Source: Notolepis coatsorum (Eukaryota; Chordata; Actinopteri; Aulopiformes; Paralepididae). Taken from it: DNA of 64,000 bases. Positions 1 to 64,000 of the stretch are shown here, in pieces (the stretch's first letter is position 1; every line of letters begins with the position of its first letter). Both the position numbers and the translations under genes were made by a program. The stretch lies in assembly GCA_963971535.1 (NCBI GenBank), contig OZ020585.1:24367272-24431271 (forward strand), written 5' to 3'. Under the pieces are notes generated by a model that was not told the origin of the DNA, did no database searches, and saw only the letters and a list, made by a program, of their open reading frames with translations.

Positions 1-599
1 TACCATTATACAAGCTGGAGATGGACCGGGTAAAAATATATCCCATAATGATAAGATTTCTACTCTACGATGATCGCCCAACGGCGCGCGGAGACTGGGG
101 TGAGTTTCAGCGTGTAACGTTACCGTCTTATCAACATTTGACCCACATTAGATGATTGGTATAACGCTGCCCACGGAATTATAAACGCCCCCTCGCCCAT
201 CCGGTCAACATCAGATGACGTGTAGTAACTTCTAGAAGTACGTCTAGTTGGAATTTTTTATATCGCGCTGATTGCCATCAAACTGTATTTCATCATCAAT
301 ATAATGCATTTGGGGCTATATATCACGTTCTGGAGAAAGCTGCAGAAAGAGATGAAAACATACTTATACATTAGACCATACTTTACTATGAATATGTGAA
401 TGAAAAAGTTTAACGTTGCTACACAATGAACAATACATATAGGACTTTGAATGGGCCCTAATAATGGCAATGTAGCAATAGAATTTAAAAAGTTATAGCC
501 CTGCAAAGAAGGGGACTTTCTCCATAGACAAATAGAGCTGGCAATCTATGGTATATCATGAATTTAACCTTAGGCAGCCAAAGTGTTAATAGTTGATTA
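1..599. other. No recognisable gene
   Basis: AT-rich sequence with a short CpG-containing patch near 80-130. I see no coding pattern, repeat family or RNA gene here. The short open frames show no protein-like composition. Confidence 0.5.
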
Positions 600-770
600 T
601 CTTTCTTTTAAGCCCCATATTCACCAACTGGTGAGACAATTGAAAAGTTTAAACTGTGTTTTTATTTTCAAAATAAATATAGCTTTTCCTTTGAGACTAC
701 TTGTTGCTGCTACTCCTGTGGCTATGCTTGATTATGGTGATGTTCTATACATGGGTCTGTTGGTCACCTG
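600..770 (+). mobile_element. Decayed LINE fragment (region just after the RT core)
   Basis: The translation contains FKPHIHQLVRQLK and, about 35 residues later, LDYGDVLYM. That pairing is a signature of the segment downstream of the reverse transcriptase catalytic core in a common fish jockey-superfamily LINE. Residues between them are scrambled and the frame is lost on both sides, so this is a relic. The clade (CR1/L2/Rex1-like) is inferred from the motif only. Confidence 0.6.
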
Positions 771-840
771 CTTGAGAACAACCAAGCAACACAAGCAACA
801 CACACGTGTTAGTTTAAATATATCATTGTTAAACATAGTT

Positions 841-1184
841 ATTAGTAATGACTGGAATAGTATTACAGGGACCTCTAGACATTAGCAATAACTGGAATAG
901 TATTACAGGGACCTCTAGTCATTTGTAATAACTGGAATAGTATTACAGGGACCTCTAGTCATTTGTAATAACTGGAATAGTATTACAGGGACCTCTAGTT
1001 ATTAGTAATAACCGGAATAGTATTACAGGGACCTCTAGTCATTAGTAATAACTGGAATAGTATTACAGGGACCTCTAGTTATTAGTAATAACTGGAATAG
1101 TATTACAGGGACCTCTAGTTATTAGTAATAACTGGAATAGTATTACAGGGACCTCTAGTCATTAGAAATAACTGGAATAGTATT
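841..1184. repeat. 40-bp minisatellite, about 8.6 copies
   Basis: The word actggaatag recurs exactly every 40 bp at 851, 891, 931, 971, 1011 (one change), 1051, 1091, 1131 and 1171. Units differ by single bases, mainly in the linker after acctctag. The array lies between a LINE fragment and a LINE 3' tail. Confidence 0.95.
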
Positions 1185-1189
1185 CTGCC

Positions 1190-1690
1190 CGTCGCGGTGC
1201 ATGTCGGTGTGAGTGGCACGCCGGCTGTTTGTGTTTTCCTGTGATCATGACATGCTTTATCGGGGGGTGTGTCTTGGATGGGGATGTGGGATTGATGTGT
1301 GGGGTGTTTGGGGGACTGGCTGTTCTGGGGGGTTTGAGCAACACTGTACTTATTGTACTTATTCTATGTCTATCCTTATGTCTGCACGTTCTACGTTGCA
1401 CTACTTTTATTGTCTTTTATACCTATTCTTATGTCTGCACTTCATGCATTGTTTTTATTCTGTCAACTGTATACAAATGTTATGCCTATGTTAATTTTAT
1501 GCTATTTGCTGTGGGACACTTTGGGCTATGGTCCATGTATGAAAGGTGCTGTATAGAGTTATTATTATTATTATATTGTACAAAAAAATATGCACTGAAA
1601 TGTCTAAGTCTCGATGACATTGAAAATGAAAATGAGGGTGACCTCAATTGTCCTTTTCGAGAATAAATAATGGTTTGAATTGAATTGAAC
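1190..1690 (+). mobile_element. LINE 3' untranslated tail
   Basis: Contains the motif atgaaaggtgctgtatag followed by an ATT run (about 1560), then a second tail-like end near 1655-1690 with gaataaataatgg and an imperfect (AATTG) repeat. These are typical 3' ends of fish LINEs. The 145-codon frame across this stretch is low-complexity and is not judged to be a gene. Confidence 0.5.
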
Positions 1691-2326
1691 TTAGTATTCT
1701 ATATTTCTAGTATTGTATGACAGCAAAATAATGGAAATAGTCAAAGGCCATTTACCAAAAGCACTCCATACACACCCCAGGAGTAAACCAAACACTCTCT
1801 AGGTGCCCAGAACCGTGGTGGATATTTTACACAAAGCTTTCCATCCCTAATTGCTACATGTCATAAGTAATGCGTACAGGAGGCTGACTTTTTCTCTGCA
1901 CCTTGCACACAGAGAGCAAAAGCAAGCTTATTTTTTATAGTCCACAAAATGCTGGTCTGAGACCTTTCACACAGAACATGAAGCTGGCAAAAAGCAAGCC
2001 TTTTTCTCCTGTCACCACGTAAATAATTTCTCATATGGGGATAGACTAGGATCAGCCCATTACTTCGAAGAGAGTAGGGTATTGCACGTATTCGAGAACT
2101 ATTAAACAAACAAACAAACAAAACCAAAAACGTAGCGTGTCCCTCCCCATCACAAATCTTAAAAATACAGGTACCTCCCTAGAATAATTTATGTCCCTCC
2201 TCCATTTTGGGACATCCCCTCAATTTCATAAATAACATACAGTCCCTTACTGTCTGCATTCCCAGGATTTACTCTTGCTATCAGTCCCTGAAGCCTGTAC
2301 TGAACTGGTGAAAAGGGGGTTTTACT
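1691..2326. other. Unassigned, with a short AAAC tail
   Basis: No gene seen. A short (CAAA)n run at about 2103-2122 looks like the 3' tail of a plus-strand retroposed fragment, but its body is not recognisable. Confidence 0.4.
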
Positions 2327-2769
2327 GTAGGGGATAACAGGGATGGTTGTCACACGGGTAGGTTGTCACATTCATTATATTTTGCTACCAAAAGGCGCTT
2401 TCTCCCATATTTTGGTATGGAAATGTCCAGAATTGGGATCAAAGCTCACCTACATAGTCTTCTTTGGAGTAAGACAGCTGAACTTTAGGTGAGAGGAATT
2501 TTTGTGTTTTTCATGTGGAATTGTAAATATTCAGCTCCTCAGTATTTTTCTTCTAGGCTTTTACACAATTGGTTTATAATGAAACAATTGTTACCCTTAA
2601 AAAGTGTGAAGGGAAAGCTATAGTTTAGATTATTGTTGGCTAACTAACACATTTTTAGATGGTTGTTAGCCTTGTACTAGCAAGACATTCCAGTTGGGGT
2701 TGGTCATCACATTTTCTTTGGGGTTGGTTGTCACATGCTCATTAAAGCACATGTACTTTAATGAGCACA

Positions 2770-3256
2770 ACATGGACCGTTTCTTCACCAACTTGGAGGT
2801 AATGGATGAGCTGAGGACAGACCGAGCAGAGCCCAATGCACCCCAGCCCACCTACCAAGCCTAGTACATCCCAGCCTAGACTATATACCTACCAAGCCTA
2901 GTACATCCCAGCCTAGACCATCTGCCACGCCTAGTACATCCAAGCCTAGACCACCTGCCAAGCCTAGTACACCCCAGCCTAGACCACCTGCCAAGCCTAG
3001 TACATCCCAGTGTAATCCACCCCAGCTGTAAAAGGCAGCCAGCAAGAAGAAGAAACAGAAAAGAAAGCGACAGGAGGAGTCTTCATCAGATGAAGATGAT
3101 TTTTTTAGTTTGGTTTGTATGGAAATGTTCTCCAACAGCCCTTCAGGGGAGGTATGGGAGAAGTGTTGGATGTGCAACCAGTTGGCACACAAGCTCTGCT
3201 TAGTTGGAGTGCCCACACCCTACATTTGCCATCACTGTAACTCAGATAGTGAATGA
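2770..3256 (+). pseudogene. C-terminal remnant of a pogo-like transposase
   Basis: The plus-strand reading gives a proline-rich repeat (PAKPSTSQPRP, encoded by 33-bp DNA repeats), a lysine-rich patch, an acidic SSSDEDD stretch and a cysteine/histidine module with the spacing C-x2-C-x4-H-x2-C then C-x2-C, ending at a TGA at 3254-3256. Fish pogo-like transposases commonly end with a PHD-like zinc module of this shape. An in-frame TAA after NPPQL and a frameshift near 2855 break the frame, and the DDE catalytic core is absent. It is therefore a non-functional relic. Family assignment is by pattern, not by database match. Confidence 0.6.
2857..3020. repeat. 33-bp coding minisatellite, about 5 copies
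   Basis: The word gcctagtac recurs at intervals of 36, 33, 33 and 33 bp. In the transposase frame each unit encodes 11 residues, so copy-number changes would keep the frame. Confidence 0.85.
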
Positions 3257-3908
3257 GTGTAGCCTAGTTGGCTATTATTATTAGGCCTATTTATTTTGTT
3301 CTTACTTTGTTACAGTATATAGGATGGCCTAAAGATGTCTTTCCTGTTTATGTTCATGCATTACGTTTTGTATTTGTCAACTTGTCAATGCAATTCAACT
3401 TTCAAATTTAGTTCTTCCTTCTTGCCTTCTTTTTAAAGATTTTTCCTATTAAAACACATAGTGACAACCAACCCCATAGTGTTTGTTTGTTTGTTTGTTT
3501 GTTTATTAACACAGTTAAACAGAAGTAAAAACAATACATAATAAGTTATAACGATTGTGAAGGAGAAGTTAGAAGCCTAGAGGCTTATCAAGAACGTCCC
3601 CCGTTTTATAAAATCAAACATACAAAAATACTATATGCATATTATAAAATACCAGAATACATTAAAGGGGAACTATCTTATAAATGACCTTTTCCAGTGT
3701 TTAGGGTTATTTTCTAGCTATGTGGACTTATAGTAATAGGATCTATGTCTCTAATTCTCGATTTGGCGCATTCTTCCAATTCTCCCCTCACAATAATGTC
3801 CCTCCCTCAAGTGAGTCATCTGAAAGTTTGCCTATATGGGACGTCATATGGTGCATTTGCATAATAACACCCGCCCCCTCTAGCTGCCCGCCGAGCGAGA
3901 GAAGCAGA

Positions 3909-4110
3909 GAACTGTAAACGCTCTGCGTGTCTCCCTCTCCCTCTCGAGGAAGTACCACCGTGCTGCGCTACAGCTCATGCTCCCGAACCGAGAGAGAACT
4001 GTAAACGCTCTGCGTGTCTCCCTCTCCCTCTCGAGGAAGTACCACCGTGCTGCGCTACAGCTCATGCTCCCGAACCGAGAGAGAACTGTAAACGAGCTCC
4101 CGGACCGAGA
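3909..4110. repeat. 87-bp tandem duplication
   Basis: The word gaactgtaaacg recurs at 3909, 3996 and 4083, giving two near-identical 87-bp units and a partial third next to the (CT)n array. Confidence 0.85.
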
Positions 4111-4180
4111 GAGAGAGAACTGTAACACTGCGTGTCCTCCCGGCTCCCTCTCCCGGGAGGACACGCAGAGTGTTTACACT

Positions 4181-4812
<632 letters not shown>

Positions 4813-5293
4813 CTGACTGTCACTCAAAGTGCTTATGGGCGGAGCCAGGCCATAACAGCCTGATTTCTTGTGGCTGAAAAATGATGGGTTTGAGTACTTG
4901 ATTAGAAATATAAACCAATGCATTTTTTTTTAAACGTACAGATGTCTTCAATAGACTGACAGGAATTGTTTAAAGTTGCCCAAATAGTGCTAGGAATAGT
5001 AAAATAGTTCCCCTTTAAAAGATTTGTGTTAATACAAACATACATACACACAGTACACAACCCATAGTGTGTGACAACCATCCCTGTGATGGGGTTGGTT
5101 GTCACAATGTGTCAGAGTGTCTTTGATAGGTAATTTCCTTGGTTATAATATGTTGGAAAATGAGAGGGATACACATTTCAAGCCAACATCTTAAGCTTCA
5201 ATTTAATGTAGGAATGACTATTGAAAGATGTTTTGATGATGAGCAATTCACACTAAAGTAAAAAGTGTGACAACCATCCCAGTTCTCCCCTAC

Positions 5294-5649
5294 ATGTGTG
5301 CTGCTCCCTCTACTTGGAATCTATTGCAGAAGGATTTAGATCTTGTGGAGCTCATTGGGTGTATTTAGATCCACTCTGAGTGAACTGGAGACGAGTACAT
5401 CTGGCTGCTGTTGTTTGTGTGACTGAGCTGGCTTCTGCTGTATAGCTTTGGACTACTAGATGATGTTCTGTGACTTATATCTCAACCTTCTGATCTGTAA
5501 ATCGTATTGTCTGTAATTGTTCTATGTTGTCTTGTCTGCAACCCTGTTTAATGTGCCGCTGCTGACCGTCTTGGCGAGGACACTTGGGGTGGAACTGGAC
5601 TAATCAGTTGTGTCGTAGACGGATCTTCATGATCAATATAGGTTTTAAT
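5294..5649. other. No recognisable gene
   Basis: Unique-looking sequence between the transposon end and the L2 LINE. No coding or repeat signature was seen. Confidence 0.4.
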
Positions 5650-7416
5650 AGTGAAAACACATATACACGGTATATGTGTTTTTACATCCTTCACTGAAAT
5701 CACTACATCGGACCTATCCTCCATTCTCTCTACAATGAAAACTTCTACCTGCATCCTGGACCCTATCCCCTCCATCCTAGTCAAGGCTTGTCTCCCTGCC
5801 CTTTCTCCCCTAATCACCTCCATCGTAAACACCTCTCTGACCACTGGCCTATTTCCCCCCGCCCTCAAAATTGCTTCCGTCACCCCCTTACTAAAAAAAA
5901 CCCGGTCTCAACCCTGAAACCCTTGATAATTTCCGCCCCATTTCCAACCTCCCCTTCCTCTCAAAAATAATTGAGCGAGCCATTGCCTCCCAATTAAAAT
6001 CCTACCTCGACAACAATAACCTTTATGATACATTTCAATCCGGATTCCGCACCAAACACAGCACCGAAACTGCTCTTCTAAAGGTCACCAACGACATACT
6101 CCTCTCTGCCGACTCTGGTTCCCTCTCCATCCTCATTCTCCTAGACCTCAGCGCTGCTTTTGACACCATCAGTCACCCCATCCTCATCACTCGTCTCCAG
6201 TCCTCCGTTGGCATCTCCGGAATCCCCCTCACCTTGCTCCAATCATACCTCTCTCACAGGCACCAATTCATCTCTATCAACAACTGCAAATCCCCCACTG
6301 CCCCCATCACTCATGGTGTCCCCCAAGGCTCAGTACTTGGTCCCCTGCTCTTCATCCTCTACATCCTTCCACTTGGTCTGATTCTCCGCCAACATGGCCT
6401 GCGTTTTCACTGTTATGCAGACGACACTCAGCTCTACCTCTCCACCAAGACTATCACTCCAGCCACTCTCTCCACCCTCAGCACCTGCCTCACAGACATC
6501 AAAATATGGATGCAAAATAACTTTCTTAAACTAAACTGCAATAAATCAGAAATCATTATTATCGGTCCAAAATCCCTCACCAGCCACACCCAGGATTTCA
6601 CCCTAAACATTGATGGTACCATTGTCACCCCCTCCACTCACGTCCGTAACCTTGGCATCATCCTGGACCCCACCCTTTCTTTCCTCCGCCATGTGAACCA
6701 CATAACCAAATCGGCCTTCTACCACCTCCGGAACATTGCCCGTCTCCGCCCCTCCCTATCACTCTCCGCTGCTGAAACACTGGTTCATGCATTCATATCA
6801 TCACGACTAGATTACTGCAACAGCATCCTCTACGGCTCACCAAACACTATCCTCAATAAACTCCAATATGTCCAAAACTCTGCTGCCCGCATGCTCACCT
6901 CCACCCGTCGCTCTGATCACATCACCCCTGTCCTCCACGACCTCCACTGGCTTCCAATCAAATACAGGATACATTTTAAAATACTACTCATCACATTCAA
7001 AGCCCTCAACAACCTTGCCCCTCCCTACCTGTCTGACCTCCTCCACCGTCACACGCCCACCCGTCGCCTTAGGTCTGCAGATGCCAACCTCCTAACACCT
7101 CCCACGACCAGGCTCCGGACCTGGGGCGACAGGGCCTTCGCTGCTGCTGCCCCCTCCCTCTGGAATGCCCTCCCCAGCCATATCCGTGATGCAAACACCC
7201 TGACATCTTTTAAATCAGCCCTCAAAACTCACCTTTTCAATCTTGCTTTTGACCTCTAATTCTGTCGGTGTTATTTTATTTTATTTTTGTCTTGTATTAT
7301 TTTTGTTCTGTTTTTTTTTTTTTTTTTTTTTTTTTTTTCTTTTTTTGCCATAGTTTGTCTCTTCTGCCCATGTAAAGCGTCTTTGAGCACCTGGAAAAGC
7401 GCTATATAAAATAGAT

Positions 7417-7447
<31 letters not shown>
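5650..7447 (+). mobile_element. L2-type LINE, 5'-truncated
   Basis: Includes most of the ORF2 reverse transcriptase, a 3' UTR with a T-rich stretch, the motif gaaaagcgctatataaaata and an (ATT)n tail ending about 7447. It begins just inside the RT domain, so the endonuclease is missing. A short perfect inverted repeat (5654-5666 and 5670-5682, 3-base loop) sits exactly at the 5' boundary. A truncated minus-strand copy of the same subfamily occurs at 11099-11284. Confidence 0.85.
5683..7259 (+). pseudogene. L2-type reverse transcriptase ORF2, one frameshift
   Basis: The product would copy LINE RNA into DNA at a nicked target. The visible order is an N-terminal LDPIPS region, the NFRPIS motif, LDLSAAFDT (RT motif A), HGVPQGSVLGP, YADDTQLYLS (catalytic motif C, near 6414), and then the C-terminal segments RLDYCNS, LHWLP and WNALP, ending FKSALKTHLFNLAFDL at 7259. 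From 5901 to the end the frame is fully open. Upstream residues lie in another frame, and the switch coincides with an 8-A run at 5893-5900, where one extra A explains the break. No endonuclease domain is present. A dead copy, but only mildly decayed. Confidence 0.9.
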
Positions 7448-7449
<2 letters not shown>

Positions 7450-8499
7450 GATGTAGGTTAAATGAGCTGGCTGAGAGGAGTGTCTTCCAGTGGCCACACA
7501 AGAGGCTAAGAGTAGAGAGGGGTGGGGGCCGTAGCCCCATGGCTCTCACCTAGGTGTGCGATGTAAGCTATTGTTTGGGGCAACCACAAATTATTCATCC
7601 ACACTCTTGAAAACAACAATGGTTCAATAAAAATAAAAACACCTTCCGTTAACAAATGCAACAAGCTGGAAAAGCAACATTTGCATTGTACTGTACTTAA
7701 TCCTTCACGTGCAACTGTCTGGAAGGAGCCTGGACCCAGTCACCTACTCACTCCCCCCGTCAATGGGGTTGTCAGAACACGAGCATGTCGGCAGAATAAA
7801 GGCTCAGACATTGTGTCTGCTGTGGACAATGGCTCGAGTCGAAGAGAAGATATTTCCGACAATACGCAGACGGTCAGAGGCTTTCCTTTTCTTTGTTGGC
7901 GAGGGAATCAACTTGTACGAAGGAAAAGTAAAATACCTCTTTTTTCTTTGTCTTTTTTCGACCCGGCGGGAAAACACACAATGATTAATGGAGGCCTCGC
8001 ACAGAGCGGTAGTTATCTTCCTTCCAGGATGGCAGCCTGTAACTGTTGGTAACCACTATCAAAAGAAAATGCCTAATTTCCGAGCAGTGGTAGAGTAGGC
8101 GAAATGCTGGAAAAGCATGATATTACTGTTCTACTGTGACTTGTTTACAAGATCCAGTAATAACACCAAGCTATTACATTTAGTTTGTTGATGTATGCTG
8201 GAAGTCGGAGAACTGCCGTGCAGGGCCTCTATTGTATCCCCGTGCCATGTCTTCCATGTGGCAGTAGGGTAACTAATCATCTCGAGATGGATGGCTCTTT
8301 AAGCTGCTGACACTTTATCTGTGGCCAGATCTTTTTGACATAAAAAACGCTAATAATTACAGTGTGGAAGAGCCCATTATCTTCCCAATAATGGAAGCGC
8401 TGGTGATTTCCTTAATGTACGTTAATGGTTATTTCCCTCACTATGTGCAGCCATTACATATTTTCTGAAAATCCACCAAAAAATTTAAATGGAAGCTTG
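7448..8499. other. No recognisable gene
   Basis: Mixed sequence with several open frames up to 123 codons, none protein-like. Part of 8340-8450 has an AT-rich, non-repetitive look that could be old regulatory DNA, but nothing here proves it. Confidence 0.4.
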
Positions 8500-8664
8500 C
8501 TCCACTTCTACAATGTCCATTTGCATGTTCTTGGTATCTAGGGACATCTAAGCAAATTAATAAAGGGAAGATGATTAAACAGAATGTTTTGTAGATACAG
8601 TACTGAATTATGCCATCCGGACACATGCAATTTGAAATATTATTATAGAATATAGAATACCAGG
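8500..8664. repeat. Dispersed repeat, internally deleted copy
   Basis: Shares long blocks with 14236-14560: the words ggtatct and gggacatct, then gcaaattaata through gatacagtactgaatt and tatagaatat. This copy lacks about 150 internal bases. A SINE inserted at its right edge (8665-9113), and the flank resumes at 9114. Confidence 0.7.
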
Positions 8665-9113
8665 GGCGGCTAAGTGGCGCAGTGGGCAAGGCGCTCGCCA
8701 CTAACGCAGGAGATGCTGGGTTCGAGCCCAGCTCTCGGCGTTGCTACCAGCTTGGCTGGTCGTTCATACTAACACAATTGGCAGTGTTAGGGGTGGGAAA
8801 AGCTGGTGGGTGGGGATCGGACGTTGTGGACAGCGACTCCTACAGGTCGGTTGGTGCGCCTGTACAGCAGAATCAGGAAGTAACGGGGGCAGCGTGAGCC
8901 TCCCACGCGTTACTCCTCGCCACTGAGAGATCACGCTGTACAGGAGGGGACACGTGCTGCAAGGCTTCGTCCTCACTGCAGCCGAGTGGGAGGCATGGTC
9001 TAGCAATGTTCGAGACAGGGGAGGGGAGAATTGAAGGAAAAATTGGGTGAGGTGAAATTGGGATGGGAGAAAAATTGAAAAAATTGGAGAAAAAGTGGAT
9101 AAAAAAATATATA
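8665..9113 (+). mobile_element. tRNA-derived SINE, copy 1
   Basis: A perfect 14-bp target duplication, tatagaataccagg, lies at 8651-8664 and 9114-9127. The 5' head resembles a tRNA, with an A-box-like tggcgcagtgggcaaggcg and a B-box ggttcgagccc at 8719-8729. The body carries cacaattggcagtgttagg and gcgactcctacaggtcgg, which recur in copies 2-4. The A-rich 3' end is gaaaaattgaaaaaattgg. Such SINEs are transcribed by RNA polymerase III from the internal boxes and depend on LINE enzymes. Confidence 0.85.
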
Positions 9114-9127
9114 TATAGAATACCAGG

Positions 9128-9937
9128 CCTATAAATGACCTTATTATAGCCAAGTTGCACATCTATGGATCGGGCCAAATCTACTCTTACCAATGACAGA
9201 GTTCAATTTGGATTTAGTATCACCAGGCATGCAGCATGAACCGTGAATGAAATCTACTGTAAGTAACTTTTTATTATGGAAACTGGCCCACCATTTTGAA
9301 TCGGATTGCAATGCGGATTTTTGCTAATCATTCACAGAAAGGTAGATAAACTAACTGCGTTCTAATTTATAACATTCAGTTTTGTGGTAGATAATCCCGA
9401 AAAATAAGATAAATAAAAAAAATTCATCTACAAGTCATTTGATTGACAGAGGCTTGAGCTGGGTAGTGTCGTTTTTTGTAATTCCGACGCTCATCCGTAG
9501 ATATGAATACAATTCTTAAACTGATATTTCACTAATAACACTTTAACCTATTGTTGAATAACAAACGTATTGTTGAAAATATACACTATGACTGCTGTTT
9601 TGACAGGATTAGGGTATTTACTCTTGGCTGCATTTGAGAAAAAAAAATGCAACATTATGTCATACAGTCTGTATAGATGGATTTATGGCTTGGGTCCGCT
9701 ACTGGACCCGTCACGCTTAAGTTAAGGATGCAATTATATACATAATTTTATAGTACAGATTTATTTTTCTTCTTTTTTTGCAGTCATGGGCATGAACAGC
9801 ATCACAGTGTTCCTAGTGCACATCTTCCATTTCAAAATGCCATACTTCCTTAATTTCTTGACTAGATGTGAATATTTTCAAACTGATGTCTGGCAGGTGG
9901 GGTATATAGTATGTATAGTAGTATGTGTCAACTAGAC
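9128..9937. other. No recognisable gene
   Basis: AT-rich sequence without coding signature. The first ~30 bp continue the dispersed repeat interrupted by the SINE. Confidence 0.4.
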
Positions 9938-9951
9938 AGCTGAAGAGGATT

Positions 9952-10430
9952 TTTTTTTTGATCAACTTTTTTCTCCTCCTGTTTTCTGTATTTTTCTCCC
10001 ATCCCAATTTAGTCGTTATGCCAATTCCCCCCTCCCCTTCCTCGCCGTTGTGCGCATTTGCCCCCCACTTGCCGGTCTAGGGAGGGTTGATAGATACTAT
10101 CACATGTCCCCTCCGATACATGTGGAGTCAGCCAGCCGCTTCTTTTCACCTGGCAGTGAGGACTCTCACTGGGGGAACGTAACGTGTGGGAGGCTCACAC
10201 TACTTCCCCCAGTTCCCTCCCTCGCTGAGCAGGCGCCCTGACCGACCTGTAGGAGTCGCTGTTTACAAACGACCAGGATACACACCCCGCCGGCTTCCCA
10301 CCCGCTAACACTGCCAATTGGTTAGTATGGACAACCGACCAAGCCGGAGGTACCGCTGACAGCCGGATTTGATACCAGTGTCTCTGCGGTGGTAGGCAGG
10401 CGCTTAGTCCGCTGCGCTACCCAGCTGCCC
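9952..10430 (-). mobile_element. tRNA-derived SINE, copy 2
   Basis: A perfect 14-bp target duplication, agctgaagaggatt, lies at 9938-9951 and 10431-10444. Read on the minus strand it starts with a tRNA-like head (gggtagcgcagcgg region) and runs through the core shared with copies 1, 3 and 4 to an A-rich tail, seen as the T run at 9952. It is the same family as 8665-9113 in opposite orientation, about 1.3 kb away. Confidence 0.85.
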
Positions 10431-10444
10431 AGCTGAAGAGGATT

Positions 10445-11010
10445 CTATAACACAAATGCTATAATGCTATATAACACATATATCCCAAACGCGTCATGAC
10501 CTGGAACCACATTCATTTTACATTACTGCCCCATGTAAGAACCTTGTATGGATTGTAAAATACAATGGATCCATTGAACCACCCTTTGTTTCATGACTTT
10601 TAGTGAGCTGATTTAGTTTGCACATAATCTCACACACATCCAAAAACAAAAAGGCCAAAAGTTTTGCACACATTCATTTAGTTTGACAGTTATTGAGAGT
10701 AAATTAGTTTTAATATGACATTGATAGCATAGTGCACCCAATAGTGCCACTGTGTTCTGTCTATCTAACCAAAGAGCTGTAGCTGTGAAAGCTTCATACA
10801 TTTGAGCATGGTGTTGAAAAAAGCTACTCAATTCCATAATTCTATATGGATACATTTCAGGGGGTTTAACAATCTCAATGCAGAATCCATAATTCGAAAA
10901 AAGAATGTCGCTCAATACGTTGAACGTTAAATTGACAATAGTTTTTCTCTCCATTTAACCGGTGGTAATGGTATGGCTACACCTGCTATTATTAGCACAA
11001 GGATCATTTT
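10445..11010. other. No recognisable gene
   Basis: A 113-codon minus-strand frame (10613-10954) exists but matches nothing I know and has an unremarkable composition. I do not call it a gene. Confidence 0.35.
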
Positions 11011-11014
11011 CAGC

Positions 11015-11588
11015 GTTTACAAGTATCCATCACCCTCAACACAGGGCCCCCCCAGGGCTGTGTTCTGAGTCCCCTCCTCTACTCGCTGTACACACATGAT
11101 AATAATAATAATAATACATCTATTTTATATAGCGCTTTTCCAGGTGCTCAAAGACGCTTCACATGGGCAGGAGAGACAAACTATGGCAAAACAAAAAAAC
11201 AGAACAAAACAGAACAAAAATAATACATGACAAAATAAAATAAAACCGACAGAATTAGAGGTCAAAAGCAAGATTGAAAAGGTGACACAGTAGTGGTGGG
11301 CCTGATCTCTGCAAACGACGAAAGGGCCTACCTGGGAGAGATAGAGGATCTGGCGCGGTGGTGTCAGGAGAACTGCCTCTCCCTGAACTTCAGCAAAACA
11401 AAAGAGATGATTGTGGACTTTAGGTGGACAGGGGCCAGGGACTACAGCCCCCTCAGCATCGACGGGGCACCGGTCGAGAGAGTGAACAACTTTAAGTACC
11501 TAGGAGTCCACATATCCGAGGACTTGACATGGACTACACACATTGACAGTGTAGTGAAAAAGGCACGGCATAGTATGTATATACTATA
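11015..11588 (+). pseudogene. LINE reverse transcriptase fragment, interrupted
   Basis: The left part reads [19 protein letters not shown]. After an insertion (11099-11284) the frame resumes at DTVVVGLISANDE and runs through LARWCQENCLSLNFSKTKE, VDFR and FKYLGVHISEDLTWTTHID. These are RT motifs B, C-distal and D/E of an abundant fish jockey-superfamily LINE. The catalytic FADD is lost at the insertion site. The same family occurs at 19575-21935. Confidence 0.85.
11099..11284 (-). mobile_element. 5'-truncated L2 tail inserted in the LINE
   Basis: On the minus strand it reads from caccttttcaatcttgc through the stop of ORF2, the 3' UTR and the (ATT)n tail, closely matching 7233-7447. Only about 186 bp were copied. 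It proves the L2 subfamily was active after the interrupted LINE had landed. Confidence 0.9.
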
Positions 11589-12845
11589 ATTAGAGCTCTG
11601 TAGTATGGATACATTTTAACATATAAAGGATTGAAAATCAAATCGTGACCTCAAAATCCAAATCCGTATCAATTCTAACATGTGTATCGCTACACCCCTA
11701 ATGAATTTGTCTCGGTCGACAGTGATGAATATATCTACACCATTCAGATAGTTCCACCACACAACGGGCACCATGGCAACAGGACCTGATGTACTTTACT
11801 TTACACACAGCCAGCACCGCAGGCAATAGACTATACTTATGTATATACCTTGTACATCTGTTTTGGCAGCGTGTCATATAATAATAATAATAATAATATC
11901 TTAATATATATATTATTATTATATATGGTATTGTAGGTTGTGGACTGTGGACAGAAGCCAAGTGAGTGTTCATTATTAGACCAGTACACCATGAGGTAGG
12001 CTTGTTATACTGAATAGAATACATGTATAACTTTGAAAACGGGTACTGTAATGTACCGATATATTGACAGTATTGGACGATATGGGCATTAAAAACACTG
12101 GTCCAATTTAATTTTTACAGCCTATATTGGGCCGATTGTAGAATTGTAATTTTGACGTCCTTTATACAGGTAATTGTGCCAATTGAACAAAATAATACCA
12201 GTGAAAATAGATTGGTATCAGGCGATATGGATAGGGGGGGGGGGGGGGTTCTGCCTAAGAAAAACACTTACTTACCTACTGTTAACGGTTCAGCTTGTGA
12301 TCAATAGTGACCCGAGAAAAATAACCATGACCCAATCAAATATATGGCCGCTGGTTGTCTCCTCAACTGTCATAACCAAACTCTTTCAGTTCACGCCCCT
12401 AACGCTCCCCTCAGAGTTTTTCACTGAAGGCCTTGTTTGTCACATCATGTCTACCTGCGAGAGACACCGTCAAGGGTGTCCTCACAAACCCGCCACCACT
12501 CGATTTGATCGGAGATCGTTTCTCAGCTGTATCTGACAGGCTTTGACCTCGCTTCGACAGATGTAGCGCAATTGCGAGCGCTATCCTTTCAGCTACAAGG
12601 GCAGTCTGGTAGGAGACTGCACCGTGTCTGTAGGAGAAGAAGAAAACAAAAGCAGTTACATTATAGGCAGACAGCCGGGTGGACACAAAGAGGGTTGAAA
12701 GAGAGTAGAGATGAGATGAGAGATTAAAGACAGGTTGGAGATTAGAGGAGAGAAGAAAGGAGACTCAGAGCCTATTTGATGAATAAGCACTTGTGAGGCG
12801 GCCGTGGCACGGGCAGTCAACTTCATCATTTTCTTTGTTAATGAG
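11589..12845. other. Unassigned, possible MITE end
   Basis: The words tatcgctacaccccta at 11685-11700 look like the terminus of an hAT-type MITE, but a matching left end and target duplication are not convincing. An (AAT)n patch lies near 11880. A run of 14 G lies near 12235. No gene seen. Confidence 0.35.
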
Positions 12846-13040
12846 ATAAGATAAGATCAGATGAGATCATTCCTTTATTGATCCCCTTGGGGAAATTTGT
12901 CATGGCAACATGGGGGAAGGGGGAGGGGAGGTACAGGTACAGTAATAATGGCATGGTAATAGTAGAATACATACATATAGGCAATACAACTATAGTGAAG
13001 ATACAAATAAGCTGTGTAAACATTATAATTAACTGAAGTT
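12846..13040 (-). mobile_element. LINE 3' tails, reverse orientation
   Basis: The minus strand carries ccccaaggggatcaataaag, a very common fish LINE 3' end, followed by (GATAA)-like repeats at the outer edge. A second tail-like word, tttcaaggtttg, begins at about 13036. Confidence 0.6.
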
Positions 13041-13146
13041 TCAAGGTTTGTTTTATTTGTCACATAAAAGGTACATACATGAATTATACTGAATCAGTTA
13101 TACTATACGTTGCAATAAACACTTAGAATCTGAATATATTTTTTTA

Positions 13147-13538
13147 TTTCATTTCATTTCAACCTTTATTTAAAATCGTAAGCTTCTGATGTTTCCCTCG
13201 TTTACTGAAACGACGATTGTACAAAATGTAAACAGTAAATAATACAAACAGTATTCACAGAAAATTAAACACCAGAGTAGAAATAAAAACTTTAAAAATC
13301 ATTTGAAAAGATCAGCTAAAACAGTTGGTCTGAAATCATACGTTTAAACATACCAAGGGAAGGGAGAACCTCCAATTTCAGAGAGAGTTGAAGGACATTC
13401 CATGAGTTAGAGGCATCAAAGTAAAAAGCTTACTTCCCTAGATCAGAACAAACTTGAGGGACCCTAAGAACCATCCAGTCATTCAATCGAGTTGAATAGG
13501 TTCCAATATTCCAATCTAACAGTGAAGAGATATAAACA
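13147..13538 (-). mobile_element. LINE 3' end (ORF2 C-terminus plus tail)
   Basis: The minus-strand translation gives LLDWN, then RLNDWMVLRVPQV, FDASNSWNVLQ and LKLEVLPSLGMFK before a stop, followed by a UTR and an ATTTC-rich tail. This is the C-terminal signature of the LINE group also seen at 15430 and 39200. One in-frame stop (after LGK) marks it as dead. It is cut at 13539 by the foldback element. Confidence 0.75.
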
Positions 13539-13723
13539 GGTTGTTCACACCGGGAATAATTGGTTCGGAACATGAAAAATCGGTGCTCAGTGTTTTCTTA
13601 GAGGGCCGAACTAAAGCCTCCGTCATGTTCCGAACCAATTATTCCCGGTGTGAACGTGCCGGCTGGTTCGAGATTACGTTCGGGAACTGGCTCCGGCGCG
13701 GAGCCCGGCCGGTGTGAAAGGCC
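13539..13723. mobile_element. Foldback MITE with 32-bp perfect inverted arms
   Basis: 13543-13574 and 13624-13655 are perfect reverse complements (start gttcacaccggg). The outer right end, ccggtgtgaaaggcc, is again an inverted copy of the left terminus. The GC-rich, gene-free structure and ttcacacc ends suggest a hAT-like MITE. I could not find a clear target duplication. Confidence 0.6.
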
Positions 13724-14055
13724 TATTAGTGATAAGACATTCCTAGTAGTTCTTGAGTTCTGCCGCCGTTAGTTCTCCGGCTGCTGGCAACAGTCCCTGC
13801 CCACGGTACGAAGGACTGGACGAGGCGGTTAGTGGTGTGTCGGGTTGCTACTTTTTAGGGCTGTACCGAATGTCATTTTTTAACATTCGAAGCTTCTAAA
13901 AAGTTATTTTTTTTTATTTTTTTTACTAAATCCTCAATTTGAATAAAATGATTAATCTGATTAAATTAGTCTTTTTCTTTTATTAAATCAACTTAAATCA
14001 AAGGGCACGGTTGGTATGAAAGTGATGGTGACGTCTTACAGTATAATATTATAAT

Positions 14056-14648
14056 TAGGGCTGTCAGTTTATCGTGTTAATTAGATACATTTATTACACA
14101 GCAAATTATCGCATTATGAAAATTAACTCAAAATGTATTACACATTTTATTTTAAATTTTATTTTATTTATTTTTTATTTTTTTTATCTCATTCATTCCA
14201 TAAAAACGTAGAATACACATTTACAGAGTTTTTTTTATATGGTCCATTTGCATGTTCTTGGTATCTGATTCTAGGGACATCTATGGATCTCAGGGAATGT
14301 ATTCCCAGTGTCAGAAATACTGTGTCTGTTACTAGGCTTAAGTCAATTGTAATGAACCAAATGAGAATATCAATTACATTTTTTCTTTGACTGTGAATAA
14401 CACTATGCTCAAATTGACCAGACCTGAAAAAACTAAGCAAATTAATAGATGGAAGATGATTAAACAGAAGGTTTTGTAGATACAGTACTGAATTCTGCCA
14501 TCCGGACACAAGCAATTTGAAATATGATTATAGAATATAGAATATCAGGCATAAAATGGTTATGCGATTAAAATGCGATTAATTAGATTAATTAATTACA
14601 AATCCTATAATTAATTAGATAAATTTTTTTAATCGCCTGACAGCACTA
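14056..14648. mobile_element. Nested hAT-type MITE
   Basis: Ends tagggctgtcag and ctgacagcacta, with a perfect 8-bp target duplication attataat at 14048-14055 and 14649-14656. It sits wholly inside 13856-14847 and so is younger than it. Internally it carries the dispersed repeat 14236-14560. Confidence 0.85.
14236..14560. repeat. Dispersed repeat, longer copy
   Basis: Shares blocks with 8500-8664 and includes about 150 bp absent there. It is the third nesting level here. It has no coding signature; origin unknown. Confidence 0.65.
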
Positions 14649-14856
14649 ATTATAATATTAGTGTAGCGTAGCCTAATCTTTAACTGCAACTGTGAAGAAA
14701 ACCCCCATTGGTTTAAACAGATTGAATAGACAGAATAATTTTATTATTTTTTATTAAAATTGTATACTTTTTTTTTATTCAAATGTTGATTTTGAATTCG
14801 AATGTCAACATTATGATCGAAGCTTCGAAGCATTCGGTACAGCCCTACTAGTTTTC

Positions 14857-15411
14857 AAGTAAGACAACCCACATGTATGCAGTAGGCCTATACGTTGGTG
14901 AACTAGTTTCAAGATCCATCCATTGCTTGCCATTTCAGAAACACTTGATATATGAAGCCTGTGCCTGATGAATTCTAATCATGCATATAATCATTGCACA
15001 TTGTAATGGTATAATCAGAGGCACTGTAACTGTAATTGAGCATAGAGCATAGGTATAATGTTTTATAATAATGTGCATACATTATTTTGAAGCTCTTTCA
15101 GATGACGTACAGCATGTTGCATCATAGCATGCTACTGTAGGATTACAGGCAAAGATAGTGTACAATAATACATTGTGGATAATGAGCAAGACACATGTCA
15201 AATTACATTATAGTCATTGATTAACCTCATTTTGTGATTACTAGCCACTAAAAGTAATGGCTTTTGTGGCTTGTAAACATACTTTTAGTGGTAGGCCTAT
15301 CTAGCATAGACATGTAGGCCCATCTAGTGGTATTGTATGTCACAAAACTTTACAACATTACAACAGCTCAAGTCATTGGTATGTTTTGATTTACAAGGCC
15401 ATTCTTCAAGT
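14857..15411. other. No recognisable gene
   Basis: AT-rich unassigned sequence. A short inverted word pair around 15243-15292 (actaaaag and cttttagt) is noted only. Confidence 0.35.
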
Positions 15412-15870
15412 TTCAAGTTTGTTTATTAGTACATGTACTTTACGGTGAAATGCTTGGTTCTTGGTTTGGTTCCGATTTATTTATCGTCTCTTTTAAATTT
15501 TAATGGTGGAAATCTCAGAAATCTCAGTTTGAAGGATTTTCTACACTTTGCTGTTCCCAAAGTCCGAACAGAAATGGGAAAGAAAGCTTTTAGGTTTTCC
15601 GCACCTACTGCATGGAACAATCTCCAGTCCGATCTGAAAATTCAAAGCTTGGTAACCCTGAATGTATTTAAGGCTATGGTGAAGCCTATTGTAACCATGT
15701 TTTCTGTGTGCAAATGTTTTATCTGATCATTTTGTAACGTTACTTTAATCTGTAATGTCTATGTGTTTATTTAGAAACTTTGTGTTGCTGCTATTCTTAG
15801 CCAGGTCTCCCTTGTAAAAGAGATCCTGGATCTCTAAAACATATGACATAATTACATAACTTATAAGACA
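15412..15870 (+). mobile_element. LINE 3' end (ORF2 C-terminus plus tail)
   Basis: The open frame reads LVPIYLSSLL, then VPKVRTEMGKKAFRFSAPTAWNNLQ and LVTLNVFK before a stop at about 15726. The 3' UTR word aggtctcccttgtaaaagag is a common fish LINE tail. The first ~50 bp are instead a scrap of another LINE tail in reverse (caagtttcaagtttg). Confidence 0.8.
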
Positions 15871-16366
15871 TTATACCCATTTATATGCACAATATCTATA
15901 CTACTAATACCTACTAATACCTATAATAATACTACTATATGTATAATGCTTTACAATTGTGTTGTAAATATGATTACATTTCTCATACTTAGTATAGTAT
16001 AATAGTGGACACGTTTCACTCCAGACTTGAGACTGTTTGTATGGTATGAGACTGAAGGTGCTAGGAGGTGCTAGGAGACAAGTTAGATTCGGTTGAAAGA
16101 TAATAACCAGCCCCCAAAACGTCATAAAGAGGGAAGCTCCGGCCTCTGACGACAAGCCGCGTCGCAAAAAGACGCAATGGCGTCGACACATTTCACACGG
16201 AGCCAGATGGAAAAAGAAAAGCTCACGTCTCCCTGTATAACTGACGAGAAACTACCCCTTTTGAAAGAGAAAACACGCACACTGAGAAAATCTAAACGTC
16301 CGGGGAACAAAGTGTCAGGTGCCGTCCATATAGTAGCTCATTGTTCGCCTCAGCCTCTTTTTATGC
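15871..16366. other. No recognisable gene
   Basis: Contains a loosely repeated (ctactaatac) patch near 15900. The open frames (up to 127 codons) run into the (CT)n tract and are not credible. Confidence 0.4.
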
Positions 16367-17375
<1,009 letters not shown>

Positions 17376-17383
17376 CATATTAG

Positions 17384-18108
<725 letters not shown>

Positions 18109-18116
18109 CATATTAG

Positions 18117-18769
18117 TATAGTAGGAAGAGTGCATGATAGTATAAGACAGTAAGAAGGTAATTTTTTCTTTAATAAAAAAAAAGAAATCAGATATTGATT
18201 GAAGAAGTGTGTTTTTAGTCTACGGTACACACACACGCATACGCGTACAGTATACACGGGCGCACGCTTTAGGTTGGAAGGAGTAATTAAGCAGTGTGTT
18301 GATTTTCACATGGCTGGGATTCAAATAGCTGGCTCTATTTGAGTGATATTTCTTTTCTTTTTCTTTTTTTTGCGCACCGGAGCACTTAAGGGAATATATT
18401 TATGGTAATGAGAGAAACCAATTACAGCCTGCTTGCCACCCTCTCCTAAATCCCACCTGACGGCAATGCAGGCCGTGTCCATTCAGTGGCACGATGACGT
18501 TAAACTGTTGAGTTAAACTGAGTGATCGATTGGTGAGAACTGACGTTTGTTTGATAAACGTGGCAATGGCGTTTCCCACCGCGCTGCTGGTGAATGGTAT
18601 TCACAGGGAGAATGAATGTGTATTTGACATTATTACTGACTGACTGAAGGAAAAGAACATCCGCACACAGGATTACAGCTCCTGGTACTTTATTAGTGTT
18701 TCAAACAGCGAGGATCGTCATCAGGAAAACAACAGGTATTATGAGCTGCACTGCATTGTGACAGTGGAG
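18117..18769. other. No recognisable gene
   Basis: Non-repetitive sequence. No exon-like frame was seen. Confidence 0.4.
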
Positions 18770-19036
18770 ACAGTGGTTCAGGAGGTAGAGCGGTCGTCTG
18801 GTAATCGGATGGTCCCCGGTTTGATTGCAGCTCTGCCCGGCAGCATGTCTAAGTGTCCTTGAGCAAAGACACTTAACCCCTAACTGCTCCCGATGAGTGG
18901 GTTGGCACCTTGCATGGTCGCCTCTGCTGTCGGTGTGTGAATGTGTGAGTGAATGTGTGAGTGATTGGGTGAATGAGAGGCATACGTTGCAAAGCTCTTT
19001 GGATAAAAGCTGCTATATAAAAGCAGTCCATCCATT
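18770..19036 (+). mobile_element. tRNA-derived SINE (second family)
   Basis: The head has aggaggtagagcggtcgtc (A-box-like) and ccccggtttgattgcag (degenerate B-box). The body has ccttgagcaaagacactta and the tail ctatataaaagcagtccat. A minus-strand relative lies at 60990-61190. Confidence 0.7.
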
Positions 19037-19574
19037 GTGTGATGCTATTTTTCAACACCCTGCTTCACATTCACACCTGGGAGCTGCCCAGTACAACCAC
19101 AGACGGACACTGTTGGCCATCTTACCTACTCTGCACCTGGCCTGAAACCAGGTGACATGTGCACACAGCTGTGCCATGGCTTACATTAAACATTCAGAAA
19201 ACAACATTCATGTTCAGAATGTTGTTTTTATGTTTTATGTTATTATTTATATCCAAAGATTTATTTAATTTTCTTGTAAAATGTATTATGTAAATATTAA
19301 AGTTTTTTTTGTTTTACTTTCATAATTGACTGACAGTAGATTATGTACTACAATGAATGTAGATTATAAAATCAACTATCTATCAACAACTTGAATTTCC
19401 CCAAGGATATCAATAAACAAATATCTTAACAGTGGGTGAACTGTATTTCCAAAATAAAAACAGGTGGGTGAAACAGAATTTATTTTCGTCACTACATCAT
19501 CTGCATTTTCCAAACCTAACCCCCCTCCCCCTCCTCACAGCCACTCTCAGACATCATTATATATTGCATATATA
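19037..19574. other. No recognisable gene
   Basis: AT-rich unassigned sequence with a short palindromic word pair around 19193-19222 (aacattcatgttcagaatgtt). Confidence 0.4.
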
Positions 19575-20658
19575 TTTCAGTTTGCATACAGGACAAACAG
19601 GTCCACTGACGACGCAGTCTCCCAGGTACTACACAACACCCTTTCTCACTTTGACAGTCAGAAGGGGGGCTATGTGAGATTGCTGTTCATTGACTATAGT
19701 TCAGCTTTCAACACCATAGTCCCCACCAGACTGGTTGACAAGCTGATCGACAGGCCCCAGGCGGTCAGGGTGGGGGGGCTCCAGCACAATCACCCTGAGT
19801 ATCGGGTCACCCCAGGGCTGTTTTAAGCCCCCTGCTGTATTCACTTTACACACATGACTGTGTGGCCAGATTCAGCTCCAACTCCATAGTGAAGTTTGCT
19901 GACGACACGGTGGTGGTGGGGCTGATCTCTAACAACGACGAGAAGGCCTACCGGGAGGAGGTAGATGAACTGGCACGCTGGTGCCGGGATAACAGCCTAC
20001 TCCTGAACATTGGTAAAACCAAGGAGCTGATCGTGGATTTTAGGAGAATACAGCAGGGGACACACACACCACTGTGGATAAATGGGGTTATCGTGGACAG
20101 GGTGAGCAGTTTCAAGTACCTGGAAGTCCACATCACAGAGGAACTGACATGGACAACACACATAGACTCAGCCTTCGAAAAGGCGAAACAGCGGGGAAGA
20201 TACTCCACTCCTTCTATTCCGGGGCTGTAGAAAGCATTCTGACTGGAAACATCACTGCCTGGTTTGGAAACAGCATGGGACACATTGGGACAGGAAGGCC
20301 CTTCAGAGAGTACTATGGGTATTGCACTACCACCCCGGCAGGACTTATATAACAGGAAGTGCAAATCCAGAGCCTGCAGAATAATGAAAGACCCCCACCA
20401 CCCCAACAACAGCCTGTTCAAGCTGCTGCGGTCAGGCAAGCGCCTACGCACACACGTGCACAGAGAGACTACGGCTCAGCTTCTTCCCCCAGGCCATCAA
20501 AACACTGAACACTGAACTCTCCACACACAAGTACACATGATCACACACATACACACACACACACAACACATATGCTGCAATCGCTCACACACAAACAGTC
20601 ACTTTAAACTAAATGGAAAGGACACTTTAATGGAACGAGGAAAATAAAGGTCACTTTA

Positions 20659-21622
20659 ACCCTTTACCGGTCACTTCTTGGAATACCTGGAAATTCACTA
20701 TTTCAACTCTAGAATGTTATTTTGGTGCTATTTCAAAAGTTATCTACAATTTTGAAATTCCTGTAAATTAAGGTTAACCAAAGTGTCCAAGAACAGGTCC
20801 TCGACCGGTACCCTAAAAATGTGGGGCCTATGGGGCATATTTTTCCTTAGGGGGCATATCTATGAAACTTGGCAGGCTGATTCATAACATAAAATAAATA
20901 AGAAAATGTATAGGGAGTTTTCGTTGCGAATTTGCGTTGCCATGGCAACAATGATACTACATGGTACTACAGGGTACTACAGGGTACTACATGGTACTAC
21001 ATGGTACTACATGGTACTACATGGTACTACAGGGTACTACAGGGTACTACATGGTACTACATGGCACTACAGGGTACTACATGGCAATACAGGGTAGTAC
21101 ATGGCAATACATGGTAGTACATGGCAATACAGGGTACTACATGGCACTACATGGTAGAAGTAATACCATCGGGCATATGTCTAAAAATGGACACTATGTC
21201 ACTTCACCTGAAGGTGCATATGACCATTTATGGCTTCACCACTTTTTAGCTAACAGCAAATCCTGATTTCACTAATCCTATGCTAAAAACACCTATCCCA
21301 TCCTTTAAATGATTGTTCAACTGCAAAAATAGTAAATGTTATCAATTTACCATGATTTGTTGAGGAAATAATGGATTTTGAAGAATAGAAGCAGGTGCAA
21401 AAATCTGCATTATTTTGCTGTGGTGAAAAGAAGGAAGTTGCAGATCCCCAGGGTCTATCCTGATTGGTCAGATGGGATGGTGACAATATCTGTGTCATAG
21501 CCTGACCTGTGCTGATTGGCTGGAAGAAGTTTTTTTCATAGATTAAAGTTCCCCCTCTCCCACCTGGCTAATATATTGTATGGGGAAATGGCCAAAAATG
21601 GTTACTTGGCCGGTAAAGGGTT
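20659..21622. mobile_element. MITE inserted in the LINE 3' region
   Basis: Inverted ends aaccctttaccggtcac (left) and ggccggtaaagggtt (right) bound a gene-free ~964-bp segment. It separates the LINE ORF end from its 3' UTR. The target duplication is not clear, so the superfamily is left open. Confidence 0.6.
20951..21155. repeat. 10-bp minisatellite in the MITE
   Basis: About 20 units of tactacatgg/tactacaggg with occasional gcaatac variants. The period of 10 cycles through all three frames, giving three equivalent Tyr/Gly/Trp-rich open frames that are not genes. Confidence 0.95.
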
Positions 21623-22048
21623 GGAAAGAACCGATGTGGTTCTTGTATAGTTTAGATATAGCAAGTATTGCATAGGGATAAAGTAAAAACTGTATATTGT
21701 ATAGTAGTGTACATAGGACCCAGTGCCTTAAATCCGTAGCTAACAATCTCAGGAATTTAGCATGTCTATTTTATCATGCCCTTTCTACAGTATGTCTATT
21801 TTATTACCTGTTTTTTATGTCTATTTTATTATTAGTATTATTGCATAATCGAAGCGGGCATGGCCACCCGCATTTCACTGTATGCCCTGGTATGTATGTG
21901 ACAAATAAAACTCTTGAATCTTGAAATCTTGACATTGCATGTATTACGCTCAAGTACCTCTTAATCTCTTAAGTATTCCAGTATTTTCATTTGAATGATT
22001 CAGTCACTGAATAGACGGAGAACAGATAAGGGATGAATACACTATGGG

Positions 22049-22342
22049 CAGTGGTGCAGTGGCAAATTGACAGTAGGTCAAACGCTCCACGCGCGTGCGC
22101 GCGTGCGCACGCATGCACAGTTTTTTTTGGCTGCTCTCGTCCTGCAGCTGGATACTATTGCCTCACAGCGCGGCCGTCAGCGCGCGGCCCAGAGAGCGCC
22201 GCTGGCTCTGCGGCTCTGCAGCTGCATGCTTCTCCGGGAGTCCGGTTGGATAATGCCATGTAAAAAGCGATTGCGCGTACTTCAGCCTCAGTGACCGAGG
22301 TATAACGCCGTTATACCGAGTTATACCAGCACTGCACCACTG
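22049..22342. mobile_element. GC-rich hAT-type MITE
   Basis: Ends cagtggtgcagtg and cactgcaccactg are exact inverted repeats, with a perfect 8-bp target duplication actatggg at 22041-22048 and 22343-22350. The interior is CpG-rich, with gcgcgtgcgcgcgtgcgc near 22090. No coding capacity. Confidence 0.9.
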
Positions 22343-22350
22343 ACTATGGG

Positions 22351-24033
22351 ACCGTTTAATAGTCCCCTGGCCACAGCTCCTGATATACTCAAATTGGCAA
22401 ATGCAAGGGAAAACTTAACCCACGACATCCATACAGAAAGACACAGATGAGGAGAACCCCTGCAAAATAGGCCATCACTTAGCATGAGGCAGTCGGGTAC
22501 GGAAAGCATTCGGTGTCATTACCCTTATGAAAATGCTTCATGGTATTTCCAGAAAGGTATCATGGTATTTCCTAGCTCTATTGAGCTTTGTATGTATGTA
22601 TATATGTACGTACGGTATATGCAAACCACTATAATGAACCGCCGCAGATTCACAGATCAACAGAAAGCTCAGAGTGTCGACAAAGGCAGGTGGGGTGAAA
22701 ACACAAGCCACTGCTGAAATACAGTATACAATTACCTGAAGTCTAATTAATCTCCGAAGTCTCCTTTCATATCATCCAGCCGAGCTGTTCATTTCCGGTA
22801 GTGGCGCCTTAATGACTTAATGACTTTCCCAGAAAACCACAGAAGAAGGCGTTATTACATGGAAATGACCAGCTCAGCTGCAAATGACCATCACACCACC
22901 GGTACCATGGTGCTTTGCAGTAAGGGTACTATAGGTGCGCACGCTTAGTGGCTTAGCAAAATTCCCAATACTTGAGAGTTTTTCTGCATCTGTAGCTGGT
23001 GACTGTATTCCTGCTTAGTGCTTCTCCGTTCCTGTGTGGCCCTCTCACTCATTACTCATCTGTATGCCAAAAGCAGGAGAAAACAGAGGATGAAAGATGA
23101 CCTAGATACAGTAGGTGCTGGGAAAATTGTACCGGGCACAGTCACTGCATGCAAGTGCGTCGTGGACACAAAGCTATTGTCCTATTCCCCCGCGGGCTCC
23201 CTGTGAACACCGCAGTGCACACACCGCAGCGCTCTCTGGTCTCTACAGACCCTCTCGGAATAACTTTTACTGCTTGTCGCGTCCACTTGTCCTCGTGTGC
23301 CTGGCTCGAATCTTTCGCACAATGAAGTTTGCCAGACATTCTTGGCAGTGTCCGACAGGCGGCCAACAAAGCTAGCTTTGGCTTTCTAATTCCGTCATCT
23401 CCGGAGAGACCCTTCAGTCCAAGTAGGCCAGCGGTGAATCTGTGCGCACGTCTCAGAAAGAGACAGGCGGGCACACCCGCGCCAAAGATCCAACCCGTCA
23501 CTGTCAGATATGGACACGTAGACATGCAGACGTGTACGTTGTCATGGATCTTCTATGTTGTGAGCTAGTGTCATGACCCTTTCAAGGACCCATGAAACCC
23601 ATTCAAAACCCAATATAGTGCTTCAGAACACGGGCGTCAATCTGGTTGTTTTGCCTCTCGCGCGAACGGAGCGCTGACATGGGTTATTATTACACCGATC
23701 GCGCTACGCGGTGGGCATTAGCGTCCGAGATGCCGTCGCACAAACTCCTTTTCACCTCGAATGACATCCTTCGGATCGTTATGTGTGTGTTGCCATCGTT
23801 GTGTGGTCCCTCAACCCCCACCCAGTGATCGACCTGCAAAAAACTCGATAGAGGTAGATGATACAGCGTGTGCCGTAATGGAATGTCACGTCTCGAGTCA
23901 CACATTTTGAATATTGAAATCTGAATTCCTGCCCAAACCTCCACTGAGAATGTGATCTTGTTATTCGGCTGGCATCGGCGATGACTAGTGACTGTTGATG
24001 AGGTGACCTCACCGGCTCAAGGCTGTTATGTTC
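22351..24033. other. No recognisable gene; possibly unique DNA
   Basis: The longest stretch in this part without an identifiable repeat. 22770-22910 has TAATGACTTAATGAC-like homeodomain-site words. 23140-23560 is GC-rich with overlapping frames on both strands up to 127 codons, none recognisable. Exon or enhancer status cannot be decided by eye. Confidence 0.35.
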
Positions 24034-24653
<620 letters not shown>

Positions 24654-26088
24654 TGTAACTGAGGGGTACAATTCCCTGACTGTATTACTAGATATGATAC
24701 TTACTACCACTACCTTTGTACTTAATATTCGGCCACCCAGTACATGGCATAAATATATTATGATGAACACTGTCACGTAGATGAAACGGATCCAACACAA
24801 ATGTACGAATTAGAAATAGGTCTTTATTTCTACACAGCGATGGTGTGTAGAGCAAGCACTTAATCAAATCAATCACATTTATGAATGGAAATTAGTATGC
24901 ACTTTTATGGCAAGAGTATTCGTCGTATATCAATAGAGAATGTCCAATCTCTGAAGGCGCAGGTGGTACATATACGACCTGGAATAGTTTAAGGAATAAC
25001 AGCAATGATACTTTAATGATTATATACTGGATACGCTAGGGGGGGTTAATCCGGTCGCTTGTAAGCCGACAGGAGTAGGAAGGGGGGGGGGGGGTAGAAT
25101 CCGGCTGCCTCATCCGGCCAAGGGTATCCCAGGTGAACCCACTGTAGTGCCGTTCAATGCGCCGGCGATCCTTGGACCACAGATGAAAGCAGGTGGACCC
25201 TTTGTGGGCCGGCGTCCTCCGGTCCACGGAGGAGAGACGTGAAGCGACCTCGTCTTGCAGAGCGTCTCCTCACCTTGCGTCCTCTCCAGGGGGGGGGGTT
25301 CCAACACACGGCAGTGTCGGGGGTCTTTATCCATGGAATAATCAACGTACACAAAGCATAATCCGTGCCTGGGAAGGCGGGCTGTCGTCGGTAGAATAAT
25401 CCGGTATACAGGTCCACTCGCTCGTCGGCTCTGGGGCTCCTCGGGTGCAGCTTCACGTGGGGTCAACCACCCTGGATAAGCAGCCAGTTCTCTGCCCGAA
25501 ACGATGGGGTACTGACTACGGTAGTATTCTCACCGTACGAAGCACTATATATTAACAGACTATTATTAGCTTAATAGACTACGTCCAACTCGACGATATA
25601 GTGCCAAATATGACTATTCAAATATTAATATACACGATGTCTCAATACCGATGGTAGGCGAACTTGGCCTTACTCCCACACGTGGCGTCGCGGGGAGGCT
25701 TTACGTCTGTGACTCTATTGGAGGGTAAGAAACTGGACTGAAAAGGAAGTCCTACTTTAGTAGCGCAGTATATATACGCACTATGAACAAATAGTCCCAT
25801 TAGTGGTGCGGTAGTCAGATTCCTACGCGGAACTAGGACTTGTTCGTACATGTGGAGCGGTACGTTTGAACTGGGTCTGAGGGGTATGGCAGCCTGGCAC
25901 CAAGGTCTCGACCAATAGTAGAATGGAGACTATTATGGGATGTTCAGTAGGCTAGAATGGATATTCAATGCATATTGTACAAGGAATATACAAGGGATAT
26001 TAGGGAATATTAGAGAATATACAAATACAATTAAATATATATATATAAATAAATATATATATTCGGTTTAATCTGGCCCTTCACAACA
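24654..26088 (-). repeat. 3' LTR of the BEL/Pao element
   Basis: 1,435 bp. On the minus strand it starts TGTTGTGAAGGG and ends CAGTTACA (TG...CA). Differences from the other LTR include 24746 (t versus c), a one-base deletion near 24925, a change near 25617 (c versus g) and one near 26008 (t versus c). AATAAA on the minus strand (TTTATT at 24823-24828) may be the poly(A) signal. Confidence 0.95.
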
Positions 26089-26099
26089 GCCACCCCCTG
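26089..26099 (-). other. Polypurine tract
   Basis: The minus strand reads agggggtggc immediately 5' of the 3' LTR, the expected place for the primer of plus-strand DNA synthesis. It is short and not purely purine. Confidence 0.6.
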
Positions 26100-26196
26100 A
26101 TTGGTCCCAGACCTAATCAGTTAAACAGAGACAGATTAATCGCGTTGTCTATTTACACATAAGGGTTTGCTGTAGGGGTCAGTCAACTTCACAAAG

Positions 26197-28659
26197 TCAT
26201 AGGGTTATAGGGTCATGGTCATCATCGATTGTGTCTGGGAGTCGGGGCAGTTCTATGAGCCTCGCCACGGGACGGGTGTAAGTGCGACCCTGGACGAGCA
26301 CTTCAGCTGCTCGGACCTTGCCGTCGGCACCGGTGATCACTTTGCTTACGCGGCCGGCCGGCCACATAGCTCTGGGCAGTGATTGATCAATAATCATGAC
26401 GACTGTTCCTTCTGTCAAATTGTCTCTCTGGGCTCGCTGCAGTAGAAGCAATTCTGCTTCCTCGTAGTTAGCTGCTGACATATCAGCGGGGGACTTGCAC
26501 TCCGGGTGGTACCGCAGGAATGTTCTTTGTTGTGCACTCTCTATGGACGTGCAATCGTCTATGTTAGGGTCGGTGGAGGCTACGGTGCTCAATCCACAGA
26601 ACACAGACTTCTTATTTTCCACCTCCTCTGGACTTGCTTCCCTCGGGATAGGCATGGGCCACTGTCCTTCCGGGAGTCTTAGGAATGCGGGGCCGTCACT
26701 GTAGACATTGCGACGGGTGAGGTCATCCAGGGGCATCCCCCGGGTGATGACGTCAGCTGGGTTCTGTTTTGTATCAACGTAGCGCCACTCTGTTTCTCCG
26801 GTTAACTCTTCGGTTAAGTCTTGAATCTCGGTGACTCTGACTCCCACGAAGACTTTGTACTTGCATGAGTCCGATTTGATCCAGGCGAGTACCGTCGTGG
26901 AATCTGACCACAGGATTGTTCTAGACACCGGTATGGTGAGCTCACGTTGGATGAGCGTGGCTAGGTGCGCTCCGGCTAGGGCTGCGCAGAGCTCTAGACG
27001 TGGGATAGATTGTTGCTTGCGTGGGGCTATTCTCGAGCGGGCGAGGACAAATGCTGTGTAGATCTCTCCCCCCTTCTCTTGGGCCCGCAAGTAGGCTACT
27101 GATCCGTATGCGACCTCTGAGGCGTCACTGAAGACGTGTAAGTCCATTTTACATGTCTCTGGCCTCACCGTGGGTGGGAAGTAGCTTCGGCGCATATTAA
27201 CGCCTGGGAGTGAGTGGAGCTCCATCTCCCACTCTCTCCAGGTGGATGCAAGGTGTGCGGGAATGGGGTCATCCCAGCCCTGGTCCTTGTCCCACAATGC
27301 TCGTACAATCATTTTTGCCCTGGTGGTGTACGGTAGAATACATCCTAGCGGGTCATATTGTCGGGCGAGTGTTGTGTACACACTCCGTCTGGTGGTCGGC
27401 GCCGCCGCCGGCCTTCCCTGCTCCGTAGTCAGGGGCTTGTGTCTGTAGTGAAGCGAATCTGTTTTGAATCGCCACACCAATCCCAGGGTCATCTCCTGGG
27501 CTTCTCCCGGGATTGTAGCCATCCAGGTCTCGCTGCTGGCTGCCTTGTCCTCGGAGGAGAGGCTGCGCAGTACTTGCGGATCGCTGCTGGCCCACTGCCT
27601 GAGATCAAAGCCGCCTTTGATCAATGAGGCGCGGAGTTTAATCAGGAGAGCCTCGGCTTCTTCCTGGGTTGAAAGGCTTTGTAGACAGTTGTCTACGTAG
27701 AAGCTGTTCTTTACGCTGTGTCGGACCTCTTCGTCCGCTGCTGGGTCCTCTGCTACATGTTTCTGTAGTGCAAATGTAGCACAGCAGGGGCTGCACGTCG
27801 TTCCGAAGGGGAGGACTTCCCATTGGTAGATGGCTGGGTGCTCATCTCCTGGCTTCTCTCTCCATAGGAACCGTAACAGGGGCTTGTCCGCCTCTACTAG
27901 TCTCACCTGCAGGAACATTCCTTTAATGTCCCCGCTGATGGCCACCCTTTCCTGGCGGAAGCGGAGTAGAACGCCGAGTAGGGAGGGGCCGAGTGTGGGA
28001 CCGGGCAGTAACTCTTTATTCAGATTTTGGGATCCGATCTGGTAGCTGCAGTTAAATACTATGCGGTCTTTACCGTTGTGATGGACCTTGTGGTGAGGCA
28101 CGTACCACGATTCAGTGGTCTGGTCAGCCTCTTTAATGTCCATCTTTGTGACGTGTCCCGCTGTGATGAGCTTCTCAATCTCAGCGCGGTATACACTCTC
28201 TTGGGCGGGGTTCTTGGCTAAGCGCCGCTCCGTGTTCAGCAGGTACCGTTCTGTGGCGTCTGTCTTGGCGTGGAAAGTAGGCATTCCTTCTCGCCGCAGG
28301 AGTGGCGTGGCGTATCTCAACACGCCGTTGACCGGGACTCTCTTGGTCCCTGTCTCGAGGAGGTGAATGGCGTAAATGTCATCTTTAGAACGAATGTCTT
28401 TCTTTCCGTTCTTAAAGGGCATTTGTTCCAAGGTCCATAGCCGCTCTACGTGTTGCAGGAGTGCGGTTTCTCCCTCCGTGACTCGGGAGTGGAGACATCT
28501 AGTGGCTGTACTTCGGTTGAGAGATTTGGCGAGCGGGCCTTGGAGAGTCCATCCCAAACGGGTCTCGACTGCTGCAGGACAGCCTCGGGGTCCGGTATGA
28601 ACCCGGTCCATCGGGACAATGAGGTCTGCATGGTCGGAGCCTATCAACAGGGTCAGCAT
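26197..28659 (-). CDS. pol: BEL/Pao pol: RT-RNase H with C-terminal DUF5641-like tail, no integrase core
   Basis: An 820-codon frame. It opens at the end of the protease region (LLIGSDH). Reverse transcriptase follows, with SGDIKGMFLQ (motif A, Asp near residue 244) and FYVDN near 320-324 (motif C with YVDN instead of YVDD). The Pao-type connection has LARQYDPLG near 432. RNase H has FSDAS near 510, RLELCAAL near 554, SDSTTV near 585 and NPADVITRG near 633. Near residues 740-745 the sequence passes directly from a region that normally precedes integrase (EAELLLLQRAQ) to a DUF5641-like segment (LTEGTVVMIID...RAMWPAGRV). The H2C2 zinc and DDE core expected between them are gone, yet the frame is kept. 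The product would make cDNA but could not integrate it. The first Met is only the first ATG in this frame, since pol is normally fused to gag. Confidence 0.92.
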   Translation of the reverse strand: MLTLLIGSDHADLIVPMDRVHTGPRGCPAAVETRLGWTLQGPLAKSLNRSTATRCLHSRVTEGETALLQHVERLWTLEQMPFKNGKKDIRSKDDIYAIHLLETGTKRVPVNGVLRYATPLLRREGMPTFHAKTDATERYLLNTERRLAKNPAQESVYRAEIEKLITAGHVTKMDIKEADQTTESWYVPHHKVHHNGKDRIVFNCSYQIGSQNLNKELLPGPTLGPSLLGVLLRFRQERVAISGDIKGMFLQVRLVEADKPLLRFLWREKPGDEHPAIYQWEVLPFGTTCSPCCATFALQKHVAEDPAADEEVRHSVKNSFYVDNCLQSLSTQEEAEALLIKLRASLIKGGFDLRQWASSDPQVLRSLSSEDKAASSETWMATIPGEAQEMTLGLVWRFKTDSLHYRHKPLTTEQGRPAAAPTTRRSVYTTLARQYDPLGCILPYTTRAKMIVRALWDKDQGWDDPIPAHLASTWREWEMELHSLPGVNMRRSYFPPTVRPETCKMDLHVFSDASEVAYGSVAYLRAQEKGGEIYTAFVLARSRIAPRKQQSIPRLELCAALAGAHLATLIQRELTIPVSRTILWSDSTTVLAWIKSDSCKYKVFVGVRVTEIQDLTEELTGETEWRYVDTKQNPADVITRGMPLDDLTRRNVYSDGPAFLRLPEGQWPMPIPREASPEEVENKKSVFCGLSTVASTDPNIDDCTSIESAQQRTFLRYHPECKSPADMSAANYEEAELLLLQRAQRDNLTEGTVVMIIDQSLPRAMWPAGRVSKVITGADGKVRAAEVLVQGRTYTRPVARLIELPRLPDTIDDDHDPITL

Positions 28660-31027
28660 TGTCTATGAGCGGGATCGGTAACTTGCGCAGATGTGCATAT
28701 TTCTCCATCAGCTTGGCGACGGGGTATGTGTACCGCGACAGTCCTATTTCTTGGCTGGTGAAAGCGTCTGTAATCTGGTACCGTCGCTCAGGCTGGCCGC
28801 TTGCTGCGATAGAGAATGAGACATTCTCGCCCTTTATCGTCTTCAAATCTCGTCTTATTGTCCGAATTGTCATTTGGGTTTCGCTTCCCCGCAGCCCTAG
28901 CTGGGCCGCAGCGGAGGCGAGCAGCAGGGTCTTCTCTGACCCGTCATCGAGGACGGCGTAAGTGTCCAGGACTTTATTCTGGTAGCTTAGTGTCACACGC
29001 ACTACTTTTAGGAGTACTCGGGCTCCACTGCTGCTGGCGGGATCGATGTACATGACGCTCGCTTTGCTGCTGGATGGTGCGGGTGAAGGGCGCCGTCTGT
29101 TACTGTCGTGAAGTATGTCCAGATGGGCTCCATCGCACTTGGTGCACCTTTTCTTTAAGCGGCATTCGGCTGCCATGTGTGAGCGCGCACAGCGAAAACA
29201 GCGCTTGTTGGACTTTATCCATTGACTTGCTTCCTCCGCGTTCAGCTTGGGGAAGGAGTCACATTGCGCTAGCCAGTGTTCTTTCTCACAGTAGGGGCAC
29301 ACTATCTTCCACTTCTCCGTTCTGGAGGGGGTACTGTGGCTCCTGCTGCTCGGTACTGACTCCGATTGGTGCATCACAGTCACCGATCTTCTTCCATCAT
29401 TTAGTCGTCTGGTTCCTTCTCTGGAGCCAGGGGTGCTCCGTCCGAATGTATCTAGCCGTAGGCTGCTGACTTCTCTCGCCAGGAAGTCTGCTAGATCGAG
29501 GAGGTTCGGTTCGGGGCCATTCGGGTCTCGGTGGTCCCTCTGTCGCCTAAAACGCTCCTGTCGAGCGGGCGGCAGCTTCTCCAAGATCCTTTCCACATTT
29601 GAGTTGGCGTAAAGTTCATGCCTCCCCTTCTCTCTCTGCGCTCCCAACATCCCTACCAGGGACTGCACTCTGATGGACAGGTCGTCCAGTGCTCGATTGT
29701 CTATTGCTGGGGGTAAGCGGTCGATGTGTTGGATCTCCTGGAGCACGTAATCCCATATGCGCCCATACCTCTGGTCCAATGCTACCAGCGCTGCTGTGTA
29801 TGGGGTGGTGGAAGTCGCGTAGGCGAGCGCTATATTATGTGCGCGGGGCACCTTTAAGTGCTTCAGTAGGATGGCGTATTTATGGCGTTCATCCAATACA
29901 TCCACCAACATGGTCTCCAGACACATGCGGAGTTCCGTATACTGGGCCCGGTTCTCTTGGGTGAAGTCGGGTACCATAGGCGGGCCAATGTATGACGCTG
30001 ACTGTGGATACATCGGCGAGCGTTGGGGGAGAGGCCTCCTAGGCGAGTCTCCTCCCGCTCCTTGGTATGGGCTGGTACCGGCAGTGTACCATGGCCCGCT
30101 TGTCCAGGTGCTGTTCCTCGGTGCGGGTCGTGCGTCGTGCTCACCCGTGTATAGAGTCGGGGGTCTGTAGCGCAGCTCCGCGGGAGTATAGCCTGGGCTG
30201 TACCGGACCTCCTGGTCCGGTAGAGTACTGTGCTGTCGTCGGGCGTGGTTCTCCTCCTCTTCCTCTTCGTCTTCAGTTAGGTCATCCAGTGCTTGTAGTC
30301 TCTGGTTTAGCCTCTCCACAGGATATGCTGCTCCTTCCCGGTTGCTAGGTCTCGCTTGGACCGGTGGGGGGAGGTGGTCTGTGGGGGGTATAGACCTCGT
30401 CTGTTGGTCAAGTTCAGGGTTGTTTACTCGGCTAGGGGATGCCGCCCTGGAGGTGTGTCTAGACGAGTTCCTGGAGCCTCTGGCGGAGGGAGAGGGTGTT
30501 GTCCGTCTGATCAGCTGTTCTATTAGTTGCGCTTGCTGTCTGTCGCGCTCTGCGTCCCGTAGAGCACCAGCAGCTGCTCGCTGGCTGTCTGCTCGGTCTC
30601 GGGCCACATTCTCTTCTCTCTGAATGCGTCTTATTTCTAGACGTATATGCTCTTCTTCGCTCCGCTGCTGGATCTGCAGTCGGTCGCGTTCAGCAGCGGC
30701 GTTCAGGCTGATGAGGAAGGCCTGCTGTAGGGTCCTCTCTGCCTCGCTGGGAGACGGCGGTTGTATAGGGGAGCCTTCCCTCGGGGTACTCCTTGCGGAG
30801 CCTTGGAGCTCTATCTCCACGGTGCTCTCCCCGTCTTCTTCCGTGCCGAGTTCTCTCTCGGTAGCGTTGTATTCCTCCCGGGACTCATCGGGGACTACTT
30901 CTTCAGTACTGGCGGGGTGTGAAGTCATGTCTGGTTCCCACTGGTCCCCACCGTGAACTTGGTCAGTTACATTAGAGCCCGTAGGGGCCTCTATGGTCGG
31001 GGTAGTCTGGGCGTTGGGGTTAGACAT
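28499..31027 (-). CDS. gag: BEL/Pao gag with zinc knuckles and aspartic protease
   Basis: An 842-codon frame starting at ATG 31027. Residues 93-170 are Gln/Arg/Glu-rich and look like a coiled coil. 175-340 are Pro/Ser/Arg-rich and disordered. 355-525 match a DUF1759-like gag core in pattern (RMCLETMLVDVLDERHKYAILLKHLK region). Three Cys/His knuckles follow: CPYCEKEHWLAQC (577), CFRCARSHMAAEC (610) and CTKCDGAHLDILH (628). The protease active site is LDDGSEKT near 693-700. From about residue 792 the reading leaves the conserved path and continues out of frame to a stop, while the conserved path is picked up by the pol frame. The role is particle formation, RNA binding and polyprotein cleavage. 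Confidence 0.92.
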   Translation of the reverse strand: MSNPNAQTTPTIEAPTGSNVTDQVHGGDQWEPDMTSHPASTEEVVPDESREEYNATERELGTEEDGESTVEIELQGSARSTPREGSPIQPPSPSEAERTLQQAFLISLNAAAERDRLQIQQRSEEEHIRLEIRRIQREENVARDRADSQRAAAGALRDAERDRQQAQLIEQLIRRTTPSPSARGSRNSSRHTSRAASPSRVNNPELDQQTRSIPPTDHLPPPVQARPSNREGAAYPVERLNQRLQALDDLTEDEEEEEENHARRQHSTLPDQEVRYSPGYTPAELRYRPPTLYTGEHDARPAPRNSTWTSGPWYTAGTSPYQGAGGDSPRRPLPQRSPMYPQSASYIGPPMVPDFTQENRAQYTELRMCLETMLVDVLDERHKYAILLKHLKVPRAHNIALAYATSTTPYTAALVALDQRYGRIWDYVLQEIQHIDRLPPAIDNRALDDLSIRVQSLVGMLGAQREKGRHELYANSNVERILEKLPPARQERFRRQRDHRDPNGPEPNLLDLADFLAREVSSLRLDTFGRSTPGSREGTRRLNDGRRSVTVMHQSESVPSSRSHSTPSRTEKWKIVCPYCEKEHWLAQCDSFPKLNAEEASQWIKSNKRCFRCARSHMAAECRLKKRCTKCDGAHLDILHDSNRRRPSPAPSSSKASVMYIDPASSSGARVLLKVVRVTLSYQNKVLDTYAVLDDGSEKTLLLASAAAQLGLRGSETQMTIRTIRRDLKTIKGENVSFSIAASGQPERRYQITDAFTSQEIGLSRYTYPVAKLMEKYAHLRKLPIPLIDNADPVDRLRPCRPHCPDGPGSYRTPRLSCSSRDPFGMDSPRPARQISQPKYSH

Positions 31028-31220
31028 ACTTTAACTTTCTAGTTTTACCGCGTTTACTGTTAGTAGAAGACTAGGTTGTTGACTGACAGCGTAAGCCTCT
31101 AAGTACTGAGGGAGCCGTCGTTCGCGCTGCGGGCGTTGGTTAGGAGGATCGTTTCGTGGAGTGTTCATCATAGGCCATTTCAATATTAATAACACTATAT
31201 TAATATTACACTAATTACCC
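31028..31220 (-). other. BEL/Pao leader
   Basis: About 190 bp between the primer-binding site and gag, probably including RNA packaging signals. No motif is visible. Confidence 0.6.
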
Positions 31221-31237
31221 TCCGGCTCGAAGGACCA
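31221..31237 (-). promoter_or_regulatory. Primer-binding site for tRNA-Tyr
   Basis: The plus strand reads tccggctcgaaggacca, identical to the 3' end of vertebrate tRNA-Tyr including its CCA as I recall that tRNA. The minus strand is thus a 17-nt primer-binding site starting TGG, two bases from the 5' LTR end. It would prime first-strand cDNA. Confidence 0.88.
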
Positions 31238-31239
31238 AT

Positions 31240-32675
31240 TGTAACTGAGGGGTACAATTCCCTGACTGTATTACTAGATATGATACTTACTACCACTACC
31301 TTTGTACTTAATATTCGGCCACCCAGTACACGGCATAAATATATTATGATGAACACTGTCACGTAGATGAAACGGATCCAACACAAATGTACGAATTAGA
31401 AATAGGTCTTTATTTCTACACAGCGATGGTGTGTAGAGCAAGCACTTAATCAAATCAATCACATTTATGAATGGAAATTAGTATGCACTTTTATGGCAAG
31501 AGTATTCGTCGGTATATCAATAGAGAATGTCCAATCTCTGAAGGCGCAGGTGGTACATATACGACCTGGAATAGTTTAAGGAATAACAGCAATGATACTT
31601 TAATGATTATATACTGGATACGCTAGGGGGGGTTAATCCGGTCGCTTGTAAGCCGACAGGAGTAGGAAGGGGGGGGGGGGTAGAATCCGGCTGCCTCATC
31701 CGGCCAAGGGTATCCCAGGTGAACCCACTGTAGTGCCGTTCAATGCGCCGGCGATCCTTGGACCACAGATGAAAGCAGGTGGACCCTTTGTGGGCCGGCG
31801 TCCTCCGGTCCACGGAGGAGAGACGTGAAGCGACCTCGTCTTGCAGAGCGTCTCCTCACCTTGCGTCCTCTCCAGGGGGGGGGGGTTCCAACACACGGCA
31901 GTGTCGGGGGTCTTTATCCATGGAATAATCAACGTACACAAAGCATAATCCGTGCCTGGGAAGGCGGGCTGTCGTCGGTAGAATAATCCGGTATACAGGT
32001 CCACTCGCTCGTCGGCTCTGGGGCTCCTCGGGTGCAGCTTCACGTGGGGTCAACCACCCTGGATAAGCAGCCAGTTCTCTGCCCGAAACGATGGGGTACT
32101 GACTACGGTAGTATTCTCACCGTACGAAGCACTATATATTAACAGACTATTATTAGCTTAATAGACTACGTCCAACTCGACGATATAGTGCCAAATATGA
32201 CTATTGAAATATTAATATACACGATGTCTCAATACCGATGGTAGGCGAACTTGGCCTTACTCCCACACGTGGCGTCGCGGGGAGGCTTTACGTCTGTGAC
32301 TCTATTGGAGGGTAAGAAACTGGACTGAAAAGGAAGTCCTACTTTAGTAGCGCAGTATATATACGCACTATGAACAAATAGTCCCATTAGTGGTGCGGTA
32401 GTCAGATTCCTACGCGGAACTAGGACTTGTTCGTACATGTGGAGCGGTACGTTTGAACTGGGTCTGAGGGGTATGGCAGCCTGGCACCAAGGTCTCGACC
32501 AATAGTAGAATGGAGACTATTATGGGATGTTCAGTAGGCTAGAATGGATATTCAATGCATATTGTACAAGGAATATACAAGGGATATCAGGGAATATTAG
32601 AGAATATACAAATACAATTAAATATATATATATAAATAAATATATATATTCGGTTTAATCTGGCCCTTCACAACA
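31240..32675 (-). repeat. 5' LTR of the BEL/Pao element
   Basis: 1,436 bp, nearly identical to 24654-26088. A TATA-like gtatatatac lies near 32357-32366 and TTTATT (minus AATAAA) at 31409-31414, so the promoter and poly(A) signal are placed as expected for minus-strand transcription. Confidence 0.95.
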
Positions 32676-32680
32676 CACGT

Positions 32681-32857
32681 CGTGCGGTCGAAACAGAGCG
32701 AGGGCTCCGTGGCAAAAAGGTAAATCACAAAGCAGATGTTTGTTTGTCTTTCTACTGTTATCTGGCTGCTGTCTACTCTCATTTAAGGAATTGATTCACA
32801 CAGCTGTTATTGGGTCTTTGCCAAACCACTTCTAATCTTCAATTCCATTCCGAAATT
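32681..32857. other. No recognisable gene
   Basis: Short flank between the BEL/Pao element and the MITE copy at 32858. Confidence 0.4.
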
Positions 32858-33305
<448 letters not shown>

Positions 33306-33918
33306 CATGCGCAGACATATTCAATTACATATGACATTCGCGCACCAAGTGGGAATCAAACGATTCGTCGGTTCATAATTAATGGGTTGATTAAAAAAAG
33401 AGGCCTGATATAAAAATGTAAATAAATCTATTAGCATTTTTAGTAGTTTTTCGAGTCACTGATCTGTTCCTGTCATTTCTCCGGTGTGTGAAATTGTTCC
33501 ACATTCTGTCAAGTCGATTGCTCTTGTGGAAAAAAGTGCCCAAGTCGCCAGAGGAAACCCATTCTGGCAGGTTTGGGAAATCTAAGAACATAAACGAGAG
33601 GCAGATTCTTTGGCAGCTCTTTTGAAAAGCAAGAACAGGTAAATGTAATCGTCAAAATAAGACATTCATTTCACAGTGTGTGTGTTTTATGTGTAAAATG
33701 TGTGGCGACGTCAAGGCAGTTGCTATTGAAAAACGGGCCCCAAACCAGTTGGACTGTGTGATGATGTGGAAGGTCTTGCTGAAAGTCCTCTTTTCACTAC
33801 CTGCCGGCCGGCGATGTGGAATCCTTTCATCAGATATTATTCACGGAGGCGGACAAGCAGAGTCTTTGATTAAGGACAGAATGACGTGCTGCGACATGGA
33901 GCGACCCACGTTACAGCA
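33306..33918. other. No recognisable gene
   Basis: Unassigned sequence. A 123-codon plus frame (33680-34051) runs into the next MITE and is not protein-like. Confidence 0.4.
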
Positions 33919-34261
33919 CTGGAGCCTAGGGCTGACCTTTGAAATCTTTTTTGGGATTCGAAGCTTCGGTTCTTTTCGAAGCTTTTATTTTTTTTATGTT
34001 GTGGGACTTGTACAGCACTTTGTTCAACTTTGTCAGTGCTGTAAAGTTTAAACCTTTTTAAATCTTAGACAAACGAAACACTTTGCTTTCATGAAATATT
34101 GTAAGCCGTCATTTGAGGCTTTATAAAAGCAGCACAATGAACACAAATATGTCAGTGCCGAGTCCGACCTCATCTTAAATAACAAACAGCATTGCTTGTT
34201 GTAGTTAACAAAGAGAGGCAGAGTTGATTTTGCACAAAAAAATATATATATATATAGATTT

Positions 34262-34749
34262 TTTTTATTTTTTTTTTTATCTTTTTCCCCCTCCATTTTC
34301 CTCCGATTTTCTCCCATCCCAATGTTAGTCGTATGCCAATTCCCAGTCCCCTTCCTGGTCGCTGCGCACTTACCCCCCACAGTCAGATCATCGGGGAGAG
34401 TGGAGGCTATCACGTGCTTCCTCCGACACACGTCCAGCCAATCAACCGCTTCTTTTCACCTGGCAGCGCGGATCCTCCCTGAGAGGGCGTAGCGTGTGGA
34501 AGGATCACACTATCCCACTCAGGTCCTATCCGCGCTTAGCAGGCGCCCCGACCGAACTGTAGGAGTCGCTGTTTACAACGACCCGGACCCACCCCGCCAG
34601 CTTCTCCCACCCTCTAATACTGCCAATTGTATTAGTGTGAACGGCCAGCCAAGCTGGTGACAACCCCGAAGCTGTGAGCTGGATTCGAACAGGCGAATCC
34701 AGCTCACAGCTCCGGGGTTGGTGACGAACGCAATCTCCGCTACGCCCTT
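34262..34749 (-). mobile_element. tRNA-derived SINE, copy 3
   Basis: On the minus strand it shares the core of 8665-9113 (reverse of tctcccatcccaat, cgcttcttttcacctggcag, ggagtcgctgtttacaa and actgccaattg). It is inserted in the MITE 33927-34849 and so is younger than it. The tRNA-like head is distorted by an inverted duplication (34662-34719). Exact ends are uncertain because both flanks are T-rich. Confidence 0.8.
34662..34719. repeat. Near-perfect 26-bp hairpin
   Basis: Arms 34662-34687 and 34694-34719 pair with one mismatch around a 6-base loop (aacagg). It lies where the SINE head should continue, so an inverted duplication replaced part of the head. Confidence 0.9.
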
Positions 34750-34904
34750 TTTCTTTTCTTTTTTAATATATTCAAATTTTATTTCCCCATTCGAATCCCA
34801 TGCCCATCGAACGAAGCTTCGAAGCTTCGAAGTATTTAAGACAGCCCTACTGGAGCCCTATCCCCTGATCTAAATTTTTTTTATTTACAAGTATTTATAC
34901 ATGA

Positions 34905-35500
34905 CGTAGTCAGGTCAAAGTCAAAAGTCAAAGTCAGCTTTATTGTCACCTCTTGTAATGTGCAAGACATACAGAGACATGAAATTGCGTTTCCCCCTTC
35001 CCACGGTGTATATAAAAACAAGATCTAATATACACATAAAGTAACATATAGTACACTATAAACATAAAGTAACATATGGACAGTATACAGGACTATATAC
35101 AATGTAGATAGTAGCTAAAAAAAATTAATGTATGCGTGAATGTAAATATAGAGGTAAACAAGAACTTAGTGCAAAACTTTTAGCAGCAGTGGTACATAGT
35201 AAGTATGAATAATAAATAAATAATGGCAGTAAAATACAATAATACAATAATGGCAGTAAAGTGGGAGTGAGATGATGGATATGGCAGTAAACTAATATGA
35301 TGTAAACTAAGTAAATAAACTAAATAATGGCCGTAAGTAAAGTTGCAGTGAGTTTGTAAAGTGGCAGTGTGTGTCTGTGTCTGTGTGTGTGTCAATGGGG
35401 GGGGGTTAGTCCAGCGTCTGTGGGGGGCAGAGTAGTAGATGTATAGATGGAGCATTGACGACGTACATAGCATGAATTATATATACATGTCATGTACAGA
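34905..35500 (-). mobile_element. LINE 3' tail, reverse orientation
   Basis: Minus-strand words include gacaataaagctgactttg and gaaacgcaatttcatgtctc, a widespread fish LINE 3' end. The rest is an AT-rich, GTAA-repeating 3' UTR. Confidence 0.6.
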
Positions 35501-35580
35501 GATATCTGGACAATGATGTATACTTATGAGGAGGCTGCGTGTGTGCATAATGCGTGTACAAGTTGAAGGTTATGTATATT

Positions 35581-35697
<117 letters not shown>

Positions 35698-35802
35698 AGT
35701 GTGTTTGGTAAATGTCCCTGTCAGCCAGGGAAATACAGGATCTGTTTCTGTATCTCTGGAGACATTTTTAACTGAGGTTTTATTACCCCATGTGTGTGTG
35801 TG

Positions 35803-36111
35803 TGGGGGGGGGGGGGGGGGGGGGGCGACGACGACAGAGAGCACATGTTATTGGATTTCTATTTACATAGCAACATATACAACGCTCAACAGCTTTTAAC
35901 AGTTATGTGTACACAACAAGCAAGAGTTAATCATATTTCAATTTACATATCCTTGCCCTGAGGTCATGTAATGTGCTTTGCACTTGATATAGGGCGAGTC
36001 CGATCCGTTTTAATGACTGTGACGCCCTTGGCTCTAAAATTCATACTGATGAACAATAGCCCTATAAAACGCACCCCCCCCCCCCCCCCACCCCCCCCCC
36101 CCCCCCCCCCC
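35803..36111. repeat. Poly-G and poly-C runs
   Basis: A G run at about 35803-35825 and a C run at about 36070-36111 broken by one A. Lengths of such runs are often unreliable in assemblies. Confidence 0.9.
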
Positions 36112-37364
36112 AAGCGGTTATTAGGAGTCAAATGTAATCTAGTGATGGTTCGGACTGCGGCTTTGAGTCAATGATATATCCTTTTTCTCTCAGGCTAGCT
36201 GCTCCATTTACAGAGCAAATAACACATAACGTCACAGTGACCAAATGCGTCCACATTTTTATAGGATTCTATCACATTTTCATAACAATAGCGAATATAA
36301 CTTACCCTGCACCATTTTCATTGAGGTTTCTTACAAATTAACGATGTTTTATTTGTCCTTTATATGCGGATAACATTTAAAATCTTAAATTGTACCATTA
36401 TGTTTCCCTTTAGACAACAAACATAATGCTAATGATGCACTTTTGTTAAGATAATTAGGTGACCATTCTCAGTCACTGTACTGAGGTCGCATTAATAGTT
36501 TAACGCTCCCGTGTTCAGGTCGCGTTTTCCTCACCTTTAATCCGGTGCTGACCTGGGAACTAAGGTGACAAAGGTCTTGGGACTTGTAGTCATTTTGTTT
36601 TGACATACCATTTTCACCTTTTAAACCAATGCTGCCATCTACTGACAACAGAAAGATAGTGTATATAACGTTAGACCCCCGTCGCCCAAAACACATTCTA
36701 GAGATTCCCACTTCTTACTTGTAACATACGTTCATATCTAATAGTCTTTAGATGACTAAATATAGATGAATACTCGTGGAATTAAAATAAGTATTATTTC
36801 ACATCACCTACCTTTCGACGTCAAAATCCGACTGGAATTTGAGTAAAGCCCCAGAATGCCACGCAAAAGGGGGCGTGGCCGAATTTGGATAGGTTGGTTC
36901 TGAGTGGACGATAATGGCTTACGTTCCGTTATATTTAATATTACTTTGTCAATAGGCATGATTCCTATAGTACCTGGAAAACGGCTCATGTATCTCCATT
37001 GCACAAACGTAGAGATAGAAGTGACCTAAATAATTAAGTCAATATAAATAAGTCTCCTACCTTATTCCAACTCAAAGCATTTCTCTCAAAACACTCTGTA
37101 TTGAGACCACACACCAATCTGTTTTTAGAGCAAAACACAACACAATCTCAGGCACTACTTTGGTTGTGAATAATATAGTATCTGCCTTAAGGCCTGAATA
37201 TACTTCCCATGTCCGCACATGCGCGTTGGTCCGCACCGTATACGTGTGCCTGTTCGATTTTGTGACCGCGCGGATATGCGCGCCGACTTCTCTAGTATGT
37301 TGGGGCCTTTAGGCATTCACTACAGTTGACCATTCCCTTCTTTTACTAAGACTATACAGCGTTG
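36112..37364. other. No gene; one possible MITE
   Basis: 37188-37315 begins taaggcctgaatatact and ends agtatgttggggccttta, an imperfect inverted pair around a CpG-rich centre, possibly an hAT MITE without a clear target duplication. Nothing else is recognisable. Confidence 0.35.
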
Positions 37365-37747
37365 ACTCTAATGCAAATGCTTACAGTTGGTTTCAGAGTT
37401 ATCTGTCTAAGATACTTCAGTGTGTAAAAATGGGAAATGCCCAGTTCTTGCCCATTACAAAAGGTGTTCTGACACATTTAGGGTCCTGTCTTATTTACCA
37501 TTTATTAACAATATTGGCTGTCTTTGAGTAGCCGTCAAGTGCATCTTTATGCCGATGACACTATTGTCTAGTATTACAAGCTCTATACAACTAGCCATTG
37601 AGAATCTGCAACTCTAATTTTGAATGCTTTGCAATAATGTGCTTATTAATCTTAAACGTGTACTTAATAGAGCTGGGTATCGCTGCTGGTTTTCCAAATT
37701 GATTCACTTCCGATTCACAAGGTCCCGATTTGATTCAATGTAATTTT

Positions 37748-38640
37748 CAAGTTCAAGTTTCAAGTTTGTTTATTATATGTCACAACAAAATACAGAATAC
37801 TCTATATGAAATGCTTATTTCTGAAAGAGCCCCTGAGAGTGTGCTACATACAGTAAAAAATAAAGTAAGTAAAAAAAGTTATTAAGAAGTAAGTAAAAGT
37901 AAGTATATACATATATACACAAGTCAATATACATATTGTGACAAGCCGGTGGCGTTCAGGCTCGACACGATTCAAAACAAACAAATTCAAATGTCCACAC
38001 AAGCACAATTTCAATAAATAAAAGATATTTATTGAATATAAGCACAACAGTCCGATGGGCAATTAGAGTAGTCGGATAACAGTCCGGGGTCAAAACATGT
38101 ATCAGGCTCTCGTACAAAAAAGGGAATGTTCAATACTCAGGGTTTGTCTTCCCAGTCCAGGGTCAGTTTCAGAAGGGGGTTTCTCAGCCAGTCCAGGGTC
38201 CAGTACCACGGACACTGCCCGTGGCAGTAGTATCTCCTTTCCTCCACGTAGTGGAATGGGGGATATCTTCCACAATATATACAATATACCACTATATATA
38301 ATACAACACAGAGTAGAATGAGTAACAGTGAGGTACAATGCAGAAATGGGATGGGGTACAACTTAGGTTAGGGTGCAAATGAGGTGTGGATGTAGTGCAA
38401 ATCCTTTTAATAATAGATATATATAAAGTGTCTAAAGTGAGTAAAGTGAGTGGTAGGTGAGTGTTTGTTTAAAGTGTGTGTGTACATGTGGATGTGTGTG
38501 CAGTGAGTGTAGCTGGTGCCATCTTGTGTAGATGATGGTTTGTTACATCGTGTCATTGTCATTGAGCATCCTGATGGCCTGGGGATAGAAGCTCCCTGAA
38601 GCGCCTTTTGTTTAGGGTTATAATACCAATTTTGCTTGGA
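37748..38640 (-). mobile_element. LINE 3' tail, reverse orientation
   Basis: It begins ttcaagttcaagtttcaag and shares ttatatgtcacaac, tacagaatac and gagcccctgagagtgtg with 59926-60250 (minus) and, in opposite orientation, with 49975-50107. It is the 3' UTR of one LINE subfamily, split by a likely solo LTR. Confidence 0.7.
37937..38274 (-). mobile_element. Likely solo LTR
   Basis: 338 bp that interrupts the LINE tail. The plus strand starts tgtgacaagcc and ends tcttccaca (TG...CA), flanked by a 4-bp duplication atat. On the minus strand AATAAATAT lies about 100 bp from the end, as expected for an LTR. There is no internal region or partner LTR in the window, so it would be the product of LTR-LTR recombination. 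Confidence 0.5.
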
Positions 38641-39570
38641 TATGAAAGAGATTCTAACCTGCTCATTATTAAAAAATATTTATGTTTACATTAGGAATTA
38701 ACCACAAATCAGTTACATTTATATATTTAAATATATATAATATATTTTTATATCGATCTGGATTAATCCATTTATGAATCGCTATCGGATTATTCAAATG
38801 AAGATTGATTTGAATTGGGAATTTATTTTTTTAACCCATTCCTGGTACTTTATCCAAATAAAACAAAATGTACGTATGATGTTCTCTAGAACCAGATGTA
38901 TTTTTTTTATGTTTTTTTTTGTGTGTGTATTGTTTTTATTGACCTATAGTCCATTCATGTTGAGTGAATCAGTTCCCCCAGCCACATTTGTGTATTTGTG
39001 TAAAATCTTTTGGGGAATTAACTGATCGAAAATGTATCGAAAATGAATCGAATCGAATCGTGGTCCAATGAAGAGATTTCATGATGCATTGAATCGTTGC
39101 CTGAATAATCGTAATCGAAATTAATTGTTGTGAGGTCGCATCGTTACACCCCTAGTACTCACCATTGTATTCTGTACAATAAGGCTGGATGGACTTTTCA
39201 AGCAGAGAGAGACGGGATTTGCACTGGCATCTGTTTCTATATAAAGCCATTGATGGAAGTCTTCTCCCTTATATCACTTAATTATTGGACTGGACCGCTT
39301 AGCAATGAAATTGGGAAATCTGCTTTTAGCTTCTGTACCCCTGACACATGGAACGTACCTTAAAACTAAATACATCTGTAGCCATTGGTCATTTTAAAAT
39401 CCTTAATGACCCCCACCCCACCCATTTCACCCCAGTTTGCATTTGCTTTTAATTGTTTTAATGGTTAATTGTTTTATTATTGAATTTCTAGTATTTATTA
39501 TGTGCTGTATTTTCTCAACATACTTGAACATTTGCGCTTGAAATAAAGGATTGAATGATTATAAACAGCA

Positions 39571-39602
39571 CACACACACACAGACACACACAGACACACA
39601 CA

Positions 39603-39694
<92 letters not shown>

Positions 39695-39778
39695 TGTACA
39701 CACACACACACAAACATACACACACACGCATGTACACACACACGCACACACTCACCCATACACAATTACACACACACC
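39571..39778. repeat. (CA)n microsatellite, compound
   Basis: CA units with cacacagacacac variants at the left and acgcatgtac interruptions at the right. Confidence 0.97.
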
Positions 39779-39865
39779 CATTGGGACCTATTCTGACTGA
39801 ACCTCTGTGCGATGCTTTCAATTTGCATACTTCACACAACATAGCAGTTTACTCTAAGGATAGCA

Positions 39866-40075
39866 GGGTCGCCTGGTGGTAGAGAAGCCGGCCACTAATT
39901 GGAAGGTCACAGGTTCGATCCATGGCAGCGACCGAGAGTGTATTTCAGCTGTGTGAGCAGTTTGTGTTGCATCTACTGTATGTTGTCCACCACCTCTGCC
40001 AATGTGCCCCTGAGCAACCCCCAAGCTGAGCTCTGTGATAAAAAGAGTCAAGAGCCAAAGAGTCTTTCATTTGAT
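39866..40075 (+). mobile_element. tRNA-derived SINE (third family)
   Basis: The head has cctggtggtagagaagcc (A-box-like) and caggttcgatccatgg (B-box). It resembles tRNA only in the boxes and does not fold as a tRNA gene, so it is a SINE and not a tRNA. The 3' boundary is approximate. Confidence 0.65.
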
Positions 40076-40186
40076 GTCTTTAATTAAAGGGGCAGTTCAC
40101 CCAAAATAAAAATAAAACATATTACCCCCCTTCCCCGGAGTGCTATCTATCCGTCCAGATAGTTTCGGTGTGATTTCCCTAGTTAA

Positions 40187-40620
40187 GAAGAAGAAGAAGA
40201 AGTCTTTATTTGTCATGCAGATTTTAACACACACACATGCGATGGGCGACCCACAGGAACACACACACACACACACACATGCACTGAGTCGCTGAGTGAA
40301 ATGTTCTCTGCACTTCCCATCCCGTTGTCCTTCTGCCCAAGGGCAGCTCTGCTCCCGGACCAATCCAAGTGCTCCTGTCCGTCTTCGTCAGGTACGTGAC
40401 AGCGTTAGCGATCTGTTGTGCATGTTTTTCCATTGGGTTTATGTTATTGGGAGGGGAAACCTTGCGAGCACGGGGAGAACGTGCAAACTCCACATAGAAA
40501 GGCCACGGAGATACCCCACCTGGGTTACTGGCAACACGGCAACCTGGTCCCCAAGCGGGAATCAAACCCAGGACCTTCTAGCTGTGAGGCGACAGTGTTA
40601 ACCACTACACCACCGTGCCG
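40187..40620 (-). mobile_element. tRNA-derived SINE (fourth family)
   Basis: On the minus strand it starts cggcacggtggtgtagtgg, then cctgggtttgattcccg (B-box), then gtggagtttgcacgttctc, and ends in (CTT)n. Flanks share ctagtt (left copy before 40187, right copy at 40621). It is a widespread fish SINE type. Confidence 0.75.
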
Positions 40621-40749
40621 CTAGTTTTGGAGATATCTGCCGTCACTCCAATACAATGGAGCTGTATGGCACTTTTCTTTGTGACACTCAAAGCACCAAA
40701 AGATACAATTTGAAAAACTCACAATGAATGTCTCTTTCCAGAAACCATT

Positions 40750-40932
40750 ACCCAGTTAATGGTTACTCAAGACAATCCACAGACCTGGTTGTTAGCAGTT
40801 TCATGTAAGAACTAGATTCTAACGAAGTACACCCCCATAATAATGTATGGCGGCGGGTGTACTTCGGTAGAAAATTGTTCCTAGACGAAACTGCTCACAA
40901 CAAGGTCTGTGGATTGTCTTGAGTAACTGGGT
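40750..40932. repeat. Long imperfect hairpin
   Basis: Left arm acccagtta... through tacaccc and right arm gggtgtac... through gtaactgggt pair over about 85 bp around a centre near 40847, with mismatches. Confidence 0.85.
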
Positions 40933-41099
40933 CATAAAAAGTATGATGGAGAAATCCAAGTCCACAGATACAGTAATACCCTGTAATTAGTACAGAGTAT
41001 GCCTGTGTGCACATACTATGTAAGTGTATCCTTAGGGTGTGCACACGTTCTATGTATACTTAGTCTGTTTATGTGCTTGTGTGCTTTTAAAGCATTATG

Positions 41100-41102
<3 letters not shown>

Positions 41103-41167
<65 letters not shown>

Positions 41168-41290
41168 AACATGTGTGTGTGCACAATCACATGCACTTAT
41201 ATCCTTGATGTGTTTAAGTGAGCGCGTGTGTGTGGGGGGGGGGGGGGGTGTGCGTGTGTGTGCGTATGTGTGCAGGCGCCTGTGTGTGTG
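41103..41290. repeat. (GT)n microsatellites and a G run
   Basis: A ~60-bp GT tract at 41103-41161, then a G run near 41235 and further interrupted GT. Confidence 0.95.
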
Positions 41291-41832
41291 TATCAGAGGC
41301 GAATCCTAGCATTAGAGAGTAAAGAGAATTGCTCTCTCTAGAGGGGCCTTAGAGGGACATCAAAGCCATGCAAATAGAATCTGTGTGAGGAAAAAAAGCT
41401 GTGTGTATGGGCGGACGTGCATGCGCGTTCAGGCATACAGTACAACATGTGCGTGCATACAGTACAGTATGTGTGCGTTTACAGATGCCCGCTGGGCTGC
41501 GTAAGTAAAAAATAATGATATTTCAAAAGGTTGAGCAAGCATTATCAACAAAACTCCAGAGACCGGAAGGATCGCTCAAAGCACACAGCAGGCACCCAGG
41601 AAATACAGTAGTGTGCTGATATCACCTCTACACACCCTTGTTGGTTAGTTGATATGGTACTGTATAGATGCTGAGAGAATAGGATGAGTTGTTTCCTTGT
41701 ATTGTTTCATGACCTACTAAGCTCTGAATTGATTATGCACAGTAGTTGTTGCCATGTATTTCCCCCAAGTGACGTGTATAGGCTGCTAACACTGACATTT
41801 ATATGCCACTTGTTGCAAACACTGCATAGTTG
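41291..41832. other. No recognisable gene
   Basis: Unassigned sequence without coding pattern. Confidence 0.4.
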
Positions 41833-43951
<2,119 letters not shown>

Positions 43952-44085
43952 TATCTCCCTCAAAAGGACAGGAAGTCTCTCACTAATAAGCATCCATCCC
44001 TATCTGATCTCATCTCCTCCCAGCAGTCTGTAAATATGCATACAAGAGGATGTGCTACGAAACCTACATGCTGATATTGATCGCT

Positions 44086-44435
44086 GTGAGTTGAAACACT
44101 GTATTCCATCGTGAGTTGTAACAATGCATTCCATCGTGAGTTCAAACAATGTATTCCATCGTGAGTTGAAACACTGTATTCCATCGTGAGTTGAAAACCT
44201 GTATTCCATCGTGAGTTGTAACAATGTATTCCATCCATCGTGAGTTGAAAACCTGTATTCCATCGTGAGTTGTAACAATGTATTCCAGCGTGAGTTGTAA
44301 CAATGTATTCCATCGTGAGTTGTAACAATGTATTCCATCGTGAGTTGAAACAGTGTATTCCATCGTGAGTTGTAACAATGTATTTTATTGTGAGTTGTAA
44401 CAATGTATTCCATCGTGAGTTGTAACAATGTATTA
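44086..44435. repeat. 25-bp minisatellite, about 14 copies
   Basis: The unit contains gtattccatcgtgagttg and a 7-base variable part (taacaat/aaacact/aaaacct). One unit carries an extra catc. Overlapping 78-151 codon minus-strand frames are repeat translations. Confidence 0.95.
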
Positions 44436-44584
44436 TATGATGTCGACTCGTACAATTATTTCGCTGATCGCTTTAGTGTTGAGAAATTTGGGAATGTCCA
44501 GGCTTCAATCCAATCCAACAGGGCAAGTGAATTAGCCATCGAAATCCATGATGGCCTATTGAAATGCAACCATTTCCTCATACT

Positions 44585-44616
44585 GGGGGGGGGGGGGGGG
44601 GGGGGGGGGGGGGGCT
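44585..44616. repeat. Poly-G run
   Basis: About 30 consecutive G, flanked by tatgttcacagccgcttgtgaacata (44616 onward), itself a short hairpin. Confidence 0.9.
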
Positions 44617-44644
44617 ATGTTCACAGCCGCTTGTGAACATAGGC

Positions 44645-45470
<826 letters not shown>

Positions 45471-46009
45471 GAGAGAGAAAGATTGGTGGTGTGGGTGATG
45501 ACTCTGTGCACCATGGGAAAACAGTTAAGTGCAAATAAAAAATGCCATCAATGTTCGGTATCACACACACACACACAACCGCGCACAGATACGTATGCTT
45601 GCACACGTATTACTGGAGATGCAACCAGAGGATATCTCTTAGCCTCTGACATTTCCCCCCGCGAGGCTCCCGGGAACGGCGAGGTTGGAGTGAAGACATA
45701 TGCCCAGCGCGAGCCCAGAGACACCTAAGAGGCTGCGACTTGATATTTGAATGTGCCTCTGCGGGGCGGCCCTGCTAGCCTGAGTAACTGAGACACTATG
45801 AGCATGATTCACTGTCCTGTGCTCGCAGGCAGGAGGTCGCAGTGGGAGAGTGTGTGTGTTTGTCAACTGGGACCCCCTCTTTCTGCCTTCATTATCCTGA
45901 CGCCATGCTGCTTGTTCTCTCTCTCTGGCGAGCTGGAAGACATTATGCATTTGTGTACAGTATAACTATATCTGGGAGGACTACTATACTGACTGCATTC
46001 ATTCCCGCC
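45471..46009. other. No recognisable gene
   Basis: Unassigned sequence with moderately high GC near 45650-45780. Confidence 0.35.
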
Positions 46010-47455
<1,446 letters not shown>

Positions 47456-47582
47456 CAGGACTTCACAGGACTATAATAATAATAATAACAATAACAATAA
47501 TGACGATAGAAATAACAAAAATAATAAATACAGGACATACTGTAAAAATAAAAACCAATTATATTATCACAGACACCACAAG

Positions 47583-48123
<541 letters not shown>

Positions 48124-48237
48124 ACCACAAGAGACATTGGTTACGCAGTTTCAATAGGCTGGCTGTAACCAAGACACTCACCCTGTTACGCTCGCCTTGT
48201 ACGCACAGATTGGTTTAGTGCATGCTGGTTTACTGCA

Positions 48238-48480
48238 TACTACATCAATCTCGATAGATGCCTTCAAATCGAGGCTCAAAACCCACTTCTACCTACTAGC
48301 CTTTCCCGTTCACTGACTCATGCCCTGTTTTTCTATGTGTTTGCCTGTGTGCCCTCCCATAAAACGGAGTGTGATTGTTGTCTATATGTATCTTGTGTAT
48401 TTACCCTCTGTACAGCACTTTGGTTGACACGCGTCATGTGAAATGTGCTTTATAAATAAATTTGATTGATTGATTGATTG
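48238..48480 (+). mobile_element. L2-like LINE 3' end
   Basis: The translation SLDAFKSRLKTHFYLLAF is the C-terminus of ORF2. The 3' UTR then gives tacagcactttggttg, aatgtgctttataaataaa and a (TTGA)n tail. Confidence 0.8.
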
Positions 48481-48834
48481 ATTGAATCATCATTCAAGCT
48501 CCTCACACGCCCACACCTGAATATAATTTCACCTGGTTTTGTCACGCAACCCCTTAGAATGCTAACATCTAGAAAGGCTCTCCCACGCTTCCTCTTTCTT
48601 CTCTCCTTCCTTCCTTCCGTCACTGTCACTGTAACAAGCAAGACTGTAGTGTAAATACAGTGCCACTCATCATCATGCCTCTATATGAGTTATGTTATCA
48701 GTTTCTACCCTTATGTAGCTAATTTAATGTAATTAATTATGTAATGATTATGTAATTGTGACTGACCTTCTTCAAAACTTAAGCAATGTAAGATAAATTT
48801 AGACAGTGCCTTAAATATTAGATTCGATTAAAAT
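48481..48834. other. No recognisable gene
   Basis: Unassigned sequence. Confidence 0.35.
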
Positions 48835-49420
48835 GTATTGTCATTACACAATATACAGTACAACAAAGTTTGGCATCCAACCAGAGTGAAAATGTAATAT
48901 ACAATGTACAGGTGATTAAACTGGGCATAAAATAATATAGATTAGTACTACTGCTGGGTGTAGTGCTAATCGGATGTATGTACAGTGTTGTAATATTAAT
49001 ATGTACATTGATACAGGTATAAATACACTATGGTAGTAAGTAGATACTGTAAATACTGGCCAGCAGTGTAACTAGTAAGAGTAGGTAAGGGATATGTACA
49101 GATAATAGTATTGTTGTGTCGTAGTAAGAACGACGAATAAACATATTAGTACTTAGCATAATTACTTTATTAGCAGAGCAGGAGCAGCATTGCTCTGTAA
49201 TACCATGTACTTCGCATCTCTCGCAGGAGGACGCACCCAGCGCAGGGGAATGACATACTCTATGTTAGAGCTCCGCCTACAGGCATAATGAAGAACACCA
49301 CAAGTATCTATAGTATTTATATGTAAAAGCCTAAAAGGATTATGTACAGGTATGTACAGACAGATATATACGGTAATAATACATATATATTGCCAGGGTA
49401 CTTGTGTTTAGTAAAATGTA
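48835..49420 (-). mobile_element. LINE 3' tail, reverse orientation
   Basis: AT-rich with repeated ATGTACA/TATA words and the left-edge motif gattaaaatgtattgtcatt, typical of reverse LINE tails. A likely solo LTR splits it. Confidence 0.5.
49112..49302 (-). mobile_element. Short solo LTR
   Basis: 191 bp starting tgttgtgtcgtag and ending gaacaccaca (TG...CA), with a perfect 5-bp target duplication agtat at 49107-49111 and 49303-49307. On the minus strand AATAAAG lies about 60 bp before the end. No partner LTR or internal region was found. Confidence 0.75.
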
Positions 49421-49589
49421 GTAAAATATGCAAGGGGAGCCTGAGCTCAATACTGGACCAGGCCTTCCCACGGGGTTGACGTTACCATAGTAACCAATGC
49501 ACTCTCTCCCGCAGCCACCCCAGTGCCAGCGGGTGGCCCATGCTGCACAGGGACTGACTGTGCCTCCCTTCTGCCACAGTGCTGAGTCC

Positions 49590-49890
49590 TCCCACTCTGG
49601 GAGCCATGTGCGGCTGTAGACTATACCACATGCCTCCTCCAATACATGTGAAGTCGCCAGCCACTTCTTTTCGCCTGGCAGCTACAGTAGGAGTGTCACG
49701 CTCTCCCCCCTCCCTGCTGAACAGGGACTGGCCAGTATTGCAACGACCACGACTCATGTCGCACCGGCTTCCAACCTGTGAACACTGGCAATTGTGTTTG
49801 TAGGGACAACGGACCAAGCCAGAGACCATTGCCAGGAGTTGAACCTGGGTCTCTGCAGTGGTACAGTAGGCTACCCAGTCACCCCCATGG
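49590..49890 (-). mobile_element. tRNA-derived SINE, diverged copy 4
   Basis: Shares ccacttcttttcgcctggcag, aacactggcaattgtg and the B-box-like gttgaacctgggtctctgc with copies 1-3. It is older and its 3' end is not recognisable. Confidence 0.7.
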
Positions 49891-49974
49891 CTAATCTTTT
49901 AAAGTATATCCTTGTGTCCTCTCCTCTGTCTTGCTGTAAGCCTGAACTTCACACATGCACATCACAGTATCTTA

Positions 49975-50107
49975 CTTTTTACTTACTTCTTAATAACTTT
50001 TTTAACTTACTGTATGAAGCACACTCTCAGGGGCTCATACAGAAACAAGCATTTCATCATAAAGTATTCTGTATTTTATTATGACAAATAATAAACAAAC
50101 TTGAAAC
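49975..50107 (+). mobile_element. LINE 3' tail, plus orientation
   Basis: Carries gcacactctcaggggctc, gcatttcatcataaag and ataaacaaacttgaaac, the reverse complement of the tail family at 37748-38640 and 59926-60250. Confidence 0.75.
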
Positions 50108-50620
50108 TATGCCTAGTCATGTTACACACCATGTGCCTACACGTATTTCTGACTTATAACTCAGTAGAATGTTTGAATGTTGTTGCACGTTATGCTACTA
50201 TTTTTGTTCTGCATCTATGCCATTGGATATAAACATCCTAACTTTCCATTAATGTAACCGACATATGTTGTGAGCAAGTTCACAGTTTTGAGTAAAGTAT
50301 CTGCAAGCCAATCGATTTTACATTTAGAATGCATAGCCTACTCACTGGGTCAAACTTTGGTAAAATCCCAGCTTGCTTGATCAATATGCTGCATTGTAAG
50401 GGCCCTGCTACATTGATCTGTTGTGTGTGTCCATCTTAGTCCGGTTTTAATCCTGTTTCTATGTGGAGTGATCCGTTTGTTGGACATGCTTGATGAGGAG
50501 TCAGTCTCCACCAGATTTGTGTCCATTTTGATGGACAGATAATGTAACAATCTGCCTTTTCCGCCAGGCCTTGGACTTCCTCTCACTCTGTTCCCCCTCC
50601 TCTGTCATGGACAAATGGGT
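50108..50620. other. No recognisable gene
   Basis: Unassigned sequence. Confidence 0.35.
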
Positions 50621-50833
50621 CTCATTCACCAATGGACTTACGACAAAAAGGTCTTTCTCTTAGGGCCATTTGAGACCTTTTCGTGCAAGACATGAATATA
50701 GACAATATATTATAATATAATATGAATTATATATGTTTTATTGGGACGGTTGGTGAATCCCAAAATCGACCCGAAAAGGTCTCAAATGGCCCTAAGAGAA
50801 AGCCCTTTTTGTCGTAAGTCGTTGGTGAATGAG
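50621..50833. mobile_element. Foldback element, ~64-bp inverted arms
   Basis: 50621-50685 and about 50770-50833 are reverse complements with a few mismatches (outer word ctcattcacc). The central ~85 bp is AT-rich. No coding capacity and no convincing target duplication. Confidence 0.8.
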
Positions 50834-51332
50834 AATTGATTCCCCTCCTCATTCTGCCTCTCTGTGTTCTCTCTGTTCTGTCTGCTCTCCCTCTCTCCTC
50901 TGCTCTCTCCTCTCTACTCTTTTTCATGTATTATGTTTATCTTGTCTTGGTCTAGTCTCCTTGTATTGTGTTCTCTGTTTAGTATTAGTCTTTGTAGTAT
51001 TATTTATTTGCCGCAGTGTATTGTATTTTGTTTCCTATTTTGTTTTCCATAGTTGTAGTTTCTTGTTTCAGTTTCCTGTAGTTCTTTCCTCCCAGGTGTC
51101 TCCATTTGTAATCAGCCCAGGTGTTTCTCATGTTCCCATTTTCTTCTTGTGTTCCCTCTCCCCTGCCCTCTGTGCTCGTCGATTGTCTATGCGGCACATG
51201 TTTCAAGTCATCTGTTCCTGCTGATCTAGGTTAGTTTTACACATTAGTTATCTCTACTCTAGTTGTTGTTGTTGTTCTCCAGTGGGTCAACTGAGGTATT
51301 GTTTGTGTTTTGATTTTCTTTTGCGTCTGAAC
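50834..51332. other. CT-rich, no recognisable gene
   Basis: Pyrimidine-rich. The overlapping frames (up to 131 codons) are Cys/Leu/Ser-rich translations of this bias. Confidence 0.4.
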
Positions 51333-51512
51333 GTTATTATTTGAGTTCCTAATTTATGCAAATGACATGTCGTCAGCTTGTGACTGCAACTTGTTCCTGT
51401 TTACGGACGACTCAGCCCTGCTGGTCTCTGACAAGAACAAGTTACAGGTTGAAAAAACCCTCAGCTCGGAACTAGGCAGAATCTGCATATGGCTCGCTGA
51501 TAACAAACTATC

Positions 51513-54170
51513 TGTTATGGTTTGTAACCGACCCCAATCGCACAACACAAGACAGGTATGGTGGTTTGCCAAGAAACAGATATTTATTGTGAACAGGGAA
51601 AAAGGGCACTGTCCCTTTAAGGGAGAAAACACAAAACACTGGAATAACACAAGAGGGGAAGGTAAAGTGCCTTTAAGAGGCGGGCAAGAGGCGGGCAGGA
51701 AAGGGAACACCTTGGGAAAGTAAGGGAACGCCTAAGGGAAGGTTAAGGGAACGCCTTGGGACAGAGGAACTAGAGACTAGGTAAACCAGGGACAAGGAGA
51801 ACTAGGGAGAGAGGACTAGGAACTAGGAGAGCTAGGGAACAGGAGAAACGGGGACTAGGGGAACTAGGGACAAGGAACTAGGTGGAACTAGTAGGGGAGA
51901 ACTTGGGACCAGGAACTAGGTGGAACTAGAAAGGGGAGAACTAGGGAACAGGAACTAGGTGGAACTAGAAGGGGAGAACTTGGGAACAGAGGGGACTGAG
52001 GCCCGCGGAGGCGGGCTGGGAAACAGGGAGGAACTGGGAGGACTGGTGGAAATCATCTGGGCCGCTCTGCAGGACAGAGGAGATAGTTAATGCACAAAGG
52101 GGGAAAAAACAGAGCAGGTGCAGAACAGTCCAAATAACAAAGTGAACAAAGTAATAATATCTTCGTGTGAAAAACACACAGGGGGAGATGTAAAGTCCAA
52201 AAATACTATTCTAAGTGAGAACCAAAAACAGAGGCATTACGCTGGGAGATGAAATGTCCAAACTAACTAACAGAGGCAATACGCTGGGAGATGAAATGTC
52301 CAAACTAACTAACAGAGGCAATACGCTGGGAGATGAAATGTCCAAACTAACTAACAGAGGCAATACGCTGGGAGAGTGACATCACAATCTAAAACTCAAC
52401 CAGGCGTATGCGTAATGGTACAGGAACAGCAGCGGGAACGGGGGCAAGGGCACTACGCTGAGTGAGTGACATCACAATCAAAACTCACCCAGCGTATGCG
52501 TAAAGGTACAGGGACAGCAACGGGAACGGGGGCAAGGGCACTACGCTGAGTGAGTGACATCACAATCAAAACTCACCCAGCGTATGCGTAAAGGTACAGG
52601 GGCAGCAACGGGAACGGGGGCAAGGGCACTACGCTGAGTGAGTGACATCACAATCAAAACTCACCCAGCGTATGCGTAAAGGTACAGGGGCAGCAGCGGG
52701 AACGAGGGCATCGCCACCGGGTGGCTGGCTGTCCGAGCCGAGGAACAGAGCGCTGGAACAGCGGCGGTGACGAGGGCATCGTCCACCGGGTAGCCGCTGT
52801 CGGAGCCGAGGATCAGAGTGCTGGAACAGTGGCGGTGACGAGGGCATCGTCCACCGGGTAGCCGCTGTCGGAGCCGAGGAACAGAGTGCGCGCCACACCT
52901 TGGTGTGCGCGTCGGAACAGGGAGCTGGAAACAGTGGCGGTGGCGAGGATGTCGTCCACCGGGTAGCCACTGTCGGAGCCGAGGAACAGAGTGCGCGCCA
53001 CACCTTGGTGTGCGCGTCGGAACAGGGAGCTGGAAACAGTGGCGGTGGCGAGGATGTCGTCCACCGGGTAGCCACTGTCGGAGCGAGGAACAGAGTACGC
53101 GCCACACCTTGGTGTGCGCGTCGGGACAGTGGCGGTGGCGAGAGCGTCGTCCACCGGGTAGCCGCTGTCGGAGCCGAGGAACAGAGTGCGCGCCACACCT
53201 TGGTGTGCGCGTCGGGACAGTGGCGGTGGCGAGAGCGTCGTCCACCAGGTAGCCGCTGTCGGAACCGAGAGACGCCTCGGGGTGCGTCTGCGAGGAGGAG
53301 TGTGCCAAGCTCGAAGGGCTGGAAGATGCGCATCTGTGCGCTGGAACGGAGGAGCGTGCCAAGCTCGAGGGTCCGGGAGATGCGCGTCAGTGCGCTGGAA
53401 CGGAGGAGCGTGCCAAGCTCGAGGGTCCGGGAGATGCGCGTCAGTGCGCTGGAACGGAGGAGCGTGCCAAGCTCGAGGGTCCGGGAGATGCGCGTCAGTG
53501 CGCTGGAACGGAGGAGCGTGCCAAGCTCGAGGGTCCGGGAGATGCGCGTTGCGCGCTGGTCTGGAGGAGCGTGCCAAGCTCGAGCGTCCTTGGAAGATGC
53601 GCGTTGCGCGCTGAGGACTGGAGAGCGTCTGCGCTGGTCTGGATGTGCGTCAGGACGAACAGCTGCGCGGGGGTCTGCAGTGGAACGCTGGGGTGCCTCC
53701 CGTGGAAGTACAGGGAGCGCAGACCAGTCTTCCCCACAGGCAACGACGACAGCTGGCGAAGGCTGGAGCAAACATCTTGACGCCGGAGAATGGAACAGCA
53801 TAGGCAGACAGAGGATCTCCCGAAAGAGTCTAGATGTTTAGAGAATATGACTCGGCAAGTATACAACACGACCCCACGCCAAAACGAGGGGAAGCGCCCT
53901 GGTATTTAAAGCCCACAGGGGGACTAATTAGCCTGCCACCACAGGTGCGAGAGATAATAGAATATCAAACAGGTGTGGCCACTAAGGGTAAGGAACGAGA
54001 GGGTGGGGGCTAGAGAGAGTGAGTAGGGAATTCCTAACAGTAGGCTTAAAGAAGACAGAGAATAGGGAATTCCTAACAGTAGGCTTAAAGAAGACAGAGA
54101 ATAGGGAATTCCTAACAGTAGGCTTAAAGAAGACAGAGAAAAGGTAGTGAGCAGCGGGCAAAACCTCACA
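51513..54170 (-). repeat. 3' LTR, minisatellite-packed
   Basis: Left LTR. On the minus strand it begins TGTGAGG and ends CATAACA. A TATA-like TTTAAATA (plus 53903-53910) and AATAAA (plus TTTATT at 51583-51588) would place most of the LTR within R. I noticed two differences from the right LTR, 53097 (a versus g) and 53247 (a versus g). Confidence 0.93.
52236..54140. repeat. Minisatellite blocks inside the left LTR
   Basis: Successive arrays: 42-bp units (52236-52375, ~3), 88-bp units (52376-52690, ~3.5), ~105-bp GC-rich units (52740-53270), 54-bp units (ggagcgtgcc at 53351, 53405, 53459, 53513) and 39-bp units (tagggaattcc at 54024, 54063, 54102). The same arrays recur 3,836 bp to the right. 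Confidence 0.9.
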
Positions 54171-55348
54171 GTATCCCCCCCTCCAACGGGAGCCACCCGG
54201 CGACCCAAAACAAATACAGACAGAGTGGCAGGGGGACAAAACAAGAGGTACTGGCCAAGCCAGCAGGGGAAGCCACCACAAGAGTGGGGCTAGCAAAAGA
54301 AACAGGGTCGCCGAGGGGTAACTAGGGTAGCAGAGGGGCAACTGGGGGAACTGGTCTAGAGGAACTGGGTCTAGAGAACTAGTCTAGAGGAACTGGTCTA
54401 GAGAACTGGTCTAGAGAACTGGTCTAGAGAACTGGGCTAGAGAACCGGGCTAGAGAACTGGTCTAGAGAACTAAGGGGCAAGCAGGGTAGCAAAGGGGTA
54501 ACCATGGAAGCACCGGGAAGGGCTAGCAGAGGGAAGGTTAGCTGCCAGGGCACTGATAGCTACAGGGCCTATGCTAGCTGTACTGCTACATCAACATAGA
54601 GGCTGCGCAAGCTGCCGGAGCCAGGCTAGCAGAGGGAAAGGGTAGCTGCCAGGGCACTGATAGCTACAGGGCCTATGCTAGCTGTACTGCTACATCAACA
54701 TAGAGGCTGCGCTAGCTGCCGGAGCTAGGCTGGCAGACAGGGCTGGACCAGCATGAGAGCACAAGCTAGCTGGAAGGACAGTCCTAGCTGTGTGAGAAAA
54801 ACTACACAAAAAAGTGGAGGCCATGCAGAGGGACCGGGTTAGCTGCTTGGGCCTGGCTAGCTACAGGGCCCATGCCAGCTGCAAGGCTGCATTAACATAG
54901 AGGCTGTGCTAACAGCCGGGGCCAAGCTAGCAGACCGGGGCCATGCAGAGGGAAACTGGGTTAGCCGCCAGGGCATGGCTAGCTACAGGGCCTATGCCAG
55001 CAGCAAGGGCTGCATAAACATAGAGGCTGTGCTAGCAGCCGGGGCTAAGCTAGCAGACAGGGGCTCTGCTGAGGGACTGGGTTAGCTGCCAGGGCATGGC
55101 TAGCTACAGGGGGGTCAAACAGGGCAAAACGGGAAGCAAACAGGGGAGCTAACCGGGGAGACTAACAAGCTAAACAGGGGAGTAACAGGCTAACAAAGGA
55201 GCTAAACAGGACTAACAAGGAAGCTAAACTGGGCTAACAGGGAAGCTAACAGGGCTAACAGGGGAGCTAGAGGGAACAAGAAAAAAAAAGGCAAACTCAA
55301 CATACACAGTCTGTGCTGGCTGGGGTCGTAGACTTGGTGGGGTCGTAC
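54171..55348 (-). other. Internal region of the non-autonomous LTR element
   Basis: No long open frame. It is built of imperfect repeats: ggtctagagaact words (54340-54475), ~100-130-bp units with ctagctacagggcctatgc (54520-55110) and short ggggagctaac words (55130-55270). It may serve packaging or spacing only. Confidence 0.85.
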
Positions 55349-58006
55349 TGTTATGGTTTGTAACCGACCCCAATCGCACAACACAAGACAGGTATGGTGG
55401 TTTGCCAAGAAACAGATATTTATTGTGAACAGGGAAAAAGGGCACTGTCCCTTTAAGGGAGAAAACACAAAACACTGGAATAACACAAGAGGGGAAGGTA
55501 AAGTGCCTTTAAGAGGCGGGCAAGAGGCGGGCAGGAAAGGGAACACCTTGGGAAAGTAAGGGAACGCCTAAGGGAAGGTTAAGGGAACGCCTTGGGACAG
55601 AGGAACTAGAGACTAGGTAAACCAGGGACAAGGAGAACTAGGGAGAGAGGACTAGGAACTAGGAGAGCTAGGGAACAGGAGAAACGGGGACTAGGGGAAC
55701 TAGGGACAAGGAACTAGGTGGAACTAGTAGGGGAGAACTTGGGACCAGGAACTAGGTGGAACTAGAAAGGGGAGAACTAGGGAACAGGAACTAGGTGGAA
55801 CTAGAAGGGGAGAACTTGGGAACAGAGGGGACTGAGGCCCGCGGAGGCGGGCTGGGAAACAGGGAGGAACTGGGAGGACTGGTGGAAATCATCTGGGCCG
55901 CTCTGCAGGACAGAGGAGATAGTTAATGCACAAAGGGGGAAAAAACAGAGCAGGTGCAGAACAGTCCAAATAACAAAGTGAACAAAGTAATAATATCTTC
56001 GTGTGAAAAACACACAGGGGGAGATGTAAAGTCCAAAAATACTATTCTAAGTGAGAACCAAAAACAGAGGCATTACGCTGGGAGATGAAATGTCCAAACT
56101 AACTAACAGAGGCAATACGCTGGGAGATGAAATGTCCAAACTAACTAACAGAGGCAATACGCTGGGAGATGAAATGTCCAAACTAACTAACAGAGGCAAT
56201 ACGCTGGGAGAGTGACATCACAATCTAAAACTCAACCAGGCGTATGCGTAATGGTACAGGAACAGCAGCGGGAACGGGGGCAAGGGCACTACGCTGAGTG
56301 AGTGACATCACAATCAAAACTCACCCAGCGTATGCGTAAAGGTACAGGGACAGCAACGGGAACGGGGGCAAGGGCACTACGCTGAGTGAGTGACATCACA
56401 ATCAAAACTCACCCAGCGTATGCGTAAAGGTACAGGGGCAGCAACGGGAACGGGGGCAAGGGCACTACGCTGAGTGAGTGACATCACAATCAAAACTCAC
56501 CCAGCGTATGCGTAAAGGTACAGGGGCAGCAGCGGGAACGAGGGCATCGCCACCGGGTGGCTGGCTGTCCGAGCCGAGGAACAGAGCGCTGGAACAGCGG
56601 CGGTGACGAGGGCATCGTCCACCGGGTAGCCGCTGTCGGAGCCGAGGATCAGAGTGCTGGAACAGTGGCGGTGACGAGGGCATCGTCCACCGGGTAGCCG
56701 CTGTCGGAGCCGAGGAACAGAGTGCGCGCCACACCTTGGTGTGCGCGTCGGAACAGGGAGCTGGAAACAGTGGCGGTGGCGAGGATGTCGTCCACCGGGT
56801 AGCCACTGTCGGAGCCGAGGAACAGAGTGCGCGCCACACCTTGGTGTGCGCGTCGGAACAGGGAGCTGGAAACAGTGGCGGTGGCGAGGATGTCGTCCAC
56901 CGGGTAGCCACTGTCGGAGCGAGGAACAGAGTGCGCGCCACACCTTGGTGTGCGCGTCGGGACAGTGGCGGTGGCGAGAGCGTCGTCCACCGGGTAGCCG
57001 CTGTCGGAGCCGAGGAACAGAGTGCGCGCCACACCTTGGTGTGCGCGTCGGGACAGTGGCGGTGGCGAGAGCGTCGTCCACCGGGTAGCCGCTGTCGGAA
57101 CCGAGAGACGCCTCGGGGTGCGTCTGCGAGGAGGAGTGTGCCAAGCTCGAAGGGCTGGAAGATGCGCATCTGTGCGCTGGAACGGAGGAGCGTGCCAAGC
57201 TCGAGGGTCCGGGAGATGCGCGTCAGTGCGCTGGAACGGAGGAGCGTGCCAAGCTCGAGGGTCCGGGAGATGCGCGTCAGTGCGCTGGAACGGAGGAGCG
57301 TGCCAAGCTCGAGGGTCCGGGAGATGCGCGTCAGTGCGCTGGAACGGAGGAGCGTGCCAAGCTCGAGGGTCCGGGAGATGCGCGTTGCGCGCTGGTCTGG
57401 AGGAGCGTGCCAAGCTCGAGCGTCCTTGGAAGATGCGCGTTGCGCGCTGAGGACTGGAGAGCGTCTGCGCTGGTCTGGATGTGCGTCAGGACGAACAGCT
57501 GCGCGGGGGTCTGCAGTGGAACGCTGGGGTGCCTCCCGTGGAAGTACAGGGAGCGCAGACCAGTCTTCCCCACAGGCAACGACGACAGCTGGCGAAGGCT
57601 GGAGCAAACATCTTGACGCCGGAGAATGGAACAGCATAGGCAGACAGAGGATCTCCCGAAAGAGTCTAGATGTTTAGAGAATATGACTCGGCAAGTATAC
57701 AACACGACCCCACGCCAAAACGAGGGGAAGCGCCCTGGTATTTAAAGCCCACAGGGGGACTAATTAGCCTGCCACCACAGGTGCGAGAGATAATAGAATA
57801 TCAAACAGGTGTGGCCACTAAGGGTAAGGAACGAGAGGGTGGGGGCTAGAGAGAGTGAGTAGGGAATTCCTAACAGTAGGCTTAAAGAAGACAGAGAATA
57901 GGGAATTCCTAACAGTAGGCTTAAAGAAGACAGAGAATAGGGAATTCCTAACAGTAGGCTTAAAGAAGACAGAGAAAAGGTAGTGAGCAGCGGGCAAAAC
58001 CTCACA
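55349..58006 (-). repeat. 5' LTR, minisatellite-packed
   Basis: Right LTR with the same length as the left copy and the same arrays offset by 3,836 bp. A 390-codon minus-strand frame (56465-57637) is open in both LTRs, but its Arg/Pro/Ser/Thr-rich repeats resemble nothing I know. Confidence 0.93.
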
Positions 58007-58799
58007 CTATCATTACACATGGGCAAAACAGAGTCCATTCTCTTCGGTTCAAATAACAAACTCAGCAAGACCGATGGCTTCTCAGTTACAGTGGGTGACA
58101 ATATTGTCACAAGGAAAGATGAAATTACCTACCTGGGTTCCATCCTAGAGGCTAATCTCTCCTGTGACAAAATGGCATCCAATGTAATAAAAAAAGTCAA
58201 CCAAAAACTCGATTCTTGTACCGGATCTCCTCTCTGGTAAACAAGAATACCCTGAAGACTCTGGCAGGAGCACTCATTCAGGGGTACTACGACACCTCAT
58301 GGTACCAAAGCACCTCAAAGGCGCTAAAAACAAAATTACAAACATCTCAAAACAAACTGGTCAGACTACTGCTTGACCTTACTCCTAGAACCCACCTCAC
58401 CCCTGCCCACTTTGACAACCTAGGATGGCTTAGAGTAGACGACAGAGTACAGCAACTTGCAATGGGCCTGGTCTACAAGATACACTACACGACCAAGGTA
58501 CCCATGTACATGTCAAAATACTTCCCAAAGGTCAGTGAATACCACGATCACAACACCAGAGGGAGCTCCACAAATCACCCAGATTCGGCTCAAATAAGGG
58601 ACTAAACACGTTTTGCAATTATGCCACATCAATGTGGAACGCCCTACCCAAAGCTGTAAAGGAATGTGGATCACTACCCACTTTCAAAACCTCTCTCAAG
58701 GGACACCTACGGGAGACTGCAATTCAAAACTGGCCCCTGTAAATATCCTAACCCAACCCCCTCCAATGTACAGTCATTTACCTAGTATGGTTTTGTCAA

Positions 58800-58990
58800 T
58801 AGTCCAATGTACAATTTTGTTTGTTTGTACAGTGTCTCCTCCCCCCCCCCCCTCAATGTACAGTTTTGCTTGTTTATACAGTGTGTCTCCCCCCCCCCCC
58901 CCCAACCACCTCCAATGTAAATTACCCAGTATGGTTGTCAATATCCCAATGTACCCAACCCCCCCCACCCAACCTCCTCCAATGTACAGT
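58800..58990. repeat. ~60-bp repeat with poly-C in the LINE 3' UTR
   Basis: The words caatgtacagttt and cagtgt(gt)ctcc followed by 11-16 C recur two to three times. Similar partial units extend to 58990. Confidence 0.8.
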
Positions 58991-59286
58991 TTCTACGTCA
59001 AATGTATATACTCCCTTTTCTTGACTCCTTCTGTATCACAAACAGTACTGTATTTGCAAATCTGATATGTCATAAATGTATAGATGTAGCAGTACTGACT
59101 ATCTGTATGTCATGTATGTCATATATGTCCTGATGAATTGAAAATGGGGGACCCTGATGTAAACAAGACGAAAGTCTTTCTCTGGTCTGCATCCCCTTAA
59201 CAATTGTGTGTATTGAGCTGTACTGTATTGTACCCATTCTGCAATCTGTTAATAAAGTTTTCAATCAATCAATCAATCAGTTATTA

Positions 59287-59840
<554 letters not shown>

Positions 59841-59925
59841 AATGAAGATCATTTACTAAAAACATTTTTAAGCAGCAGTGTGAGCCAAATCCACAGAAGA
59901 AATGGCACTACATCCATCTAGTTCA

Positions 59926-60250
59926 AGTTCAAGTTTCAATTTTTTTTAATAGTTGTCATACAGAAGTACAGAATACTTTTATACAAAATGCTTCTTTCTG
60001 TTACGCTCCAGAGACTGTGCTAGACAAAAGATAAGTATGAAATAAAATAGTATAGCATGTAAAAATAGAAGTAAAAATAGAAGTCACGTACGTAGACACA
60101 GTGTTCAGTATATACATATGTACAATGTTCAATGCAGAATAGAAGTAACTGAGTTACCATACAATATACGATATACTATGCAATATACTAATATACAATA
60201 TACTATATAGTGCAAAGCAGAAATGGGATGAGGTACAATTTAGGTACAAT
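59926..60250 (-). mobile_element. LINE 3' tail, reverse orientation
   Basis: Same subfamily as 37748-38640: ttcaagttcaagtttcaa, tacagaatac, and degenerate agagactgtgctag. Confidence 0.7.
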
Positions 60251-60989
60251 TTAAGTAATGCACTAGATTAAGAAGGCCGGCTTCACACAGTTTATTTTCT
60301 TTTGTTAATTTATGAAAGAATTCCTCCAGAATGAGTATTTACAAGCTTGCGCCAAAGGTGTCCTTTTCATCGCCGTGCCACCCTCTCTCATCCGCCTCCT
60401 GCTCAGCAGAGAAAAACAAACTACCCACATATCCTGAAATTGCCAATGCCAAAAAAACAAACCAAACAGGAATGTATTTGGAGGACAGATTTGAGAAAAT
60501 AAATCAAGAAATGGGAAAGACACTTGTCGTTATCGTCGTCAAGGTCTTTCCTTCGCCTCCTTCCAGAAAGCGTGCGTCGAGGTGATGGCTCTATAGCGGA
60601 GGAGCGTGTCTGATTAAAAAAAAACGGATGGCAATCTGTCAGGAGCTCCCTGTGTCCCGTGCTAGTTTTTAATTAGTTTACCATACTGGAGCCTCTTCCT
60701 TCATCCCACATGGGTTAGTGAGCTCGGATCACACTCACACCAGCCCAAAACGAAAGGGAAAGGGAGAGGGAAAAAAAGAAATAACAAACCCAATTGGCAA
60801 CGTGCCTAGCTTCCTTGAGGTAAAGTTTTCAAATGTGAAAACAATTAGAGAGGGGGGAGGAAGAAAAAGAGACCAAGGTTCCGCTGTTGAGCGGCAGTTC
60901 CCAGCATGCATCTGTGCCAACCAGAGTTTCAACTGGACATGAATGAGCGTCTCGTTCAGCCCAAATGTAAATTCCCCAAATGGGAAAAT
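60251..60989. other. No recognisable gene; possibly unique DNA
   Basis: Non-repetitive with a homopolymer A patch near 60620. The words tttttaattagtttacc near 60665 resemble homeodomain sites. No exon-like frame. Confidence 0.35.
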
Positions 60990-61190
60990 TGGAAAGGATG
61001 CATTTATATAGCGTTTTTATCCAAAGCGCTTTACAATTGACTTATTATTTATTTATTTTACCCATTCACTCACACATTCACACACCGACGGTGGAGGCAA
61101 CCATGCAAGGTGCCAACCTGCTCATCAGGAGCAATTAGGGGTTAAGTGTCTTGCTCAAGGACACCCGGGAGGAGCGGGAATCTTGCTTAT
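60990..61190 (-). mobile_element. tRNA-derived SINE 3' part (second family)
   Basis: The minus strand shares gtgtccttgagcaagacac, gcaccttgcatggttgcc and aagcgctttggataaaa with 18770-19036. The head is truncated. Confidence 0.7.
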
Positions 61191-61579
61191 AGGAAGGACT
61201 TTACCTGAAACCTACTAAAAGATACTGTTGGGAATATTAAAAAAAAATTAAGTGGTTGTATTAATGTCCTACATTTGGAAAAATCTTTATCCGACTAACC
61301 AGTCTATATGATGTTGAAACAGCACCGGTCTTAAGACTGACATTAGAATGACTTTAATTTGGACTTTTGTTTGGACGCCCTGGCCCCCCTCTGGCCCAAC
61401 GACGGCCAACAGGTGGCTAATGGACATAAAACATTTACCGGGAGGCATTAGCGCTGCCGCGTGGCAACAGACCTCTCTCTCCGCTCCATATGTCCGTCTC
61501 TCGCCTCAGTATTAACAGAGGGCAGAATGAATACAAACAACAGATGCTGCATCTATTTTACTCTCTCTCTCCTCCACAC
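61191..61579. other. No recognisable gene
   Basis: Unassigned sequence. Confidence 0.35.
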
Positions 61580-61850
61580 TGCCTGTGGAGCATTTTTCCC
61601 TATTGTTAGGTTTTAGTGAGTTTTTCCTTACCTTCCCGTGGGGTATGTCAGGGACTGCTTGCATTCTTTCATTTATTTGCATTTATTTTAAATTTGTTGG
61701 ACCTTATGGTGTTCTTGTTCTGTTCTTGACTTATTGTTATGTTTTCTTCTTGACTTGTTTAAAGAAGACTTGTACGGCCCATGGGGACATTAACGTGTGT
61801 TGTCGGGCCTTATAAATAAATAAATTTGATTTGATTTGATTTGATTTACT
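61580..61850 (+). mobile_element. Retroelement 3' tail with (TTGAT)n
   Basis: Holds gtgagtttttccttacc, ggtatgtcagggactgc and gggccttataaataaataaa followed by tttgatttgatttgattt, typical of a fish LINE or SINE tail. The 76-codon frame across it is not credible. Confidence 0.7.
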
Positions 61851-62577
61851 CCATATCACCCGTGCGTGTTGTTAAGGGCAGCTTCACAAATATGATACGC
61901 TTATGCCGGTGCTTAGCAGTGTGCGGTGGTACGGTCTGTGTGTGCTCACACTCGCCTCTGATTAAGGGTGTATTGATCTGTGTATGCCGTATGTACCACG
62001 TCAGTGTGTTGTGTGTGTAGTGCGTGTCTGAGAATGTGCTATCGAGGGTGCATTGTCGTGTGTTTGTCAGCAGAGTGGCTGTGTGCGTCTGTGTCCGTTG
62101 ATAGCGGGGGATTAGGTTTTGGAAGAGGGGGGAAATCAATGCGTCTCCCCTGCCATCTTTCCCAGGCCCCACTGGTTCTCCCATTATGATAAACAGCGTC
62201 CCTGAAGCTGCCCGGGGGGAAGCCCAGCGTAACCTCCAACAAGCTCTGCGGAGGTCTGAGCAAAAGCTCCTATAGTCCGATACTGATTTAGGGGATTACA
62301 GCTGAGTTTTCAGCTTTTGAAAGTGATGTGATTTAGGACGACTCGGTCTGTAAGCGGTGAACCTTCACAAAAGTGGAAGAACTGAGAAGAAGTTGGCCCA
62401 CTTTTTCCTTTTTTTGTGTGATGTTCCAGCTATTTGAAGCTCAGTGGAGAGTGTCCTATATTTTACATGCACACATGGTATTCTGGAGGCTGGCTCATAT
62501 ACGTACCTGGGTTACGTTTCGAGATTCAATCATTTTATCGCCTCTTCAACCCGGAGGTTGCTAGGATTTGTTTTTGG
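61851..62577. other. No recognisable gene
   Basis: Unassigned. Overlapping minus frames near 61846-62263 show no recognisable domain. Confidence 0.35.
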
Positions 62578-62862
62578 TGTGCAAAATATAAAGACACACA
62601 AAAGAGATGTAGGCTCAATATAAAGACACACAAAGAGATGTAGGCTCAATATAAAGACACACAAAGAGATGTAGGCTCAATATAAAGACACACAAAGAGA
62701 TGTAGGCTCAATATAAAGACACACAAAGAGATGTAGGCTCAATATAAAGACACACAAAGAGATGTAGGCTCAATATAAAGACACACAAAGAGATGTAGGC
62801 TCAATAAAGACACACAAAGAGATGTAGGCTCAATATAAAGACAGCCCCCCCCCCCCCCCCCC
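62578..62862. repeat. 31-bp minisatellite then poly-C
   Basis: About 8 units containing aaagacacacaaagagatg and taggctcaat. One unit lacks two bases. The array ends in a C run at 62846-62862. Confidence 0.95.
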
Positions 62863-64000
62863 GGTGCCACCTAAAAAACACAATTGCGTGTTATATGGCA
62901 TACTTAATTTGTGCCAATAATATATGGCCGTGAAAAATACAGCAGTGCAAAATGTAGGTTTTAGGCATGATATGGTGTTAGTGAAATATTGTGAGTATTT
63001 CCATGGAAACGGAACTTAACAAGACCAGAAACCATAGAAACCACCAGGTCAGGGACCTTACCCAGACCAGTTGTACCAAGTGGATACTGAATAGATTTCT
63101 CCCCAGACCATAACAATTTAACTGCATTAATTAAAGTTCATTCTTAAACGGAGGAATTTTAATTCAGCTTTGTGCCAAATCTGCAAAGCTGTTTTATCCG
63201 CCTTGCGCAGTCCGCCGGGGCCCCACTGCGAGAGCGCGGGTGAATAGCTTGACCTCCGCCGATACCATGTGGTGGCCTCCGTTCGATTAGCGCCCGTTGA
63301 CAGAAGACTCTAAAACATGTCCTGCTGACCGCAAGCTCCGGCTGCCGGTGAGTACCGGCGGTGACCTTTTCCGGTCACTGGATGAATATGCAAGCTTTTA
63401 GCAGCCGCATGGTCCATCTCTTAAAAGCTTGAGTCAGGGAGACAAACATGCAAACAGAAGTTCTGGTTGCATGCCCAGAATCTGTGAGTACTTTGCGATC
63501 TGTTCACAGATGCTGCATACTTCACCAGAGCTGTGTAAGTGAGTTCAAGAGGTCGAATGCATGTGTGAAGTGCACGTGTTTACTGAGCATGTAAATGAAT
63601 GTAAATCCGACCTTGGGAGAGTGTGTGTGTGTGGGAGAGTCTGTGTAAATTGCATTACAGCTTGGAGTGGATATAGTCTACCCTGCTGTATAGAGTCACA
63701 GGTGAGGCGGTGTATCAAAGGGATTATGAGTTACCTCAGGAGGGAGATGCAATTCTCTTATAGCAGCCTGTCGACCGCTGCAAATTGTTTCACGTAGGAT
63801 TGAGACGTCTACTGAATATGGTGGATCCTTTCAAAGGTATGGATTTTTACTACAGTATACCGTCGTCTAAGACTCTAAGATATGTAAAAAAAAATTTAAG
63901 TTGATGATGATGATGATGAATCGTTTTTATTTTCTGTCTTTGTTTACAGATAAATCAAAAACACACATGTGTGGACTTTCAAAAAAAAATAAAAATAAAA
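62863..64000. other. No recognisable gene
   Basis: Unassigned to the window end. There is a GC-rich patch at 63180-63380 and a short (GAT)n at 63905-63920. No exon-like frame. Confidence 0.35.

Follow-up and report, generated by a model that had tools for sequence, protein, structure and literature searches.

Anatomy of the element and its insertion site

Within the window, by which we mean the whole 64,000-nucleotide stretch of Notolepis coatsorum DNA that was analysed, a pair of long terminal repeats (LTRs) encloses a short, repeat-rich internal region, and the element so formed is oriented on the minus strand (Table 1). Base-by-base alignment of the two LTRs, each 2,658 bp long, found differences at 2 of 2,658 positions (A at 53097 against G at 56933, and A at 53247 against G at 57083) and zero gaps. 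The original prediction had proposed exactly these coordinates, two LTRs of equal length with two substitutions and a very recent insertion, and the alignment agrees with it on each point; its estimate that about 82% of the element is LTR is likewise borne out (5,316 of 6,494 bp). The element ends in TG..CA and is flanked by a 5-bp target duplication. Consistent with the proposed lack of a coding core in the 1,178-bp internal region, no long open reading frame (ORF) was found there in six frames, the longest stop-free piece being 74 amino acids (aa), and one sense frame contains 19 stops; tandem arrays also fill much of this region. What the original prediction missed was the orientation: the polypurine tract, primer-binding site, TATA box and AATAAA signal are all read on the minus strand.

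Joining the two flanks yields a 136-aa open frame that spans the insertion site. In a Pfam comparison this frame aligned with RVT_1 over residues 11 to 105, crossing the junction, with an E value of 0.0021 and a score of 18.3 bits, under the cut-off of 29.6; neither flank half alone gave a reverse-transcriptase match against Pfam. The joined flanks form one open frame, whose likeness to reverse transcriptase is weak.

Table 1 Features of the element and its flanks (window positions; LTR names follow element orientation)
Feature	Position	Strand	Remarks
Target-site duplication CTATC, copy one	51508–51512	.	Identical to 58007–58011
3′ LTR	51513–54170	-	2,658 bp, TGTGAGG..CATAACA; 2 mismatches to the other LTR
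Polypurine tract, sense GGAGGGGGGGATAC, adjoining the 3′ LTR	54171–54184	-	16/16 copies; one G fewer in L017
Internal region	54171–55348	-	1,178 bp, repeat-rich, non-coding
Primer-binding site, sense GTACGACCCCAC	55337–55348	-	12 nt, identical in 16/16 copies
5′ LTR	55349–58006	-	2,658 bp
Predicted R region, 5′ LTR	55400–57713	-	About 2.3 kb, chiefly minisatellite arrays; both ends predicted
Poly(A) signal AATAAA, 5′ LTR	55419–55424 (3′ LTR 51583–51588)	-	Sole one in the LTR
Predicted RNA 5′ end and self-primer GTGGGGTCGT, 5′ LTR	57704–57713 (3′ LTR 53868–53877)	-	RNA start predicted
TATA box TTTAAATA, 5′ LTR	57739–57746 (3′ LTR 53903–53910)	-	16/16 copies
Target-site duplication CTATC, copy two	58007–58011	.	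Identical to 51508–51512

A predicted self-priming arrangement on the minus strand

Both of the sites that an LTR retrotransposon requires are in place, a polypurine tract beside the 3′ LTR and a primer-binding site beside the 5′ LTR. Ten nucleotides of the latter (55337–55346), beginning 2 nt past the LTR border, are the complement of the LTR sequence where the RNA is predicted to start, the layout reported for self-priming Ty3/Gypsy elements of the Tf1/sushi group. The original prediction saw no obvious primer-binding site, a statement that fails on the minus strand, where the same 12 nt recur in all 16 complete copies described below. At the sequence level, and with a predicted RNA 5′ end, the site falls within the working criterion for self-priming given in PMC6317226, which is at least 10 bp of complementarity starting 0–5 bp after the 5′ LTR. 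Dinucleotide shuffling of the first 300 internal nt produced complementarity of at least 10 nt to the stretch 20–60 nt past the TATA start in none of 5,000 trials, and to any part of the LTR in 10 of 5,000; on the opposite strand, complementarity peaks at 6 nt. Priming by tRNA was rejected, since TGG, the complement of the tRNA CCA end, is absent from the first 30 nt past the LTR on either strand.

The self-primer lies 33 nt past the start of the TATA box in every complete copy, and this spacing, the primer-binding site and the polypurine tract are common to all 16. AATAAA begins 76 nt before the LTR end in 15 of the 16 5′ LTRs and is missing from L018.

A family of young copies

The original prediction had proposed searching the genome for other copies, and such a search recovered 15 further complete copies of the same architecture, drawn from the best 40 matches to the first 600 bp of the window copy. 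Thirty-two of these 40 matches fall in 16 LTR pairs, the window copy's included. As the sample consists of best-scoring matches, the youth and similarity of the copies are biased upward. The 20 stretches taken comprise 15 complete pairs, two solo LTRs (L024 and L026), one partial LTR (L027) and two others, L025 and L028, which appear incomplete or rearranged over the length covered and were excluded from counts.

In the 16 complete copies, the LTRs of a pair differ by 0–5 mismatches (0–0.19%) and the internal region measures 1,054–1,317 bp; four further internal regions are 1,173, 729, 1,087 and 1,024 bp long. LTR length across the family is 2.2–2.9 kb. The 3′ LTR of L018 carries a 1.37-kb excess that matches none of the 5′ LTRs or internal regions of the 16 copies at E 1e-10 and resembles a nested LINE by eye. 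Growth of the arrays was therefore rejected as its source, and the excess was left out of the array-change counts.

Every complete copy has a 5-bp target duplication, and all 16 duplications are different. The solo LTR L024 has its own duplication; L026 sits in a CA repeat, and its duplication is weak. High identity alone would favour an assembly or segmental duplication artefact, an explanation that we regard as having a negligible chance of being right given the 16 distinct duplications, the separately duplicated solo LTR and the open empty site. A more serious alternative is that the LTRs come from a full-length coding element that gave rise to the present copies by internal deletion. Our sample would be less apt to show copies whose internal region is long, and three of the eight unpaired matches lie outside the 20 stretches; however, all 20 internal regions measured span 0.7–1.3 kb, and the short form itself multiplies, so we judge this alternative to be unlikely. 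Taken together, these data uphold the original proposal of a recently inserted, non-autonomous element with oversized minisatellite LTRs. As 15 other complete copies of the same architecture are present, each with a 5-bp duplication of its own, the locus is not a product of duplication in assembly, nor of deletion in one copy.

The predicted minisatellite R region

Arrays found with TRF (periods 12–105) make up 67% of the LTR. The predicted R region is about 2.3 kb long and would set AATAAA far downstream of the 5′ LTR promoter; premature polyadenylation would therefore be expected.

A repetitive protein that aids the element is highly unlikely to be encoded in the minisatellite stretch of the LTR. 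In the window copy a 390-aa ORF begins 76 nt past the predicted RNA start, and the longest ORF starts at the same point in three other copies and at 102 nt in five. Against a protein, however, these two starts are in different frames, the longest ORF of four more copies begins only 519–757 nt downstream, and 3 of the 16 copies lack any 80-aa ORF that starts with ATG. None of the array periods 88, 91 and 68 is divisible by three, and a Pfam search with two window ORFs returned nothing above the cut-off. With LTR ORFs varying between copies and Pfam null for these two, a conserved protein coded in R was rejected. Ribozyme or small-RNA parts in the LTR were likewise rejected at the thresholds of Rfam (0 matches at the gathering score across 51401–58150) and ARAGORN (0 genes in the whole window), thresholds below which decayed remnants could still lie.

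Exchange of blocks between copies

The pattern of shared sites points clearly to block exchange between copies in one instance, that of L009. All 17 U5 sites group the window copy with L009 and L010, whereas 15 U3/R sites group L009 with L011, L017 and L021. Although 374/408 conflicts were counted, all 17 U5 sites form one single split, and the evidence for exchange is therefore one case rather than many independent ones. Against the PPT-side segment, conflict was found in 0 of 34 site pairs for U5 and in 14 of 48 for U3/R. Four-gamete counts for the INT5 segment (153/153 with U5, 171/216 with U3/R, 13/36 within the segment and 4/18 with the PPT side) were discarded because INT5 is poorly aligned at its end.

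A model for replication in trans

We consider it likely that the locus holds a young, minus-strand, non-autonomous LTR retrotransposon that is mobilised in trans and whose priming is most probably of the Ty3/Gypsy Tf1/sushi type. RNA polymerase II would start about 33 nt past the TATA start, giving an RNA with the 2.3-kb minisatellite R at each end. The first 10–12 nt of this RNA would fold back onto the primer-binding site and, after cleavage, prime first-strand synthesis, with gag, protease, reverse transcriptase and integrase supplied in trans by a presumed autonomous element. RNAs would be copackaged, and occasional template switching would swap blocks between copies. The original prediction's idea of a parasite of an active element would follow from this anatomy. 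A further idea, which we offer as speculation, is that each LTR is a full transcription unit (promoter, 2.3-kb minisatellite and poly(A) signal) whose R repeats are retained as a helpful zone for template switching or packaging that reshuffles blocks, as an LTR counterpart of SVA.

The family shows that an element can multiply although LTR makes up about four-fifths of it and minisatellite the larger part of that LTR, and suggests that a gene-less element can keep self-priming. It offers a natural system for studying the minimal needs of an LTR element. It also raises the questions of how a 2.3-kb R in the 5′ LTR would avoid being polyadenylated too early and whether copackaged RNAs exchange blocks more readily when R contains tandem repeats. 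In spreading, the element carries minisatellites through the N. coatsorum genome.

Comparison with known systems

LARDs are kilobase-scale non-autonomous LTR elements with a conserved internal region of several kilobases. The present element resembles them in scale and non-autonomy, but its internal region of about 1.2 kb (1,054–1,317 bp in 16 copies) is shorter than one LTR. SVA and LAVA elements are not known to have an LTR pair. They are likewise non-autonomous, contain a variable-number tandem repeat and are mobilised in trans (PMC7353768), although by LINE-1, unlike the present LTR element, and the likeness is one of analogy only. TRIM and SMART elements have the same gene-less build of LTR, primer-binding site, polypurine tract and LTR, and are thought to be mobilised in trans, but TRIMs are described as shorter than 1,000 bp (PMC10886601), against 6,494 bp and 82% LTR here. 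The misfit with TRIMs and LARDs that the original prediction noted is thus real. For retrozymes and small-RNA-derived TRIMs (Cassandra, Helenus and Ajax), we found no hammerhead ribozyme, tRNA or 5S rRNA in the LTR at the thresholds used. Very long LTRs, over 3.2 kb and 'not frequent' according to its authors, are also known from Retrosat2 of rice (PMC3485330), a plant element that has coding ORFs, unlike the gene-less one described here. Among the titles and abstract openings listed from the open-access literature, no LTR element of such a build appeared.

The element probably belongs to Ty3/Gypsy, an assignment drawn from its priming and LTR end motifs and not from protein phylogeny. Its 3′ end, CATAACA, agrees with CNTNACA, the motif of Sushi, and departs from CGTNACA of rGmr1, whereas its 5′ end, TGTGAGG, breaks the Sushi motif TGTYANR at one position and is a better fit to TGTNANR of rGmr1 (PMC3601003, Table 3). 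The 5′ end would suit a non-autonomous element driven by another Gypsy clade, such as fish rGmr1, in which self-priming had arisen separately; with the 3′ end at odds with rGmr1 and self-priming reported for Tf1/Sushi (PMC6317226), this seems to us a distinctly poor prospect. The Tf1/sushi group, chromoviruses within Ty3/Gypsy, likewise has a primer-binding site complementary to the LTR and not to a tRNA (PMC6317226), and it shares the TG..CA ends. A further point in its favour is that Sushi has AATAAA near the LTR end, as here (PMC3601003). The present element differs in having no gag or pol. Its LTR is 2.2–2.9 kb long, of which the predicted minisatellite R takes up about 2.3 kb in the window copy, against a listed training length of 572 for the Sushi LTR model (PMC3601003). 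To call it an uncharacterised class, as the original prediction tentatively did, exceeds the evidence: its predicted priming is as in Tf1/sushi elements, and the giant minisatellite R is the unusual part.

Insertion site, family and age

The original prediction of two near-identical 2,658-bp LTRs carrying two substitutions was borne out: the repeats at 51513-54170 and 55349-58006 are 2,658 bp each, differ at 2 of 2,658 positions, end in TG..CA and have CTATC outside the element on each side. Removal of the element and one CTATC joins the flanks into a 136-aa frame that is open through the junction, and residues 11-105 of this frame match the Pfam reverse-transcriptase family (E = 0.0021; at 18.3 bits the score stays under the curated cut-off, 29.6). 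The match spans the junction (around residue 60), and neither flank half searched separately against Pfam gave a reverse-transcriptase match. This makes an older LINE copy the likeliest target.

In the window's own 3.42-Gb genome, a search with 600 bp of the LTR narrowed 2,365 first-look candidates to 40 scored places, of which 32 form 16 pairs (the window's counted) and 8 are unpaired; with a query over the border between polypurine tract and LTR, 1,447 first-look candidates likewise yielded 40 scored places. Neither candidate number is a copy count. Twenty stretches were fetched, and complete copies numbered 16 (15 plus the window copy), all with perfect 5-bp target duplications, each different, and with 0-5 mismatches per LTR pair (37 in total; 0-0.19%). 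Their LTRs span 2,178-2,946 bp, excepting the 3′ LTR of sister copy L018, and their internal regions 1,054-1,317 bp; in four additional copies the internal region measures 1,173, 729, 1,087 and 1,024 bp, and L024 is a solo LTR with its own 5-bp duplication. Vertebrate substitution rates are 2-5 per billion sites per year, which would give the window copy a rough age on the order of 0.1-0.2 million years. The L018 3′ LTR holds a 1.37-kb piece, LINE-like by eye and with a TCTTA-repeat tail, which is a later nested insertion.

Anatomy and probable self-priming

Standard LTR-element anatomy was found on the minus strand, in place of the plus strand taken originally.

Features of the element, in sense orientation, and other repeats in the window
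Feature	Position	Strand	Remarks
LTR ends		minus	start TGTGAGG, finish CATAACA
GTACGACCCCACC	internal region start	minus
Polypurine tract GGAGGGGGGGATAC	internal region end, abutting 3′ LTR	minus
TATA box TTTAAATA	LTR 261	sense
GTGGGGTCGT, 10 nt	LTR 294	sense	complementary to internal positions 3-12
AATAAA	LTR 2583	sense	only one in LTR
U3		sense	predicted 293 bp; border from TATA, self-primer and AATAAA
R		sense	predicted about 2.3 kb; borders from the same three
U5		sense	predicted about 50 bp; border from the same three
Primer-binding-site motif ACGACCCCA, second occurrence	55321-55329		17 nt further inward
TGGGGTCG, found again	LTR 2635		close to LTR end
BEL/Pao element	24654-32675	minus	young; pair of LTRs of about 1.44 kb with 99.6% identity; target duplication CACGT (5 bp); Pao peptidase A17 and reverse-transcriptase domain
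Probable LINE	5895-7259		454-aa open frame; reverse-transcriptase domain (RVT_1 in Pfam, positions 3-203 of the 205 in the profile, E = 7.3e-34)
Minisatellites, 10-40-bp units	836-1184, 20951-21156, 44086-44434, 62585-62843
Long CA, CT and TAT tracts	other window positions

GTGGGGTCGT should mark the RNA start, which is predicted there because the TATA box lies 33 nt upstream; on inspection, two more wobble pairs would extend its duplex to 12. When the first 300 nt of the internal region were dinucleotide-shuffled 5,000 times, no shuffle had complementarity of at least 10 nt to the stretch 20-60 nt past the TATA start, and 10 had it to any part of the LTR. In the real internal region 3 of 1,118 offsets qualify, all overlapping and at its extreme start, and the opposite strand reaches at most 6 nt. 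The working rule for self-priming in PMC6317226 asks for at least 10 complementary bp beginning 0-5 bp after the 5′ LTR; the 10 nt of this element begin 2 nt after it.

The internal region has no coding core, as first supposed, its longest stop-free piece being 74 aa. The G+C-rich arrays carry long ORFs on either strand, and the longest sense ORF begins 76 nt past the predicted RNA start in four copies, 102 nt past it and in a different frame in five, and 519-757 nt past it in four; 3 of 16 copies have no sense ORF of 80 aa. Two window ORFs had no Pfam match above cut-off, Rfam gave none at gathering score (51401-58150), and ARAGORN found no gene in the window.

Array change and exchange between copies

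Tandem arrays (TRF) make up 57-70% of each 5′ LTR, and in the window LTR the predicted RNA start precedes every array except the first, which places the rest in the predicted R. The 16 copies have 16 distinct 5′ LTR lengths. Within copies the two LTRs are equal in 11 of 16, and differ at tandem arrays in L014 (299 bp), L016 (90 bp) and L022 (45 bp), by 1 bp in L011, and through the nested insertion in L018. Arrays therefore change after insertion as well as between lineages.

All 17 informative sites in the U5 segment give one split, the window copy, L009 and L010 versus the other 13, whereas 15 of 24 sites in the U3/R-start segment group L009 with L011, L017 and L021. All four combinations occur between these segments, with conflict in 374 of 408 site pairs, compared with 0 of 136 within U5, 27 of 276 within U3/R and 0 of 34 between U5 and the polypurine-tract side. 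Because the sites are linked, the 374 conflicts count as one exchange and not as 374 proofs; the pattern points to one clear case of exchange between copies, with hints of others. Template switching between copackaged RNAs would be its simplest cause.

Comparison with known elements

Functionally, the element resembles an LTR retrotransposon that primes itself and is supplied in trans. PMC6317226 credits Tf1/Sushi elements of yeast and vertebrates with self-priming. Membership of this group is likely but falls short of proof, because the element has no protein to place and one of its LTR ends differs by one base from the Sushi end motif in PMC3601003. What sets it apart is its giant minisatellite R, and with it comes the question of how the RNA would get past the AATAAA in the 5′ LTR, a signal 2.3 kb downstream of the RNA start. 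The poor fit to the TRIM and LARD patterns noted originally holds: the element lies outside the TRIMs by size and, as LARDs are defined by internal length, outside the LARDs by that length.
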